A stretch of 64,000 nt of DNA from Pseudotabrizicola sp. (GTDB lineage Bacteria; Pseudomonadota; Alphaproteobacteria; Rhodobacterales; Rhodobacteraceae): NCBI RefSeq assembly GCF_030684215.1, contig NZ_JAUXOV010000074.1, positions 62,001 to 126,000 of the forward strand, given 5' to 3'. Made by a program: the position numbers and the translations under genes. Numbering within the stretch: the stretch's first letter is position 1; the number at the start of each line of letters is the position of its first letter. Of this stretch, positions 1-64,000 are shown piece by piece. The notes below the pieces were generated by a model. That model was given only the letters and a program-made list of their open reading frames with translations. It made no database searches and was not told the DNA's origin.

Positions 1-767
1 TGCGCGATCAACCCAGCAAGGCGCACAGATTCTTCGGCAAACTCCACCGATCTTTGTTCAACATCCCCGGCCGAAGCCGTCAGCGCCCGCATCCGGCTAA
101 GGATCTGGTTTCCCTCGGCAAAGGCGGCATCAACCAGCGGACCTTGGGTGGTAATCTGCGCTTCCAGCCCGGCCAGTTCGTCCGCCTTCTGGATCAGCAC
201 CCGAAACACCGCGCCACGTCCGGCGGTGCCGGACAGGTTGCCCGTGGCCTCTTGCGCGGAAAGATCCTGAAAACTCTGCCGGGTGCGCGCGACATCAAGG
301 CCCAGACCTTGCGCCGCAACCGTAACCCTGTTGGCCTGTTCTAACCCGATCTGGTATTGCTGCACGGTCTTGGCCAAATGCTGTTCAACCGCCGCCGACC
401 CGGCCAATGCTGCCGCGTTCAGCCAGCTGGACATCGCAATAATCGCAACCGACCCCAGAGCCATCGACAAAAACAACCCAAGACGTGAAGCTGCACTGCG
501 CATCGCAGGCAACAGCCGGATCAGATAGCTCCAGAACACAAAAATCGCGACCGACACGGCCAGCGAATAGGCGATGGCGGCAAAAAAGCTCATCGCGCCG
601 CTGTCATTCAAAAGCGATGAAACGCCCAGATAGGTGTAAATCCCGGATGCCACCGACAAGACGCCCAGCGCCATCGGGGTAAAGGTTTCCAGCGCCGTCA
701 GATGGCCCTCGATCTCGCGAGCTGATTGCAGGCCGCGCGTCTCGGCGGCGGTGGGGGGCTGGGTCAT
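1..767 (-). CDS. Multi-pass membrane protein with coiled-coil-like C-terminal part (3' end cut by window edge)
   Basis: An open minus-strand frame runs from an ATG at 767 to the window edge without a stop, giving 255 visible residues; the C-terminus lies outside the window. I see three hydrophobic segments at about residues 35-55, 62-82 and 100-122. They are followed by a long polar, Gln/Glu/Ala-rich stretch that looks helical or coiled-coil. I do not recognise a named family. The start overlaps the stop of a 40-codon reading frame just upstream (ATGA overlap), which suggests translational coupling. No functional claim is made beyond a membrane location. Confidence 0.8.
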   Translation of the reverse strand, partial: MTQPPTAAETRGLQSAREIEGHLTALETFTPMALGVLSVASGIYTYLGVSSLLNDSGAMSFFAAIAYSLAVSVAIFVFWSYLIRLLPAMRSAASRLGLFLSMALGSVAIIAMSSWLNAAALAGSAAVEQHLAKTVQQYQIGLEQANRVTVAAQGLGLDVARTRQSFQDLSAQEATGNLSGTAGRGAVFRVLIQKADELAGLEAQITTQGPLVDAAFAEGNQILSRMRALTASAGDVEQRSVEFAEESVRLAGLIA

Positions 768-886
768 TCGGCTGCGGTTCCTTTTGTACGGCCGGAAGCC
801 GGAAGGCGGACCAGCGCAAGATAGGCGCTGGCAGGCCCCGAACCAAATGCCAACACCGTGAACGTGCTTTGCCCTTTGGCGCGCAT
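764..886 (-). CDS. Possible 40-residue single-TM micro-protein upstream of the membrane protein
   Basis: This small minus-strand reading frame (ATG at 886) has one hydrophobic stretch of about 20 residues followed by a basic tail. Its stop codon overlaps the start of the next gene in an ATGA arrangement. It fills much of the otherwise empty gap before the divergent gene at 984. A purine-rich GGGTCAGGG lies upstream, rather far from the start. The overlap and the hydrophobic segment are the only support, so it could be a chance open frame. Confidence 0.3.
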   Translation of the reverse strand: MRAKGQSTFTVLAFGSGPASAYLALVRLPASGRTKGTAAE

Positions 887-983
887 TGGGTGGAACCCTG
901 ACCCGGCCCAGGCGTTGACAAAACGACGGTGTACGGTGCCGCAACTGCGCGCGCCCATCCCAAATTCACATATGAGGTAATCC

Positions 984-1442
984 ATGTCGGTTGAGAAATT
1001 CTGGAAAGAACTGGAGGGCGTCCGGTCCTCGATGCTGGCCATTGGCAGCGCCCGCCATGTACCGATGGCACCCTATGCAAAGCAAGATGACCGCGCGATC
1101 TGGTTTATCACCGCGCAGGGCACCGCTCTAGTAGAGGCGGTCACGCGCGGCGAGACCGAGGCATCGCTGATCGTGACAGGCGACAGCAACATCCACGCCC
1201 GCATCGAGGGCAGCGCCGCCATTGTTGCGGACCGCGCCAAGCTGGAAGAGCTGTGGAACCCGGTCGCAAGCAGCTGGTTTGACGGGATCGACGACCCCGA
1301 TATCCGTCTGGTCAAACTGACCCCATCGGCGGCCGAGGTCTGGCTGACCTCGGGCGCGCTTGGTTTTGCGTTTGAATTGGTCAAATCCAAGGTCACTGGC
1401 GAGCAACCAGATATGGGCGAGCATTTCAGTCTGGCATTCTGA
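984..1442 (+). CDS. Pyridoxamine 5'-phosphate oxidase-fold (general stress protein 26-like) protein
   Basis: The 152-residue protein matches the small flavin-binding split-barrel proteins of the PNPOx-like family (general stress protein 26 type). The visible pattern is an N-terminal helix with SVEKFWKEL, a strand pair around MAPYAKQDDRAIWFITAQGT, and a C-terminal region around VKLTPSAAEVWL, which is typical of this group. Such proteins bind flavin or another cofactor; the substrate is usually unknown and they are often stress-linked. GAGGT lies upstream of the ATG. A strong intrinsic terminator follows the stop, so it is probably monocistronic. Confidence 0.8.
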   Translation: MSVEKFWKELEGVRSSMLAIGSARHVPMAPYAKQDDRAIWFITAQGTALVEAVTRGETEASLIVTGDSNIHARIEGSAAIVADRAKLEELWNPVASSWFDGIDDPDIRLVKLTPSAAEVWLTSGALGFAFELVKSKVTGEQPDMGEHFSLAF

Positions 1443-1467
1443 ACCGCTTCAAACCCGAAATGAGAAA

Positions 1468-1496
1468 AACCCGGACATGCCTGTCCGGGTTTTTTT
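1468..1496 (+). terminator. Intrinsic terminator after the PNPOx-fold gene
   Basis: A 9-bp stem, ACCCGGACA pairing with TGTCCGGGT around a TGCC loop, is followed directly by seven T residues. It begins 26 nt after the stop codon at 1442. Confidence 0.92.
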
Positions 1497-1575
1497 GTTG
1501 GCACCAGCTTTCTGCACGCGCCAGAGTGGTCGAACTACCCTTTGCGCCACGCCCTGCCCGCGATAGACTGTCATC

Positions 1576-1794
1576 ATGACCACCCGCCCCGCCAAACATT
1601 CGCTGACCCTGCACGGCCACCGCACCAGCGTTTCGCTGGAGCCAAGTTTCTGGGACGCGTTTCGCAGCATCGCCACCGAACAGGGCGAGACGGTAAACGC
1701 CCTTGCCGCGCGCATCGACGCGGGCCGTGAGGGCGATGAAGGACTGGCCTCGGCAATCCGGGTGTTTGTCTTGCAGCATTATCGCAGCAAATAG
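1576..1794 (+). CDS. Ribbon-helix-helix domain protein
   Basis: The 72-residue protein has the pattern of the alphaproteobacterial RHH_4-type ribbon-helix-helix family: a beta strand (HRTSVSLEPSFWDAF) followed by two helices (RSIATEQGETVNALAARID and the C-terminal LASAIRVFVLQHY). Such proteins are small, putatively DNA-binding dimers with mostly unknown targets. A terminator isolates it from the preceding gene. purQ starts 84 bp downstream on the same strand, so co-transcription is possible but not shown. Confidence 0.75.
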   Translation: MTTRPAKHSLTLHGHRTSVSLEPSFWDAFRSIATEQGETVNALAARIDAGREGDEGLASAIRVFVLQHYRSK

Positions 1795-1878
1795 GCCAAT
1801 CGCGCACTGGAAGCGGCCAGCGGCTTGCGCTATGGGCAAGTCACCCAACCATCAGGGCCAACCAGCAGGGAGAGTCCC

Positions 1879-2547
1879 ATGAAAGCCGCTGTAATCACCT
1901 TTCCCGGTTCAAACTGCGACCGCGATCTGGCTTCGGCCTTCGAGCAGGCAGGCTTTCAGGTGGCACGGGTCTGGCACAAGGATACAGACCTGCCGCATGG
2001 CGTGGACGTGGTCGGTGTGCCGGGCGGGTTTTCCTTTGGCGATTACCTGCGCTGCGGGGCGATTGCGGCGCAATCCCCGATCGCGGCGGCGGTCAAGGCC
2101 CATGCCACCCGCGGCGGTCATGTGCTTGGCATCTGCAACGGCTTTCAGGTGCTGACCGAAATGGGCCTTCTGCCCGGTGTGCTGATGCGCAATGCGGGGC
2201 TGAAGTTTGCCTGCAAACGTGTTGCCTTGCGTGTGGCAACCACCGACAGCCCCTATACCAACACCTATGGCCGCGGACAGGAGATCGAGATCCCGATCGC
2301 GCATCACGACGGCAATTACACGATTGACACCGAAGGTCTGGCCCGGCTGCAAGGCGAAGACCGGATCGCCTTCACCTATGCGCAAAACCCCAATGGCTCG
2401 ATGGCGGATATCGCGGGCGTGCTGTCTGAGAACCGTCGCGTGCTTGGCATGATGCCTCATCCCGAACGTGCATGTGAGCCGGTTCACGGCGGCACGGATG
2501 GCGCCGGAATGTTCCGGTCGCTAATGGGCGGGATGGCGCTTGCCTGA
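1879..2547 (+). CDS. purQ: Phosphoribosylformylglycinamidine synthase subunit PurQ (glutaminase)
   Basis: PurQ is the glutamine amidotransferase subunit that supplies ammonia to PurL in the fourth step of purine synthesis; with PurS and PurL it forms the FGAM synthase complex. The protein has 222 residues, normal for PurQ. It begins [17 protein letters not shown], has the nucleophile-elbow Cys in GICNGFQ, and ends with the MMPHPER catalytic His/Glu segment. I chose the ATG at 1879 because the preceding purine-rich AGGGAGAG is well placed and the protein begins canonically there. It is separated from purS and purC, which lie 11 kb away on the other strand. Confidence 0.96.
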
Positions 2548-2594
2548 CCGACCCCGGCTTGAGGCGGCAGTGGCCACAGCCTAGAGTCGCGCCC

Positions 2595-4364
2595 ATGGCA
2601 GAGACAAGGCCCCCTTACGACCAAGGCGATGATGCGCAGGGCATTTCCTGGCGCGTAAAACTGGTTATTGCGCTAATGGTTGTGCTGGCGGTCGGTGTGG
2701 TGCTGGTCACAAACCGCTGGCTGACCGAGCGATTCTCGGAAACCACCCGCAACCGGGCCGATCTGCGGCTGGCACTGTATTCGGGCAATATGATTTCCGA
2801 ATTGCAGCGAACTTCGGTCGTGCCGCTCTTGCTGTCCACCGATCCCGCCTTTGGTGAGGCCCTGCGCAGCGGCAATTTTTCGCAGACCTCGCAACGGCTG
2901 ATCAAGGTGCAGTCCGAAATCGGCGTGGCCTCGATCATGATCATGGACCGCGATGGCCGCGTGGTCGGGGCGACCAATCGCAATCTGCTCGGCACGCTTT
3001 ACCGCACCGAAAGTTTTTACGTCGACGCTCTGCGCGCCAAGGACACGATCTTTACCGCCGCCCGTCGTGGCACGGCGGGGTTTGATTTCACCTATTCCCG
3101 GTCGATCATCATTGATGGCCGCCCGGTGGGCGTGATCGCGGTGGCCGTCGACCTGTTGAAATACGAACGCGCCTGGGCAGGGTTTCAGGATGCGGTGCTG
3201 GTGACCGACAGCGAAGGCACGGTCATTCTGGCGACAGAACCGCGCTGGCGCGGCCTGCCGTTGGCAGATGCGCTTGCCGTTCGCGAAGAACGATCAGCAA
3301 TCGGGCGCGCCTTGCAGGCCACCGCAGACTGGGCGCAGAACCCGCCCGATGCTTATCTGGCCGGGCAAGCCGTGATGAAGACCGAAGCGCGCGTGCCATT
3401 TCGCGGTTGGCGCATGGTCACCTTTACAGCCTACGATTCGGTGCGTGAGCGGGTGAATGGCGTGCTGGCGCTTGAAATCATGGGCTTTGCCATCCTGCTG
3501 GCGCTGACCTTCTATGCGCTGTCGCGCAAGGCATGGTCGCAAAGCATGAGCTTTCAGCGCGAGTCGGCGGAACTGCGGCTGCTGAATGCGCGGCTGCAAC
3601 GCGAGATTGCAGAACGCGAAAAGGTGCAGAAAGATTTGGCGGTGGCCGAACTTACGCTGGCACAATCGTCCAAACTGGCGGCTTTGGGCGAGATGTCGGC
3701 GGCGGTCAGCCATGAGTTGAACCAGCCCTTGGCGGCTATGAAAACCTATCTGGCGGGGGCGCGGCTGCTGTTACAACGCCGCCGTCCCGAAGAAGCCTTG
3801 TCGTCGTTCCAGCGCATCGATGATCTGATCGAACGGATGGGCGCGATCACCCGGCAGCTGAAATCCTATGCCCGCAAGGGTGGCGAGGCGTTTGAACCCG
3901 TCGATCTGCGTCAGGCGCTCAGCTCTGCCCTGTCGATGATGGAACCGCAGCTCAAGGCGCGCGTGGTCAAGATCACCCGCACCCTGCCCCGCCAACCCGT
4001 GATGGTGATGGCCGACCGCATCCGGCTGGAACAGGTGATCATCAACCTGCTGCGCAATGCGCTGGACGCGACCAAAGATCGCTCTGGCCCGCAGATCGAC
4101 CTGATCCTCAGCCAAGGCGACACTGCCATGCTGCTGGTGCGCGACAATGGCCACGGGATTGCCGATCTGGATAACCTGTTCGAGCCTTTCTACACAACCA
4201 AGAAACCCGGCGAAGGCGTGGGCCTTGGCCTTGCGATCTCTAGCGGGATCGTCGGCGATCTGGGCGGTCGCCTGACTGCACGCAATGCGACAGGCGGCGG
4301 CGCAGTCTTTGAAATGCAATTGCCCCTGATGGGGCCAGCGAAAGAGCAGGAAGCTGCGGAATGA
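2595..4364 (+). CDS. DctB-like sensor histidine kinase
   Basis: A membrane sensor kinase of 589 residues. TM1 lies at about 21-43 and TM2 at about 288-310, bracketing a periplasmic PDC/Cache-like sensor domain as in C4-dicarboxylate sensor DctB. After TM2 comes a coiled-coil linker and then the H-box with His373 in SAAVSHELNQPLA. The N-box (NLLRNALDA), G1 (DNGHGI), F (FEPFYTTK) and G2 (GEGVGLGLAI) boxes follow in order. The ATG at 2595 is preferred over a TTG 36 nt upstream. The partner regulator follows 7 nt downstream. No dicarboxylate transporter is nearby, so the true ligand is unknown. Confidence 0.88.
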   Translation: MAETRPPYDQGDDAQGISWRVKLVIALMVVLAVGVVLVTNRWLTERFSETTRNRADLRLALYSGNMISELQRTSVVPLLLSTDPAFGEALRSGNFSQTSQRLIKVQSEIGVASIMIMDRDGRVVGATNRNLLGTLYRTESFYVDALRAKDTIFTAARRGTAGFDFTYSRSIIIDGRPVGVIAVAVDLLKYERAWAGFQDAVLVTDSEGTVILATEPRWRGLPLADALAVREERSAIGRALQATADWAQNPPDAYLAGQAVMKTEARVPFRGWRMVTFTAYDSVRERVNGVLALEIMGFAILLALTFYALSRKAWSQSMSFQRESAELRLLNARLQREIAEREKVQKDLAVAELTLAQSSKLAALGEMSAAVSHELNQPLAAMKTYLAGARLLLQRRRPEEALSSFQRIDDLIERMGAITRQLKSYARKGGEAFEPVDLRQALSSALSMMEPQLKARVVKITRTLPRQPVMVMADRIRLEQVIINLLRNALDATKDRSGPQIDLILSQGDTAMLLVRDNGHGIADLDNLFEPFYTTKKPGEGVGLGLAISSGIVGDLGGRLTARNATGGGAVFEMQLPLMGPAKEQEAAE

Positions 4365-4371
4365 GGTATTC

Positions 4372-5700
4372 ATGTCGCGCGCAATGAAAGTGGCCATCGT
4401 CGATGACGAGGCCGATATGCGTCAATCCATCAGTCAGTGGCTGGCCTTGTCAGGCTTTGACACCGAAACCTATGCCAGTGCTGAAGACGCGCTCAAAGGC
4501 ATCGGCGCTGATTTCGCGGGCGTTGTGGTCAGCGATATCAAGATGCCGGGCATGGATGGGATGGCGTTTCTGAAACGCCTGATGAGCATGGATTCGGGTC
4601 TGCCTGTCATCATGATCACGGGGCACGGCGATGTGCCGATGGCGGTCGAGGCGATGCGGGTCGGGGCCTATGATTTTCTGGAAAAACCGTTCAACCCTGA
4701 CCGGATGACCGAACTTGCCAAGAAGGCCACGCAGGCGCGCCGGATGACGTTGGACAACCGAGCGCTGCGCCGCGAATTGTCAGATGGCACAATCCTGATG
4801 AAAAAGCTGATCGGCGGCAGCCCGGTGATGGAGCGTTTGCGCGAAGATATCCTCGATCTGGGGCAGGCCGACAGCCATGTTCTGATTGACGGCGAAACCG
4901 GCACCGGCAAAACGCTGGTCGCCCACGCGTTGCATGCCGTGGGGCCGCGCGCGTCAAAGAAGTTTGTCACCATTTCTTGCGCAGCATGGTCCGAAGACCA
5001 GCTTGCCGCCAAGCTGTTCGGCCCCGCCGAAGATGGCGCGATTGCGCTGGTCGAAGAAGCCCGTGGCGGGACGCTGTGTCTGGAAGATGTCGAGGCGCTG
5101 AGCCATTCGCTGCAAGCCCGGCTGCTGACCGTGATCAACGAGTCTGGCACGCCGCCGGAAACCCGGATCATCGCAATCTGCAACGAACATGTGGCCGATA
5201 AAACGCTCGAAGATATTCTGCGTGCCGATCTGTTCTACCGCCTTGGCGCCATGACCATCCTGTGCCCGCCGCTGCGCTCGCGCGGCGAAGATATTCTGAC
5301 CCTGTTCACCCGGATGTCGGAACAGTTCGCCGAAGAATACGGCTGCGACGCGCCGCAAGTCACCGCGCAAGAGGCGGCGCAACTGTTGCAAGCCCCATGG
5401 CCCGGCAATGTGCGCCAGCTGGTCAACATCGCCGAACGTGCGGTCTTGCAAAACCGGCGCGGGTCGGGGTCCATCGCCAGCCTGTTGATGGCCGACAACG
5501 AGGCATCTGGCCCCGCGATGACCACCGAAGGCAAGCCCCTGAAAGAATATGTCGAAAGCTTTGAGAAAATGCTGATCGACAACACCATGCGCCGCCACAA
5601 GGGCAGCATCGTCGCGGTTATGGATGAGTTGTGCCTGCCGCGCCGCACACTGAACGAGAAGATGGCGAAATACGGGTTGCAGCGGCAGGATTACACCTGA
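4372..5700 (+). CDS. DctD-like NtrC-family response regulator lacking the GAFTGA motif
   Basis: A 442-residue NtrC-type regulator. It has a receiver domain (Asp-Asp at 11-12, phospho-acceptor Asp55 in VVSDIKMPG, Lys in LEKPF), a central AAA+ domain with Walker A GETGTGKT at 174-181, RADLFYRL and PWPGNVRQL, and a C-terminal Fis-type helix-turn-helix. The sigma-54-contacting GAFTGA loop is absent: after KLFG the sequence is PAEDGAIALVEE. The Walker B region reads GGTLCLEDV, with the acidic pair in altered order. Such changes suggest activation or repression without sigma-54, as known for Rhodobacter capsulatus NtrC. It forms an operon with the upstream kinase. Confidence 0.9.
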   Translation: MSRAMKVAIVDDEADMRQSISQWLALSGFDTETYASAEDALKGIGADFAGVVVSDIKMPGMDGMAFLKRLMSMDSGLPVIMITGHGDVPMAVEAMRVGAYDFLEKPFNPDRMTELAKKATQARRMTLDNRALRRELSDGTILMKKLIGGSPVMERLREDILDLGQADSHVLIDGETGTGKTLVAHALHAVGPRASKKFVTISCAAWSEDQLAAKLFGPAEDGAIALVEEARGGTLCLEDVEALSHSLQARLLTVINESGTPPETRIIAICNEHVADKTLEDILRADLFYRLGAMTILCPPLRSRGEDILTLFTRMSEQFAEEYGCDAPQVTAQEAAQLLQAPWPGNVRQLVNIAERAVLQNRRGSGSIASLLMADNEASGPAMTTEGKPLKEYVESFEKMLIDNTMRRHKGSIVAVMDELCLPRRTLNEKMAKYGLQRQDYT

Positions 5701-5765
5701 CCCCGTCGCGATACTGTTACACTGCCGGGGGTAAGCACGGGGGAAATCCCCGAAAGGTGCCTGCC

Positions 5766-6671
5766 GTGAACACCCCCGCGCAAGACTGGCTTAAGGCTGA
5801 ACTGGCCGACACCTTTGACGAAGACTTTGAGCTTGAGCTGGAAGACGCCCAGCTTTCCTTGGAAATCGCGCGAATCTACAAGGAAAAGCACCCTCAGACG
5901 ATTGATCGCACCCAATACTTCCACGCCCTGATCCGCATGCAGTCAGAGCTGATCAAGCTACAGGATTGGGTGCAATATCACCGCAAAAAGGTCGTGGTGA
6001 TCTTTGAGGGTCGCGACAGCGCCGGTAAAGGCGGCGTGATCAAGCGCCTGACCCAGCGGCTCAATCCGCGCGTGGTGCGCGCAGTGGCCCTGCCCGCCCC
6101 ATCAGACCGCGAAAAGTCGCAATGGTATTTCCAGCGCTATGTACCCCATCTGCCTGCGGGCGGCGAGATCGTGCTGTTTGACCGCAGTTGGTATAACCGC
6201 GCCGGGGTGGAGCGTGTGATGGGCTTTGCCAGCGATGATCAGGTAGAGCAGTTCTTTCACGACGTGCCAGAATTTGAACGCATGCTGGTGCGGTCGGGGA
6301 TCACAGTCATCAAATACTGGTTTTCGATCACCGATGAGGAACAGCAGATGCGCTTTTTGATGCGCATCCATGACCCGATGAAGCAGTGGAAACTGTCGCC
6401 TATGGATCTGCAAAGCCGGATCAGATGGGAACACTATACCAAGGCCAAAGAGGAAATGATGGCACGCACCAACATTCCCGAAGCCCCATGGTATATTGTG
6501 GAAGGCAACGACAAAAAGCGGGCGCGGCTGAATTGTATCGACCATTTGCTGGGTCTGATCCCTTACGAGCCGGTCCCGCACGAAGACATCAGCCTGCCCG
6601 AACGCGTGTTCAACCCTGACTACGAACGCGCCGTCCTGCCGCCTGAACTTTACGTTCCGGCCAAATACTAG
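5766..6671 (+). CDS. ppk2: Polyphosphate kinase 2
   Basis: PPK2 enzymes transfer phosphate between polyphosphate and nucleoside di- or monophosphates in the cytoplasm. The 301-residue protein has the PPK2 Walker A FEGRDSAGKGG and the lid/Walker B segment FDRSWYNRAGVERVMGF. Further conserved PPK2 signatures are KYWFSI, HDPMKQWKLSPMD and AKEEM. The single-domain length fits class I PPK2. I chose the GTG at 5766 because AAAGG lies about 10 nt upstream and the protein begins there as in relatives. It lies 65 bp after the response regulator. Confidence 0.93.
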   Translation: MNTPAQDWLKAELADTFDEDFELELEDAQLSLEIARIYKEKHPQTIDRTQYFHALIRMQSELIKLQDWVQYHRKKVVVIFEGRDSAGKGGVIKRLTQRLNPRVVRAVALPAPSDREKSQWYFQRYVPHLPAGGEIVLFDRSWYNRAGVERVMGFASDDQVEQFFHDVPEFERMLVRSGITVIKYWFSITDEEQQMRFLMRIHDPMKQWKLSPMDLQSRIRWEHYTKAKEEMMARTNIPEAPWYIVEGNDKKRARLNCIDHLLGLIPYEPVPHEDISLPERVFNPDYERAVLPPELYVPAKY

Positions 6672-7113
6672 ACCGCGACTTCGGCACAAGACCCGGCTTC
6701 TTTGCGTCAAACACGCAACGGCCCGGCAAAAATTGCCCATTGCCCTTGGTCTTGCTTTGCCGCTAGGGTTGGCGAGCTTGGGGATAACCTATGCACAGAA
6801 TTCTCTGCCTGCCATGGCCGACGCGATGAAACGCGACGCACTGGCGAGCAGCCGGATCGGCCGCAAGGCTGTTGTCATTGCCCGTATGTCTTTGGATCAT
6901 CGGGCTTTTTTGAAGGTGGGGGGCGCCAGACGCCCCTCAGACGTGAACCGCGATGACGTGCGCGACAAAGACGATAGACGGCGTGGGATGCCCAACGGGC
7001 ATTCCGCTGTCATGCGTTACGCGCGCCTCCGCCCGAACAAGACGCCTTATCCCGTACCAATGCCCCTCTGGTCCGCCAGAGGGTTTGGTGCGTCTAGGGC
7101 GCAATGGAACAAA
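6672..7113 (+). promoter_or_regulatory. Long structured 5' leader of rne
   Basis: This 442-bp stretch between ppk2 and rne contains no convincing gene. It holds three clear hairpins: 6920-6936 (GGGGCG / CGCCCC), 6986-7004 (8-9 bp, AAC loop) and 7064-7083 (CCCTCTGG, TCCG loop, CCAGAGGG). The last ends 30 nt before the RNase E start codon. In enterobacteria the rne leader mediates autoregulation through RNase E cleavage. A similar role here is inference; a frame open through the leader lacks protein-like composition and I did not call it. Confidence 0.5.
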
Positions 7114-9813
7114 ATGGCCAAGAAAATGCTCATCGATGCCACCCACTCCGAGGAAACTCGGGTGGTTGTGGTGGACGGAAACAAGGTCGAGGAATTCGAT
7201 TTTGAAACCGTCAACAAGCGCCAGCTTGCTGGCAACATCTACCTTGCAAAGGTAACGCGGGTTGAACCGTCGCTTCAGGCGGCTTTCGTCGATTACGGCG
7301 GCAACCGGCACGGCTTTTTGGCATTCGCCGAAATCCACCCCGATTACTATCAGATCCCGGTCGCTGACCGCAAAGCGCTGATCGAAGAAGAACGCGCCTA
7401 TGCCCGCGCCGAGGAAGAAGAAGAAAACCGTCGTTCGCGCAAGCGCAGCCCTCGCCCAAAGCCCGCCGCAGAGGACGCAAAACCGCAAGACGCGGTAACC
7501 TCTGGCCCGGCCGGGATGGATGTTGTTGACCTTGGCGACGATGCCGAAGCCGATGCACCGCAGGTCGAACAATCTGACCAGGGTCACGACGAAAACGGCC
7601 ATGACCATGGCACCGAAAACGGTGGCGAAAACGGCAGTGGTGAAGCGCCTTACCGCGCGATGGATCACGCGTCTGAAACTGATGATGATATCGAATCCAT
7701 CGCCGAAGAAGACGTGTCTGAAGAAATCAGCCAGCCGCGCAAGCCCCGCGCCCGCCGCTACAAGATTCAAGAAGTGGTCAAGGTCCGGCAGATCATGCTG
7801 GTTCAGGTGGTCAAGGAAGAACGCGGCAACAAAGGCGCTGCGCTGACCACCTATCTGTCGCTTGCCGGTCGTTATTGCGTCTTGATGCCAAACACCGCGC
7901 GCGGTGGCGGCATTTCACGCAAGATTACCAATGCCGCCGACCGTAAAAAGCTGAAAGACATCGCCGCCGAGATCGAGGTGCCCGAAGGCGCTGGTCTGAT
8001 CGTGCGCACCGCAGGGGCCAAGCGCACCAAGGCGGAAATCAAGCGCGATTACGAATACCTGATGCGGCTGTGGGAACAAATCCGCGAGCTGACGCTCAAA
8101 TCCATCGCGCCTGCCCCGATCTACGAGGAAGGCAACCTGATCAAACGCTCGATCCGCGACCTGTATAACCGCGAGATCGACGAAGTTCTGGTCGAAGGCG
8201 AAGACGGCTTCCGCACCGCAAAAGACTTCATGCGGATGATCATGCCAAGCCACGCAAAGGCCGTGCAGCGCTATACCGACCCGACCCCCTTGTTCGCCAA
8301 ATATCAGGTCGAAGGCTATCTGGGCGGGATGTTCAACCCGACCGTGCAACTCAAATCAGGCGGCTATATCGTCATCGGCATCACCGAAGCACTGGTTGCC
8401 GTTGACGTGAACTCTGGCCGGGCGACGAAAGAGGGCTCGATCGAGGACACCGCACTCAAGACCAACCTTGAGGCCGCCGAAGAGGTGGCCCGTCAGTTGC
8501 GTCTGCGCGATCTGGCCGGTCTGATCGTCATCGACTTCATCGACATGGAAGAGCGTCGAAACAACGCCGCGGTCGAGAAGAAGCTGAAAGACAAGCTCAA
8601 GACCGACCGCGCCCGCATTCAGGTTGGCCGCATTTCAGGCTTTGGCCTGATGGAAATGAGCCGCCAGCGCCTGCGCCCAGGCATGCTTGAATCTACCACC
8701 CAGCCCTGCCCGCATTGCCATGGCACCGGGCTGATCCGGTCTGATGATTCCATGGCGTTGCAGGTTTTGCGCGCACTGGAAGAAGAGGGCACGCGCAAGC
8801 GGTCCAAAGAGGTGCTGCTGAAAGCGCCGGTCGGGATCATCAACTATCTGATCAACCAAAAACGCGAACATATCGCGTTGATCGAGGCCCGCTATGGCAT
8901 GTCCGTCCGGCTGGAAGCCGACCCGTCGATGATCAGCCCAGATTACACCATCGAAAAGTTCAAAACTGCGCTGCGTGTGGTGCCGGAACCGGGGTCGGTG
9001 ATCTCGGGCAATTCCAGCCTGATGGGCGCCGCGGTAGACGAGGACGAAGACGAAGATCTGCCGATTGAAGATGATATCGAAGATGAAGCGGAGCCAGAGG
9101 CCGAACCAGAGGCCAAGACCGAACCCTCCGCCGATCCACGTCAGGCAGACGGCAACGGCACCAAGAAAAAGCGCCGTCGTCGTCGCCGCCGCAAGGGATC
9201 AGGTGCCAACGGCACCGAGACCGATGGCAATGGCGAGTCGGAAGATGGCGAGTCGGATGGGGAAGATGATGCCGACGCATCAGAAACCCCGGCAGATGCT
9301 GCCGCTGAACCTGCGGCTGCAGACCCGGTGGTGACAGCCGCAGCCGATGCCGATGCGCCAATTGCCGAGGCAGAGCCTGCGAAGAAGCCGACGCGCAGCC
9401 GTTCGCGCAAGCCAAAGGCACAGCCCGCTGATACGCCTGCCGCCCCGGCAGAGGTGACAGCCGAGCCTGTGGCCCCAGAATCGGCCCCGGAACCGGTGGC
9501 AGAGCCAGTGGCAGAGGTGGCCAAAAAGCCAACCCGCAGCCGTTCGCGCAAGCCAAAGGTCGCGCCAGCAGATGCCCCGGTCATGCCAGAGGCCGTAGTA
9601 GAGCCAGTGGCAGTGGCCGCGGCAGTGCCAACCACGATGGTGCAACCCGCACCAATGGCCGAGCAGCCTGCACCAGTGGCCGAAGCGGCCCCTGTTCCGC
9701 CGGCCCCGACGCCCGAGCCTGCGCCCGTGGCTGACACAGCCGCCGCGGTTGCGCCCGAAGACACCGGGCCCGAAAAACCCAAGCGCAAAGGCTGGTGGTC
9801 GTTGAGCCGCTAA
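7114..9813 (+). CDS. rne: Ribonuclease E
   Basis: RNase E is the endoribonuclease that starts mRNA decay and processes rRNA, tRNA and sRNA; its C-terminal tail scaffolds a degradosome. The 899-residue protein starts with the RNase E signature MAKKMLIDATHSEETR. It has an S1 domain (about 36-75) interrupted by an acidic insertion (about 90-215). The catalytic DNase-like domain has Asp431 in DVNSGR, and the zinc-link Cys pair C532/C535 is in CPHCHGTG. An Arg-rich patch lies near 684-695, then an acidic, Pro/Ala-rich tail carries two copies of KKPTRSRSRKPK. The ATG at 7114 is chosen by homology, although the frame stays open upstream. Confidence 0.97.
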   Translation: MAKKMLIDATHSEETRVVVVDGNKVEEFDFETVNKRQLAGNIYLAKVTRVEPSLQAAFVDYGGNRHGFLAFAEIHPDYYQIPVADRKALIEEERAYARAEEEEENRRSRKRSPRPKPAAEDAKPQDAVTSGPAGMDVVDLGDDAEADAPQVEQSDQGHDENGHDHGTENGGENGSGEAPYRAMDHASETDDDIESIAEEDVSEEISQPRKPRARRYKIQEVVKVRQIMLVQVVKEERGNKGAALTTYLSLAGRYCVLMPNTARGGGISRKITNAADRKKLKDIAAEIEVPEGAGLIVRTAGAKRTKAEIKRDYEYLMRLWEQIRELTLKSIAPAPIYEEGNLIKRSIRDLYNREIDEVLVEGEDGFRTAKDFMRMIMPSHAKAVQRYTDPTPLFAKYQVEGYLGGMFNPTVQLKSGGYIVIGITEALVAVDVNSGRATKEGSIEDTALKTNLEAAEEVARQLRLRDLAGLIVIDFIDMEERRNNAAVEKKLKDKLKTDRARIQVGRISGFGLMEMSRQRLRPGMLESTTQPCPHCHGTGLIRSDDSMALQVLRALEEEGTRKRSKEVLLKAPVGIINYLINQKREHIALIEARYGMSVRLEADPSMISPDYTIEKFKTALRVVPEPGSVISGNSSLMGAAVDEDEDEDLPIEDDIEDEAEPEAEPEAKTEPSADPRQADGNGTKKKRRRRRRRKGSGANGTETDGNGESEDGESDGEDDADASETPADAAAEPAAADPVVTAAADADAPIAEAEPAKKPTRSRSRKPKAQPADTPAAPAEVTAEPVAPESAPEPVAEPVAEVAKKPTRSRSRKPKVAPADAPVMPEAVVEPVAVAAAVPTTMVQPAPMAEQPAPVAEAAPVPPAPTPEPAPVADTAAAVAPEDTGPEKPKRKGWWSLSR

Positions 9814-9832
9814 ACCTTGGCGACAAACAGTC

Positions 9833-9866
9833 GGGGGCGGCAGGTGATCCTGCCGCCCCCATGCTT
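9833..9866 (+). terminator. Intrinsic terminator of rne
   Basis: A perfect 12-bp GC-rich stem (9833-9844 with 9849-9860, TGAT loop) is followed by ATGCTTTT. It starts 20 nt after the rne stop. The U-tract is imperfect but the stem is very stable. Confidence 0.8.
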
Positions 9867-9960
9867 TTGGTGATGTTTCACAAAGACCACGACGATGTGA
9901 CACCCCGCCCCCGTGACGTGCAGGCGCGTCCGGGCTATCACTTGGCGAAAGGGGACAGAC

Positions 9961-10719
9961 ATGTTCGGACTAGACCTGATCGACGCGGCACTTTTGCCCG
10001 CCATGCTGATCGCGCTGATGGCGGGGGTGTTGTCGTTTCTGTCGCCCTGTGTGCTGCCGATTGTTCCGCCCTATCTGGCCTATATGGGCGGCATTTCTAT
10101 GACCGACATGCGCGGCGATGCCACCGCCCGCCGCCGGGTGATCGTCCCGGCCCTGTTCTTTGTCATGGGCCTGTCCACTGTGTTCCTGCTGCTGGGCTTC
10201 ACCGCCTCGGCCTTTGGCGCGTTCTTTTTGCAAAATCAGATGCTCTTCTCGCGCATATCTGGCGCTGTGGTGCTGGTGTTCGGCCTGCATTTCATTGGTC
10301 TGTTCCGCATTCCTATGCTTGACCGCGAGGCGCGGCTGGATGCGGGCGACCGAGGTGGCTCGGCCTTTGGCGCCTATGTGCTTGGCCTTGCCTTTGCCTT
10401 TGGCTGGACGCCCTGCATCGGTCCGCAACTTGGCGCGATCCTGTCACTGGCGGCACAAGAAGGTTCGGTCCAGCGCGGCACATTGCTTTTGGGCGTCTAC
10501 GCGCTTGGCCTTGGCCTGCCTTTCCTTCTGGCCGCGCTGTTTGTCGAACGCTCGCTTGGCCTGATGCAACGGCTGAAGCCTCATATGAAAACCATCGAGC
10601 GGGTCATGGGCGTGCTGCTGATCATCGTCGGGCTGGCGCTTCTGACCGGGGCCTTTACGGATTTCAGCTGGTGGTTGCTGGAAACCTTCGACCGTTTTGG
10701 CATCCCGCTGCTGGGCTGA
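9961..10719 (+). CDS. ccdA: Cytochrome c biogenesis thiol-disulfide transporter CcdA
   Basis: CcdA is an inner-membrane protein that carries electrons from cytoplasmic thioredoxin to periplasmic thiol proteins for cytochrome c maturation. The 252-residue protein has about six hydrophobic segments and the two essential cysteines in LSPCVLP (TM1) and WTPCIGP (TM4), which identify the DsbD/CcdA family. The length fits CcdA rather than full DsbD. AAAGGGG precedes the ATG at 9961. The rne terminator lies upstream, so it likely has its own promoter in the 94-bp gap. Confidence 0.92.
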   Translation: MFGLDLIDAALLPAMLIALMAGVLSFLSPCVLPIVPPYLAYMGGISMTDMRGDATARRRVIVPALFFVMGLSTVFLLLGFTASAFGAFFLQNQMLFSRISGAVVLVFGLHFIGLFRIPMLDREARLDAGDRGGSAFGAYVLGLAFAFGWTPCIGPQLGAILSLAAQEGSVQRGTLLLGVYALGLGLPFLLAALFVERSLGLMQRLKPHMKTIERVMGVLLIIVGLALLTGAFTDFSWWLLETFDRFGIPLLG

Positions 10720-10780
10720 TCGGTTTTCCCTTATTTCTGCCCGAAATCCCGCCTAGACTGGCCAGGATCAGGAGCGGCGT

Positions 10781-12013
10781 ATGGCGAGAATGGATCCTTT
10801 GATACCTAAAACCACGGCGCAAAGCGTAAAGCTTTTTCACCGCCGGGTGTTCTATATCCCCGGATATGATCCGATCCATCCCCGCCGCTACCGCGAACTT
10901 TACCGCAAGGAATCCACCGATCAGGCCGCGATTTCCGGCTATGACATTTCCCTGCACGCAAAGCAGACCAAAGGCCCCTATGGCTGGCGGGTCCATGGCA
11001 CGATGAACAGACGGCAGGCGCAGGCCGATATCGAGGTGCTGATCTGGTCAGACATCGTGCGTGGCAGCATGTCGAACTCGATCCCCGCCACCTATGCGCA
11101 GCTTGCGCGCACCGCATGGGCCTATATCGGATCGGGCGCGCTGTTCCGCCTGATGCTGTTGCGCAAAGGGCCAGTGATCGCGGCGCTGTATCCGATCGTG
11201 TTCCTGCTGGCGCAACTGGCCGTTGCCCTGGGCCTTGGCTGGGCTTTCGGTGCGTTGGTCGCAGCCTTTACCCATCCGGCGCTGATCCTTGTGGGCCTTA
11301 TCCCGGTGCCCTTCATCCTGCGCTGGTTCAAGGCCCGAGATAACAAGGTCTTTGCCTATTACCTGATGCACGACTACGCCTTCTCTGCCCGCTGGAACGG
11401 CGCCAACCCCCCGGCCCTTGAGACCCGCATGGCCGAGTTTACTGCCACTATCCGCGCAGCCTTGGAAAGCGACTGTGACGAGGTGCTGGTGGTCGGCCAT
11501 TCTTCGGGGGCGCATCTGGGTGTGTCGATTCTGGCCGACATGCTGCGCGCAGGCCTGCCCGCTGGCCACCCGCCGCTGGCCTTTCTCAGCTTGGGCCAGG
11601 TGGTGCCGATGGTCAGCTTTCTGCCCGGCGCAACCCGTTTGCGGGCCGATCTGGCCTATCTGTCCGCGCGCAATGACCTGACATGGGTCGATGTCACCGC
11701 CCCCGGCGACGGCTGCGCCTTCGCATTGTGTGATCCGGTGGCCGTCTCGGGAGTCGCACCAAAGGATCAACGCTGGCCGCTGGTGCTGTCTGCCGCCTTC
11801 ACGCAAACCCTGTCACCCGAGCGTTGGGCACAACTGCGCTGGCGGTTTTTCCGCCTGCATTTCCAGTATCTGTGCGCCTTTGACCGCCCCGGCGACTACG
11901 ACTACTTCCAGATCACTGCCGGGCCGAAAACCCTTGCCGCCCGCTATGCCGCACGCGCCCCGTCCAAAAGCCGCATCACCCGCGCCGTAAACCGCCATAC
12001 ACACACGGCATGA
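10781..12013 (+). CDS. Membrane-anchored alpha/beta-hydrolase-like protein
   Basis: The 410-residue protein has a polar N-terminal part starting near RVFYIPGYDP. Two hydrophobic segments lie at about 125-150 and 155-175, and a C-terminal part contains VVGHSSGAH, a nucleophile-elbow GxSxG motif of serine alpha/beta hydrolases. The early YIPGYDP segment could supply the oxyanion region. The substrate is unknown. An AGGAGCGG ribosome-binding site precedes the ATG. Its stop overlaps the P450 start (ATGA), so the two are probably translated together and may act in one lipid or hydrophobic-substrate pathway; that link is inference. Confidence 0.7.
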   Translation: MARMDPLIPKTTAQSVKLFHRRVFYIPGYDPIHPRRYRELYRKESTDQAAISGYDISLHAKQTKGPYGWRVHGTMNRRQAQADIEVLIWSDIVRGSMSNSIPATYAQLARTAWAYIGSGALFRLMLLRKGPVIAALYPIVFLLAQLAVALGLGWAFGALVAAFTHPALILVGLIPVPFILRWFKARDNKVFAYYLMHDYAFSARWNGANPPALETRMAEFTATIRAALESDCDEVLVVGHSSGAHLGVSILADMLRAGLPAGHPPLAFLSLGQVVPMVSFLPGATRLRADLAYLSARNDLTWVDVTAPGDGCAFALCDPVAVSGVAPKDQRWPLVLSAAFTQTLSPERWAQLRWRFFRLHFQYLCAFDRPGDYDYFQITAGPKTLAARYAARAPSKSRITRAVNRHTHTA

Positions 12014-13356
12014 CCCCGCCCAAACCCATCCCCCGCCCCGACCGTGTCTCGCTCTGGCGCTACCTGCGCCTGTTCCGGCAAGACATCCTGTCGGCGCAGC
12101 CTGCCCGGCTGTATCGCGCGTGGATGGCCGAATTCCGCACCCCGTTCTTTCGCAGCTATATGTGCAACGATCCTGCGCTGATTGATCTGGTGCTGAAAGC
12201 CCGCCCCGACGATTTCCCAAAATCCGACCGCATCCGCGAAGGGCTGAACCCGCTCTTGGGAAATTCGGTATTCGTCACGAATGGCGAAGTCTGGAAACGT
12301 CAGCGCCGCATCATCGACCCCGCGTTTGAAGGCGGACGTCTGCGCGAATCCTTCCCTGCAATGTGGGATGCCGCCCTTGCCGCCACCGCCCGTCTGCGGA
12401 CAGGCGAGGTCGAGGTCGAGGAGGAGATGAGCCACGCCGCAGCTGATGTGATCTTCCGCACGCTGTTCTCGATTCCGATTGAACATCAAACAGCGCAGGC
12501 GGTGTTTCATGAATTTCGCGCCTATCAGCGGACCCAGCCAATCCTGAACCTTGCGGCCTTCCTGCCCTTGCCACGCTGGTTTCCCCGCCTGCACCGCCGC
12601 GCCACGCTGCGCTCTGCGGAAAAGATCCGCGCCCTCATCACCCAGATGACCGAATCCCGCGCAGCCGAGATCGCCTCTGGCCGCGCTCCCGACGATCTGG
12701 CGACCAAAATCATGCAGACTGCCGATCCACAGACCGGACAACGCTTTGACACACAAGAGATGGTCGATCAGGTCGCGATCTTCTTTCTTGCAGGACATGA
12801 GACCAGCGCCTCGGCCCTCGCTTGGGCGCTCTATCTTCTGGCCACCCACCCCGAGGCGCAGGCGCGCGTCGCGGCCGAGGCCGCCACCCTGCCCGACCAC
12901 CCCGATTTCGCCGCCCTGTCACGGCTCAAATTCACCCGCGACGTATTCCGCGAAACCCTGCGACTCTACCCACCGGTGCCGATGATGGTGCGCGAAAACA
13001 CCTGGCCCGAGACCTTTCGCGACCGCCCCATCACCCCCGGTGCCCAGATCGTGCTGTCGCCCTGGCACCTGCACCGGCATGAACGGCTCTGGACCAACCC
13101 CGACGGCTTTGATCCCGACCGCTGGACGCGCGAGGACAACAAGACCAGCGCCCGCGATGCCTACATGCCGTTTTCGGCAGGCCCGCGCGTTTGCACCGGT
13201 GCTGGCTTTGCAATGGTAGAGGGCACACTGTTGCTCGCCCATCTGATCCGTACCTACCAGTTTACCCCGGTTGAAAACGCGATACCTGTCCCTGTGGCTC
13301 ACCTTACGGTACGCGCCGCGAACGGCATCAGACTGCGTCTCACAAAGCGCAGCTGA
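12010..13356 (+). CDS. Cytochrome P450
   Basis: A 448-residue soluble cytochrome P450. The I-helix oxygen-activation motif FLAGHETSAS, the K-helix ExxR (ETLR), the PERF-like FDPDRW, and the heme-binding loop FSAGPRVCTGAGFAM with ligand Cys395 are all visible, so the enzyme looks intact. I see no N-terminal membrane anchor. It is translationally coupled to the upstream hydrolase-like gene by a 4-bp overlap. No ferredoxin or reductase gene is adjacent, so electron donors must be elsewhere. The substrate cannot be inferred. Confidence 0.93.
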   Translation: MTPPKPIPRPDRVSLWRYLRLFRQDILSAQPARLYRAWMAEFRTPFFRSYMCNDPALIDLVLKARPDDFPKSDRIREGLNPLLGNSVFVTNGEVWKRQRRIIDPAFEGGRLRESFPAMWDAALAATARLRTGEVEVEEEMSHAAADVIFRTLFSIPIEHQTAQAVFHEFRAYQRTQPILNLAAFLPLPRWFPRLHRRATLRSAEKIRALITQMTESRAAEIASGRAPDDLATKIMQTADPQTGQRFDTQEMVDQVAIFFLAGHETSASALAWALYLLATHPEAQARVAAEAATLPDHPDFAALSRLKFTRDVFRETLRLYPPVPMMVRENTWPETFRDRPITPGAQIVLSPWHLHRHERLWTNPDGFDPDRWTREDNKTSARDAYMPFSAGPRVCTGAGFAMVEGTLLLAHLIRTYQFTPVENAIPVPVAHLTVRAANGIRLRLTKRS

Positions 13357-13357
13357 C

Positions 13358-13379
13358 TTTCATCTTGGAAAAAACACTC
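13358..13379 (+). repeat. Gene-end AAATACTC-type motif (diverged copy) after the P450 gene
   Basis: Two bases after the P450 stop lies TTTCATCTTGG followed by AAAAAACACTC and then a GC-rich run. This resembles the motifs at 51592-51614 and 59812-59834 in order and orientation: TCATCTTGG, an A-rich stretch, then ACTC. It is the most diverged of the copies. The function is unknown. Confidence 0.4.
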
Positions 13380-13447
13380 TCGGGGGCGGGCGGCGGAGGG
13401 CATACAGCCCCAGGGCGACGCCAGCCGCACAGCGCGCTCTGAAAGAC

Positions 13448-13687
13448 TCAGAGAATCTCGATGCGGTAAGACTCGATCACCGTATTGGCCAGCAGCTTGT
13501 CGCACATCGCCTTTACATCGGCTTCCGCCTGTGTGGCATCTGTCTCGGCCAGGTCCAGCTCAATTACCTTGCCCTGACGTACCCCACCCACGCCTGCAAA
13601 GCCAAGTGTGCCAAGCGCGTGGCGCACGGCTTCGCCCTGCACATCCAGAACGCCGTTCTTCAGCATGACGGTGACACGGGCTTTCAT
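13448..13687 (-). CDS. purS: Phosphoribosylformylglycinamidine synthase subunit PurS
   Basis: PurS is the small structural subunit that joins PurQ and PurL in the FGAM synthase complex. The 79-residue protein has the family features: a beta-alpha-beta start MKARVTVMLKNGVLDVQGEA, the conserved region VRQGKVIELDL, and a C-terminal helix plus strand (MCDKLLANTVIESYRIEIL). It lies 119 bp downstream of purC on the same strand. The usual next gene, purQ, is not here but 11 kb away in the opposite orientation. Confidence 0.95.
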   Translation of the reverse strand: MKARVTVMLKNGVLDVQGEAVRHALGTLGFAGVGGVRQGKVIELDLAETDATQAEADVKAMCDKLLANTVIESYRIEIL

Positions 13688-13806
13688 GGCAATTCCTCAA
13701 TGGCTGACCAGATTTCGTCTTCCCCTTACCGCCCCCTCCCCTTCGGAGCAAGAGGGCGCGCGGGCAAGATCAGTTGCAAATCTGCCCGCCGCGGCACCGG
13801 GTCCAG

Positions 13807-14577
13807 CTAATTGATCAGGGTTGGTTTCAAAGAATGCGTAACATTGGTGGGCAAAACCCCCAGCCGCCGCGCCAATTCGGTGTAAACATCGGCCATCGGC
13901 CCCGGCTCTGCCACCGGCTGGCCGTCGCCGCGGTCAATCACCGGGCGCATGTCCCACAGCCGGCAATTATCGGGACTAATCTCATCGGCGATGATCAGGC
14001 GCATGTAATCGCCCTCCCAGACCCGGCCCACCTCGATGCGGAAATCGGCCAGACGCACGCCCACGCCCATCATGACGCCCGACAGAAAATCATTGACCCG
14101 CAGCGCCAGTGCCACCACATCATCCAGATCTTGCTGGCTGGCCCAACCGAACGCCACGATATGTTCCTCGGCCACCATGGGCGAGGAAAGGCGGTCATCC
14201 TTGTAATAATACTCCACAATCGGTCGCGGCAGCGCGGTGCCTTCGGGGATGCCCAGCTTGACCGACAGCTCTCCGGCGGAGAAGTTGCGCACCACAACCT
14301 CAAGCGGCAGAATTTCGGCCATCCGCACCAGTTGCTCACGCATGTTCAGCCGCTTGATGAAATGCGTAGGCACCCCGATGCTGTTCAGCCCGGTCATGAA
14401 AAACTCTGACAGGCGGTTGTTCAACACGCCCTTGCCTTCAGTGCCTTTGGCCTCACTCGTCACAGGTGCCTCGGACGAGATGCCCTCATCCTTGAAATAC
14501 TGGATCAGCGTGCCGGGTTCTGGGCCGTCGTAGAGGATCTTGGTCTTGCCTTCATAGACCTTCTTGCGCCGTGCCAT
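13807..14577 (-). CDS. purC: Phosphoribosylaminoimidazole-succinocarboxamide synthase (SAICAR synthetase)
   Basis: PurC joins aspartate to CAIR in purine synthesis using ATP. The 256-residue protein begins MARRKKVYEGKTKILYDGPEP, with the KVYEGKTK nucleotide-binding start. It carries VVRNFSAGELSVKLGI, the EYYYKDD segment and the DFRIEVGR motif. The ATG at 14577 is preferred over an in-frame start at 14595 because GGAGAG lies 5 nt before it. It probably forms a transcription unit with purS downstream. A GC-rich hairpin sits in its leader at 14605-14625. Confidence 0.96.
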   Translation of the reverse strand: MARRKKVYEGKTKILYDGPEPGTLIQYFKDEGISSEAPVTSEAKGTEGKGVLNNRLSEFFMTGLNSIGVPTHFIKRLNMREQLVRMAEILPLEVVVRNFSAGELSVKLGIPEGTALPRPIVEYYYKDDRLSSPMVAEEHIVAFGWASQQDLDDVVALALRVNDFLSGVMMGVGVRLADFRIEVGRVWEGDYMRLIIADEISPDNCRLWDMRPVIDRGDGQPVAEPGPMADVYTELARRLGVLPTNVTHSLKPTLIN

Positions 14578-14604
14578 GAACTCTCCGAAAAACAAATGCA
14601 GTCA

Positions 14605-14625
14605 GGGGCGGTGAAGCACCGCCCC
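14605..14625 (-). promoter_or_regulatory. GC-rich hairpin in the purC upstream region
   Basis: GGGGCGGTG pairs with CACCGCCCC over a 3-nt loop. On the minus strand the hairpin is followed by TGACTGCATTTGTTTTT and then the purC start region. It could terminate transcription from the TerB-like gene upstream or shape the purC leader; the sequence does not decide. The rest of 14626-14798 shows no recognisable element. Confidence 0.4.
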
Positions 14626-14798
14626 GCTGGCTTTGTCAGGCGTATATGTCAGGACCAGACCCGCTGCAAGCGCGCGCGCCTTCAAAAGCCTTTATCCACG
14701 CACCAGAAGAACCTGAACCTAACATTTAAGCCAGCTTGCCCCTGCCCGCCACTGCCAGACGCGCGCTTACGATGATGGTGATGGTAAGGCGGCGGTCG

Positions 14799-15248
14799 TC
14801 AGGCTGCGCGCTGTAGCATCTGCATAACGGCGACAATCTCTTCGAAACTGTCAAAGGGCAGCCCCATCCGCTCGCCCATTGCGGCAAGTTTGTTCAGCGC
14901 GGCGTCGTCGATGTGACCATCCGCCATGGCCGTGCGCACAGCAAAGCACATCGCCGTTTCCACCTGCTTGGACGTCAGCAAAACCCTTGCCTCGGCCAAG
15001 CAGGCATCGGTGCCCTGACTGCGCAACTTAACCAGAATGTCCTGTACGATTTCATGCGTGCGCATGCGGCCAATTGCATGAAACAGGGGGCTGTCGCTGC
15101 ACATGTTGACGACTTGCTTGATGCTGGTCGCCTCGACCCGACCATCTGCGGCGGCGATCAACATGACCATCGTCAAAATGCCGCGCGCAGGCGCTTCGAC
15201 GGGCGATACACCACCCGCACCAGTGCGAAGATTCGTGAACAGCCCCAC
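14799..15248 (-). CDS. TerB-like (tellurite-resistance B fold) protein
   Basis: The 149-residue protein has two TerB-type acidic repeats with small-residue metal-binding patterns: LIAAADGRVE near the N-terminus and TAMADGHIDDAALNKL near the C-terminus. They sit in an all-helical layout typical of the TerB/DjlA family. The function of stand-alone alphaproteobacterial members is unknown. I place the start at the GTG at 15248, because AGGAAAGG lies 8 nt upstream and longer frames run antisense through the DUF1476 gene. It is divergent from DUF1476. Confidence 0.7.
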   Translation of the reverse strand: MGLFTNLRTGAGGVSPVEAPARGILTMVMLIAAADGRVEATSIKQVVNMCSDSPLFHAIGRMRTHEIVQDILVKLRSQGTDACLAEARVLLTSKQVETAMCFAVRTAMADGHIDDAALNKLAAMGERMGLPFDSFEEIVAVMQMLQRAA

Positions 15249-15438
15249 AGATGACGCCTTTCCTGAGCATGGCAATGCCTTGACCTGCCGCAAAACATGC
15301 ACTGCAACTGCGGCGCGATTGCGGCTCAATTCGCACATCTTTCGACTTTGCAAGCGGGCCTGCGGCGCACTGCCCCTTGCAGCGAAAGGCGCGCAAGGGC
15401 ATATGAAAGGGGACACATTCCTACGAGGGGGCCTGCCA

Positions 15439-15753
15439 ATGACCACGTTTGACGATCGCGAAAATGCCTTTGAAAACAAGTTCGCCCACGACGCGGAAAT
15501 GCAATTCCGCGCTGAAGCGCGCCGCAACAAGCTGGTCGGCCTCTGGGCTGCGGACCTTTTGGGCAAAACCGGGGATGACGCTGCTGCCTATGCCATCACG
15601 GTGGTGCAGGCTGATTTCGAAGAAGCTGGCATTGAGGATGTGGTGCGCAAAGTGGCCGCAGACCTTGGTGACCGCGCCAGTGCCGACGATATTCGCGCCA
15701 AAATGGCCGAGATGATGCCGATCGCCAAAGCGCAACTGATGACCGAAATCTAA
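15439..15753 (+). CDS. DUF1476 family protein (ATPase inhibitor zeta-like)
   Basis: The 104-residue protein begins MTTFDDRENAFENKFAHD and continues with MQFRAEARRNKLVGLWAA and GLMG-like helical segments, which is the DUF1476 signature. In Paracoccus denitrificans the DUF1476 protein is the zeta subunit that inhibits the F1-ATPase, so a role in preventing ATP hydrolysis is likely. AGGGGG precedes the ATG. An intrinsic terminator follows at 15780. Confidence 0.9.
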   Translation: MTTFDDRENAFENKFAHDAEMQFRAEARRNKLVGLWAADLLGKTGDDAAAYAITVVQADFEEAGIEDVVRKVAADLGDRASADDIRAKMAEMMPIAKAQLMTEI

Positions 15754-15779
15754 GAAGCGCCCGCCCCGATGCCACTGTG

Positions 15780-15804
15780 GGCCGTCCTTTGCGGCGGCCT
15801 TTTA
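15780..15804 (+). terminator. Intrinsic terminator after DUF1476
   Basis: GGCCGTC pairs with GGCGGCC (one G-U pair) over a 6-nt loop and is followed by TTTT. It starts 27 nt after the DUF1476 stop. Confidence 0.7.
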
Positions 15805-15908
15805 AAAGCGCAACTCAGGCTACGCGCATGATGATCTTGCAGGAAATGGGTTTGCCTCTGCGCCCCGCTTCTGGCATTCCCTGTGCAACCGTTCATGCCG
15901 AGGCCCCG

Positions 15909-16925
15909 ATGTCACAAGATGCCCTCTCCAAGCTTCTGTCCACCCGCGATTGGCTGATGGCCGATGGTGCGACGGGGACCAACCTGTTCAACATGGGCCT
16001 GTCTTCGGGCGAACCACCAGAGTTCTGGAATATCGAGCAGCCCGACAACATCCGCAAACTCTATCGCGGCGCGGTAGAGTCGGGATCAGACATCTTTCTG
16101 ACCAACACCTTTGGCGGCAACGCCAGCCGGTTGAAACTGCATCAGGCCCAGAGTCAGGTGCATGAGCTGAACCGCGTGGGCGCAGCACTGGGGCGCGAAA
16201 TCGCTGATGCTTCGGGCCGCACGGTCGTTGTCGCGGGTTCTGTCGGCCCGACGGGTGAGATTTTCGTGCCGATGGGCACTCTGACCCATGCGCTTGCGGT
16301 CGAGATGTTCCACGAACAGGCCGAAGGGCTCAAAGCAGGCGGCGCCGATGTGCTGTGGGTCGAAACCATCAGCGCCCCCGAAGAATTCAAGGCCGCCGCC
16401 GAAGCTGCTGCCCTTGCTGGCATGCCGTGGTGCGGCACCATGAGCTTTGACACCGCAGGTCGCACGATGATGGGCACCACTTCTGCCGCCATGGCGGAGA
16501 TGGTGGAAAAGCTGGCCAATCCGCCACTGGCCTTTGGTGCCAATTGCGGCGTGGGTGCGTCCGATCTGATGCGCACCGTGCTGGGCTTTGTCACAACCGG
16601 CAGCGATCGCCCGATCATTGCCAAGGGCAACGCCGGGATTCCGAAATATCACGATGGCCACATTCATTATGATGGCACGCCGGAACTGATGGGCGAATAT
16701 GCGGTGCTGGCCCGCGATGCCGGGGCGCGCATCATCGGCGGTTGCTGCGGCACCATGCCCGAACACCTCAAAGCCATGCGCGCCGCTTTGGAAAACACCC
16801 CCCCCGGCCCGCGCCCGACGCTGGACGACATTTCGGCCAAACTGGGCGGCTTTTCCTCGACATCAGATGGCACCGGCGACACCTCTAACGATCCCAAGCG
16901 CGAACGTCGCAACCGGCGCGGCTAA
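15909..16925 (+). CDS. Homocysteine S-methyltransferase domain protein (split methionine synthase module)
   Basis: The 338-residue protein is a single homocysteine S-methyltransferase TIM barrel. It has the start DWLMADGATGTNLFNMGL, the first zinc Cys in GANCGVGASD and the paired Cys in IIGGCCGTMPEH. It corresponds to the N-terminal module of MetH or to BHMT. In roseobacters, methionine synthase is known to be split into separate homocysteine, pterin and B12 proteins. The corrinoid protein 1.3 kb downstream on the same strand supports that reading; a betaine- or dimethylsulfide-type donor remains possible. GAGG lies upstream of the ATG at 15909. Confidence 0.85.
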   Translation: MSQDALSKLLSTRDWLMADGATGTNLFNMGLSSGEPPEFWNIEQPDNIRKLYRGAVESGSDIFLTNTFGGNASRLKLHQAQSQVHELNRVGAALGREIADASGRTVVVAGSVGPTGEIFVPMGTLTHALAVEMFHEQAEGLKAGGADVLWVETISAPEEFKAAAEAAALAGMPWCGTMSFDTAGRTMMGTTSAAMAEMVEKLANPPLAFGANCGVGASDLMRTVLGFVTTGSDRPIIAKGNAGIPKYHDGHIHYDGTPELMGEYAVLARDAGARIIGGCCGTMPEHLKAMRAALENTPPGPRPTLDDISAKLGGFSSTSDGTGDTSNDPKRERRNRRG

Positions 16926-16931
16926 GACCCG

Positions 16932-18020
16932 TCAGAACAGCGCCAACTGATCGCCCGCCCTTGGGGGTGGGCGAAACAGGTCGGCGCGCAAGGGCGGCAT
17001 CTGTTTGACCAACCCCAGCCGCGCCACCGCCTTGTCAAATCGTTGCGCGATGAGGTTGGCCCAAACCCCCTCGCCACGCATCCGCCGCCCCCAGTGCGCG
17101 TCATAATCCTTGCCGCCATGCATCTCGCGCACGCGGGCCATCACCTTGGCTGCGCGGCCCGGTACATGCTGTGCCAGCCAGTCCTGAAACAGCGGCGACA
17201 CCTCCAGCGGCAGGCGCAGCGCAATCCAGCTTGCGGCCTGTGCGCCCGCGTCACGACAGGCAGTCAGGATCCCTTCCAGTTCAGGGTCTGTCAGGCCGGG
17301 GATCACGGGGGCGAGCATGACCCGCACCGGAATTCCGGCATCAGACAGCCTGCGGATCATGGCAAGGCGCCGCAAAGGCGCAGGCGCACGCGGCTCCAAC
17401 TTCCGGGACAGGTCGGCTTCCAGTGTCGTCACCGAAATCCCCACCCGCAACAGCCCCTTAGCCGCCATCGGGGCCAGTATGTCGATGTCACGTTCAATCA
17501 GCGTGCCCTTGGTGGTGATCGCCGTCGGATGGTTGAAATCAGACAACACCTGCAACACCTGCCGCATCAGCAGATGATCCACCTCGCACGGTTGATATGG
17601 GTCAGTGTTGGTGCCAAGGGCCACGGTCGCCACCCCATAGCGGCGCGCCCGCAATTCCCCCGCCAACACCTCGGCAATGCCGGGCCGGGCGATCAGTCTG
17701 GTTTCAAAATCCAGACCCGGCGACAGGTTCAGATAGGCGTGGCTGGGTCGGGCAAAGCAATAGACGCAGCCATGCTCGCACCCGCGGTAAGGGTTGACGC
17801 TGCGATCAAACGGCAGATCCGGCGACCGGTTGTAGCTCAGCGCCGACCGCGGCCGCTCGATCCGCACCTCGGTGCGCAGCAGGCGGTCATCTTCGGCGAT
17901 TTCCCAGCCATCATCCACGCGCGCACGCCTCTGCGCCTCAAAACGCCCGACCGCGTTCGACGCGGCCCCCCGCGCGCGCAACCGCAGTCCAGGCAAGAGT
18001 GTGGCATCTGTCTCTGACAT
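16932..18020 (-). CDS. PA0069-family radical SAM protein
   Basis: The 362-residue protein has the radical SAM cluster motif CEHGCVYC within NPYRGCEHGCVYCFARPSH. This, with the ALGTNTDPYQP segment, is typical of the PA0069/SplB-like radical SAM family. It binds a 4Fe-4S cluster and SAM; its substrate is not established. I start it at the ATG at 18020 (MSETDATLLPG); an ATG at 18032 is possible, and longer frames are antisense to the B12 gene. It is divergent from the corrinoid gene and convergent with the homocysteine methyltransferase, 6 bp apart at the stops. Confidence 0.85.
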   Translation of the reverse strand: MSETDATLLPGLRLRARGAASNAVGRFEAQRRARVDDGWEIAEDDRLLRTEVRIERPRSALSYNRSPDLPFDRSVNPYRGCEHGCVYCFARPSHAYLNLSPGLDFETRLIARPGIAEVLAGELRARRYGVATVALGTNTDPYQPCEVDHLLMRQVLQVLSDFNHPTAITTKGTLIERDIDILAPMAAKGLLRVGISVTTLEADLSRKLEPRAPAPLRRLAMIRRLSDAGIPVRVMLAPVIPGLTDPELEGILTACRDAGAQAASWIALRLPLEVSPLFQDWLAQHVPGRAAKVMARVREMHGGKDYDAHWGRRMRGEGVWANLIAQRFDKAVARLGLVKQMPPLRADLFRPPPRAGDQLALF

Positions 18021-18179
18021 GAGCCACACCATGAACATATCATGAACTATTTTCAAGTCCCGCATGCGCGGCGCACCTTGCTGTCGGCTTTCATTCCGGG
18101 CATGTCGTAAACCGGAAAGTTGTGGGAGCAATTTGGCCCCATGCAGTCTGCAAGACACCTCGCCGCAGGAGCGCACCCA

Positions 18180-18875
<696 letters not shown>

Positions 18876-18895
18876 TCGGCGCCGAACACGTCAAC

Positions 18896-18928
18896 AGCCC
18901 CGGCGTCATTGACGACCGGGGCTTTTTC
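18896..18928 (+). terminator. Intrinsic terminator after the corrinoid gene
   Basis: AGCCCCGG pairs with CCGGGGCT over a 12-nt loop and is followed by a run of T, ending the transcript 20-50 nt after the stop. Confidence 0.9.
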
Positions 18929-18991
18929 TTGGAATGGGGCTTGGCAATTGCAAAGCCAAGCGCCACATTCAACTCAGGAAAAGGAGAGTCG

Positions 18992-19148
18992 GATGCCCCT
19001 TCCCCTGTTTTTGGTGATGATCGCCTTTGTGATCGCTGCTGCCGGTGCCACGCTGGCGCTTGCATTCTGGGTGCAGGCACCGATGGTTGCGGTTGCTCTT
19101 GCTGCTCTTGCCGGTAGCCTGATGATGGGCATGCGCCAGTGGCGCTGA
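18992..19148 (+). CDS. Small two-helix membrane protein
   Basis: A 51-residue, almost wholly hydrophobic protein with two predicted membrane helices (about 3-25 and 29-45) and a basic end, MRQW R. AAGGAGA lies just upstream of the ATG, giving good translation support. Its stop overlaps the GTG start of the DUF1638 gene by 10 bp, so the two are probably coupled. No family is recognised. Confidence 0.7.
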
Positions 19149-19801
19149 CGCCACCCGATGATGCCACCCTGACCATTTCCGGCCTGCCGCCCGAAGGGGC
19201 GGGCCGCATTTTGCTGATCGCCTGCGGCGCGCTTGCACATGAAATTCTGGCGCTAAAGCGGATCAACCACTGGTCGCATCTTGATCTGCAATGCCTGCCC
19301 GCCAACCTGCACCTCTGGCCAGATCGCATTCCGGCCGCTGTTGAACAGGCGGTCACCGACCACCGCGCAAACTATGACCGTGTTTTCATCGTTTATGCCG
19401 ATTGCGGCACCGGCGGTCTTTTGCAGGCCAAATGCGCTGAACTGGGTGTGCAGATGGTCGAAGGGCCGCATTGCTACAGCTTTTTTGAGGGCAATGCCGC
19501 CTTTGCCGCCAAGGCCGAAGACGAGTTTACCGCCTTCTACCTTACCGATTTTCTGGTGCGCCAGTTTGATGCCTTTGTCTGGCGGCCCATGGGGTTGGAC
19601 CGGCACCCCGAATTGCGCGACATGTATTTCGGCAATTACACGAAACTGGTCTATCAAGCCCAGACCAACGACCCCGCGCTGGATGCGAAAGCGGCTGACT
19701 GCGCCAAACGGCTGAACCTTGCCTATGAACGGCGGTATACAGGCTATGGAGATCTTGCCACCGCGCTGACACAGGTTGCGGCGCGCGCCACAGCCCCGTA
19801 A
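19139..19801 (+). CDS. DUF1638 domain protein
   Basis: The 220-residue protein shows the DUF1638 pattern: LLIACGALAHEIL near the start, the LHLWPDRIPAAVE segment, VFIVYADCGTGG and EGPHCYSFFEGNAAF. Conserved Cys and His residues suggest a metal site. DUF1638 genes are often found with corrinoid proteins and methyltransferases, which fits the B12 gene 260 bp upstream. The activity is unknown. The start is a GTG at 19139, inside the end of the preceding small gene. Confidence 0.85.
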   Translation: MALTPPDDATLTISGLPPEGAGRILLIACGALAHEILALKRINHWSHLDLQCLPANLHLWPDRIPAAVEQAVTDHRANYDRVFIVYADCGTGGLLQAKCAELGVQMVEGPHCYSFFEGNAAFAAKAEDEFTAFYLTDFLVRQFDAFVWRPMGLDRHPELRDMYFGNYTKLVYQAQTNDPALDAKAADCAKRLNLAYERRYTGYGDLATALTQVAARATAP

Positions 19802-19825
19802 CTTGCGCCTCAGCCGGAGAACGCA

Positions 19826-21193
19826 ATGAGCTTTGACACCGCCCTACCTGACCTTTCCTTTCTGGGCGACCGCCTCAGCCGCGCACGGTCGGTTTTGGAC
19901 CATCACAGCCAATCCGAAAGCTACATCCATTCCGGCAGCCCCGATGCGGTGGCCTTTCCCGAAACGACAGCCGAAGTGGCGCAGATTGCAGCCATTTGCA
20001 GTCGCCACGGCGTGCCGATGATCGGCTGGGGGGCTGGCACCTCGCTTGAAGGTCATGCTTTGGCAGTGCAAGGCGGCGTGACGGTTGATTTCAGCCGCAT
20101 GGATGCGATTCTGGCCATTTATCCCGAAGACATGCTCGCCGTGGTCCAGCCCGGCATTACGCGCGAAGCGCTGAACGCCGAATTGCGCGCGACGGGGCTG
20201 TTTTTCCCGGTTGATCCCGGCGCGAATGCCAGCCTTGGTGGTATGGCGATGACACGGGCCTCTGGCACCACTGCGGTGCGCTACGGCACCATGCGCCACA
20301 ATGTTCTGGGGCTTGAGGTGGTTTTGGCCAGCGGTCAGGTCATCCGCACAGGCTCCTCTGCGCCAAAATCCAGCGCAGGCTATGACCTGACCGCCCTTAT
20401 GGTCGGATCAGAGGGCACGCTTGGCCTTATCACCGAACTGACCCTGCGCCTGCATGGCCAACCCGAGGCGGTTTCAGCCGCGATCTGTACCTTTCCCGAT
20501 ATTGCGCAGGCGGTGGATTGTGTCACTGCGACCATCCAGATGGGCATTCCCATGGCGCGGATCGAGTTTATGGACACCGATGCAGTGGCAGCCTGTGCCG
20601 CATGGTCCGGGCAAGACATGGCCCTCGCCCCGCAACTGCTGGTCGAATTCCATGGCAGCCCGCAAGGCGTTGCCGAACAGGCCGAACGCTTTGGCGAGAT
20701 CGCGCGCGACTATGGTTGCGGCAGCTTTCAATGGGCCAAGGCACAGGAAGACCGCGCCCAGCTGTGGAAGATGCGCCACGCTGCCTACCCAGCCATTCTT
20801 GCCACCCGCCCTGGCTGCACTGCGATTGTCACCGATGTTTGCGTGCCGATCTCGGCACTGGCCGAAGCGGTCGAAGAAACCCGCGCCGATATTGCAGCCA
20901 CGCCCATTCCCGGCCCGATCCTTGGCCATGTCGGTGACGGCAACTTCCACGCCATCCTTCTGGTGCGCCGCGAAGACCCGGCCGAAATGGCCATCGCAAA
21001 ACGACTGTCCACCCGCATGGCCGAACGCGCCTTGCGGTTGGGCGGCACCATCACGGGAGAACATGGAATCGGCATAGGCAAGCTGGGCCATATGACAGCC
21101 GAACACGGCCCCGCATGGGCGGTGATGGGCGCGATCAAACAGGCGCTGGACCCACAGGGCCTGATGAACCCCGGTAAACTGGTGCCACAATGA
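19826..21193 (+). CDS. FAD-linked oxidase of the D-lactate dehydrogenase / glycolate oxidase GlcD type
   Basis: The 455-residue protein has the FAD-binding-4 domain (about 40-175, with GWGAGTSLEGHAL and PGANASLGGMAMTRASG). It is followed by the FAD-oxidase C-terminal domain with GPILGHVGDGNFH and the metal/substrate segment ITGEHGIGIGK. This is the LDHD / D-2-hydroxyacid dehydrogenase layout, oxidising D-lactate or a related 2-hydroxyacid with transfer to the respiratory chain. It lacks neighbouring glcE/glcF genes, which favours the single-subunit LDHD type. Its stop overlaps the next gene by 4 bp. Confidence 0.88.
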   Translation: MSFDTALPDLSFLGDRLSRARSVLDHHSQSESYIHSGSPDAVAFPETTAEVAQIAAICSRHGVPMIGWGAGTSLEGHALAVQGGVTVDFSRMDAILAIYPEDMLAVVQPGITREALNAELRATGLFFPVDPGANASLGGMAMTRASGTTAVRYGTMRHNVLGLEVVLASGQVIRTGSSAPKSSAGYDLTALMVGSEGTLGLITELTLRLHGQPEAVSAAICTFPDIAQAVDCVTATIQMGIPMARIEFMDTDAVAACAAWSGQDMALAPQLLVEFHGSPQGVAEQAERFGEIARDYGCGSFQWAKAQEDRAQLWKMRHAAYPAILATRPGCTAIVTDVCVPISALAEAVEETRADIAATPIPGPILGHVGDGNFHAILLVRREDPAEMAIAKRLSTRMAERALRLGGTITGEHGIGIGKLGHMTAEHGPAWAVMGAIKQALDPQGLMNPGKLVPQ

Positions 21194-21576
21194 GCGATGC
21201 CGCCGACTTTCCCCGCGCCTTTGCCAATGCTTTCGGCACCCAGGACGCCACCGGCATCGCAGCGCTGTTTGCCGAAGACGGCAGCTTTCACGCCCTCACG
21301 GGCCATTGGGCCGAAGGTCGGTCGGCCATAGTGGATGGCATGCGCCAGGAGTTTGCAGGGCTCTCACGCATGGCCCGGCTGGTCAGCGGCAAAACCACAC
21401 TCCGGCCGCTCGGCCCTGGCGCGGCTATCCTGCATCAACGCTATGTGGTGACGGGCCTGCGTGATGCCAGCGGGGCCGAACTCCCGCGCGTCGGTGCGCT
21501 GCTCACTGCCATTCTGGCGGCAAAGGGCGAAGGCTGGCAAGCCCTGACCGCCACCTTTGCCGTGGTCGAAGGCTGA
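21190..21576 (+). CDS. SnoaL/NTF2-like (SgcJ/EcaC family) protein
   Basis: The 128-residue protein has an N-terminal helix (FPRAFANAFGTQDATGIAALFAEDGSFHALTG) and a curved sheet, ending in GWQALTATFAVVEG. This is typical of SnoaL-like, SgcJ/EcaC-type NTF2-fold proteins. These are small enzymes or binding proteins of varied function. It is translationally coupled to the flavoprotein upstream through an ATGA overlap, so it may act on the same substrate; that is inference. Confidence 0.75.
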   Translation: MSDAADFPRAFANAFGTQDATGIAALFAEDGSFHALTGHWAEGRSAIVDGMRQEFAGLSRMARLVSGKTTLRPLGPGAAILHQRYVVTGLRDASGAELPRVGALLTAILAAKGEGWQALTATFAVVEG

Positions 21577-21594
21577 CCCAGCAGCGCGCTGTCA

Positions 21595-21616
21595 ATTGCT
21601 GCTTTCCAAATACTCC
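21595..21616 (+). repeat. Gene-end AAATACTC motif, copy after the SnoaL-like gene
   Basis: ATTGCTGCTTTCC followed by AAATACTCC lies 18 nt after the stop, in gene-sense orientation, and is followed by a short GC-rich inverted repeat (CCGCGCGG). With the preceding A it is identical over 23 nt to the copy after hisA at 60989-61010. The element lies between convergent genes. The function is unknown. Confidence 0.65.
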
Positions 21617-21703
21617 CGCGCGGAGCGCCCTTCTCTCCCTGACGGTGGGTCATGGCGACAAGCGCCCATAGGGACGCACCGACAAGGTCACACGGGTACC
21701 CGG

Positions 21704-23350
21704 TCAGACCTCGCTCAAAAGCGCCCGCGCCGCTTGGCGTGCTGCATCGCTGACCGTATCGCCTGACAGCATCCGCGCGATCTCCTCCACCCGCTCTGCG
21801 GGCGGCAGCGGAACCACTGTGGAGAGGGTCTGACCAGCCTCAACCCGCTTCTCGACCCGCCAGTGATGCGCGCCCAAGGCCGCGACCTGCGGGCTGTGGG
21901 TGACCACCAGAACCTGCGCCGTGTCCGACAACAGCTTCAGCCGCCGTCCGACCGCATCGGCGGTGGCTCCGCCGACACCCCGGTCAATCTCGTCAAAGAT
22001 CATCGTCAAGCCCTCAGCCTGCCCGGTCAGGCACACCTTCAGCGCCAGAAGAAAGCGGCTCAGCTCGCCCCCCGAGGCAATCTTGTTCAGAGGCCCCGAT
22101 GGCGCGCCGGGGTTGGTGGCCACGGTGAATGTCACCTCATCCGCCCCGTCCGGCCCGCCCTCTGATCGCGTCACCGCAGTCAAAAACACCGCGCGTTCCA
22201 TCTTCAGCGGGGCAAGCTCCGCCGCCATGGCCCGGTCCAACAGGGTCGCTGCCTCAGTCCGTGCGGCAGTCAGACGTGCAGCCTCGGCTTTCCATGCCGC
22301 CTCGGCCTCTGCCACCGACGTTTGCAACAAGCCGATCCCGGCCTCACCACTGTCCAGCGCCAGAAGCCGGGCGCGCAGCGCGTCGGCAAAGTCGCCAAGA
22401 TCATCAGGCAGCACCCCATGTTTCCGCGCAAGGCCCCGGATCGCAAACAGCCGTTCCTCAATTGAGTCCAACTCGCCGGGGTTCACATCCAGACCTGCAA
22501 GGCAGGACTCGACCCCGGCCTGCGCATCAGACAATTCGATCAGCGCCCGCGCAATTGCAGCCAGCGGCGCCTCCAGCGCGCCTTCGGCCTTGTCCGAAGC
22601 GCCTTCCAGCCAGCGCGTTGCGTCGCGCAAAGCCGCCTCTGCCCCGTCTTCGGACAGCATCTGCAACGCCCGCGCCACATCAGCCCGGATCCGCTCGGCA
22701 CCTTGCATGGCGCGGCGGCGGGCGTCGAGCAAAGCTTCTTCGCCCTGGCCAGGGTTCAGCTTATCCAACTCGGCCACAGCATGACGCAGGAAATCTTCCT
22801 CGGCCCGGGCCGCTGTCAAAGCGGCCTCGGCTTCGGCCAACGCCCCGCGTGCCACCCGCGCCGCCGCCCACGCGCAGCGCGAGGCAGACAGATCAATCCC
22901 GGCAAAACTGTCCAGAAGCGCCCGATGCCCGCGCGGGTTCAACAGCCCGCGGTCGTCATGCTGGCCATGCAACTCTACCAAGACCTCAGACAACGCGCGC
23001 AGCACCTCGCCCGACACCCGGCGGTCGTTGACGAATGCCGTCTTGCGCCCGTCGGCAGAGTTGACCCGGCGCAGAATCAGATCATCCTCGGCCTCGATCC
23101 CTGCCTCGTCCAGCACCGCACGTGCGGCATGGCCGGGCGGCAGATCAAACACCGCCGTCACTTCCCCCTGCGCAGCCCCTGCGCGCACCAGTTCTGCACG
23201 GCCACGCCAGCCCAGCACAAACCCCAGTGCATCCAGCAAAATCGACTTGCCTGCCCCGGTTTCACCGGTCAGCACATTCAGACCCGACCCCAGGTCAAGG
23301 GTCAGCCGATCAATGATCAGCACATCGCGGATATCAAGCGAACGGAGCAT
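21704..23350 (-). CDS. recN: DNA repair protein RecN
   Basis: RecN is an SMC-like ATPase that holds DNA ends together during double-strand break repair. The 548-residue protein starts MLRSLDIRDVLIIDRLTLDL and has Walker A GETGAGKS near residue 30. Two Ala/Glu/Arg-rich coiled-coil arms surround a central hinge, and the C-terminal ABC signature and Walker B are in GGELSRFLLALK and TMIFDEIDRGVGG. It is the last gene of the minus-strand run that begins with the dcw cluster and follows bamD after 36 bp containing a short GC hairpin. Confidence 0.95.
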   Translation of the reverse strand: MLRSLDIRDVLIIDRLTLDLGSGLNVLTGETGAGKSILLDALGFVLGWRGRAELVRAGAAQGEVTAVFDLPPGHAARAVLDEAGIEAEDDLILRRVNSADGRKTAFVNDRRVSGEVLRALSEVLVELHGQHDDRGLLNPRGHRALLDSFAGIDLSASRCAWAAARVARGALAEAEAALTAARAEEDFLRHAVAELDKLNPGQGEEALLDARRRAMQGAERIRADVARALQMLSEDGAEAALRDATRWLEGASDKAEGALEAPLAAIARALIELSDAQAGVESCLAGLDVNPGELDSIEERLFAIRGLARKHGVLPDDLGDFADALRARLLALDSGEAGIGLLQTSVAEAEAAWKAEAARLTAARTEAATLLDRAMAAELAPLKMERAVFLTAVTRSEGGPDGADEVTFTVATNPGAPSGPLNKIASGGELSRFLLALKVCLTGQAEGLTMIFDEIDRGVGGATADAVGRRLKLLSDTAQVLVVTHSPQVAALGAHHWRVEKRVEAGQTLSTVVPLPPAERVEEIARMLSGDTVSDAARQAARALLSEV

Positions 23351-23364
23351 AAGTTTTCCCGTAG

Positions 23365-23382
23365 GGCGGGGTTCACCCCGCC
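23365..23382. repeat. Short GC-rich palindrome between bamD and recN
   Basis: GGCGGGGT and ACCCCGCC form an 8-bp inverted repeat with a 2-nt gap, in the context GTAGGGCGGG, a form common in dispersed bacterial palindromic repeats. It lies in the 36-bp bamD-recN spacer. Without a U-tract it is not a clear terminator. Confidence 0.45.
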
Positions 23383-23386
23383 GTGA

Positions 23387-24244
23387 TCAAAGCCACTCGC
23401 CCTTGATCATCTGGCGATAGACCTGCCGCAGCCAGCTGTCACCCTGCGCCTCTGGCGCCAGCCCGCGGCCTTTCAAGAGACGGAAGCTGTCATTATAGAA
23501 GGGCGAGGATTGATAGTTAAAGCCCAGAATCGCCCCGGCAGTCTGCGCTTCGGCATTGAAGCCAAGACCCAGATACGCCTCGACCAGACGGTGCAGCGCT
23601 TCAGCAGTGTGGGTGGTGGTCTGGAAATCCTGCACCACGGTGCGGAATCGGTTGATCGCCGCAGTGTAATTGCGCCGCTTCAGGTAATAGCGGCCGATTT
23701 CCATTTCTTTGCCCGCCAGATGGTCAAAGGCCAGCTCGAATTTCAGCATGGCCGACCGCGCATAGTCGCTGTCAGGATACTGCTCGATCACGCGGCGCAT
23801 CCCCTGCAGGGCCTGAAAGGTCAGCCCCTGATCTCGGCCCACTTCGTCGATCTGATCGTAATAAGACAGTGCCATCAGATAAGCGGCATAGGGCGCATCA
23901 TCATCGCCAGGATAGGTATCAAGGAATCGCTGCGCCGTAGAGCGCGCATCTTCGTATTCCTTGGCCTTATGCTGGCTGAACGCCTGCATGATCAATGACC
24001 GCTTGGCCCATTCGGAATAGGGATAAAGCCGTTCGACTTCCTGAAAGTAGCGGATCGCATCCTTGGGCTTTGCACCGGTTTCCAGCTGCAGCTCACCCTG
24101 TTTGTAAATTTCTTCCGCCGTGTAGCTGTCAAGCGCGCGTTGCTGAGATCCACGACCCGCGCAGCCCGCCAAAATCGAGACCACGAGCGCGATGCCCAAC
24201 AACCGTGCGCCCGATTTTCCGACTGCCATCGTCTGCCTATCCAT
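23387..24244 (-). CDS. bamD: Outer-membrane assembly lipoprotein BamD (ComL)
   Basis: BamD is the essential lipoprotein of the BAM complex that inserts outer-membrane proteins. The 285-residue protein has a signal sequence ending in the lipobox LAGC, so it is a lipidated periplasm-facing protein. Tandem TPR-like repeats follow, including the diagnostic AIRYFQEVERLYPYSEWAKRS start and PDSDYARSAMLKFELAFDHLAGKE. The ATG at 24244 is used; an in-frame ATG at 24229 is equally possible. It lies between lpxC and recN, the usual alphaproteobacterial order. Confidence 0.94.
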   Translation of the reverse strand: MDRQTMAVGKSGARLLGIALVVSILAGCAGRGSQQRALDSYTAEEIYKQGELQLETGAKPKDAIRYFQEVERLYPYSEWAKRSLIMQAFSQHKAKEYEDARSTAQRFLDTYPGDDDAPYAAYLMALSYYDQIDEVGRDQGLTFQALQGMRRVIEQYPDSDYARSAMLKFELAFDHLAGKEMEIGRYYLKRRNYTAAINRFRTVVQDFQTTTHTAEALHRLVEAYLGLGFNAEAQTAGAILGFNYQSSPFYNDSFRLLKGRGLAPEAQGDSWLRQVYRQMIKGEWL

Positions 24245-24357
24245 CAAACCACCCGGAACGCACGCGCCATGTCGCGCTGTTTCCGCCTTGTTGCAGACGT
24301 CCTAGCACAGAAAAATCCGGTGCGCAAAACGCCTTTGCGCTTCAGATCATAACCCTT

Positions 24358-25278
24358 TCAAGCCGTTGCGCGAAGGTCGCGGCGATGCACGCCCATACCG
24401 GGCAATTTGCCCACGGTCATGGCGCTGCATTCCACCATGCGCCAAGCGCTTGGATCGGCAAACAGCGCGACCAGCAGGCGGTTGGTCAGCGCATGGCCCG
24501 CGCGAATGCCGGTATAGCGCCCCAGAATCGGGCCACCTGCCAGATAAAGATCGCCCATCGCATCCAGCATCTTGTGGCGCACGGGCTCATCGTCATGGCG
24601 CAAGCCACCGGGCGACAAGACACGGTCGCCTTCGAACACCACCGCGTTATCCAGGGTGCCGCCAAGGGCAAGCCCACGCGCGCGCATTGCATCAACATCG
24701 GCCTGACGGCAAAAGGTGCGGCTGTCGGCCAGTTCGCGTACAAAGGTGCCATTGGCAAGGTTCAGATGTTTGGCCTGCGACCCGATCGCGGCGTCATCGA
24801 AATGGATGGAAAAATCAATTTCCAGCATATCCGCCGGGTCCAGACGCGCAACTGCCTCACCCTCGGTGACTTCGACGGGCTTCAGAACCCGGATCGCCCG
24901 GACTGGCGCAGATTGCTCGATCAGGCCTTTGGCCAGAAATCCATCGACAAAGGCCAAGGATGAGCCATCCAGAATGGGCACTTCCGGCCCGTCAATTTCG
25001 ATCACCGCATTATGGATGGCGCATCCCGCAAGCGCCGCCATCACATGCTCGATGGTGGAAACCTCAACGCCCGCGCTGTTGCGGATCAGCGTGCACAGCC
25101 GCGATGGCACCACCTGATCCCAGCGGGCGGCAATCATTGCATCACTCAAGGCTACGTCGGTGCGCTTGAACCAGATGCCGTAATCTGCCGAAGCAGGCCG
25201 CACCACCATGCGCACAGGTGCGCCGGAGTGCAAACCCCGACCTTCAAACACCACAGCGGATTTTAGCGTATTCTGCAA
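24358..25278 (-). CDS. lpxC: UDP-3-O-acyl-N-acetylglucosamine deacetylase LpxC
   Basis: LpxC is the zinc deacetylase of the committed step of lipid A synthesis. The 306-residue protein has the N-terminal motif GRGLHSG, the first zinc histidine in STIEHVMAAL, and the second zinc site with the catalytic region in RHKMLDAMGDLYL. The likely start is a TTG at 25278 with AGGGG upstream. That weak start codon would keep translation low, in line with the tight control of LpxC elsewhere; this consequence is inference. It follows ftsZ downstream of a terminator, so it probably has its own promoter in 25279-25439. Confidence 0.95.
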   Translation of the reverse strand: MQNTLKSAVVFEGRGLHSGAPVRMVVRPASADYGIWFKRTDVALSDAMIAARWDQVVPSRLCTLIRNSAGVEVSTIEHVMAALAGCAIHNAVIEIDGPEVPILDGSSLAFVDGFLAKGLIEQSAPVRAIRVLKPVEVTEGEAVARLDPADMLEIDFSIHFDDAAIGSQAKHLNLANGTFVRELADSRTFCRQADVDAMRARGLALGGTLDNAVVFEGDRVLSPGGLRHDDEPVRHKMLDAMGDLYLAGGPILGRYTGIRAGHALTNRLLVALFADPSAWRMVECSAMTVGKLPGMGVHRRDLRATA

Positions 25279-25439
25279 AGCAAGACCCCTGATCGTCGCG
25301 TCAAAGTAACAGTCGACAGAAACCCTTCGCTACAAAGCGTCTCGTAATACAGAATTAAGGATTTACACGGCCAAAGCCAACTCACGCTTTATGTCGAAAA
25401 ATGACAGAAAGAAATTCGCGCAAACTTCTGATAACAAAC

Positions 25440-25470
25440 AGAAAAGCCCGCTCAACTGGCGGGCTTTTCT
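25440..25470 (-). terminator. Intrinsic terminator of ftsZ
   Basis: A 12-bp inverted repeat (AGAAAAGCCCGC / GCGGGCTTTTCT) around a 7-nt loop ends in TTTTCT on either strand. It lies 20 nt beyond the ftsZ stop and separates ftsZ from lpxC. Confidence 0.9.
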
Positions 25471-25490
25471 GCAATTGTTACAGCGATGTA

Positions 25491-27134
<1,644 letters not shown>

Positions 27135-27363
27135 TGCCTATCCGCCTGTCTTTTGTTGTGCCGCCAGAGGTCGTCTTGCCGCCGCGTTCAATCTTCTGAT
27201 CGGGTGATAGGCGCCTGTCCCGGACGCGATGTCTCCCGAATTACGGCCTAGAATATCCACAAGGCCGCCAGTCGTCATTAGAAAAAGAGCCCAGACCCCA
27301 CAAAATATGGGGTTTGAAGCATGTTTTTCAGCGGGATTTCGCCGTTCACGCAGAATGTAGCGG

Positions 27364-28695
27364 TTACCAGTTGTCTTTGAACCATTTCACCACCCGCTTC
27401 AGCGACCGCGCAGGGTAGCGCTCGGTCGGAATTTCAAAGTCCCACCACTCGTCCTGTGGATGCGCCGCGAACAGCGACAGCCCCACGGTTGACGCAAAGG
27501 CCGCCCCTGTTGCCGCCTGCGGCAGGCCTTGCACCCGCAGCGGACGTCCAAGACGCACGCGCTGCCCAAGAATGCGGCTGGCCAGCCCGTCAAGCCCAGG
27601 GATCTGGCTTGCGCCACCGGTCAGCACGATCTGCTGGCTTGGCAGGCTGTCAAAGCCCGCCGCATCCAGACGCGCCCGAACCTCCTCCAGAATTTCCTCG
27701 ACCCGTGGCCGCATGATGCCGATCAGCTCGGTCCGGCTGACCTGACGGCGGTCTTTATCCCAATCGCCGGAATCGCCGCCCACTTCGATCCTCTCGCGGT
27801 CATCCATGCCGGTGGCCTGCACGCCGCCATGCTTGGTCTTGATCCGCTCTGCCACCGCCATTGGCACCATCAGGCCCTTGGAGATATCGCTCGTCACATG
27901 GTCGCCGCCCATCCGCACCGCATCGGCAAAGATCATGTGCTTTTTGATGAACACCGAAATCCCGGTCGACCCGCCGCCCATGTCAATGCACGCCGCGCCC
28001 AGTTCCTGTTCGTCCTCGACCAAAGCCGCAACGCCGGAGACATAGGCAGAGGATGCCATGCCCGCCAGTTCCAGATCACAGCGCTGAATACAGTGCAGGA
28101 TGTTCTGAACCACCGTTCCGTCAACCGAAAGCAGGTGCATATCGGTCGCCAGCCGGTTGCCGATCTGACCGCGCGGATCGCCAAGGCCAGAGCGGTGATC
28201 CAGTGCGAAGTTGACGGGTTGCGCGTGCAAAACCTCGCGCCCCTGCCCGATGTCGGGCACATCACAGGCTGCCAGCACGCGGGCCACATCCTGTTCGGTC
28301 ACGACCGAGTCTTCCAGATCAATCTCACCCGCCAGACCATAGCTGCGCGGCTCGGCCCCCGAAAAACAGGCGATCACATGATCGACACGCACATTCGCCA
28401 TCTTCTGCGCGGCCTGCACCGCGGTTCGTACCGCGCGCTCGGTTTCCGCCATCACCGCGATTTCGCCAAAGCGCACCCCGCGCGACCGCGTGGTGGCTGC
28501 CCCGATCACGCGGAACGACGACTGACCAGCCATCGGGCCTACAGTATCGTCGCCCAAAGAGTCGATCCCGTCAAACCGCAGGATAAGGCAGGCAATTTTC
28601 GATGTGCCAATGTCCAGAATGGCAATGACACCACGTTGCATGGCGGCACGGCGCATGTTCCGCATGGCACGTTGCACCTGATAAAGATCGGTCAT
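27364..28695 (-). CDS. ftsA: Cell division protein FtsA
   Basis: FtsA is the actin-like protein that tethers FtsZ to the membrane and starts divisome maturation. The 443-residue protein has the phosphate-1 motif AILDIGTSKIACLI, the SHS2 insertion, the adenosine motif VVLTGGASQIPGL and a C-terminal amphipathic end (LKRVVKWFKDNW) for membrane binding. It overlaps ftsQ by 4 bp and precedes ftsZ. Confidence 0.97.
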   Translation of the reverse strand: MTDLYQVQRAMRNMRRAAMQRGVIAILDIGTSKIACLILRFDGIDSLGDDTVGPMAGQSSFRVIGAATTRSRGVRFGEIAVMAETERAVRTAVQAAQKMANVRVDHVIACFSGAEPRSYGLAGEIDLEDSVVTEQDVARVLAACDVPDIGQGREVLHAQPVNFALDHRSGLGDPRGQIGNRLATDMHLLSVDGTVVQNILHCIQRCDLELAGMASSAYVSGVAALVEDEQELGAACIDMGGGSTGISVFIKKHMIFADAVRMGGDHVTSDISKGLMVPMAVAERIKTKHGGVQATGMDDRERIEVGGDSGDWDKDRRQVSRTELIGIMRPRVEEILEEVRARLDAAGFDSLPSQQIVLTGGASQIPGLDGLASRILGQRVRLGRPLRVQGLPQAATGAAFASTVGLSLFAAHPQDEWWDFEIPTERYPARSLKRVVKWFKDNW

Positions 28696-29603
28696 AGCTC
28701 GCTCCTGCTGGTGTCGATGCCCTGTGATTGCCGCAACTGGTTCAGCGCATAGGGCGCCAGACGCAGCACGGGGCGATGGTCGGTTCTCAGGTCTACGGTC
28801 AAGATATCGCGCCCCAGCAGATCACCCGCCTGATGCAGGGCGATCAACCGTTCGATGGCGGCAATCGGTTTGTCTTCAGGCAACAGGATGCGCTGGTTGC
28901 GATCCAGCACCACATCCCAGCGGCGTTCGCCCACCCGGACCAGCCCGCGCACGCGCGGCAGGATGGGTGAAGCCGCCGCAAGCAGCGCCAATGCCTCGGG
29001 CGTAGCCGCATCTGCCGCATCCCCCGCGACAATCGGCAAATCCGGCCGGTCAGAGCGCGCGCCAAGGCTGGCCACCCGGTGTCCGGCAGCGTCCAGCATC
29101 TCTATCCCGTCCGCCGTGCGCCACAACAGCGCGGGGACGCGTTCGGTAATCGCCACTTCCAGCACGCCGCCCGACCGCACGATCAAATCGGCCCGCGCGA
29201 TGGCGTCCAACTCGTGGATCCGCCCGCGCGCCGCTTCCAGATCAATGTCAAAGGACGATTGGGGCAGCTTCAGGTCCAGACGCTGCCGCACTACATCGGC
29301 CAATTCAGGCGAAGCGCCGATAACAGACACCAGACCCACCATGAATTCAGGGCGGTTCTGAAACTGCGTGCGCATTTCGGTAATCCCACCAGCGATCATG
29401 TCGCGGCGGTCCTCGTCGGCCAGGAAGATGCCAACTGTCGACACAAGCACAAATGTCGGCACACCCACGCGAAACATGATGCGAAACAGCGGGGTAAGCC
29501 ACAAGCGCTGCATCCGGTAGGCCCAACGCGACGGTGCCGGATCCCGGCGCAGCGGGCCAGCAGCAGATGGCGCGTAACGGGGCGGCGCGCTTAGCGGTCG
29601 CAT
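28692..29603 (-). CDS. ftsQ: Cell division protein FtsQ
   Basis: FtsQ is a bitopic divisome protein linking early and late proteins. The 303-residue protein has a basic cytoplasmic N-terminus, one TM segment at about 40-60, then a POTRA domain (MVGLVSVIGASPELADVVRQRL and following) and the FtsQ beta domain. The ATG at 29603 lies inside the last codons of ddl (13-bp overlap), so translation is coupled. A start 27 nt further upstream is possible but less likely. Confidence 0.94.
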   Translation of the reverse strand: MRPLSAPPRYAPSAAGPLRRDPAPSRWAYRMQRLWLTPLFRIMFRVGVPTFVLVSTVGIFLADEDRRDMIAGGITEMRTQFQNRPEFMVGLVSVIGASPELADVVRQRLDLKLPQSSFDIDLEAARGRIHELDAIARADLIVRSGGVLEVAITERVPALLWRTADGIEMLDAAGHRVASLGARSDRPDLPIVAGDAADAATPEALALLAAASPILPRVRGLVRVGERRWDVVLDRNQRILLPEDKPIAAIERLIALHQAGDLLGRDILTVDLRTDHRPVLRLAPYALNQLRQSQGIDTSRSEL

Positions 29604-30508
29604 GAGGCATCCTCCACGATCCAGCGGCACAAATCCGGGAACGGCATGCCCATATGCGCCGCCTGCTCGGGCGACAGTGAAGTGGGCGTCATCCCCGGCT
29701 GGGTGTTGGTCTCAAGCAGGATCAGGCCTGCAAGACCCTTGCTTTCATCCCAGCGGATATCGGTGCGGCTCAAGCCACGGCACCCCAGTGCCCTGTGCGC
29801 ACGCAAAGAGTAGTCAAGGCACGCGGCCTCGATCTCGGCGGGAATTTTTGCAGGCAATTCGTGACGGCTGCCGCCGGGTTTGTATTTGGCATCATAATCA
29901 TACCAGCCATCGGTGATAATGTCGGTCACACATAGTGCCCGGTCGGCCATGACACTGACCGAAAACTCACGCCCCGGCGCATAGGCCTCCACCATTACCT
30001 GCGCCGGCATCTGAGACGACAACCGTGGCGCATTGCTGCCCGGATGCACGATGTAGACGCCAACCGATGAGCCCTCGCTATTGGGTTTGACCACATAGGG
30101 CGGCGGCAGAACATGGCCTTGTTCGACCTGTTCGCGCGGCACGATCACCGACTCTGCCACCGGCAGACCGGCAGCGCGATACACGTCTTTGGTGCGCTGC
30201 TTGTCCATAGCCAGAGAGGACGCCAGCACACCGGAATGGGTGTAAGGAATCCGCAACCATTCAAGAATACCCTGCACGCAACCGTCTTCGCCCCAGCGGC
30301 CATGCAGGGCGTTGAAGACAACATCGGGTTTGATTTCAACCAGCCGTGCGGGCAGGTCCGGGCCTGCATCGACCTCGACCACGTCAAATCCCGCCTCGCG
30401 CAACGCATGCCCACAGGCTTTGCCTGTCGACAAGGAAACCTCCCGCTCTGCGGAAAGCCCACCTTTTATGACCGCTACGCGGGACACCCTGCCAGATGCG
30501 CCCGCCAT
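29591..30508 (-). CDS. ddl: D-alanine-D-alanine ligase
   Basis: Ddl makes the D-Ala-D-Ala dipeptide for peptidoglycan with ATP. The 305-residue protein has the N-terminal motif VIKGGLSAEREVSLSTGK, the HGRWGEDG loop, the ATP-grasp segment VVKPNSEGSSVGV and the metal-binding LILLETNTQPGMT. It lies between murB and ftsQ, its standard dcw position. Confidence 0.96.
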   Translation of the reverse strand: MAGASGRVSRVAVIKGGLSAEREVSLSTGKACGHALREAGFDVVEVDAGPDLPARLVEIKPDVVFNALHGRWGEDGCVQGILEWLRIPYTHSGVLASSLAMDKQRTKDVYRAAGLPVAESVIVPREQVEQGHVLPPPYVVKPNSEGSSVGVYIVHPGSNAPRLSSQMPAQVMVEAYAPGREFSVSVMADRALCVTDIITDGWYDYDAKYKPGGSRHELPAKIPAEIEAACLDYSLRAHRALGCRGLSRTDIRWDESKGLAGLILLETNTQPGMTPTSLSPEQAAHMGMPFPDLCRWIVEDASCDR

Positions 30509-30570
30509 TTTACTGCCTCTCGGGTCACATTACGGACCCTTATTCTTGTTATTTTGCGGCTGGTTGGGCG

Positions 30571-31491
30571 TTACGCTTCACCAACCCGCATGATTTCCCA
30601 CTCTAACGTGATACCGCTGGTTTGGAAAACCTTTTTTCGCACATCTTCGCCCAGATTTTCCAGATCAGCGGCAGTTGCGCCACCAGCGTTGATCAGGAAA
30701 TTGGAATGCATGGGGCTCATTTGCGCTCCACCAAGGGTTGCGCCCCGCATTCCCGCGTCATCAATCACCTTCCACGCCTTTAACTCGTGGCTGTCATCGG
30801 CCCTGCCCGTTGAGGAATGGCCGACCGGATTACGAAAAGTTGATCCGGCGCTGCGCTCTTTGGTGGGCTGGCTGGCGTCGCGTTTGGCGATCTGGTCTTC
30901 CATGCGCTGTTGAAGGGCATCCGGCGCGCCCTGCCCCGCGCGAAAGGTGGCGCTGACCACAACAGCGCCTTCGGGCAGGTCAGACTGGCGATACCGAAGG
31001 TTCAGCGCGGCGGCAGGCATATCAACCACCCGACCATCCCGCATCACCACCCTTACCATTTCCAGCACATCGGCCACATAAGACCCGTAACACCCGGCGT
31101 TCATCCGCACCGCCCCGCCAATACTGCCCGGAATGGTGCGCAGAAATGTCAGATCCAGCCCGGCTTCGGCCGCTTTGCGCGCCACATGCGCATCCAAAGC
31201 TGCGGCCCCGGCTGTGACGGTTGTGCCTTCGGTCGCAATCCCGTTGAACCCGCGACCAAGCCGGATCACCACCGCGCGCAAACCGCCATCGCGCACGATA
31301 AGGTTCGACCCGACGCCCATCGGAAACACCGCAATTTCGGGCGACAATGCCGCCAGAAAGCTGGCAAGATCGTCCTCATCCGCAGGCTGAAACAGCCAGT
31401 CCGCAGGCCCACCGACACGCAGCCATGTCAGATCAGCCAAGGTTCGGTTCGGGGTCAGGGTGCCGCGGGGGGTGGGAAGGGTCTGGGTCAT
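30571..31491 (-). CDS. murB: UDP-N-acetylenolpyruvoylglucosamine reductase MurB
   Basis: MurB reduces UDP-GlcNAc-enolpyruvate to UDP-MurNAc with NADPH and FAD. The 306-residue protein has the FAD-binding [10 protein letters not shown] and [12 protein letters not shown], the [16 protein letters not shown] loop, and the catalytic Ser in [10 protein letters not shown]. The ATG at 31491 has AAGGGG upstream. A hairpin terminator at 31542-31570 separates it from the PRC-barrel gene, so murB-ddl-ftsQ-ftsA may start from a promoter in 31492-31541. Confidence 0.96.
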
Positions 31492-31541
31492 GCCCCTTGG
31501 TATCCGCGCGCGACCCAAAAATACAAGTCCCCCAAATGCAA

Positions 31542-31570
31542 AGGCGGGCGCAGCAATGCCGCGCCCGCCT
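31542..31570 (-). terminator. Terminator-like hairpin after the PRC-barrel gene
   Basis: AGGCGGGCGC and GCGCCCGCCT form a 10-bp stem around a 9-nt loop; on the minus strand it is followed by TTGCATTTGG. It lies 25 nt after the PRC-barrel stop and 50 nt before murB, inside the dcw cluster. Confidence 0.65.
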
Positions 31571-31594
31571 CGTCAAAGGATATCAATCAGCTTG

Positions 31595-31978
31595 TTACAG
31601 CCAATAGGGGGCCACGCCGTAATGCTCGTGGCTGCGCTTTTGCCAGTCACGGTTTTCACGCCAAGTTTCATCCTGCTTTGGCGCAGCTTCAAGCTGCTCT
31701 TTGGTCAGATCCGTGACATAGCCGTCGCGCGAATGATCGTATGTCAGCTTGCCAAAAGGGATGGCGTGATGGTCACTGCCAAGCCCCAGAAAGCCGCCGA
31801 ACTCCAGCACACCGTAAACGGTTCTTCCGGATGCTGCGTCGATCATGACATCATCAATATGGCCCAGATCGTCGCCAGCGGGGCTGTAAACGCGGGTGCC
31901 TTGAATCGTCTTGCCAGAAATCAGCGCATTGCCGTCGGGCATTGTCGATGTCTTGTTTGCAAAAGATTGGGTCTGCAT
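31595..31978 (-). CDS. PRC-barrel domain protein
   Basis: The 127-residue protein has a PRC-barrel core: ALISGKTIQGTRVYSPAGDDLGHIDDVMID, then RTVYGVLEFGGFLGLGSDHHAIPFGKL. This fold is found in RimM, photosynthetic reaction-centre H subunit and many stress proteins. GGAGG sits before the ATG at 31978. It is divergent from the small membrane gene at 32169. Neither belongs to the standard dcw set, so the pair looks like an insertion between murC/DUF2484 and murB. The function is unknown, and a stress-related role is only inference. Confidence 0.85.
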   Translation of the reverse strand: MQTQSFANKTSTMPDGNALISGKTIQGTRVYSPAGDDLGHIDDVMIDAASGRTVYGVLEFGGFLGLGSDHHAIPFGKLTYDHSRDGYVTDLTKEQLEAAPKQDETWRENRDWQKRSHEHYGVAPYWL

Positions 31979-32168
31979 AGCAAGTCCTCCATTTTTGGCG
32001 CAGGCCGCCAGAGTGGTCTGACAATCTGCCTTGATGGAGAAACAACGGTGATACCCGCCAAAGGGTTCCGGTTCATCTGCCCCGCTGAGGTGTTGACCCG
32101 ACGTGAGGAACCATAGCCTCAACTGGCGCGTTTAAGGGGGACATCATGGATCATAAAAGGAAAATCCT

Positions 32169-32468
32169 ATGACATTTCCATATTTGCGATCAACGATTGT
32201 GCCGCTTGCCGTTGGATGTGTGGCCGGGGCGGTCATCATCGCAGGGCTGACCGCAGGCTTTTACGGCTGGCAGCTTTTCGCCGTGGCAGGCGTGATTGGT
32301 CTGGCCGCTGGCGTGCCGTTCGGGCTGTGGAATGTGCGCCGGATGCGTGCCACCGATCCGTTGATCCGCCCGGAAAGCGCCACGATGGACCCGACCGCTT
32401 CGGCGCGCGCGATTGATCCACGCCGGGCCGAGCCTTATCCGGCAGCACCCGATCAGGGGCAGGCGTGA
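32169..32468 (+). CDS. Small two-helix membrane protein of unknown function
   Basis: The 99-residue protein has two hydrophobic helices (about 10-32 and 36-54) and a polar, Pro/Ala-rich C-terminal tail. AAAGGA lies 6 nt upstream of the ATG. It is the only plus-strand gene inside the minus-strand dcw cluster. It shares a 190-bp divergent promoter region with the PRC-barrel gene and ends at a strong bidirectional terminator. No family is recognised. Confidence 0.7.
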   Translation: MTFPYLRSTIVPLAVGCVAGAVIIAGLTAGFYGWQLFAVAGVIGLAAGVPFGLWNVRRMRATDPLIRPESATMDPTASARAIDPRRAEPYPAAPDQGQA

Positions 32469-32472
32469 CCGT

Positions 32473-32498
32473 TCAGCGGCAGATCACTCTGCCGCTGA
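32473..32498. terminator. Hairpin between the convergent small membrane gene and DUF2484
   Basis: An 11-bp perfect stem (TCAGCGGCAGA / TCTGCCGCTGA) with a TCAC loop lies between two convergent genes. The plus strand continues TCATTCTG, so the U-tract is weak. Confidence 0.6.
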
Positions 32499-32756
32499 TC
32501 ATTCTGCCGGGGTGCCGCCCTTTGTCTTGATCCAGCGCCAAAGATGGATCAGCGGCCAGCGCAACACGCTGGCTCCGGCAGCAAGGATCAACAGGCCCCA
32601 GATAGGGCCACTTTGCACTGTGACCCAACCCAGAAGCGGAATGCCAATGGCAATCAGCGCATAGGCTGCGCGCCAATGGTGGTCGCGACTTGGAAACATT
32701 GCGATAACATTCGCAATCAATAGCCAGATCAACGCAGCTGTCAAAGCAGGGGTCAT
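32499..32756 (-). CDS. DUF2484 family membrane protein
   Basis: The 85-residue protein has three hydrophobic segments ([49 protein letters not shown]) and fits DUF2484, a Rhodobacterales family usually found between murC and murB. It overlaps murC by 4 bp, so it is translated with the wall genes. The function is unknown. Confidence 0.85.
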
Positions 32757-34165
32757 GCCGCTTTCTCCGTCAGTTTGGCGGGCAATGCATTGGCCCAGGT
32801 GCTGATGGTGCCCGCGCCCAGGCAGACGAAGATGTCACCGGGCCGGGCCTGTTCACGGAACAACCGGGCAAGGTCGGCCTCGTCGATCACCGCGCGGGCG
32901 TGGCGGTGACCATGGGCGATCAGCCCGGCCACCAGATCATCACGGCTGGCACCGGGAATGGGGTCTTCGCCCGCCGCATAAACCTCGGCGATGCCCACGA
33001 CATCGGCCTCGTTGAAGCAGGTGCAGAAATCGTCGAACAAGGACGACAGGCGACTGTAGCGGTGCGGTTGATGCACCGCGATCACCCGGCCCGTCGTCGA
33101 TTGGCGCGACGCGCGCAGCACAGCAGCAATCTCGACCGGGTGGTGGCCGTAATCGTCGATGATGGTGACGCCATTGACTTCGGCCACCTTGGTAAAGCGG
33201 CGGTTCACCCCGGCAAAGCTGGCCAGAGCCTCACGGATTTCGTCCTTTTTCATGCCCAGATGGCGTGCGACCGCGACCGCCGACAGCGCGTTGGAGACGT
33301 TGTGATCCCCCGGCATCGGCAAGACACAGCCTTCAATTTTCGAACCTTCACCTTCGTTGTTGAGCAGGATATCGAACAATGCCTTGCCATTTTCGAACCT
33401 AAGGTTCACCGCCCGCACATCAGCCTGCGCATTGAACCCAAAAGTCACGATCCGGCGGTCGGCGACACGTCCCACCAGCGCCTGAACCTCGGCATGATCG
33501 GTGCAGCACACGGCCAGACCATAGAACGGAATGTTAGACACAAAATCGAGGAAGCCTTTGCGCAGCGCGTCAAAGCTGCCCCAATGCTCCATATGCTCGG
33601 GGTCGATATTAGTCACGATCGCAATGGTGGCGGGCAGGCGGTTGAACGACCCGTCAGACTCGTCCGCCTCTACCACCATCCACTCACCCGCGCCCGCACG
33701 CGCGTTGGAGCCATAGGAATGGATCACGCCGCCGTTGATCACGGTCGGATCAAACCCGCCCTTGTCCAGAAGCGTAGCGACCATCGTTGTTGTGGTGGTT
33801 TTGCCATGCGTGCCCGCTACCGCGATGTTGGAGCGCATCCGCATCAACTCGGCCAGCATCTCGGCGCGGCGCACCACGGGCAGCTTGCGCCGCCGGGCTT
33901 CTTCCAGTTCCGGATTGCCCTTTTTGATGGCCGAAGAAATCACGATCACCGCCGCATTGCCGATGTTCTCGGCTGCCTGACCTTCAAAGACCGTCGCGCC
34001 CAGCGACACCAGACGGTCGGTGATCTTGCTGGCCTTGGCGTCAGACCCCTGCACAGTATAGCCTTGGGTCATCAGCACCTCGGCGATGCCGGACATGCCG
34101 ATACCGCCAATCCCCACAAAGTGAATCGGGCCAAGTTCCAGCGGCAATTTGGTTGCTGCATTCAT
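32753..34165 (-). CDS. murC: UDP-N-acetylmuramate-L-alanine ligase MurC
   Basis: MurC adds L-Ala to UDP-MurNAc, the first amino acid of the stem peptide. The 470-residue Mur ligase has the N-terminal [17 protein letters not shown], the ATP motif GTHGKTTTT, the central DESDGSF, and the C-terminal [10 protein letters not shown]. It overlaps murG and DUF2484 by 4 bp on either side, which points to one translationally coupled operon. Confidence 0.98.
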
Positions 34166-35262
34166 TGTGGGGCTCCTTCTGCGAGGGCTTCAACAAGGGC
34201 GACCAAGCGGTCGGTGGCATCGGGGCGGCCCTGTGACAGGGCATTGGCAGCCATCCGGTTTGCGGCATCGGGCTGCGACAGCACCGCCGCCATGTGGCTG
34301 CTGAGTGTTTCGGCGTCAAGCGCCTTTTCCGGGATGACGATGGCTGCTTGCGCTGCCGCCAGCCCGCGCGCATTGGCCGATTGATGATCCCCCGTCGCCG
34401 CGGCATAGGGGATCAGGATGGCCGGACGCCCGATCACTGAAATATCCGCAATCGACGACGCCCCAGAGCGCGAGATCACCAATTGCGCCTCGCTCAGACG
34501 CGCCGGAATGTCGTTGAAAAACGGCTGCACCTCGGCCCGGACACCCGCATCGGAATAGGCTTGCACCACCCGGTCCAGATCTTCGGCCCGCGCCTGATGC
34601 GCCACCCGCAGGTTGCGGCGGATGGCATCGGGTAGCGCCGCTACCGCGTCCGGCACCACGTCAGACAAGATGCGCGCGCCCTGACTTCCGCCCATCACAA
34701 CCAGACTCATCGGGTAGTCACCGGGCGCGATATAGCCTGCCCCAGCCCGGTCAAGCACGGCCAGACGCACCGGGTTTCCGGTATGCTCACCCTGCACGCC
34801 ATCTGGCAGATCGGTCGGCCATGTGCCGCAGGCCACCCGGTTCACGCGGGGCGCAAACAACTGGTTCACCCGCCCAAGCACGCCATTTTGTTCGTGAATC
34901 ATCCGTGGACGCCGCAACACCCACGCGGCACCAAGCGCCGGGATGGTCGGATATCCGCCAAACCCCACCACCACCGCAGGCCGGTCGCGCAGTTGCCCAA
35001 CAATCGCCGCCAGCACCCCGCCCACGACGCGGAACGGCACAGCAAGTTTGGCACCAAGCCCACCGCGCGCGAATGTGGCCGAGGCCACCTGCTCCACCAC
35101 CACCACATGCGGAAACCCACCCGCATAGCGCGCGCCACGCGCATCGGTCGACAACTTGACCCGCCAGCCCTTGCGCACCATCGCCTCGGCCAAGGCCTGC
35201 GCGGGAAACATGTGCCCCCCGGTGCCCCCGGCCGCGATCAGCAAAAGCGGTCCCCCTGTCAT
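34162..35262 (-). CDS. murG: UDP-GlcNAc:lipid I glycosyltransferase MurG
   Basis: MurG makes lipid II from lipid I at the inner face of the membrane. The 366-residue GT28 enzyme has the G-loop [20 protein letters not shown], the second G-loop [17 protein letters not shown], and the UDP-GlcNAc site in [19 protein letters not shown]. Its start overlaps the ftsW stop (TGATG) and its stop overlaps murC. Confidence 0.97.
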
Positions 35263-36425
35263 CAGCGGCCCCTGCGCAGAATGTCGCCAATCTCACCCTG
35301 CGGCCGCGTGCGGGTCAGCGCAAGAAGCATGCCCACCGTGATACCCGCCGCGATGACCGATGACCCGCCATAGCTCACAAAAGGCAGCGTCATCCCCTTC
35401 GCGGGCAGCAGGCGCACCGCCACGCCCATGTTGATCATCGCCTGCACCCCGAAAATGCAGGCAAGCCCCGTGCCCGCCAGCCGGATGAACGGATCGCGCT
35501 CGCGCATCAGGCGGAACAGCGACCGCACGACGATCGTGGCATACAGCGTCAGAATGATCAGCACCAGAATCAGCCCGTATTCCTCAGCTGCGACGGCGAT
35601 GATGAAGTCGGTATGCGCGTCCGGCAGCGTCCATTTGACCTGACCCTCGCCCACGCCGACACCAAAGAACCCGCCCTCTTGAATGGCGTTGGTGGCATAG
35701 CCGATCTGGCTGCGCGGGTCGATTTCCGGGTTCAGAAACCCGTCGATCCGCCGCGCGAAGTGCTCTGAACTTTCATAGGCAATGGTGCCGCCAAAGCTGA
35801 CAAGCCCCAGAATGATCGCGATAAGCGTCATCGGGGCCCCGGCCACGAAATAGATCACGCCCCAGCCGAACAGGATCAGCGCCGCCTGACCAAAGTCGGG
35901 CTGGATGACCAGCAGCAACAGCACCACCACCGTCAGGCCAAAGGACACTGTCTTGCCCGGAGGACCGTTCAGATCCTGACTGGCCGCCATCAGCCATGCC
36001 ACGATCACCATGAAACCCGGTTTCAGGAATTCAGACGGCTGCACCGATGCAAAACCAAACGAGAACCAGCGCACCGCACCCTTGCCAAAATCGGTTCCAA
36101 AGAATGGCAGCAGCATCATGGCGACAAAGGCGCCCGCAAAGCCGATGACCCCCAGACGGCGGATCATCGGAGGCGGCATCATCGACACGCCTGCCATCGC
36201 AATCAGCGCAACAACGCCAAAAACCGCCTGTCGCTGCACATAATAGAAATCATTCAACCCGTTGCGACTGGCCAGCGGCACCGATGCCGCAAGCCCCAGC
36301 AAAAGCCCGATGCCAAACAGCACCATGATCGCCGTCAGCGACCATTTGTCTATCGTGCGCCACCAACGTGGAATAACAGGCTCTGTCACCCTAACGGGAC
36401 TGGAGCCATAGACCATTTCAGTCAT
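35262..36425 (-). CDS. ftsW: SEDS-family peptidoglycan polymerase FtsW
   Basis: FtsW is the division-specific SEDS glycosyltransferase that works with FtsI. The 387-residue protein has about ten TM helices and SEDS signatures: [16 protein letters not shown] (catalytic loop region), [28 protein letters not shown] near the end. It lies between the methyltransferase insertion and murG. The 257 bp upstream (36426-36682) has no gene but contains a motif at 36474-36490 that resembles the gene-end element. Confidence 0.97.
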
Positions 36426-36473
36426 GGGAAAACCGCCTGTAATGCCTGCACTGCCGATTGCCCGTTTGCCGGG

Positions 36474-36490
36474 TCTGGCTCAAATACTAA
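36474..36490 (+). repeat. Gene-end AAATACTC motif, copy upstream of ftsW
   Basis: TCTGGCTCAAATACTAA resembles the copy at 59812-59834 (CTTGGCTCAAATACTT). Unlike the other copies it does not follow a gene on its own strand; it sits in the gap between ftsW and the inserted methyltransferase gene. Confidence 0.35.
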
Positions 36491-36682
36491 CCAAGAACGC
36501 GGCGCAAAGCCAGAAGAAAGCGGACCGCCCCACGCGTGATCGATCGTGTTTTGTCAGCGGCACCAAGCGGACCATCCCTCTGCATCAGTGGCAAACGCCC
36601 GCCTGCAACAGACCGCACAGGCTCAATCTATGCCCCTGCGCGGCAATTCTGGTAGCGACTTCGCGCAAGGAAGAAGCGAACG

Positions 36683-37588
36683 CTACCGCGACAAAACAGC
36701 CAAAAACTCATTTGCCCCATGAACCGTCTGATAAACCCGCAAGGGTTTCAAGGAGATGAGGTCGATTTTCCTGAGCAGCGCAATGTTAAGAGCAAAGCTG
36801 TCAGGCGTGAACTGCCACGCGTGAACATCGACATAGCCACCATTGCTGTTCTGCCACTCCTGTATCGAGGCGGCCAGACGGTCAGTGTCAGTTCCGCTTG
36901 GCACTCCGTGATCCTTGCGCCAGTGCCGTGCAGGATCGTTGTGTGTGGTCAGCGCGCGGTGTTCGATCACGCTGGCCAAGGTATGGACTTTTCTTTTCTC
37001 TACATGGGCTTGGAGAATTTCGGCAATCGTGGTCGGGCTGATAAAATGATCGAAGCAATATCGACAGTCTGGGATCATAAGGGCATAAACGCCGTCATGC
37101 GTCAGGATTTTCTCGACATCCAGAAGATGCCTGACAAGATCCGGCGTGTGCTCGATCGCATGGCTCGAAATAATCAGTTTGAACTTTTCGGCCACGACGG
37201 AAAGGTCTGCTTTAGTTGAGAAAAAATCTATGTATGGGACTGTCTGGGCATTTCGGTTCAATTCGCTGGCGCGCTTTCTAAGCGCGGCTTGATCCAGCAC
37301 ATCGAAATGCTTAACGTGCGTTTGCTCTAGAAGTGGGGCGTCAAAGGCCCCGATCTCCAACGCAGGCCGGATTTCGTTCAAAAGTTTGATAAAGTCAAAA
37401 CGGTTGCGAACCGGGCAGGATTGTCGCCCCTCTTTTTTACCGTGCTGCGCATAGTGATCTTCAAGAGTCGTATCGTCCATATCCGCAAGATCCGGATGAA
37501 GCTTGCGATAGGTTTTCGCACACCAGGTGTCAGGAAAATGGGTCGAAGCCCACCCGCCTGCTTGCTCTGATTTTCCAAACAAATTCAA
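36683..37588 (-). CDS. Class I SAM-dependent methyltransferase-like protein inserted in the dcw cluster
   Basis: The 301-residue protein has a C-terminal methyltransferase-like domain. RPALEIGAFDAPLL stands for motif I, then YIDFFSTKADLS, LIISSHAIEHTPDLVRHL (SHAIEH as in Methyltransf_11/23), and VYALMIPDCRYCFDH. An N-terminal extension (about 1-75) contains YRKLHPDL and YAQHGKKEGR, a pattern seen in surface-polysaccharide proteins. Sampled base composition is near 50% GC against more than 60% in the neighbours, which suggests recent acquisition. It stands between murD and ftsW, normally adjacent genes. The substrate is unknown; a glycan is a guess from domain type. Confidence 0.8.
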   Translation of the reverse strand: MNLFGKSEQAGGWASTHFPDTWCAKTYRKLHPDLADMDDTTLEDHYAQHGKKEGRQSCPVRNRFDFIKLLNEIRPALEIGAFDAPLLEQTHVKHFDVLDQAALRKRASELNRNAQTVPYIDFFSTKADLSVVAEKFKLIISSHAIEHTPDLVRHLLDVEKILTHDGVYALMIPDCRYCFDHFISPTTIAEILQAHVEKRKVHTLASVIEHRALTTHNDPARHWRKDHGVPSGTDTDRLAASIQEWQNSNGGYVDVHAWQFTPDSFALNIALLRKIDLISLKPLRVYQTVHGANEFLAVLSR

Positions 37589-37753
37589 CTCGCAACCCCT
37601 TTCGAAACTCGCTCATGACAAGAGTACGTCATAGCAGTTGTCTTGCAAGCTGATTCACAGGGGTGGGTTGAACGACCATGCGGCAGGGGATGAAAAGGCG
37701 TGATGCCCTTGCGCGCAAAGAAGTTGTACCAGCACCCGCCCCTCTTGCCGCTG

Positions 37754-39157
37754 TCAGCCCGCAAGCACCGCATGCACCTGCGCAACAAAGTCGTCGCCGC
37801 GCTTTTCAAAATTCGGATACTGGTCAAAGCTTGCGGCGGCGGGGGCAAGCAAAACCACCTCGCCGGGCAGCGCATCGGCGGCGGCGCGGGTTACGGCAGA
37901 CGCCATCGTTTCGCAGATCTCATGCGGGGTGTCGCCTAGCTGCAACGCGAAGTCTCGGGCAGAGTGACCGATCAGATAGGCTTTGACGACGGCCCCAAGA
38001 TGCGGTGCAAGCCCGGCGATGCCGCCGTCTTTGCCCATACCCCCGGCAATCCAGCGGATCGCGGGAAAGGCCTGCAACGCCTTGGCCGCGCTGTCGACAT
38101 TGGTGGCTTTCGAGTCGTTGACAAAGCGCACACCGTCCCGTTCGCCGACCATCTGACTGCGGTGCGGCAGGCCTGCAAAGGAATGCAGCGCGCCCTCAAT
38201 CATCTTTGGCGCAACGCCCAATGCGCGGCACGCCGCATAGGCAGCACAGGCGTTCTGGTGATTATGCGCCCCCGGCAGGCCAGATACGTTGCGCAGATCA
38301 AGGCTGGCCACCTGCCGCCCCTTGCGCCATTCAGACAAAAAGCCTTTGCGGGCAAACACGCTCCAGCCGAACTGGTCCAGCTTTTGCCCGGAGGAAATAC
38401 GGATCACCCGGTCATCCAGCGGCCCCATGCCCATCTGATTGGCCAGAAACTGTCCCTCGACCTCATCCACACCGATCACCGCGCGGTCCGGCCCGCCTTC
38501 GGCAAACAGCCGGCGCTTGGCGGCGAAATAGCCGCCCATGCCGTTGTGGCGGTCCAGATGATCGGGCGATAGGTTGGTAAACACCGCAATATCAGGGGTC
38601 AGCGCGCGGGCAAGGTCGGTCTGATAACTGGAAAGTTCCAGAACTACCACCTCGCCATCCTGCGCCGGGTCAATCGACAAGACACCTTTGCCAATATTCC
38701 CCGCCATCTGGCACGGCCTGCCTGCAACGTCCAGAATGTGGTGAATAAGCGCCGTGGTGGTGGATTTGCCATTCGACCCGGTCACACAAACCACGCGCGG
38801 GGCGGTTTCAAAGTCATCCCAATCGGCTGTGGCAAAGCTGCGAAAGAACAGGCCGATATCATTGTCTACTGGCACACCCGCCTCCAGCGCGCGGGAGATG
38901 ACCTTGTTGGGCGAGGGGTAAAGATGCGGGATCCCGGGGCTGGTGATCAGCACCGCCACATCGTCAAATGCAGTCTGGCGTGTCAGATCTGTCAGCTCGA
39001 AACCGTCCGCTTCCGCCTTGGCGCGGGCTTCCGGGCTATCGTCCCATAGCAGGGCCGTAGCCCCCCCCGCCGTCAGCGCGCGCGCGGTCGCAAGACCAGA
39101 GCGACCCAGACCCAGAACGGCAACCTTTGCGCCCGCATAGCCCTTTACCGGAATCAT
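37754..39157 (-). CDS. murD: UDP-N-acetylmuramoylalanine-D-glutamate ligase MurD
   Basis: MurD adds D-Glu to UDP-MurNAc-L-Ala. The 467-residue protein has [15 protein letters not shown], the ATP site [14 protein letters not shown], the central LSSYQ and [10 protein letters not shown], and the C-terminal [10 protein letters not shown] and [19 protein letters not shown]. It is intact despite the adjacent methyltransferase insertion. A 165-bp gap separates it from that gene. Confidence 0.97.
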
Positions 39158-39235
39158 CTGTCGCCCCTTCTTACTGATCCAGACGGGATAAGGGATGGCG
39201 CGCGATCTTGGAAGGGGGCGGCTTTGGCGCGCGGG

Positions 39236-39868
39236 TCACAGCGCGGCCTGTCCTGCAGCAGACAGGGCATAGCGGCCCTTTGCCGGGTGGTCGAACCAGC
39301 CATAATGATTGGCGCGCAGGATGGCGGCGGCGCGGGCAATGCCGGTCGCCTTGGCAAGCGCTGCGGGGCTGGTGCCTTCGGGCATTCCGCCAAGGGCGGC
39401 AGCAAGGCGCATCGCATCCTGCCGGTAGGCGGTCACGCGTTTGATGCCGGTGGTGCCGCCGATATTCGGATCGCCCTGCCGCTTGTGAAACTCGCGCAGC
39501 AGACGGCCAGCTTTGGCCACGTTCTTGCGCGGCTGATAGGGGGCGGGGTCAAGGTGCGGCTCGACCAGCCCGTCGCGCACGGTCAACAGGCCAAGGCCAA
39601 GTCGACGCAAAAGCACTGTCAGGTCACGGTAGCGGTGGGTCCATTTCGCGGGCTGCGGCACGGCGAGATAGACATGATCGAACAGCCCTTGGCGGGCCAC
39701 ACCTTGCAGGATGAGGGCGAGGTTCAGGGCGGTCTTCAGTTCAACAATCAAGGGCGGGTCAGAGTCGCGGCAGGCCATGACATCCACCGCGCCAACCTCG
39801 GCCTTGACGGTATAGCCCTGCGCTTCGAGGAAGGCTTTGACGGGGGGGTAGAGATCGGACTCCTTCAA
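39236..39868 (-). CDS. DUF2161 family PD-(D/E)XK-type protein
   Basis: The 210-residue protein begins SDLYPPVKAFLEAQGYTVKAEVGAVDVMA and continues with PLIVELKTALNLALILQ. The D...ELK pattern is the PD-(D/E)XK nuclease-like core of DUF2161. A C-terminal part with FHKRQGDPNIGGTTG and a winged-helix-like segment follows. I choose the TTG at 39868 because AAGGAG lies 7 nt upstream and the protein then starts as in the family. It sits between mraY and murD in the dcw cluster. No nuclease activity is shown. Confidence 0.8.
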   Translation of the reverse strand: MKESDLYPPVKAFLEAQGYTVKAEVGAVDVMACRDSDPPLIVELKTALNLALILQGVARQGLFDHVYLAVPQPAKWTHRYRDLTVLLRRLGLGLLTVRDGLVEPHLDPAPYQPRKNVAKAGRLLREFHKRQGDPNIGGTTGIKRVTAYRQDAMRLAAALGGMPEGTSPAALAKATGIARAAAILRANHYGWFDHPAKGRYALSAAGQAAL

Positions 39869-39897
39869 GGCGGGGCTCCTTGGGCAAGCGGTGCGCG

Positions 39898-39947
39898 CCG
39901 GGGGTTTCACACCCCCGGACCCCCGTGGGATATTTAGGAACAGAAAA
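39898..39947 (-). repeat. Gene-end motif plus GC hairpin after mraY
   Basis: Reading the minus strand from mraY, TTTTCTGTTCC followed by TAAATATCCC lies at 39947-39927. Then comes a perfect hairpin at 39918-39898 (CCGGGGGT / ACCCCCGG, 5-nt loop). This repeats the arrangement seen after hisA: a motif ending in AAATA(C/T)(C/T)C and then a GC-rich hairpin. The hairpin lacks a U-tract. Confidence 0.5.
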
Positions 39948-39980
39948 TATGCGCAAAGCGGGTTTTATTGCAGGGCCGGT

Positions 39981-41063
39981 TCACCGCACCTTAAGAGTGG
40001 CCAGACCGATCAGGGCGAGGATCAGGCTGATGATCCAGAAACGGATGACGATCTGCGGCTCGGCCCAGCCCTTTTTTTCAAAATGATGGTGGATAGGGGC
40101 CATCAGGAAGACGCGTTTGCCGGTGCGTTTGAAGTAGAGCACCTGAATGATGACCGAGAGCGCCTCGACCACGAACAAACCGCCCACGATGGCGAGGACG
40201 ATTTCATGCTTGGTGCAAACGGCGATGGCGCCCAACGCGCCACCAAGAGCGAGGCTGCCGGTGTCGCCCATGAAGACGGCGGCGGGGGGTGCGTTATACC
40301 ACAAGAACCCCATGCCGCCGCCGAACAGAGCGGCGCAGAAGATCAGCAGCTCCCCTGTGCCGGGGACAAAGTGGACGCCGAGGTAGTCGGTATAGTTAAA
40401 GTTGCCAACCACATAGGCGATCACGCCGAAGGTGCCGGCCGCGATCATCACTGGCATGATGGCAAGACCGTCAAGCCCGTCTGTCAGGTTCACGGCATTG
40501 GCCGACCCCACAATGACAATCATGCCAAAAGGGATGAAGAAGAACGACATGTTCAGCAAAAGGTCTTTCAGGAAGGGAAAGGCAAGCTGGTTGGTAAGGG
40601 TCGCGGGATGGAAACTGGCAGCGGCAAAGGTGGCAAGCGCCGCGATGATCAGCCCAGCGGAAAACCGGACCTTGCCAGAGACACCTTTAGTATTTTGCTT
40701 GGTGACCTTGGCGTAGTCATCGGCAAAACCGATCAGGCCAAAAGCGATGGTGACCAGCAGGACAATCCAGACATAAGGGTTGTCAAGCCGCGCCCACAAA
40801 AGGGTGGAGACAAGCAGCGCCGACAGGATCAAAAGCCCGCCCATCGTGGGAGTGCCTGCCTTGGCGAAATGCGAGGCCGGGCCATCGTCGCGGATCGGCT
40901 GGCCCTTGCCTTGCTTGCGGCGCAGAATATTGATCAGCGGCTGGCCGAACATGAAACCGAAGATAAGGGCCGTGAGAAAGGCGCCGCCAGCGCGGAAGGT
41001 AATATAGCGAAAGAGGTTGAAAAAATCCCCCCCCGTCGAAAACTCGGTCAGCAGATACAACAT
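39981..41063 (-). CDS. mraY: Phospho-N-acetylmuramoyl-pentapeptide transferase MraY
   Basis: MraY transfers phospho-MurNAc-pentapeptide to undecaprenyl phosphate to make lipid I. The 360-residue protein has about ten TM helices. MraY motifs include [24 protein letters not shown] (catalytic Asp pair), [14 protein letters not shown] and [15 protein letters not shown]. It follows murF with no spacer. Confidence 0.98.
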
Positions 41064-42512
41064 TTACGCAGTCCCTTCTGTTGGGGCGCTGCCTTGGCTC
41101 ATTTTGCGCAAGGCGTCAACAACGAGGCTGACCTTTGACCCTTTGGAGCCTTTGACAAGAACGATATCGCCGGCATCGACAAGTTGGCGGGCATGGGCGG
41201 CAAGCTCTTCGGCGGACTCGGCCCATTCGCCGCGTTGCGCGCGCGGCAATGCCGCGTGCAGCGCACGCATCCGGGGCCCGACGCAATGGATGGTGTGCAA
41301 GGCATCAAGACCGGGGTGCCGGGCGATGCCCGCATGCAAGGCGGCCTCGGTGGGCCCGAGTTCCAGCATATCGCCAAGGATAGCGATACGACGGCCCTGC
41401 CCCACACGGCCCACACCGTTTTCTGGCTGGGCGGCAATCAGCACGTCAAGGCTGGCGGCCAATGATGCAGGGTTTGCGTTGAAGGAGTCGTCAATCAGTT
41501 GGAAATTGGTTTCATCCACCCGGTCGAGCAGGATCGTCTCCCGCGTGCCGCGTCCCGCCGGGGGCTGCCAGTTGCCGATATCGCAAGCGGCGATGGTGCC
41601 ATCGCAGCCAAGAGCATCGGCAACGGCAAGCGCGCCAAGCGCATTGAGCGCGAAGTGTTTGCCGGGGGTGCGGACCTTGAACAGCAAAGCTGCGCCGTTG
41701 CAAGTGGCGCGGACCACGGTGGCATCGTCGGTGATATCGGCGTGGTCCATGTGGTAATGCGCACCAAGGGTAGCGCCGAAAAGGAAGGTGGCTGCTCCGA
41801 CGGATGCAGCTTTGGCGCACAAAATCGGCGTCGTGGCCAGATCGGCGTTCAGGATGGCCACGCCACCGGGCACAAGGCCGTCCATGATCGCAGCTTTTTC
41901 ATGGGCGATGGCTTCGACATTCTCAAACGCCTCCAGATGGGCGGCGGCGACCGTGGTGATCATCACCACATGCGGCTGCGCCATCCGGGCGAGCGGGGCA
42001 ATTTCGCCGGGATGGTTCATACCGATTTCGATGATCGCAAAATCGGCATCCGCAGGCATCCGTGCCAGCGTCAGTGGCACACCCCAATGGTTGTTATAGC
42101 TTGCCTCGGCGGCGTGCACCCGGCCTTGCCCGCCAAGGATGGCGCGCAGCATTTCCTTGGTGCTGGTCTTGCCGACCGACCCGGTGACACCGACGACCTT
42201 GGCCCGCGTGCGGGATCTGGCGAAGGTGCCCAGCTTTTCAAGCGCTTGCAGCACATCCGGCACGATCAGCAACGGCGCGTCTTTGGCCACACCGTCGGGG
42301 TGGTGCGTCACAAGGGCTGCCGCCGCGCCTTTGGCAAGGGCTTGCGCCACAAAGTCATGGCCGTCGCGTGCATCGGTCAGGGCAACGAACAGATCGCCCC
42401 TTTGCAAGGTGCGGGTGTCGATCGACACGCCGCTTGCCTGCCATGGCAGGGTGATTTTACCCCCACTGGCAAGGGCGGCATCGGCAGCGGTCCAGAGTGG
42501 CACCAGGCCCAT
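41064..42512 (-). CDS. murF: UDP-N-acetylmuramoyl-tripeptide-D-alanyl-D-alanine ligase MurF
   Basis: MurF adds the D-Ala-D-Ala dipeptide to the stem peptide. The 482-residue Mur ligase has the N-terminal SIDTRTLQRGDLFVAL, the ATP site VTGSVGKTSTKEML, the central IIEIGMNHPGEI, and DDSFNANPASLAASL. Its ATG at 42512 overlaps the murE stop (TGATG), giving tight coupling. Confidence 0.97.
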   Translation of the reverse strand: MGLVPLWTAADAALASGGKITLPWQASGVSIDTRTLQRGDLFVALTDARDGHDFVAQALAKGAAAALVTHHPDGVAKDAPLLIVPDVLQALEKLGTFARSRTRAKVVGVTGSVGKTSTKEMLRAILGGQGRVHAAEASYNNHWGVPLTLARMPADADFAIIEIGMNHPGEIAPLARMAQPHVVMITTVAAAHLEAFENVEAIAHEKAAIMDGLVPGGVAILNADLATTPILCAKAASVGAATFLFGATLGAHYHMDHADITDDATVVRATCNGAALLFKVRTPGKHFALNALGALAVADALGCDGTIAACDIGNWQPPAGRGTRETILLDRVDETNFQLIDDSFNANPASLAASLDVLIAAQPENGVGRVGQGRRIAILGDMLELGPTEAALHAGIARHPGLDALHTIHCVGPRMRALHAALPRAQRGEWAESAEELAAHARQLVDAGDIVLVKGSKGSKVSLVVDALRKMSQGSAPTEGTA

Positions 42513-43981
42513 CAAATCACCCCATCCAGCGCGGCCACAGCGACGCTGGCCTGTTCCACATCATCAAACGGATAGACTTGCCCGGCGATGGTCTGGCCGG
42601 TTTCATGCCCCTTGCCCGCAATCAGCAGCGCATCGCCGGGTTGCAGGGCATCGACACCGCGCAGGATCGCTTCGGCCCGGTCGCCGACTTCGGTGGCGTC
42701 GGGACAGGCGGCCATGATTGCGGCGCGGATGGTGGCGGGGTCTTCGCCGCGCGGGTTGTCATCGGTGACATAGAGCACATCAGCATGGGCGCTCGCGGCG
42801 GCCCCCATCAGCGGGCGTTTGGTGGTGTCGCGGTCGCCACCTGCGCCAAATACGATGACGATGCGGCCCATGACATGCGGGCGCAACGCCCTGAGCGCGG
42901 TTTCTATCGCGTCGGGTGTATGGGCGTAATCGACATAGACCGCCGCACCATTGCTGCGGGTGGCGGCAAGCTGCATCCGGCCCCGCACACCTGTCAGCCG
43001 GGGAAAGGTTGCAAACACCGCCCCTGGATCGTCACCGGACGCGATGGCAAGGCCAGCCGCAAGCGCCACATTCTCGGCCTGAAACCCGCCCACAAGGTTA
43101 AGCCGGGTCATATGGGGCTGGCCCTGCCACGAAAAGCGCAAGTCCTGCCCGGTAGCATCATAGCGTTGCGACAAAAGGCGCAGGTCGGCCCCCTGACCAT
43201 GGCCGATTGTCATGGTCGGCAGGCCCCGGTCAAGGCACAGCTCGACAATATCAGACCCGTGTGCGCCGTTCAGGTTGACCACGGCCACAGCCTCATCCGG
43301 CAATAGCCGGGTGAACAGCGCCGCCTTGGCCGAAAGGTAAGCCTCCATCGTATGATGGTAGTCGAGGTGATCTTGCGTGAGGTTGGTGAACCCTGCTGCG
43401 CACAGCCGCACGCCATCCATCCGGCGCTGGTCAAGACCGTGCGAAGACGCCTCCATAGCGCCATGGGTCACGCCCGCCTCAGCCGCCTGTGCCAGCATGG
43501 CGTGCAGGGTTATGGCATCGGGGGTTGTATGCGCCGATGGTGCGGTCCATGCGCCCTCTACGCCTGTGGTGCCGATGTTGATAGCGGCGTGATCCAGCGC
43601 CTCCCAGATTTGCCGGGTAAAGGTGGCCACGCTGGTTTTGCCGTTGGTGCCGGTCACGGCAACCATGCGGCCGGGCTGAGCGCCAAACCAAAGCGAGGCG
43701 GCGCGGGCCAGCGCTTCGCGCGCATCTTCCACCACAACCACCGTCGGGGTATTGGCGGGCAGCAGGCGTGCGCCCGCAGCATCGGTCAGGATCGCAGTTG
43801 CGCCCTGCTCAATTGCGGTGGCGGCAAAGGTTGCGCCATGCACGCGACTGCCGGGCAGTGCAGCAAAGAGAAAGCCGGGCTGCACGGCCCGGCTATCAAC
43901 CGTGATGCCAATGATGGCAGGGTTTGCCCCTGCCCTTGGGGTCAGTCCCAGATCTGCAAGTGTCGCGCGGCGGGTCGCCAT
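42512..43981 (-). CDS. murE: UDP-MurNAc-L-Ala-D-Glu:diaminopimelate ligase MurE
   Basis: MurE adds the third stem residue. The 489-residue protein has ITVDSRAVQPGFLFAAL, the ATP site VTGTNGKTSVATF, MEASSHGL and the C-terminal TDDNPRGEDP. The DNPR motif is diagnostic for meso-diaminopimelate as substrate, as expected for a Gram-negative wall. It starts 11 bp after ftsI. Confidence 0.97.
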   Translation of the reverse strand: MATRRATLADLGLTPRAGANPAIIGITVDSRAVQPGFLFAALPGSRVHGATFAATAIEQGATAILTDAAGARLLPANTPTVVVVEDAREALARAASLWFGAQPGRMVAVTGTNGKTSVATFTRQIWEALDHAAINIGTTGVEGAWTAPSAHTTPDAITLHAMLAQAAEAGVTHGAMEASSHGLDQRRMDGVRLCAAGFTNLTQDHLDYHHTMEAYLSAKAALFTRLLPDEAVAVVNLNGAHGSDIVELCLDRGLPTMTIGHGQGADLRLLSQRYDATGQDLRFSWQGQPHMTRLNLVGGFQAENVALAAGLAIASGDDPGAVFATFPRLTGVRGRMQLAATRSNGAAVYVDYAHTPDAIETALRALRPHVMGRIVIVFGAGGDRDTTKRPLMGAAASAHADVLYVTDDNPRGEDPATIRAAIMAACPDATEVGDRAEAILRGVDALQPGDALLIAGKGHETGQTIAGQVYPFDDVEQASVAVAALDGVI

Positions 43982-43992
43982 TTCATTTCCCC

Positions 43993-45786
43993 TCAGTTCC
44001 GCACGGCTGTTAACCTATCTGCGGGGGAGGCTTCAACCATTGGCCGGATTCCCAAGAGAGGTGCGATGCGTCTTGTGATCTCGGCTGCGACCGGAACGGC
44101 GGTCCAGCCTGCTGTGCGGCGCGGCTCTGTGCCGCTTGTTTCCACAGGCTCATCAAGGGTCACAAGGACGACATAGCGCGGGTCCGATGCGGGAAAGACC
44201 GACGCAAAGGTGTTGATCACCTTGTCTTTATAATAACCGCCAGTGCGTTTGGGTTTGTCGGCGGTGCCGGTTTTGCCGCCGACCTCATAGCCCGGCACTT
44301 CGGCCATGCTGGCGGTGCCGCGTGTCACCACCTGGCGCAGCATGTCCACGGACGCATCCGCCACATCCTCGCGCATGACCCGGATGCCGGGGCGCGGTGC
44401 GTCCTGTTTCAGGATGGTTGGTTTGACAGTGATTCCCCCATTGGCAATGGTGGCATATGCGGCAGCAAGGTGCAGCGGGCTGGCCGACATGCCATGGCCA
44501 TAAGATGTGGTGATGGTCACAATCTCTGGCCATTTCGCGGGAAGCAGCGGTTTTGCGCCGGGGGCTTCGGTCAGCTCTATCGGGGTCGCCTCAAAAAAGC
44601 CCAGCGATTTGAGAAACGCCTGCTGACGCAAGCCGCCGATTTGCAGCGCCATCTTGGCGGTGCCGACGTTAGAGGATTTCACAATGACATCGGTAACCGA
44701 CAACAAGGGACCGTAGTTCTTGTTCTGAAACTCACGGATGCGGTGCTTGCCCCATTGCATCGGTGCATTGGCATCCACCATCGTATTGGCATTGACCAGA
44801 CCCAGTTCCATTGCCTGTGCGGCAGCAAAGATCTTGAAGGTCGAGCCAAGTTCATAAACCCCCTGCACCGCGCGGTTGAACAGCGGGCTGTCACCCGGTT
44901 CGGCGTCTTTGGGCAGCACCGGGTTGGGGCGAATGTTGGGATCAAACGTCGGCAGGCTGGCCAGTGACAGGATCTCACCGGTTTTCACATCCATGATGAT
45001 GGCGGCACCGCCCTTGGCGTTCATCATGGTGATGCCTGCGCCAAGGATTTCCTCGACTGCGGCCTGCACGGTCAGGTCGATCGACAGTTCCAATGGTGTA
45101 GTCGACAAAGCAGGATCACGCAGCCGGGCATCCATCGCGCGTTCAACACCAGCGGTGCCGATCACCTCGGCAGAATGTACACCCTCGGCCCCAAAGGACG
45201 ACCCGCCCAGAACATGCGCGGCAAGCTGGCCGTTGGGATAGAGCCGCATTTCGCGGGGGCCAAACAACAGGCCGGGATCACCGATTTCATGCACGGCTTG
45301 CATCTGTTCAGGGCTAAGAACCTTGCGCAGCCAGATGAAGCTGCGGCCGTCAGTGAAACGGCGGGTCAGATCGTCGGCTTTCAGTTCCGGGAAGATCGCA
45401 GCCAGCTCGCCCGCCACACGGGCCGGGTCCACCATGTCTTTGGGATGCGCATACAGCGCATGAGTCAGCATGTTGGTGGCCAGCACTCGGCCATTGCGGT
45501 CGGTGATATCGGCCCGTTGCGCAAGAATTTCGGCCCCCGCCGATGAAGATCGCGGCTCGGCGGCCTCGGTCGTGGCGACAAAACCCATACGCGCGCCGAT
45601 GGCAGAAAAGGCCACGAAAAAGGCAAAGCCAAGGATCAGCAGGCGCACTTCTGCGCGCGACCGCGAGGCATCACGCATTTCTTCATGGCGCTGTCGCAGG
45701 TTTTCGCGCTCGATCACATCGGGGTTTTCGCCTTGCGCGCGGGCCTTGAGGATTCGGGCAAGCGGGCGGAGGGGGGTGCGGGTCAT
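43993..45786 (-). CDS. ftsI: Division transpeptidase FtsI (penicillin-binding protein 3)
   Basis: FtsI is the septal peptidoglycan transpeptidase partnered with FtsW. The 597-residue protein has a polar cytoplasmic N-terminus, one TM at about 46-66 and a PBP dimer/pedestal domain. The transpeptidase domain carries the active-site SxxK in GSTFKIF, SSN in VKSSNVGTAK and KTGTADK. It overlaps ftsL by 4 bp. Confidence 0.97.
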   Translation of the reverse strand: MTRTPLRPLARILKARAQGENPDVIERENLRQRHEEMRDASRSRAEVRLLILGFAFFVAFSAIGARMGFVATTEAAEPRSSSAGAEILAQRADITDRNGRVLATNMLTHALYAHPKDMVDPARVAGELAAIFPELKADDLTRRFTDGRSFIWLRKVLSPEQMQAVHEIGDPGLLFGPREMRLYPNGQLAAHVLGGSSFGAEGVHSAEVIGTAGVERAMDARLRDPALSTTPLELSIDLTVQAAVEEILGAGITMMNAKGGAAIIMDVKTGEILSLASLPTFDPNIRPNPVLPKDAEPGDSPLFNRAVQGVYELGSTFKIFAAAQAMELGLVNANTMVDANAPMQWGKHRIREFQNKNYGPLLSVTDVIVKSSNVGTAKMALQIGGLRQQAFLKSLGFFEATPIELTEAPGAKPLLPAKWPEIVTITTSYGHGMSASPLHLAAAYATIANGGITVKPTILKQDAPRPGIRVMREDVADASVDMLRQVVTRGTASMAEVPGYEVGGKTGTADKPKRTGGYYKDKVINTFASVFPASDPRYVVLVTLDEPVETSGTEPRRTAGWTAVPVAAEITRRIAPLLGIRPMVEASPADRLTAVRN

Positions 45787-46145
45787 AGCGGATCCTCCTC
45801 GGGGTTCAACTGGCCAGTGACCATGACCGAATTATTGATATCGCCAAAGAATTCTTCGGCCGCCGGATAGGACAGGTTCGCCGCATCGCCAAACTGAGCA
45901 GGCTCCAGCGGCATCAGACCCAGGCGTTCAAAGTTTGCAGAGGCCAGTTCGCGCAGACGGTCTGGCCGGTTGAGGTAAGCCCATTCTGCACGCTGAAGCG
46001 CAAGCGCTTCACGCAGGCTGGCGATTTCAGAGTTCAAAGCCGACACTTCGCGCAGCGCTTGCCGGGTGTCGTAATGTTCGCGGTAGGCCCAGAACCCAAG
46101 GCCAAGCACGGCAATGAAGGACAGAACATAAATGACGGGGCGCAT
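45783..46145 (-). CDS. ftsL: Cell division protein FtsL
   Basis: FtsL is a small bitopic divisome protein that pairs with FtsB. The 120-residue protein has one TM (VIYVLSFIAVLGLGFWAY) followed by a coiled coil (LREVSALNSEIASLREALALQRAEWAYLN). The NRPDRLRELA segment is typical of FtsL. It overlaps rsmH and ftsI. Confidence 0.93.
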   Translation of the reverse strand: MRPVIYVLSFIAVLGLGFWAYREHYDTRQALREVSALNSEIASLREALALQRAEWAYLNRPDRLRELASANFERLGLMPLEPAQFGDAANLSYPAAEEFFGDINNSVMVTGQLNPEEDPL

Positions 46146-47152
46146 CAGCGGCGTCCTTTCTTCTGGGGCGGCGGTTCCGGAAGGCCAAGGGCAGACGGAT
46201 CAAGGCTTTGCGCGGGGGCTGTGGTGCGGCGACCAATACGCAACTTGGCCGACCGCGCGCGCGGGTTTTCATCCAGCTCGCGGTCGTCCGGGCCGACGGC
46301 GCGTTTGGTCACGATCTCAAAGCGCGCGGTGTTCAGAGCCGTTTGCGGCGCATAGCGGTTGGCATTGGCCTCGGTGCCCGAAGCCAGTTGAAAGAAGCGC
46401 TTGACGATGCGGTCTTCCAGACTGTGAAAGCTGACCACGGCCAAAAGCCCGCCGGGTTTCAGCGCACGTTCAGCCGCCATAAGCCCTTCGGCCAGTTCGG
46501 TAAACTCGGTGTTCACCGCGATACGGATAGCCTGAAAGCTGCGCGTGGCCGGGTGGCTTTGCCCCGGCTTGGGGCGCGGCAGGCAGCGCGCGACAATTTC
46601 AGCCAGTTGCAGCGTGGTCTCAATCGGCGCGCGGGTGCGATGCTCGACAATGGATTTGGCGATGCGGCGCGAGGCGCGTTCTTCGCCATAGTGATATAGA
46701 ATATCGGCGATGCGCGTCTCATCCGCGGTGTTGACCAGATCAGCGGCAGAGGGGCCTTCTTGCGACATGCGCATATCAAGGGGGCCGTCTTTCATAAAGG
46801 AGAAGCCGCGCGCCGCCTGATCCAGCTGCATCGAGCTGACGCCAAGATCCAGCACCACACCGTCAAGCGGCGTGTCGCTGTATTGGTCAAGGTTCGAGAA
46901 GGTGCCAGCCACCAGCGTCAGGCGGTCGCCATAATCGCCGCGCCAGCTTTGCGCCATGTCCAGCGCCTGCGGATCGCGGTCAACGCCGATCACACTGGCC
47001 CCGGCATCCAGCAGCGCGCGGGCATAGCCCCCCGCCCCGAAAGTGCCATCCAGCCAAAGCCCGCCTATCGGCGCGCACAGGTCCAGAATGGGGCGCAAAA
47101 GCACCGGGATATGGGGGGCGCGACCCTGCTGTTGATCGCTTGCGTCTGTCAT
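46145..47152 (-). CDS. rsmH: 16S rRNA m4C1402 methyltransferase RsmH (MraW)
   Basis: RsmH methylates N4 of C1402 in 16S rRNA. The 335-residue protein has [13 protein letters not shown], the SAM motif [30 protein letters not shown] and the [14 protein letters not shown] motif. The ATG at 47152 is 1 nt after the mraZ stop, so the two are coupled. Longer in-frame starts run antisense-like through mraZ and were rejected. Confidence 0.97.
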
Positions 47153-47153
47153 G

Positions 47154-47666
47154 TCAGACCGCCTTTGGGTAACGGCCAACCACCGCAAGGGCATCTTCGC
47201 CGTCGTCATCATCGTCGTCATCGCCGAACACATCGCGGTAGGCATCGCCGCGCCACAACGAGAACCTGTCGGTCGCGCCGGCAAGGGCAGCTTCGACGCC
47301 GTCTTTGATCATCTCAGGCGTAATTCCCAGCTTTTCGCGCACCGGACCGGGCAAAACGATACGACCGTCGTCATCAATTTCCACCGTAGCAGAGCGGGTG
47401 ATAAGGTCGCGTTCGGCCTTGACCCGGTCTTTGCTGCCCAACGGGATGCTCTCGACCAGACGGGCCAAAGCATCGGCGCCCGCCATGGAATAGCAATCGC
47501 AGAACTGCCGGCCTTTGCCGCCATAGACGATGATCATACGGGTGCGGGGACTTTCAGAGCTGCGGGGATCACCGGCGTCAAGGACACGTCGAAACGGTGC
47601 CGGGATCAGGACCCGGACTTTCGAATCTACCTTCTGGTAGTATTCACCGCGAAACATATCCGACAT
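47154..47666 (-). CDS. mraZ: Transcriptional regulator MraZ
   Basis: MraZ is an AbrB-fold regulator that represses its own dcw promoter by binding tandem TGGGN repeats. The 170-residue protein has two AbrB-like halves: [22 protein letters not shown] and [22 protein letters not shown], where the D..GR..LP signature is visible. The C-terminus has a run of seven Asp residues after VFG, which is acidic and probably disordered. The matching operator, seven repeats in 10-bp phase, is seen at 47944-48008. An in-frame ATG at 47657 is an alternative start. Confidence 0.96.
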
Positions 47667-47940
47667 ATTGCCTGAGCTTTCGCCCGTCCCTTTCCGTCGA
47701 TGTGACCCCCGAACCGGGGGCCAGAAATGAATACGGCGGATCGAGCTGCTGCCACTGCTCGATCCGCCGCCTGTCCCATCGCTGGGCGTCCTGCTACGCG
47801 TGCCACCTGGGGGAGATGTCTGCTCGCTCGCGCGCCGGATCTGTGTTGTCTAAACGGGGTTGCCTGTATGAAGCCTGACTGTTTCGCCTGTTTGCGGTCT
47901 TGAAGCTGCCGCTGCTGTTCGTACTGCCCGTTTCGATGTC
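47667..47940 (-). ncRNA. Extended dcw leader with candidate UpsM-like sRNA
   Basis: No gene fits this stretch upstream of mraZ. On the minus strand it carries a 13-bp hairpin (47769-47757 with 47746-47734, 10-nt loop) followed by TATTCATTTC, and a second hairpin at 47720-47706 (CCCCCG / CGGGGG). In Rhodobacter sphaeroides the dcw mRNA has an unusually long 5' leader that yields the sRNA UpsM; position and structure match that arrangement. A possible promoter is TTGTGA (47944-47939) with TACGAA about 15 nt later. The transcript ends are not determined by the sequence. Confidence 0.5.
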
Positions 47941-47943
47941 ACA

Positions 47944-48008
47944 AGGGATGACATGGGATGATCTGGGAAGCAACGGGAAATTTTGGGTCAAGATGGGTAG
48001 ATCTGGTC
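47944..48008 (+). promoter_or_regulatory. MraZ-box operator: seven TGGGN-type repeats in 10-bp phase
   Basis: Repeats begin at 47944, 47954, 47964, 47974, 47984, 47994 and 48004: AGGGA, TGGGA, TGGGA, CGGGA, TGGGT, TGGGT and TGGTC. They are separated by 5-nt spacers of unrelated sequence, so the pattern is exactly one unit per helical turn. Escherichia coli MraZ binds direct TGGGN repeats with 5-nt spacers, so this is very likely the MraZ operator. The units read TGGG on the strand opposite to mraZ. The array abuts the putative dcw promoter. Confidence 0.8.
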
Positions 48009-48114
48009 CAAAAGTAAGGCTGGCAACAGCATGTAGTGGGCAGGTAGATCAAAATACAGCGGAAAAATGGTATTCACGTGAGCGTGAGCGCTATATGTAG
48101 TAATGCGATTTCTT

Positions 48115-48242
48115 TCCCGGATTTTCCCACCCAATGCAAAATTTCTTGCGGGATGGGGTCGGAAATTGCAGAAATACAACAACACAATGGCCCGAAAATG
48201 CGAAAATCCGGGGCTTTCACCCGGATTTCCCAGAAATTCCCG
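48115..48242 (-). promoter_or_regulatory. Two further paired TGGGN units in the mrp-mraZ gap
   Basis: On the minus strand, TGGGA (48129-48125) and CGGGA (48119-48115) are spaced by 10 bp, and CGGGA (48242-48238) and TGGGA (48232-48228) likewise. These pairs read in the opposite direction to the main operator. They may be auxiliary MraZ sites or chance. The rest of 48009-48299 shows no gene or other clear element. Confidence 0.35.
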
Positions 48243-48299
48243 TTTGCGTGATTCGGCGTGATCAGTCTGTCCCGGCTGATCCCGGGCCCTCCCGCCGCT

Positions 48300-49373
48300 T
48301 CAGGCCATGCCGCCCGCAATCAGACGATAGGCGAGCCGCGCATAGGCTTCGGCCTCAGGGGCATCGGTGGCGGCAATAGGGGTGCCGCTATCGCCCGCCT
48401 GCCGCACCGCAAGCGTCAGGGGCAATTCGCCAAGGAACGGCAGATCAAGCCGTTCGGCATCGGCTTTAACCCCGCCATGGCCGAAAATCTGCGTTTCATG
48501 CCCGCAATTGGGGCAACAGAAGGTGGACATGTTCTCGATCAGACCCAGCACAGGGGTTTTCAGCTTGAGGAACATATCAAGCGCCTTTCGGGCATCCAGC
48601 AACGCCACATCCTGCGGCGTGCTGACCACAATCGCTCCGGTCAGTTGTGTGCGCTGGCACAGTGTCAGTTGTATATCACCGGTGCCCGGCGGCAGGTCGA
48701 TGAGCAGGATATCAAGCTCTCCCCACGCCACCTGCGTCAGCAGTTGTTGCAGTGCCCCCATGATCATCGGGCCGCGCCAGATCACCGCCTCGTTGTCCTT
48801 TAGCATAAGGCCAAGCGACATCATGGTGACGCCGTGGGCCACGACCGGCTCGATGATCTTGCCATCGGGGCTGCCGGGACGGCGGGAAACGCCCATCATT
48901 CGGGGCTGACTTGGGCCGTAGATATCTGCGTCCAGCAGGCCCACCCGGCGGCCTTGGCGCGCCAGGGCAACGGCGAGATTGGACGACACGGTGGATTTGC
49001 CCACCCCGCCCTTGCCAGAGCCGATGGCAATGATCCGGTCGATCCCGGCCAGCTTCTGAGGCCCGCCCTGTTGCGGCGAAGGGTGCTGACCGATTTTCAG
49101 GCTGGGCGCTGCGGGCTTGGCAGCAGGGCCATGGGCGGTGGTAACGGCATGGACCATTGAAACGCCCGCCAGTGCGCGCACGGCGGATTCGGCCTGTGCC
49201 TGCAACGGAGCAATAAGGCGCGCCTCGTCCGGAGTCGCCGCCTCGATCACGAATCGCACCGTACTTTCTTCGATGGTGACAGCCCGGACCATGTCACGTG
49301 ACACAAGATCGCCACCGCCCGGCAGTCTAATTCCTGCCAGAGCCGCCATCACATCATCGCGCGAAACTGTCAT
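48300..49373 (-). CDS. mrp: Iron-sulfur cluster carrier Mrp/ApbC
   Basis: Mrp/ApbC is a P-loop ATPase that carries 4Fe-4S clusters to target proteins. The 357-residue protein has an N-terminal MIP18-like domain (about 1-80), the deviant Walker [43 protein letters not shown], and the cluster-binding Cys pair in [18 protein letters not shown] precedes the ATG. It is transcribed in the same direction as the dcw cluster but 633 bp upstream of mraZ. Confidence 0.95.
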
Positions 49374-49629
49374 CGCTGTTTTCCTTTTGCCTGTCTGAGC
49401 AGCACAGTTGCGATCTTTGCACGAAACCTCAAGGTTTGCTTGACCAAACGCTCAAATTTTACGCGAAGGCGCTGTAATTAATGACGATTTCGTGACAAGA
49501 AGCCATGCCGTCGCTGCATGGCAGCATTGCGCAAGAAGGCTATTGTGCAGTTGCAGCATTTGCCCCATGTTATCCCTAACAACGCGGCAGAACGCTGCAA
49601 CCGACCCAAAATCGAGAGGCTAGAGTGCT

Positions 49630-49845
49630 ATGGCTTATGTAAACTCATCACGTGCTGCATCCTACGGCATTGTTGACCGGGCCGCTGCCATCGTGAAATC
49701 CATTCGCGTTGGTCTGGAGCGTCGCCGGGTGTTCAAACAAACCGTCCGCGAATTGCAGGCGCTGTCGAACCGCGAGCTGGCTGATCTGGGCATTCACCGC
49801 ACCATGATCACCCGCGTAGCCAACGAGGCTGCTTACGGCAAGTGA
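49630..49845 (+). CDS. DUF1127 protein, CcaF1-like
   Basis: The 71-residue basic protein carries the DUF1127 core FKQTVRELQALSNRELADLGIHRTMI (quoted in part: RELQALSNRELADLGI). In Rhodobacter sphaeroides the small DUF1127 protein CcaF1 is co-transcribed with the downstream CcsR sRNAs, binds RNA and affects their maturation. The same order is seen here, with the first CCTCCTCCC hairpin 12 bp after the stop. Expression there depends on heat-shock sigma factors RpoHI/RpoHII. The 256-bp gap upstream (49374-49629) must hold the promoter, but I could not assign boxes with confidence. Confidence 0.92.
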   Translation: MAYVNSSRAASYGIVDRAAAIVKSIRVGLERRRVFKQTVRELQALSNRELADLGIHRTMITRVANEAAYGK

Positions 49846-49856
49846 ATTTCTTTGCG

Positions 49857-49927
49857 AGGCCCCTATCCTCCTCCCAGGGGTCTGTAGCAAAAGCGTCGGC
49901 ATCAATCCTCCTCCCTGATGCCGACGC
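49857..49927 (+). ncRNA. CcsR-like unit 1
   Basis: Hairpin A has an 8-bp stem (49857-49864 with 49876-49883) and the loop motif at 49867. Hairpin B has a perfect 12-bp stem (49893-49904 with 49916-49927) and the motif at 49907. The first copy ends CCCAG, unlike the other nine, which end CCCTG. Confidence 0.88.
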
Positions 49928-49960
49928 CCTTTAAAACGGAGCGAACGCTCCTACCTGATA

Positions 49961-50033
49961 CGAGAAGCCCTCTCCTCCTCCCTGGGCTTGTCGGAACAGC
50001 GGCACCCTCTCTCCTCCTCCCTGAGGGTGCCGC
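49961..50033 (+). ncRNA. CcsR-like unit 2
   Basis: Hairpin A is AAGCCC / GGGCTT, extended by CGA / TCG across a mismatch, with the motif at 49974. Hairpin B has an 11-bp perfect stem (49999-50009 with 50023-50033) and the motif at 50013. Confidence 0.88.
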
Positions 50034-50085
50034 GGATCATTTGAGGGCCAGAGTTTTCTGGAATTGACCCTCACCATAGTTCGAA

Positions 50086-50152
50086 CGGCTCTTCCTCCTC
50101 CCTGAGCCGGTCGGAATCGCGGCGGCCCCTTCCTCCTCCCTGGGGTCGCCGC
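50086..50152 (+). ncRNA. CcsR-like unit 3
   Basis: Hairpin A is CGGCTC (50086-50091) with GAGCCG (50104-50109) and the motif at 50094. Hairpin B has an 11-bp stem with one G-U pair (50119-50129 with 50142-50152) and the motif at 50132. Confidence 0.88.
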
Positions 50153-50188
50153 ACCCGAAATACGGGGGCTTGTCCCCCACCCTGTTCG

Positions 50189-50266
50189 GTCCTGCCCCCT
50201 CCTCCTCCCTGGGGTTGGACTGAAAAGTGGAACTCTGACCCCGTCCTCCTCCCTGGGGTTTGGGTT
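50189..50266 (+). ncRNA. CcsR-like unit 4
   Basis: Hairpin A pairs 50189-50198 with 50211-50220 (one mismatch, one G-U) and has the motif at 50201. Hairpin B pairs ACCCC with GGGGT and extends through an imperfect outer stem; the motif is at 50245. Both stems are less regular than in the other units. Confidence 0.82.
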
Positions 50267-50276
50267 CCCTGATACG

Positions 50277-50360
50277 CCGGCCCCCTCCTCCTCCCTGGGG
50301 TTGGTTGTGAATGATGCGGCGGCGCCCCTCCTCCTCCCTGGGCGCCGCCGTTTTCATTTT
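50277..50360 (+). ncRNA. CcsR-like unit 5 with terminator
   Basis: Hairpin A is CCGGCCCC with GGGGTTGG and has the motif at 50287. Hairpin B is an 11-bp perfect GC stem (50317-50327 with 50340-50350) and has the motif at 50330. It is followed by TTTTCATTTT, so this hairpin doubles as the array terminator. Confidence 0.88.
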
Positions 50361-50416
50361 CGGGGGTTGCGGTCGCGGCGGGTGCCGCGCATCGTCGCCC
50401 CAAGAATGAGGACAGC

Positions 50417-51562
50417 ATGCGTATTTCCCTGATATCGGCGGCTATTGTGGCGGCATTTGTTGGCTATGGGTCCACCATTGCGCTGGTGCTGGCAGCCGCG
50501 GCAGCAGTGGGGGCCGACGCGGGCCAGACCGCGAGCTGGGTGCTGGCGGTATCGCTGGCCAAGGCAGTTGGCTCGGGCTGGCTGTCGGTATGGAACCGGG
50601 TGCCGGTGGTGCTGGCGTGGTCTACACCGGGGGCGGCGCTGATTGCAGCCACAACAGGCGTGACGATGCCGCAAGCCGTCGGAGCCTTTGTTATGGCGGG
50701 CGCGCTGATTGCGCTGACGGCAGCGGTGCGCCCATTGGGGCGGTTGGTTGCATCTATCCCCGACGGCGTTGCAGCGGCAATGCTGGCCGGGGTTTTGCTG
50801 CCATTTTGTCTGAAAGGTGCAGGAGCGGCCGAGGCGGCACCGGGGCTGGTTTTGCCAATGGTGGCGGTGTTCGCGCTGGTCCGGCTATGGAACCCGGCCT
50901 TGGCCGTACTGGCGGCTTTGGCAATGGGGGTGGCGCTGGCCTTTGTGACCGGTGCGGCGATCCTGACGGATGTGCCGTTTCCCGCCCCTGTGCCGGTGTT
51001 CATCTGGCCGGAATGGAATCTGGGGGTGCTGATCGGGCTGGGGGTGCCGCTGTATCTGGTGACGATGGCCAGCCAGAATCTTCCCGGCTTTGCCGTCATG
51101 CGCGCGGCCGGGTATGAGCCGCCGGTCACACGGGCACTGGCGGTGACCGGAGGAATTTCGGCGGCCTCAGCCCTGTTTGGCGCGCATACGGTGAACATGG
51201 CGGCGATCACAGCAGCGATCTGCATGGGCGATGACGTTCATCCCGACCGCGATCAGCGCTGGAAGGTAGGCGTGGTCTATGCGGGCGTCTGGGTGGCTTT
51301 GGGCCTGTGTTCCCCGGCGATCATGATCCTGCTGAGCGCTTTGCCACCGCAGGTGATGGGCGCGCTGGTGGCATTGGCGCTGCTGGGGCCGCTGATGGGG
51401 GCGCTGGCGGGCGCATATGCAGTGGTCGACACACGGTTTGCGGCCACGATCACGCTGGCCGTTGCAGCGTCGGGCGTGGTGGTGTTCGGGATAGGCGCGG
51501 CATTCTGGGGGCTGATTGCAGGGCTGGTGATTTTCGGGCTGGAGCGGTTGAAGCGCGGCTGA
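50417..51562 (+). CDS. benE: Benzoate/H+ symporter family protein BenE
   Basis: The 381-residue protein has about twelve hydrophobic segments and BenE family motifs: WSTPGAALIAATTG, SIPDGVAAAMLAGVLLPF, YLVTMASQNLPGFAVMRAAGY and ALFGAHTVNMAAITAAICMG. The family imports benzoate or related aromatics with protons. No benzoate catabolic genes are nearby, so the substrate is uncertain. It starts 57 bp after the end of the CcsR-like array terminator; read-through into it is possible. Confidence 0.9.
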   Translation: MRISLISAAIVAAFVGYGSTIALVLAAAAAVGADAGQTASWVLAVSLAKAVGSGWLSVWNRVPVVLAWSTPGAALIAATTGVTMPQAVGAFVMAGALIALTAAVRPLGRLVASIPDGVAAAMLAGVLLPFCLKGAGAAEAAPGLVLPMVAVFALVRLWNPALAVLAALAMGVALAFVTGAAILTDVPFPAPVPVFIWPEWNLGVLIGLGVPLYLVTMASQNLPGFAVMRAAGYEPPVTRALAVTGGISAASALFGAHTVNMAAITAAICMGDDVHPDRDQRWKVGVVYAGVWVALGLCSPAIMILLSALPPQVMGALVALALLGPLMGALAGAYAVVDTRFAATITLAVAASGVVVFGIGAAFWGLIAGLVIFGLERLKRG

Positions 51563-51591
51563 GGTCCGCAACTTGGGCTGCGGTGGAATTT

Positions 51592-51614
51592 GAGTATTTT
51601 TGCCAAGATGAATG
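51592..51614 (-). repeat. Gene-end AAATACTC motif, copy after uvrD
   Basis: On the minus strand, 12 nt after the uvrD stop, lies CATTCATCTTGGC followed by AAAAATACTC. It shares the first 13 nt with the copy at 59812-59834. It lies between the convergent benE and uvrD genes. Confidence 0.6.
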
Positions 51615-51626
51615 GTTAAGGCAGGC

Positions 51627-54005
51627 TTAAAACGGCACGTCGTCGGCCTGCTCTGCGGGAATGACGAAGCGCGCAACGAGTTTTTTCGGGCCAGCGTGTT
51701 CGAAATCGACGTCGAGTTTGTCGCCTTCGATATCTGTCACGCGGCCGTAGCCGAATTTCTGGTGAAACACCCGGTCGCCAATGGTGAAGGCAGAAACCGC
51801 TTCGGCATCAATGGTAATGTGCCGCGTTTCGCGCGGTTGTTGTACCGGGCGCACGGCTTGGCCCGCCTGCAAGCGACGCCAGCCGGGGGAGTTGTAGACA
51901 TCGGCCTTTGACACGCGTTCTTCTAGGCCGGAACCAAAGCCCACGGATGCTGCTGCACCATAGCCGCCGCCATAAAGACCGGGCGGGGTAAGCACCTCGA
52001 CATGATCGGCGGGCAACTCATCAATGAAGCGCGAGGGCAGTTGGCTTTGCCACTGGCCATAGACCCTGCGGTTCGAGGCAAATGAGACAGTGCAGAGCGA
52101 TTCCGCGCGGGTGATGCCGACATAGGCGAGGCGGCGTTCTTCCTCCACGCCCTTGAGGCCGGATTCGTCCATGCTGCGCTGGCTTGGGAACAATCCGTCT
52201 TCCCAGCCCGGCAGGAAAACTACGGGGAACTCCAAGCCCTTGGCGGCGTGCAGGGTCATGATGCTGATTTTTTCCACCGCTTCTTCGGTTTCATTGTCCA
52301 TGATGAGGGACACGTGTTCGAGGAAGCCTTGCAGATTGTCGAACTGTTCCAGTGCCTTGACCAGTTCCTTGAGGTTATCAAGACGGCCCGGAGCCTCGGG
52401 CGTCTTGTCGTTTTGCCACATCGTCGTGTAGCCGGATTCGTCAAGGATCTGTTCGGCTAGGGCTATATGATTGTAATCGGCGTTTAGCGTGATGGCGTGC
52501 CAGCGGTCTGCGCCCTCAACAAACTGGCGCAACTGGCCGCCCCCCTTGCCGCCAATGGTTCCCTTGGCCACAGCTTCGCGCGCGCCATCGAGCAAGGGCA
52601 CACCTGCCGCCCGCGCAAGGCGCTGAATGTCGCCTTGGGCCTTGTCGCCAAGGCCGCGTTTGGGGGTGTTGATGACGCGTTCAAACGCAAGATCATCTTC
52701 AGGCGAGACGGCGAGGCGGAAATAGGCCATCGCGTCACGGATCTCCAGCCGCTCATAAAAACGTGGGCCGCCGATCACGCGGTAGGGAAGGCCGATGGTC
52801 AGGAAACGGTCTTCAAACGCGCGCATCTGGTGCGACGCGCGCACCAGAATCGCTTGCTGGTCAAGGTTGACGGGATCAAGACCACGGGTGCCGCGTTGCA
52901 GCGCCTCGGCCTCTTCGCCTATCCAGCGGGCCTCTTCCTCGCCATCCCAGTGGCCGATCAAGCGCAGCTTTTCGCCCGGCTCGCCCGCCGTCCACAGGGT
53001 TTTGCCAAGGCGGCCCTTATTGGCGGCAATGACGCCTGATGCAGCGGCGAGGATATGGGCGGTGGAGCGGTAGTTCTGTTCCAGCTTGATGACGGTCGCG
53101 CCGGGGAAATCCTTTTCAAACCGCAGGATATTGCCGACCTCGGCCCCGCGCCAGCCGTAGATCGACTGGTCATCATCGCCGACGCAGCAGATGTTCTTGT
53201 GCGATTGCGCCAGCAGGCGCAGCCAGAGGTATTGGCAGACATTGGTATCTTGATACTCATCGACCAGAATATAGCGGAACCAGCGCTGATACTGGCCCAG
53301 CACATCAGGGTGGGCCTGAAAGATGGTGACACAATGCAGCAAAAGGTCGCCAAAATCGGTGGCGTTAAGGGTGCGCAGGCGGTCCTGGTAAGCGGCGTAC
53401 AACTCGGTGCCCATGTTGTTGAAGCCGGACGCTTCATTTGAGGGCACGTTGGCAGGCGTCAGCGCGCGGTTTTTCCAGCCGTCGATCATCCCGGCCAACA
53501 TGCGGGCGGGCCAGCGTTTTTCGTCAATATCAGCCGCCGCGAGCAGTTGTTTCAACAGACGCAGCTGGTCGTCAGTATCCAGAATGGTGAAATTGGGCTT
53601 CAGCCCCGCCAGCTCGGCGTGACGGCGCAGGATTTTGACCGACAGCGAATGGAAAGTGCCCATCCACGGCATGCCCTCTGCCACCTGCCCCAGCAGGCGG
53701 CCGACACGCTCTTTCATCTCGCGCGCGGCCTTGTTGGTGAAGGTCACCGAAAGGATTTCATTCGGCCGGGCGCGGCCCGTGTGCAAAAGATGCACAATGC
53801 GGCTGGTCAGCGCCTTGGTTTTGCCGGTGCCTGCGCCTGCCAGCATGAGGACCGGGCCATCCAACGCCTCTACCGCCGAACGCTGCGCCGGGTTCAGGTC
53901 GTCAAGGTATGGCGCAGGGCGTGCGGCCATGGCGCGTTGCGACAAAGGCACGCTTTGCGGTGCGGCGGCAGCCTCGAAGGCGTCGTTTTCATCCCAATCG
54001 TTCAT
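51627..54005 (-). CDS. uvrD: UvrD/PcrA-type superfamily 1 DNA helicase
   Basis: A 3'-5' SF1A helicase acting in mismatch and nucleotide-excision repair. The 792-residue protein has the Q-motif LNPAQRSAVEALDG, Walker A AGAGTGKTKAL, motif II VDEYQDTN, motif III GDDDQSIYGWRGA, motif IV LEQNYRST, motif V TLHAAKGLEFPVVFLPG and motif VI ERRLAYVGITRA. The C-terminus carries a Tudor-like segment (GDRVFHQKFGYGRVTDIEGDKL) typical of PcrA/UvrD. I start it at the ATG at 54005 (MNDWDEND). Confidence 0.95.
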   Translation of the reverse strand: MNDWDENDAFEAAAAPQSVPLSQRAMAARPAPYLDDLNPAQRSAVEALDGPVLMLAGAGTGKTKALTSRIVHLLHTGRARPNEILSVTFTNKAAREMKERVGRLLGQVAEGMPWMGTFHSLSVKILRRHAELAGLKPNFTILDTDDQLRLLKQLLAAADIDEKRWPARMLAGMIDGWKNRALTPANVPSNEASGFNNMGTELYAAYQDRLRTLNATDFGDLLLHCVTIFQAHPDVLGQYQRWFRYILVDEYQDTNVCQYLWLRLLAQSHKNICCVGDDDQSIYGWRGAEVGNILRFEKDFPGATVIKLEQNYRSTAHILAAASGVIAANKGRLGKTLWTAGEPGEKLRLIGHWDGEEEARWIGEEAEALQRGTRGLDPVNLDQQAILVRASHQMRAFEDRFLTIGLPYRVIGGPRFYERLEIRDAMAYFRLAVSPEDDLAFERVINTPKRGLGDKAQGDIQRLARAAGVPLLDGAREAVAKGTIGGKGGGQLRQFVEGADRWHAITLNADYNHIALAEQILDESGYTTMWQNDKTPEAPGRLDNLKELVKALEQFDNLQGFLEHVSLIMDNETEEAVEKISIMTLHAAKGLEFPVVFLPGWEDGLFPSQRSMDESGLKGVEEERRLAYVGITRAESLCTVSFASNRRVYGQWQSQLPSRFIDELPADHVEVLTPPGLYGGGYGAAASVGFGSGLEERVSKADVYNSPGWRRLQAGQAVRPVQQPRETRHITIDAEAVSAFTIGDRVFHQKFGYGRVTDIEGDKLDVDFEHAGPKKLVARFVIPAEQADDVPF

Positions 54006-54093
54006 CGGGTATTTATACGCCTGATTGAGGGGAAGAAAAGCATCTGTTCGTGACTTGTTCACATTTTTGCTGCCGAAAGACGGGGTTTCGCAG

Positions 54094-54165
54094 CTGCAAA
54101 CAACTGCCTGCATATTTCGCAAACTTTGCAGTTTGGTGACAGAGTGCCCTTGCGCTGCAGTGCAG
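54094..54165 (+). promoter_or_regulatory. Possible control region of pyc
   Basis: The gap before pyc contains a wide inverted pair CTGCAAA (54094-54100) and TTTGCAG (54125-54131), and CTGC-AGT-GCAG at 54155-54165. The last fits CTGC-N3-4-GCAG, the form recognised by the PHB regulator PhaR in Rhodobacterales. No -35/-10 pair is clear. Confidence 0.25.
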
Positions 54166-54233
54166 CACCAATAGAGTGAGGCGGATTGCCGCGCCTTCGC
54201 CGCGCCGTTGCCACGTCTTTGATGGAGTTAGCC

Positions 54234-57200
54234 ATGCCCGAGTTCAGCAAAATTCTTGTCGCCAACCGGGGAGAGATTGCGATCCGCGTGATGCGCGCCG
54301 CCAATGAGATGGGTAAGAAGACGGTTGCGGTCTTTGCCGAGGAAGACAAGCTGTCGCTGCACCGGTTCAAGGCGGATGAGGCGTATCGGATCGGTGAGGG
54401 CCTGTCGCCGGTGGGGGCTTACCTGTCGATCCCGGAAATCATCCGGGTGGCCAAGATGTGCGGCGCGGATGCGATCCATCCGGGCTATGGCCTGCTGTCG
54501 GAAAACCCCGATTTTGTCGAGGCCTGCGATCAAGCCGGGATCACGTTCATCGGGCCGCGGGCCGAAACCATGCGCGCGCTTGGCGACAAGGCATCGGCGC
54601 GGCGGGTTGCGATCGAGGCCGGGGTGCCGGTGATTCCGGCGACCGAAGTGCTGGGCGAGGATATGGCCGCGATCAAGGCCGAGGCCAAAACGGTCGGATA
54701 CCCCTTGATGCTCAAGGCCAGTTGGGGCGGCGGCGGGCGCGGCATGCGCCCTATTCTGGCCGAGGATGAACTGGAAACCAAGGTGCGCGAAGGCCGGCGT
54801 GAGGCCGAGGCTGCATTTGGCAATGGCGAAGGCTATCTGGAAAAGATGATCCAGCGCGCGCGCCACGTCGAGGTGCAGATCCTTGGCGACAAGCACGGCC
54901 AGATCTACCACCTGTGGGAACGCGACTGCACCGTGCAGCGCCGCAATCAAAAAGTGGTGGAGCGCGCCCCTGCCCCGTATCTGACCGAAGAACAGCGGGC
55001 CGAAGTCTGCGAAATGGGCCGCAAGATCTGCGCCCATGTGAATTACGAATGCGCCGGAACGGTCGAGTTTTTGATGGATATGGATGATGAAAAATTCTAT
55101 TTCATCGAAGTGAACCCCCGCGTGCAGGTCGAACACACGGTCACCGAGGAAGTGACCGGGATCGACATCGTGCAAGCGCAAATTCTGATTGCCGAGGGCA
55201 AGACGCTGGCGCAGGCAACGGGGGTGGCCGATCAGGCCGAGGTCAAGCTGAACGGCCACGCGCTGCAATGCCGGGTCACTACCGAAGACCCGCTGAACAA
55301 TTTCATCCCCGATTACGGGCGCTTGACCGCCTATCGGTCAGCCACAGGCAACGGCATCCGGCTGGATGGCGGCACGGCCTATGCGGGGGGCGTGATCACG
55401 CGGTATTACGATTCGCTGCTGGTCAAGGTGACGGCCCATGCCCAGACGCCGGAAAAGGCGATCAAGCGGATGGACCGGGCACTGCGCGAATTCCGTATCC
55501 GCGGCGTCGCCACGAATATCGAGTTCGTGATCAACCTGTTGCAGCATCCGACCTTTCTGGATGACAGCTATACCACCAAATTCATCGACACGACGCCCGA
55601 TCTGTTCGCGTTCCGCAAGCGGCGCGACCGGGCGACGAAAATCCTGACCTATATCGCAGACATCACGGTGAACGGTCACCCCGAGACGGCGGGCCGCGCG
55701 AAGCCAGCGGCCGAAGCCAAGGCCCCGAAAGCGCCAAAGTTGCGCACGGAACCCGCGATGGGCACCCGCAACCTGCTGGAGCAAAAAGGCCCGCAGGCGG
55801 TGGCAGACTGGATGAAGGCGCAGAAAAAGGTGCTGATCACCGACACCACCATGCGCGACGGGCACCAAAGCCTGCTGGCCACGCGGATGCGGTCGATTGA
55901 CATGATCAAGGTGGCTCCAGCCTATGCCGCGCATCTGCCGCAACTGTTCAGTGTGGAATGTTGGGGCGGTGCCACGTTTGATGTGGCCTACCGCTTTTTG
56001 CAGGAATGTCCGTGGCAGCGCTTGCGCGACCTGCGCGCTCAGATGCCGAACCTGATGACGCAGATGCTGCTGCGCGCGAGCAATGGCGTGGGCTACACCA
56101 ACTACCCCGACAATGTGGTGCAGGCATTTGTGAAGCAGGCCGCCGAAACCGGGGTGGATGTGTTCCGGGTGTTCGATTCGCTCAACTGGGTTGAAAACAT
56201 GCGCGTCGCAATGGATGCGGTGCTGGAATCGAACAAGGTCTGCGAAGGCACGATCTGTTACACTGGTGATCTGCTCGATCCTGACCGCGCGAAATATGAT
56301 CTGAAATACTATGTCGAGCGCGCGCTGGAACTGAAAGGGGCCGGGTCGCACATCCTTGGCCTGAAAGATATGGCCGGGTTGTTGAAGCCTGCGGCGGCGC
56401 GGATTCTGGTGCGCACACTAAAGCAAGAAGTGGGCTTGCCGGTGCATTTTCACACGCATGACACGTCAGGCGCGGCCGCGGCGACGGTGCTTGCCGCCTG
56501 TGAGGCCGGGGTGGATGCAGTGGATGCGGCGATGGATGCGTTTTCGGGCGGCACCTCGCAGCCCTGCCTTGGATCAATTGTCGAGGCGTTGCGCCACACC
56601 GAACGGGACACTGGTCTTGATATCGCCGCCATCCGCGAGATTTCAAACTATTGGGAACAGGTGCGCGCGCAATATACTGCATTTGAGTCCGGCACCCCGG
56701 CACCCGCGTCAGAAGTCTATCTGCACGAGATGCCCGGCGGGCAGTTCACCAACCTGAAAGCCCAAGCGCGCTCTATGGGGCTGGAGGACCGCTGGCCCGA
56801 GGTGGCGCAGGCCTATGCCGACGCCAACCAGATGTTTGGCGATATTGTAAAGGTCACACCCTCATCCAAAGTGGTGGGTGACATGGCGTTGATCATGGTG
56901 GCCCAAGGGCTGAGCCGCGCGCAGGTCGAAGACCCAAGCGTGGAACTGGCCTTCCCCGACTCGGTGGTCGATATGCTCAAAGGCAATCTGGGCCAACCCC
57001 ATGGCGGCTGGCCCGAAGGCATCCTGAAAAAGGTGCTGAAGGGCGAGGCCCCACTGACCGAACGACCGGGCAAGACATTGCCTGCCGTCGATCTGGCCGA
57101 AGTGCGCGCCAAGTTGGCGCAGGAACTGCATCTGGGGCAGGAAGACGCTGATGGCGAGATGCTGGATGAAGAAGACCTGAACGGATACCTGATGTATCCA

Positions 57201-57695
57201 CGCGTGTTCATGGATTACCGCGCGCGTCATCGTCTCTATGGCCCGGTGCGTGTGCTCCCGACGCGCACTTTCTTTTACGGCATGGTCTCGGGTGAAGAAA
57301 TCACCGCCGAGATCGACCCCGGCAAGACGCTTGAAGTGCGCCTGCAAGCCGTGGGCGATGTATCCGAAGACGGTGACGTAAAGGTGTTTTTCGAGCTGAA
57401 CGGCCAGCCGCGCGTAATCCGGGTGCCAAACCGCGCCGTAAAGGCCAAGACCGCCTCGCGCCCCAAAGCGGCCGAGGGCAACGCCGCCCATATCGGCGCG
57501 CCGATGCCGGGGTCGGTGGCATCTGTGGCGGTGACAGTGGGGCAAAAGGTGCGGGCAGGTGATCTATTGCTGACCATCGAAGCCATGAAGATGGAAACCG
57601 GCCTGCACGCAGACCGCGAAGCAACGGTCAAAGCGCTGCACGTTCATGCTGGAAGCCAGATCGACGCCAAGGATCTGTTGATCGAACTGGAATAA
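54234..57695 (+). CDS. pyc: Pyruvate carboxylase
   Basis: Pyruvate carboxylase makes oxaloacetate from pyruvate, bicarbonate and ATP to refill the TCA cycle. The 1153-residue single-chain enzyme has the biotin carboxylase domain (start FSKILVANRGEIAIRVMRAA; ATP-grasp SWGGGGRGMR; EVNPRVQVEH). It continues with the carboxyltransferase TIM barrel (TTMRDGHQSLLATRMR; HFHTHDTSGAAAA) and a C-terminal biotinyl domain with Lys1119 in EAMKMET. All domains are intact. GGAG precedes the ATG at 54234. Confidence 0.97.
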   Translation: MPEFSKILVANRGEIAIRVMRAANEMGKKTVAVFAEEDKLSLHRFKADEAYRIGEGLSPVGAYLSIPEIIRVAKMCGADAIHPGYGLLSENPDFVEACDQAGITFIGPRAETMRALGDKASARRVAIEAGVPVIPATEVLGEDMAAIKAEAKTVGYPLMLKASWGGGGRGMRPILAEDELETKVREGRREAEAAFGNGEGYLEKMIQRARHVEVQILGDKHGQIYHLWERDCTVQRRNQKVVERAPAPYLTEEQRAEVCEMGRKICAHVNYECAGTVEFLMDMDDEKFYFIEVNPRVQVEHTVTEEVTGIDIVQAQILIAEGKTLAQATGVADQAEVKLNGHALQCRVTTEDPLNNFIPDYGRLTAYRSATGNGIRLDGGTAYAGGVITRYYDSLLVKVTAHAQTPEKAIKRMDRALREFRIRGVATNIEFVINLLQHPTFLDDSYTTKFIDTTPDLFAFRKRRDRATKILTYIADITVNGHPETAGRAKPAAEAKAPKAPKLRTEPAMGTRNLLEQKGPQAVADWMKAQKKVLITDTTMRDGHQSLLATRMRSIDMIKVAPAYAAHLPQLFSVECWGGATFDVAYRFLQECPWQRLRDLRAQMPNLMTQMLLRASNGVGYTNYPDNVVQAFVKQAAETGVDVFRVFDSLNWVENMRVAMDAVLESNKVCEGTICYTGDLLDPDRAKYDLKYYVERALELKGAGSHILGLKDMAGLLKPAAARILVRTLKQEVGLPVHFHTHDTSGAAAATVLAACEAGVDAVDAAMDAFSGGTSQPCLGSIVEALRHTERDTGLDIAAIREISNYWEQVRAQYTAFESGTPAPASEVYLHEMPGGQFTNLKAQARSMGLEDRWPEVAQAYADANQMFGDIVKVTPSSKVVGDMALIMVAQGLSRAQVEDPSVELAFPDSVVDMLKGNLGQPHGGWPEGILKKVLKGEAPLTERPGKTLPAVDLAEVRAKLAQELHLGQEDADGEMLDEEDLNGYLMYPRVFMDYRARHRLYGPVRVLPTRTFFYGMVSGEEITAEIDPGKTLEVRLQAVGDVSEDGDVKVFFELNGQPRVIRVPNRAVKAKTASRPKAAEGNAAHIGAPMPGSVASVAVTVGQKVRAGDLLLTIEAMKMETGLHADREATVKALHVHAGSQIDAKDLLIELE

Positions 57696-57716
57696 TCTTT
57701 CTTTTCCAGATGCTTG

Positions 57717-57747
57717 AAGGCCCCGGCGTTGCGTTGGGGCCTTTTTC
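57717..57747 (+). terminator. Intrinsic terminator of pyc
   Basis: AAGGCCCC pairs with GGGGCCTT over an 11-nt loop and runs into TTTTTCTTT, 22 nt after the pyc stop. Confidence 0.92.
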
Positions 57748-57847
57748 TTTGGACGTTCGCAAACCCTTGCGAAAAATCCGTCACCACATGCATTTTTCCC
57801 TTGCAGGCATCCGCGCCATCCCCTAAATCACCGCTTACCGAAACGGT

Positions 57848-57922
57848 GCGGGCGTAGCTCAGGGGTAGAGCATAACCTTGCCAAGGTTAGGGTCGGGCGT
57901 TCGAATCGCCTCGCCCGCTCCA
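57848..57922 (+). tRNA. tRNA-Gly (GCC)
   Basis: The 75-nt sequence including an encoded CCA folds as a cloverleaf. The acceptor stem is GCGGGCG / CGCCCGC, the D arm contains AGCTCAGGGGTAGAGC, and the anticodon loop TTGCCAA gives anticodon GCC. The T arm is TCGGGCGTTCGAATCGCC-like. It reads Gly GGC/GGU codons. Confidence 0.96.
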
Positions 57923-57936
57923 TTTCGGTTTGAAAC

Positions 57937-57959
57937 AGGCAGCTTCGGCTGCCTTTTTT
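57937..57959 (+). terminator. Intrinsic terminator after tRNA-Gly
   Basis: GGCAGC, TTCG tetraloop and GCTGCC are followed by six T residues, 15 nt after the tRNA. Confidence 0.93.
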
Positions 57960-58070
57960 CATTTGCTGCAATCCCCCGGATAACCCAGACTAAAGCTTGG
58001 CACCTTTCCACTGCCTTGACAGGTATCATCGGGGCATGGTCGGTTTTGCAATTTGGGTGCAGGCAAAAGG

Positions 58071-58096
58071 AAAGCCGCCCGAAGGCGGCTTTCTTT
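58071..58096. terminator. Bidirectional terminator between the tRNA-Gly and tRNA-Tyr genes
   Basis: AAAGCCGCC, CGAA loop and GGCGGCTTT followed by CTTTG form a strong hairpin with A/T-rich flanks on both sides. It most likely ends the minus-strand tRNA-Tyr transcript. The stretch 57960-58070 shows no gene. Confidence 0.8.
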
Positions 58097-58120
58097 GCTG
58101 TCGGCCATCACCAAGGATGA

Positions 58121-58204
58121 TGGTGGGTGACCCTGGAATCGAACCAGGCGTGGGTCTCCCCGGCGGAGTTACAGTCCGCTGCCGCACCTTGCAGCTCGTC
58201 ACCC
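58121..58204 (-). tRNA. tRNA-Tyr (GTA)
   Basis: The 84-nt class II tRNA on the minus strand starts GGGTGAC and ends GTCACCC-A-CCA. The anticodon loop CTGTAAC (anticodon GTA) sits in a GCGGA / TCCGC stem. The variable arm is long (CGGGGAGACCCACG) and the T arm is CCTGG-TTCGATT-CCAGG. It reads Tyr codons and has an encoded CCA. Confidence 0.93.
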
Positions 58205-58342
58205 GACGGGGGCGGAATACCCAAGGGCACGGGGAGCGTCAAGCGCCGAATGCAATGGGGTGGCAAGAGTTTCGGCTTGCGCATCCCCCCTGCCCCGCCG
58301 CATTCTGTGGCGCCAGAAACAATGGCCCGAACAATAGGCTGA

Positions 58343-59155
58343 ATGATGAAGACCGGAACCACCAAACCAACATGGGTGATCGACAAGGAACGCGGCAAGC
58401 GTGCCGAAGCGAAGGAGACCGTCTGGCTGTTTGGCCTGCATGCGGTGCGCGATGCGCTGGTGAACCCTGCGCGCGAAAAGCTGCGGCTGGTGTTGACCAA
58501 GAACGCACTCGACAAGCTGGAGGAGGCGGTGGCGCAATCGGGGATAGAGCCCGAGATTGCCGATCCGCGCAAGTTCGACGTGCCGATTGATGAAGGCTCG
58601 GTGCATCAGGGTGCAGCGATGGAAGTGCGGCCGCTGAACTGGGGCAAGCTGGCAGATGTGGCGATTTCAGGTGCCGGTGCGCCGCTGGTTGTACTGCTGG
58701 ACAGGGTGACCGACCCGCATAACGTGGGCGCCGTGCTGCGGTCGGCCGAGGTGTTCGGCGCGCGGGCGGTGATTGCCCCCCGCCACCACTCGGCACCCGA
58801 AACCGGGGCCCTCGCAAAAACCGCCAGCGGCGCACTGGAGCGCCAGCCCTATCTGCGGGTGGGCAACCTGTCAGATGCGATGCAGGAATTGCGCGACATG
58901 GGCTATATCCTGATCGGGCTGGAGGGAGAAGCCGAGCACACGCTGGAAGGCGCGCTGGATTTGGCCAACAAGCGCCCGATTGCGCTGGTGATGGGGGCCG
59001 AAGGGCCGGGCCTGCGCGAAAAGACACAGCTGACCTGCGATTATCTGGCGCGCATTCCCTATACGGGCGCGTTTGGCAGCCTGAACGTATCGAACGCCGC
59101 TGCAGTGTCGCTTTATGCCGCGAGTCGGCGGCTGGTTCACAAAAGCGCGACATGA
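58343..59155 (+). CDS. rlmB: 23S rRNA 2'-O-ribose methyltransferase RlmB (TrmH/SpoU family)
   Basis: The protein methylates the 2'-O of a guanosine in 23S rRNA (G2251 in E. coli) using SAM. The 270-residue protein has an N-terminal substrate-binding domain with VWLFGLHAVRDALVNP. The knotted SPOUT domain carries the three TrmH motifs: LDRVTDPHNVGAVLRSAEVFGA, IALVMGAEGPGL and PYTGAFGSLNVSNAAAVSLY. Two adjacent ATG codons (58343, 58346) are possible starts. A terminator follows the gene. Confidence 0.93.
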   Translation: MMKTGTTKPTWVIDKERGKRAEAKETVWLFGLHAVRDALVNPAREKLRLVLTKNALDKLEEAVAQSGIEPEIADPRKFDVPIDEGSVHQGAAMEVRPLNWGKLADVAISGAGAPLVVLLDRVTDPHNVGAVLRSAEVFGARAVIAPRHHSAPETGALAKTASGALERQPYLRVGNLSDAMQELRDMGYILIGLEGEAEHTLEGALDLANKRPIALVMGAEGPGLREKTQLTCDYLARIPYTGAFGSLNVSNAAAVSLYAASRRLVHKSAT

Positions 59156-59247
59156 GCTTTAACCCGGCCTCAAACTTCTTATGTCAAAGTCATAGGGTGC
59201 GGGTTGGAACTCCCGCCCTTTATTCACTGTCCCTCGTTCCGCGACTT

Positions 59248-59280
59248 GGCGCCCGGGTTTACCCCCGTGGCGCCTTTTTC
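59248..59280 (+). terminator. Intrinsic terminator after rlmB
   Basis: GGCGCC and GGCGCC flank an inner CGGG/CCCG-containing loop and are followed by TTTTTC. It lies about 95 nt after the rlmB stop and just before the CoA-binding gene. Confidence 0.75.
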
Positions 59281-59296
59281 TTGCACAGGTGAATTC

Positions 59297-59719
59297 ATGC
59301 CATCTGAAGACGCGCGTATTGCCGATATTCTGACCCGCAGCCGCACGATTGCACTGGTCGGCTGGTCGCCCAAGCCTGACCGCCCCAGCCACCGCGTTGC
59401 CTCTTATCTTGCGCAACGAGGGTATCGGGTTATTCCGGTGAACCCCGGTCAGGCCGGCCAAATCGTTTTGGGGGAAATAGTACGCGCCAGCCTGTCCGAA
59501 ATCGAAGGGCACGTCGATATGGTCGACATCTTTCGCCGGTCAGAAGAAGCAGGCGCGGTGGTGGATGAGGCGCTGGCACGCTTCCCCGAACTGATCTGTG
59601 TATGGATGCAATTGGGTGTCGAGGATGAGGCCGCAGCCGCCCGAGCTCGCGCGCGGGGCGTCGAGGCGGTGATGAACCGCTGCCCGGCAATTGAAATACC
59701 AAAGCTGGGGCTGGTCTGA
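59297..59719 (+). CDS. CoA-binding (YccU-type) Rossmann protein
   Basis: The 140-residue protein is a single CoA-binding-2 domain: TIALVGWSPKPDRPSHRVASYL, YRVIPVNPGQAGQIVLGE, HVDMVDIFRRSEEAG, LICVWMQLGVEDEAAA and VMNRCPAIE. Such proteins bind CoA or acyl-CoA; their cellular role is not defined. The ATG at 59297 lies 17 nt after the end of a terminator, so the promoter would have to overlap it or lie upstream. A longer in-frame start runs through the terminator and was rejected. Confidence 0.88.
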   Translation: MPSEDARIADILTRSRTIALVGWSPKPDRPSHRVASYLAQRGYRVIPVNPGQAGQIVLGEIVRASLSEIEGHVDMVDIFRRSEEAGAVVDEALARFPELICVWMQLGVEDEAAAARARARGVEAVMNRCPAIEIPKLGLV

Positions 59720-59780
59720 TCCCGGATCACCAGCCATTCAGCGGCAAGCCCGCTTCACCTGTCGCAAGATGAGAATTAAA

Positions 59781-59834
59781 CCAAGATGAATGGGCATAGC
59801 AAAGCGCCCTTCATTCATCTTGGCTCAAATACTT
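59781..59834. repeat. Palindrome containing the gene-end AAATACTC motif, between the CoA-binding gene and hisE
   Basis: CCAAGATGAATG (59781-59792) and CATTCATCTTGG (59812-59823) form a perfect 12-bp inverted repeat with an inner GGGC / GCCC pair. The right arm continues into CTCAAATACTT, the gene-end motif. It lies between convergent genes and could end transcription both ways, though it lacks a U-tract. Confidence 0.6.
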
Positions 59835-59843
59835 ATCTTTCTG

Positions 59844-60161
59844 TCAGGGCTGCCGCGATGCCTTTTCCGCGATGCCAGACTCCCCCTCGCGCCGGTCCAG
59901 TTCGGCAAGCACGTCTGCCAGTCGCACGTCACAGGCGGCGAGCATGACGAGGAAGTGGTAGAGTACATCTGCTGCTTCGGACGTCAGCTTGGCGCGGTCG
60001 CCCTTTACCGCCTCTATGATCGCCTCGATTGCCTCTTCGCCGAACTTCTCGGCGCATTTTTCGGGGCCTTTGGCAAGCAGCTTGGCGGTCCAGCTTGAGT
60101 CGGGATCGGTACCTTTGCGCGCGGCAATGGTCGCTGCGAGGCGGCTCAGAGTATCGGTCAT
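59844..60161 (-). CDS. hisE: Phosphoribosyl-ATP pyrophosphatase HisE
   Basis: HisE hydrolyses PR-ATP to PR-AMP, step two of histidine synthesis. The 105-residue protein has the MazG-like motif [22 protein letters not shown] (EExxE type, metal-binding) and [13 protein letters not shown]. It is a separate HisE without HisI. It overlaps hisF by 4 bp. Confidence 0.95.
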
Positions 60162-60919
60162 GACAGCCTCATCGGAATGCCGGCAGCGGCCATATGGGCT
60201 TTGGCCTCACCGATGGTGAAGGTGCCGAAGTGGAAGATGGAAGCGGCGAGGACGGCGGAGGCGTGGCCTTCGGTCACGCCCTCGACCAGATGATCCAGCG
60301 TACCGACACCGCCCGACGCGATAACGGGGATCGACACCGCATCGGCGATAGCGCGGGTAAGAGGCAAATTATAGCCTCCCTTGGTGCCGTCACGGTCCAT
60401 GCTGGTCAGAAGGATCTCGCCCGCGCCTTTGGCAGCGACGGTCCGGGCAAAGTCCACCGCATCGATGCCTGTGGGTTTACGGCCGCCATGGGTGAAAATT
60501 TCCCATTTGCCGGGAGAGACGGTCTTTGCATCGATGGCAACCACGATGCATTGGCTGCCGAAACGGTCAGCGGCGTCGGCAACGACGTCAGGGTTGGCGA
60601 CAGCGGCAGAATTGAAACTGACCTTGTCAGCCCCGGCCAGTAGGAGCGCGCGCACATCGTGATGGCTGCGCACACCGCCCCCCACGGTAAGCGGCATGAA
60701 GCATTGCTCGGCCGTGCGGGTGACCAGATCAAACATGGTCCCGCGGTTTTCATGGGTGGCATGGATGTCGAGAAAGGTCAGTTCATCTGCACCCGCCGCA
60801 TCATAGGCGCGGGCGGCTTCGACCGGGTCGCCCGCGTCGATCAGGTTGACAAAATTGACGCCTTTGACCACGCGGCCATCGGCGACATCAAGGCAGGGAA
60901 TGATGCGGGTTTTCAGCAT
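60158..60919 (-). CDS. hisF: Imidazole glycerol phosphate synthase subunit HisF
   Basis: HisF is the cyclase barrel that uses ammonia from HisH to make IGP and AICAR. The 253-residue TIM barrel has the N-terminal [22 protein letters not shown], catalytic Asp residues in PCLDV and SMDRDGTK, and phosphate-binding VGGGVRS and SGGVGTLD. It lies 91 bp downstream of hisA, with a GC-rich hairpin and a repeat motif between them. Confidence 0.97.
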
Positions 60920-60954
60920 GGATGGACCCTAGCGCGTGTGGTTGGCCGGGGAAA

Positions 60955-61010
60955 GGGGGGCGCTGCCCCCCGCGCGACGCGCGCCCCCGGAGTATTTGGA
61001 AAGCAGCAAT
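60955..61010 (-). repeat. Gene-end AAATACTC motif plus GC hairpin after hisA
   Basis: On the minus strand, starting right after the hisA TGA, lies ATTGCTGCTTTCC followed by AAATACTCC (61010-60989). With the A of TGA it is identical over 23 nt to the copy at 21595-21616. A hairpin follows at 60971-60955 (GGGGGGC / GCCCCCC) with TTTCC behind it. It lies between hisA and hisF, where it could reduce read-through. Confidence 0.65.
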
Positions 61011-61730
61011 TCAGGATTTGAGAGCCGAAAGCGCCGTAGCAAGGTCAATGGCGCCGTCATAGAGCGCGCGACCCGAGATCGCGCCGGCGATAACGCCGGT
61101 GTCACGCAGGGCGGTAAGATCGGCCATCGATGACACGCCACCGCTGGCGATGACCGGGATCGAGACAGCGCGGGCGAGCGCCTCTGTCGCATCGATATTG
61201 GGGCCCTGCATTGCACCATCACGGTCAATGTCGGTGTAGATGAGGGCGGCGACGCCTGCGTCTTCAAAGCTGCGGGCGAGCTCGGTGGCTTGGACCGTGG
61301 TCTCATGCGCCCAGCCTTTGGTGGCGACAAATCCCTTGCGGGCGTCAATGCCGACGGCGACTTTGCCGGGAAACGCGCGGGCCGCCTGTTTGACCAGATC
61401 AGGGTTTTCCACCGCGACAGTGCCAAGGATGACGCGGGCAAGGCCCTTGGAGAGCCACATCTCGATCGTGGCCATGTCGCGGATGCCGCCGCCAAGCTGG
61501 GCGGGAACATTGATGCGGGCAAGGATCGCCTCCACCGCAGCGGCGTTCACGGGTTGACCCGCGAAGGCACCGTTGAGGTCAACCAGATGCAGCCAGTCGC
61601 AGCCTGCGGATTCGAATTTGGCGGCTTGTTCTGCCGGATCGTCACCGAAAACAGTGGCGGCGGACATCTCGCCACGCAACAGGCGAACGCATTGGCCGTC
61701 TTTCAGATCAATGGCAGGATAGAGGATCAT
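61011..61730 (-). CDS. hisA: Phosphoribosylformimino-AICAR ribotide isomerase HisA
   Basis: HisA isomerises ProFAR to PRFAR, the HisF substrate. The 239-residue TIM barrel begins [20 protein letters not shown], with catalytic Asp in AIDLKDG. It has [29 protein letters not shown] and [14 protein letters not shown], where the second catalytic Asp lies. Longer frames in the same phase run antisense into DUF2147 and were rejected. Confidence 0.96.
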
Positions 61731-61863
61731 GGCGCACCTTTTGACTTTCCCCCCCTTTGGCATGGCTGCCGCGCAATTCCAAGAGGTCCGCGACCCGACG
61801 TCATGCTTGCAAGAGCGGGAGCGGATTGCGGATGATCTGCGAACCTTCAGGGAGGAGGACCGC

Positions 61864-62265
61864 ATGAACAGATTCGTATCCCGCGTGGCACTGGCTGCCG
61901 CCGTAGTTTTTACCGCTTCCGCTGCGTTTGCCGATCCGGCTGTCGGGCTTTGGAAAACCAAGCCCGATGACAATGGCAACTTTGGCCATGTGCAGGTGCA
62001 AGCCTGTGGTGCAGCCGTCTGTGGAACGCTGGTCAAGGCGTTCGATGGCACAGGCAAAGAGATCGCTTCGCCCAATGTTGGCAAGCGGATCATCTGGGAC
62101 ATGAAATCAAAGGGCGGCGGCGCCTATGCCGATGGCAAGGTCTGGTCGCCGGATCGCAACAAGACCTATAACTCCAAGATGGTCTTGCAGGGCAACGGAT
62201 TGGCGATCTCTGGCTGTGTGCTGGGCATCTGCCGTGATGGCGGCACCTGGACCCGAATCAATTAA
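61864..62265 (+). CDS. DUF2147 secreted protein
   Basis: The 133-residue protein has an N-terminal signal peptide (basic start, hydrophobic core [17 protein letters not shown]-like, cleavage near AFA/DPA). The DUF2147 core follows: [53 protein letters not shown], ending GTWTRIN. The periplasmic function is unknown. It is divergent from hisA and lies inside the histidine locus. GGAGG lies upstream of the ATG. Confidence 0.9.
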
Positions 62266-62338
62266 GCACGCTTCGGGTTGAGACGGGGGCGCGGAGCAGT
62301 GAAGATTGCTCTGCGCCATTTGCGTTGGAGGGGAAGAC

Positions 62339-62605
62339 GTGACCGATCAGGATTGGGCAGATTTGCTGGCGCGGCGGCACCGGGGCGGGGTCTACGCTGT
62401 GGTCACGACCGGGGTGGTGTGCTGCTTTGGTTGCCCCGCGCGCCCGCCGTTACGCCGGAATGCGCGGCTTTTTGACAGCCGGGAGGCTGCGCAGGCCGCC
62501 GGTTTCCGGGCCTGCAAGCGATGTGGTGGTCAGCCGAAAACCGACCAGCCGGTGGCGTGGGCCAGATGCTCCATCGCCTCGGCCCCCAGTTTGGAATTTC
62601 CCTGA
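62339..62605 (+). CDS. Stand-alone Ada-type zinc-binding domain protein
   Basis: The 88-residue protein is similar to the N-terminal metal-binding domain of Ada, which repairs methyl phosphotriesters in DNA by transferring the methyl group to a zinc-bound Cys. GVVCCFGCPARPP corresponds to the first Cys pair and ARLFDSREAAQAAGFRACKRC to the second, so all four ligand positions are present. AraC-type and methyltransferase domains are missing. The start is a GTG with GGAGGGG upstream. The last 25 codons overlap the end of glsA on the other strand. Confidence 0.7.
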   Translation: MTDQDWADLLARRHRGGVYAVVTTGVVCCFGCPARPPLRRNARLFDSREAAQAAGFRACKRCGGQPKTDQPVAWARCSIASAPSLEFP

Positions 62606-63459
62606 GCGTTCAAACCCGGCGACCAGACGGCGATGCTGGCGCGGCCGGGCGCAATGGCAAGAATGCCGCCACCCACCCCGGATTTTCCCGGCAAGCCAAC
62701 ACGGTAGGCGAAATCACCCGAGGCATCGTAATGGCCACAGGTCAGCATCAGCGCGTTGATCCGGCGCACGCGGGCCGGAGAAACGAGGCGGGCCGCATCC
62801 GGGAACCCCGCCAGAAACCGCCCTGCGCGGGCCAGTTGCACACATGACATTTCTACCGCGCATTGATGGCAATAGGTGCCGATGGTCAGCGCACTGGGAT
62901 TTTGCAGATTGCCATGGGCGGCCATGAACTCTGCCATGGCTATATTGCGATGCGCATGGGCCAATTCAGACAGGGCCACGTCTTTGTCGATGTGAATGTC
63001 ATTGTCTTCGGCGGCAGTGCGTAAAAACCGCAGCAACTCGGCCAGAACATCGCGCGGCTGAAGTCCGTGCAGGATCGCATCGGTGACCGCAATGGCGCCG
63101 GGGTTCACGAAGGGATTGCGCGGGATGCCGTTATTCTGCTCCAGCGAAACGATGGAATTGAAGGCCAGCCCAGACGGTTCCCGCCCGACACGGCTCCACA
63201 GACTGTCGCCAAGTCGGCCAAGCGCAATGGCGAGGGTGAAGACCTTGGAAATCGACTGGATAGAGAACGGCGTGGCGGCGTCCCCTGCCTGCAGCACCTG
63301 CCCCCCCGGCAGGCACAGCGCGATCCCAAACTGGTCGGGATTGATGCAGCCAAGTTCAGGGATATAGGTCGCGGGCTCGCCCCTATCGGTGGCGCTCGCC
63401 ATGGCATGTGCGATTTCGTCAAGGATTGGCTGAAGATCAGCCGGGCTCAGGGCTTCCAT
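62530..63459 (-). CDS. glsA: Glutaminase A
   Basis: Glutaminase converts glutamine to glutamate and ammonia. The 309-residue serine-dependent enzyme has TYIPELGCINPDQFGIAL, the catalytic SxxK in FSIQSISKVFTLA, GREPSGLAFNSIVSLEQNNGIPRNPFVNPGAI, YCHQCAVEMSC and GKSGVGGGILA. All family motifs are present. Its start lies inside the last 13 bp of hisH, so translation is coupled to hisH. This is an unusual neighbour for the HisH glutaminase subunit. Confidence 0.95.
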   Translation of the reverse strand: MEALSPADLQPILDEIAHAMASATDRGEPATYIPELGCINPDQFGIALCLPGGQVLQAGDAATPFSIQSISKVFTLAIALGRLGDSLWSRVGREPSGLAFNSIVSLEQNNGIPRNPFVNPGAIAVTDAILHGLQPRDVLAELLRFLRTAAEDNDIHIDKDVALSELAHAHRNIAMAEFMAAHGNLQNPSALTIGTYCHQCAVEMSCVQLARAGRFLAGFPDAARLVSPARVRRINALMLTCGHYDASGDFAYRVGLPGKSGVGGGILAIAPGRASIAVWSPGLNAQGNSKLGAEAMEHLAHATGWSVFG

Positions 63460-64000
63460 TGCAGAAAATTGGCAATGATGCGCAAGCCAGAGCTTTGCGA
63501 TTTCTCTGGGTGGAACTGAGTGCCGACCATGGTGCCACGCCCGATGATGGCGGTGATGTCGCCCGCGTAATCGACATGGGCGAGGCGATGGGCCGGGTCG
63601 GCCACGCGAAAGTGGTAGGAATGGACGAAATAGGCGTGATCGCCAGTTTCGATGCCGGCAAGAATCGGGTGAGAGTGGTCGATCACCAAATCATTCCAGC
63701 CCATGTGCGGAATCTTCAGGCCCGGATCGGCGGGGGCAATCTTGACCACCTCACCCGGCACCCAGTCAAAGCCGCGTGTATCTGTATACTCTCGCCCCCA
63801 TGTCGCCATCATCTGCATGCCAACACAGATGCCCATGAAGGGACGGGCCTTGTTGGTCACCGCTTCTTCGATCGCCTCAAACAGCCCGCCGTATTCGCCC
63901 AATGCGCGACGGCAGGACGGGAAAGCGCCGTCCCCTGGCAGCACGATACGGTCGGCGCGGGCCACGTCTTCGGGGCGCGAGGTGACGAGGATGTCGCCGC
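63447..64000 (-). CDS. hisH: Imidazole glycerol phosphate synthase subunit HisH (5' end cut by window edge)
   Basis: HisH is the glutamine amidotransferase that feeds ammonia to HisF. About 184 residues are visible, reading in from the window edge as GDILVTSRPEDVARADRIVLPG; the first few dozen residues are missing. The catalytic Cys is in GICVGMQMM, and the His-Glu of the triad is in GTQFHPEKSQ. HisF is encoded 2.5 kb downstream, after glsA, two opposite-strand genes and hisA. Confidence 0.95.
   Translation of the reverse strand, partial: GDILVTSRPEDVARADRIVLPGDGAFPSCRRALGEYGGLFEAIEEAVTNKARPFMGICVGMQMMATWGREYTDTRGFDWVPGEVVKIAPADPGLKIPHMGWNDLVIDHSHPILAGIETGDHAYFVHSYHFRVADPAHRLAHVDYAGDITAIIGRGTMVGTQFHPEKSQSSGLRIIANFLQWKP

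Follow-up and report, generated by a model that had tools for sequence, protein, structure and literature searches.

What does a row of ten hairpins, all carrying the same loop, do behind a small DUF1127 gene, and on which RNAs could such loops act? We addressed this question in a 64-kb window (the whole stretch of DNA that was analyzed, 64,000 nucleotides), whose features are collected in Table 1.

The DUF1127 gene and its hairpin array

The window contains 11 exact copies of CCTCCTCCC, for which shuffled sequences gave an expectation of 0.52 and a largest count of 3, and ten of these copies lie at 49867-50338 on the forward strand. Genome-wide there are 23 exact copies, of which 11 belong to this array and a second DUF1127 locus. 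The initial annotation had placed each of the ten copies in a hairpin loop, and folding agreed with this in all ten cases: the motif is looped out in 11-13 nt on a stem of 8-14 pairs. It had also described every stem as unlike all others and the array as five twin units. No two of the ten stems are identical, but a common GCGGC start shows the second hairpins of units 2, 3 and 5 to be related. The twin arrangement holds for three clear pairs, whereas the 3' half consists of four hairpins at even intervals (successive spacings 40/67/39/81/38/69/44/42/43). Tandem Repeats Finder reported these last four as a 42-nt tandem repeat of 3.5 copies at 76%.

Table 1. Positions of the features discussed in the text, numbered within the window.
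Feature	Position	Strand	Basis or remark
Inverted repeat GCCATGC-N7-GCATGGC, 21 bp	49502..49522		Upstream of promoter; possible operator
RpoH-like promoter TTGTGC-N14-CCCCATGT	49543..49570	+	Position from sequence
DUF1127 gene, 71 aa, CcaF1-like	49630..49845	+	ORF; PF06568, 2.9e-12
Hairpin 1 (unit 1)	49851..49891	+	Inner stem 49857-49864 with 49876-49883; extra outer stem TTTGC (49851-49855) with GCAAA (49887-49891)
Hairpin 2 (unit 1)	49893..49927	+	12 pairs; RF02791 match spans hairpins 1 and 2
Hairpin 3 (unit 2)	49961..49993	+	Unit 2: RF02791 51.4 bits, below gathering
Hairpin 4 (unit 2)	49999..50033	+	Folding
Hairpin 5 (unit 3)	50080..50115	+	Unit 3: RF02791 51.5 bits, below gathering
Hairpin 6 (unit 3)	50119..50152	+	Folding
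Hairpin 7, first of four at even spacing	50185..50224	+	No RF02791 match at E<=0.001
Hairpin 8	50229..50268	+	Folding; tandem repeat
Hairpin 9	50276..50305	+	Hairpins 9 and 10: RF02791 43.3 bits, below gathering
Hairpin 10 with T-rich tail	50316..50360	+	Putative Rho-independent terminator, motif in loop
GGGAGGAGG, full nine-letter loop complement	61850..61858	+	5 nt before ATG of DUF2147 gene (61864-62262); candidate target

Covariance analysis gave a clear family assignment. The Rfam model RF02791 (CcsR1) matched unit 1 (49847-49932) with 77.2 bits, above its gathering score of 65.3, and this covariance search, which the initial annotation had proposed as a check, bears out the CcsR identity suggested there. 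Units 2, 3 and 5 matched at E<=0.001 with 43-52 bits, below gathering, and unit 4 gave no match at that threshold. A search of the whole genome returned these same four units and the second DUF1127 locus, which lies on another contig. Among 16 genomes of the genus (own included), 15 contain RF02791 matches. The nearest named records of the DUF1127 protein, at 93-97% identity, come from Pseudotabrizicola algicola, formosa, sediminis and alkalilacus and from Pseudorhodobacter sp. MZDSW-24AT, a comparison from which records of the own genome were possibly left out. The stop codon of the gene lies 21 nt 5' of the first CCTCCTCCC motif on the same strand. In addition, the order of DUF1127 gene, hairpins and terminator had been likened to that in R. 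sphaeroides, and both the PF06568 gene and a terminator-like last hairpin were indeed found. The locus is thus securely assigned to the ccaF1-CcsR (cuckoo/CIN1) type, in a Pseudotabrizicola-like Rhodobacteraceae genome. Two further observations were made: a BenE-like transporter gene (PF03594, 50417-51562) lies downstream of the array on the same strand, and weak DUF1127 relatives occur on nine contigs of a viral collection (L207-L215).

At the 3' end, the tenth hairpin is followed by TTTTCATTTT as read from the sequence, and this T-run makes the hairpin the likely Rho-independent terminator of the array. A terminator scan of the region that admitted only loops of 3-8 did not flag it. A T-run within 8 nt of the last hairpin is found in 62 of 77 related loci.

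We also compared 19 upstream regions (the window, the second locus, 13 congeners and 4 Cereibacter or Luteovulum; one congener with a misplaced start was left out). By eye, ATTGTGCA and CAT[GC]TT are present in all 19, and we take the promoter of Table 1 and these conserved elements to be RpoH-like; a scan of 49400-50450 found no sigma-70-like site. The inverted repeat upstream has exact arms in 16 of the 19 regions by eye, Cereibacter included; one exception has a single mismatch, one is cut by the 150-nt frame and in one, the second locus, the repeat is absent. It is possibly an operator; the terminator scan reported it as resembling a terminator on the minus strand. The ccaF1 gene of R. sphaeroides is preceded by a promoter for RpoHI/RpoHII (PMC10253847), and CcsR1-4 are among the RNAs under RpoHI/RpoHII control (PMC8307010). 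The second DUF1127 locus (L005:1238-1600; G000:C32 near 69090), whose promoter region matches that of the first, carries a hairpin with the exact CCTCCTCCC motif and another that resembles a terminator and has TCCTCCCC as its loop.

Array size and conservation of stems and loops

The array had been regarded as expanded, and the comparison of unit number across Rhodobacteraceae gave no sign of this. Since the twin-motif pattern itself selects for the motif, loci were also sampled by DUF1127 similarity: 80 named loci were picked solely in this way, and 77 of them were not cut by an end. In these 77, hairpins per locus ranged from 1 to 17, with ten as both the median and the commonest number (23 loci), followed by 8 (20 loci); 39 loci had at least ten, and the array stood behind the DUF1127 gene in nearly all. 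When up to two loop mismatches were allowed, seven of 14 genus relatives had more than ten hairpins, five had ten and two had nine; with exact motifs only, the figures were six, three and five with fewer. These hairpin counts required at most two mismatches in the loop and a minimum stem score, and as two filters were in use, a locus may come out one hairpin higher or lower, as with L100 at 10 and its twin record L135 at 9. At the level of whole genomes, a motif pair 22-52 nt apart occurs in 218 of 295 family genomes. The window's genome has 6 such pairs, and 48 of the 294 others have at least 6 in one orientation, with a maximum of 25; these 48 were counted by hand and may sum matches from several places in a genome, as they do in G039. 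On these comparisons, an unusual expansion was rejected.

The array of Cereibacter johrii, presumably close to R. sphaeroides, has 8 hairpins, which fits the four units CcsR1-4, and its RF02791 score is 106.2 bits. At the other extreme, the array L101 (G165:C1:333900-337600, reversed) holds 26 exact CCTCCTCCC copies; this is a count of exact motifs, and the hairpin count used for the genus, with its gap rule, cut L101 to 3. It consists largely of a 140-nt unit in 6.5 copies at 97%, apparently a case of recent tandem growth. Taken with the 42-nt repeat of the window, this suggests that the arrays grow by tandem duplication, and ten hairpins are ordinary: 8-12 are common among relatives, and one array has 26 exact copies. 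As L101, the array L191 and the second locus L005 all lack an Rfam match above gathering, the Rfam model is narrow.

Such growth by duplication, as in the 140-nt unit of L101, is what a neutral tandem repeat without function would also display. The stems, however, are conserved in a manner that makes this reading barely credible. In an alignment of unit 1 from 15 genus sequences (three helices, 23 pairs), 98.0% of helix cells were paired, compared with 33-51% when the 3' partners were slid by 1-3 columns, and six of the 23 pairs had changed on both sides, which was reached in none of 500 shuffles. RNAalifold recovered 22 of the 23 pairs from the same alignment. In these 15 sequences, further pair types were no more numerous than in shuffles, 444 of 500 of which reached the same number, and compensatory change was absent from the outer helix of hairpin 1. 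A family-wide alignment of 37 loci visibly misaligned the stems of distant members, and its pairs were left out of the counts.

An arm-swap control agreed with these results. Within the window's array, the true partner was strictly best for eight of the ten hairpins and tied best for the other two. For 415 filtered hairpins of 41 arrays, own arms scored 25.1 on average, a figure that the filter favors; swapping in arms from other arrays gave 12.4, and arms from other hairpins within the same array gave 12.9. The neutral repeat was thus rejected on the compensatory stem changes and the arm-swap control, and the place behind DUF1127, fixed in nearly all of the 77 loci, also speaks against it. 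The selection on RNA stems that the initial annotation had advanced is upheld, and the absence of compensatory change, which it had named as grounds for giving up the idea, does not apply. The array fits the cuckoo type, with several anti-Shine-Dalgarno-loop hairpins on variable stems that are kept by compensatory change.

The loops are conserved letter by letter: they were exact in 399 of 417, and 685 exact motifs were counted within 1000 nt behind the gene in the 80 DUF1127 loci. Variants that keep TCCTCCC and change the two preceding 5' letters amount to 51 hairpin loops in 26 of the 80 loci, with 25 of the 51 in five loci, whereas those that keep CCTCCTC with a changed 3' end amount to 5 loops in 5 loci. 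Variation thus lies mostly at the 5' end, and the constant part, UCCUCCC, is the complement of GGGAGGA. The arrays L191, L194 and L195, from two uncultured Roseicyclus and from Jannaschia rubra, have for the most part shorter loops built around TCCTCCC in place of CCTCCTCCC. If the hairpins had a role in cis only, protecting the 3' end and terminating the DUF1127 mRNA, as the terminator-like last hairpin might suggest, then a single hairpin would suffice and the loop letters would be expected to change freely, yet they are nearly invariant; we regard a purely cis role as quite improbable. As a separate observation, GGAGG was absent within 22 nt before the DUF1127 start in all 67 genes counted, as if the mRNA avoids its own loops; this count has no background for comparison, and 13 of the 80 loci were left out of it, their match not beginning at residue 1 or their start being unsure.

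A candidate target class

Which mRNAs could these loops meet? GGGAGGA located 4-9 nt before an ATG occurs at 86 sites in the genome, and the reversed pattern at 9. Retrieval of all GGGAGGA sites except the array's own antisense site left 81 distinct ORFs with a length of 60 aa or more. At least 34 of the 81 encode solute-binding proteins of ABC, TRAP or TTT transporters (10 Peripla_BP_4, 9 SBP_bac_1/8, 8 DctP, 4 TctC, 2 SBP_bac_5 and 1 NMT1_3); this is a minimum, given that 40 candidates, picked for their N-termini, were scanned singly, and the four TctC proteins include two that are apparently near-duplicates (L342, L363). Behind AAGGAGA or AAAGGAG, no solute-binding protein was found among 65 ORFs, which included two permease domains. 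For this control, 59 loci and 40 stretches were fetched from 94 and 60 sites, and 65 distinct ORFs were kept; it is based on the 25 commonest of 118 families, ten proteins scanned singly and a reading of N-termini, so that none found does not amount to proof of none. A second control, AAGGAGG, gave 2 in 36 ORFs kept from 50 sites. Fisher's test returned p = 4e-11 for the GGGAGGA set against the 65 ORFs and 6e-5 against the 36. Because the controls behind other strong sites lack the bias, GGGAGGA itself, rather than the strength of a site, marks solute-binding proteins in this genome, and the rule that leads from a UCCUCCC loop to a GGGAGGA site picks out their genes.

This bias bears on two other readings of the loops. 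They may act as a general damper of translation that mimics the anti-Shine-Dalgarno end of 16S rRNA and touches many mRNAs without preference for a class. The 16S tail shares CCUCCU with the loop and is without its CCC end, which the loop retains. The duplex energy favored the loop over this tail at 79 of 81 GGGAGGA sites, whereas in the two control sets it did so at only 14 of 65 and at 9 of 36, a comparison that is partly circular because the sites were picked by sequence. With the matching sites biased to one class as well, we consider a general damper unlikely. The second reading, a protein sponge of the CsrB kind, supposes that the repeated loops titrate a protein, for example the DUF1127 protein itself, and that base pairing is secondary. 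Many identical and nearly invariant loops on different stems would suit it, as would the RNA-binding CcaF1 of R. sphaeroides, which shares a transcript with CcsR and influences how CcsR matures (PMC10253847). However, the invariant part is an exact Shine-Dalgarno complement whose matching sites show a strong preference for one class of genes, and NfeR1 loops act via pairing (PMC10746234), and a sponge therefore appears rather unlikely to us.

The class bias is not confined to genomes with the exact twin pattern. In G101, a family member that lacks it, the 22 ORFs kept behind GGGAGGA include up to 6 that encode solute-binding proteins (30 of 75 sites were fetched, and 6 is a sum of family tallies), a share above that of the 65 controls (p = 1.5e-4) and not significantly below that of the present genome (p = 0.23). 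As G101 shows the bias without exact twin loops, this array may not be the cause of it; the bias may be an older habit served by several anti-Shine-Dalgarno RNAs, or G101 may have variant loops, given that the search was for the exact twin pattern and variant or single loops may exist there.

Among individual genes, the DUF2147 gene of Table 1 has GGGAGGA before it in 11 of the 12 genus loci whose start could be placed (counted by eye and with the own locus; 4 further loci were not placeable). The full nine-letter complement also occurs before a PrpE-like acyl-CoA synthetase gene, where, by eye and with the own locus among the 15 compared, 8 retain GGGAGGAGG and 13 retain GGAGGAGG, and 4 nt before the GTG of a 203-residue ORF. 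Our literature search, which lacked most subscription journals, found no paper on solute-binding proteins as CcsR targets, and a search for anti-Shine-Dalgarno hairpin sRNAs in Rhodobacter gave none. PMC8625941 names C1 metabolism and pyruvate dehydrogenase, and not solute-binding proteins, as CcsR targets.

Proposed mechanism and comparison with known systems

We propose, as the explanation that is best and fairly probable, that this is a CcsR locus whose processed loops repress mainly solute-binding-protein mRNAs under stress. Transcription from the conserved RpoH-like promoter would yield one RNA that comprises the DUF1127 message and, as its 3' UTR, the ten hairpins; RNase E and the DUF1127 protein would process this transcript into short sRNAs as in R. 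sphaeroides. The exposed CCUCCUCCC loops, chiefly their UCCUCCC part, would then pair with GGGAGGA Shine-Dalgarno sites and block the 30S subunit, so that mainly the mRNAs of ABC, TRAP and TTT solute-binding proteins would be repressed. From the loop conservation and the class bias of the matching sites, we infer that uptake would decrease under stress. The loops, being identical, would be redundant, and extra copies would add dose and not specificity. Stress-induced trans-silencing of nutrient-uptake mRNAs is thus the likely mechanism, as judged from sequence; we infer the step from the array to solute-binding-protein mRNAs, to which the titration of mRNA leaders supposed in the initial annotation would be narrowed. 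If the rule is causal, CcsR-type RNAs would cut nutrient uptake under stress, as proposed for related rhizobial RNAs. More tentatively, CcsR arrays in general might be trans-silencers of a dedicated solute-binding-protein regulon whose GGGAGGA sites pair better with the loops than with the ribosome, the DUF1127 mRNA being without such a site and dose evolving by tandem amplification of hairpins, up to 26 per array.

The CsrB and CsrC RNAs each repeat a single loop motif many times on stems that differ. The array resembles them in this, but the motif and the partner are different, so that this is an analogy only. A closer likeness is to NfeR1/alpha-r14 and SmelA075/SmelA099 of rhizobia, whose variable stems likewise carry CCUCCUCCC loops; for S. 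meliloti, RNAs of three and of four such hairpins have been described (PMC3927594). NfeR1, with three such loops acting as redundant anti-Shine-Dalgarno loops, represses ntrB and two ABC-transporter mRNAs, and its predicted targets are mostly ABC transport mRNAs (PMC10746234, PMC7143759). However, NfeR1 is a stand-alone RNA with its own sigma-70 promoter and three hairpins, whereas here ten lie in the 3' UTR of a DUF1127 gene. Therefore, we do not assign the array to NfeR1/alpha-r14, although its loop may work alike.

The cuckoo family, including CIN1, shares with this locus a conserved loop, variable stems and a short adjoining DUF1127 gene (PMC10253847, PMC4504443), but its motif is described with 2-4 hairpins (PMC4504443), as opposed to ten in one 3' UTR here. 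DUF1127 proteins can also act through protein contacts, via PhoR (PMC12501420). The closest counterpart is ccaF1-CcsR1-4 of Rhodobacter (Cereibacter) sphaeroides, where the CcsR RNAs derive from the 3' UTR of ccaF1 (PMC8625941) and are matured by RNase E and CcaF1 (PMC10253847). Both loci have a DUF1127 gene, CCUCCUCCC hairpins in its 3' UTR, an end terminator, an RF02791 match above gathering and, here as a putative element read from the sequence, an RpoH-like promoter. They differ in the number of hairpins, ten here against eight in four units there (PMC10253847), and in the even spacing of the last four in the present array. Taken by itself, the locus is an ordinary ortholog of an sRNA locus already known; the new element is a candidate class of targets.
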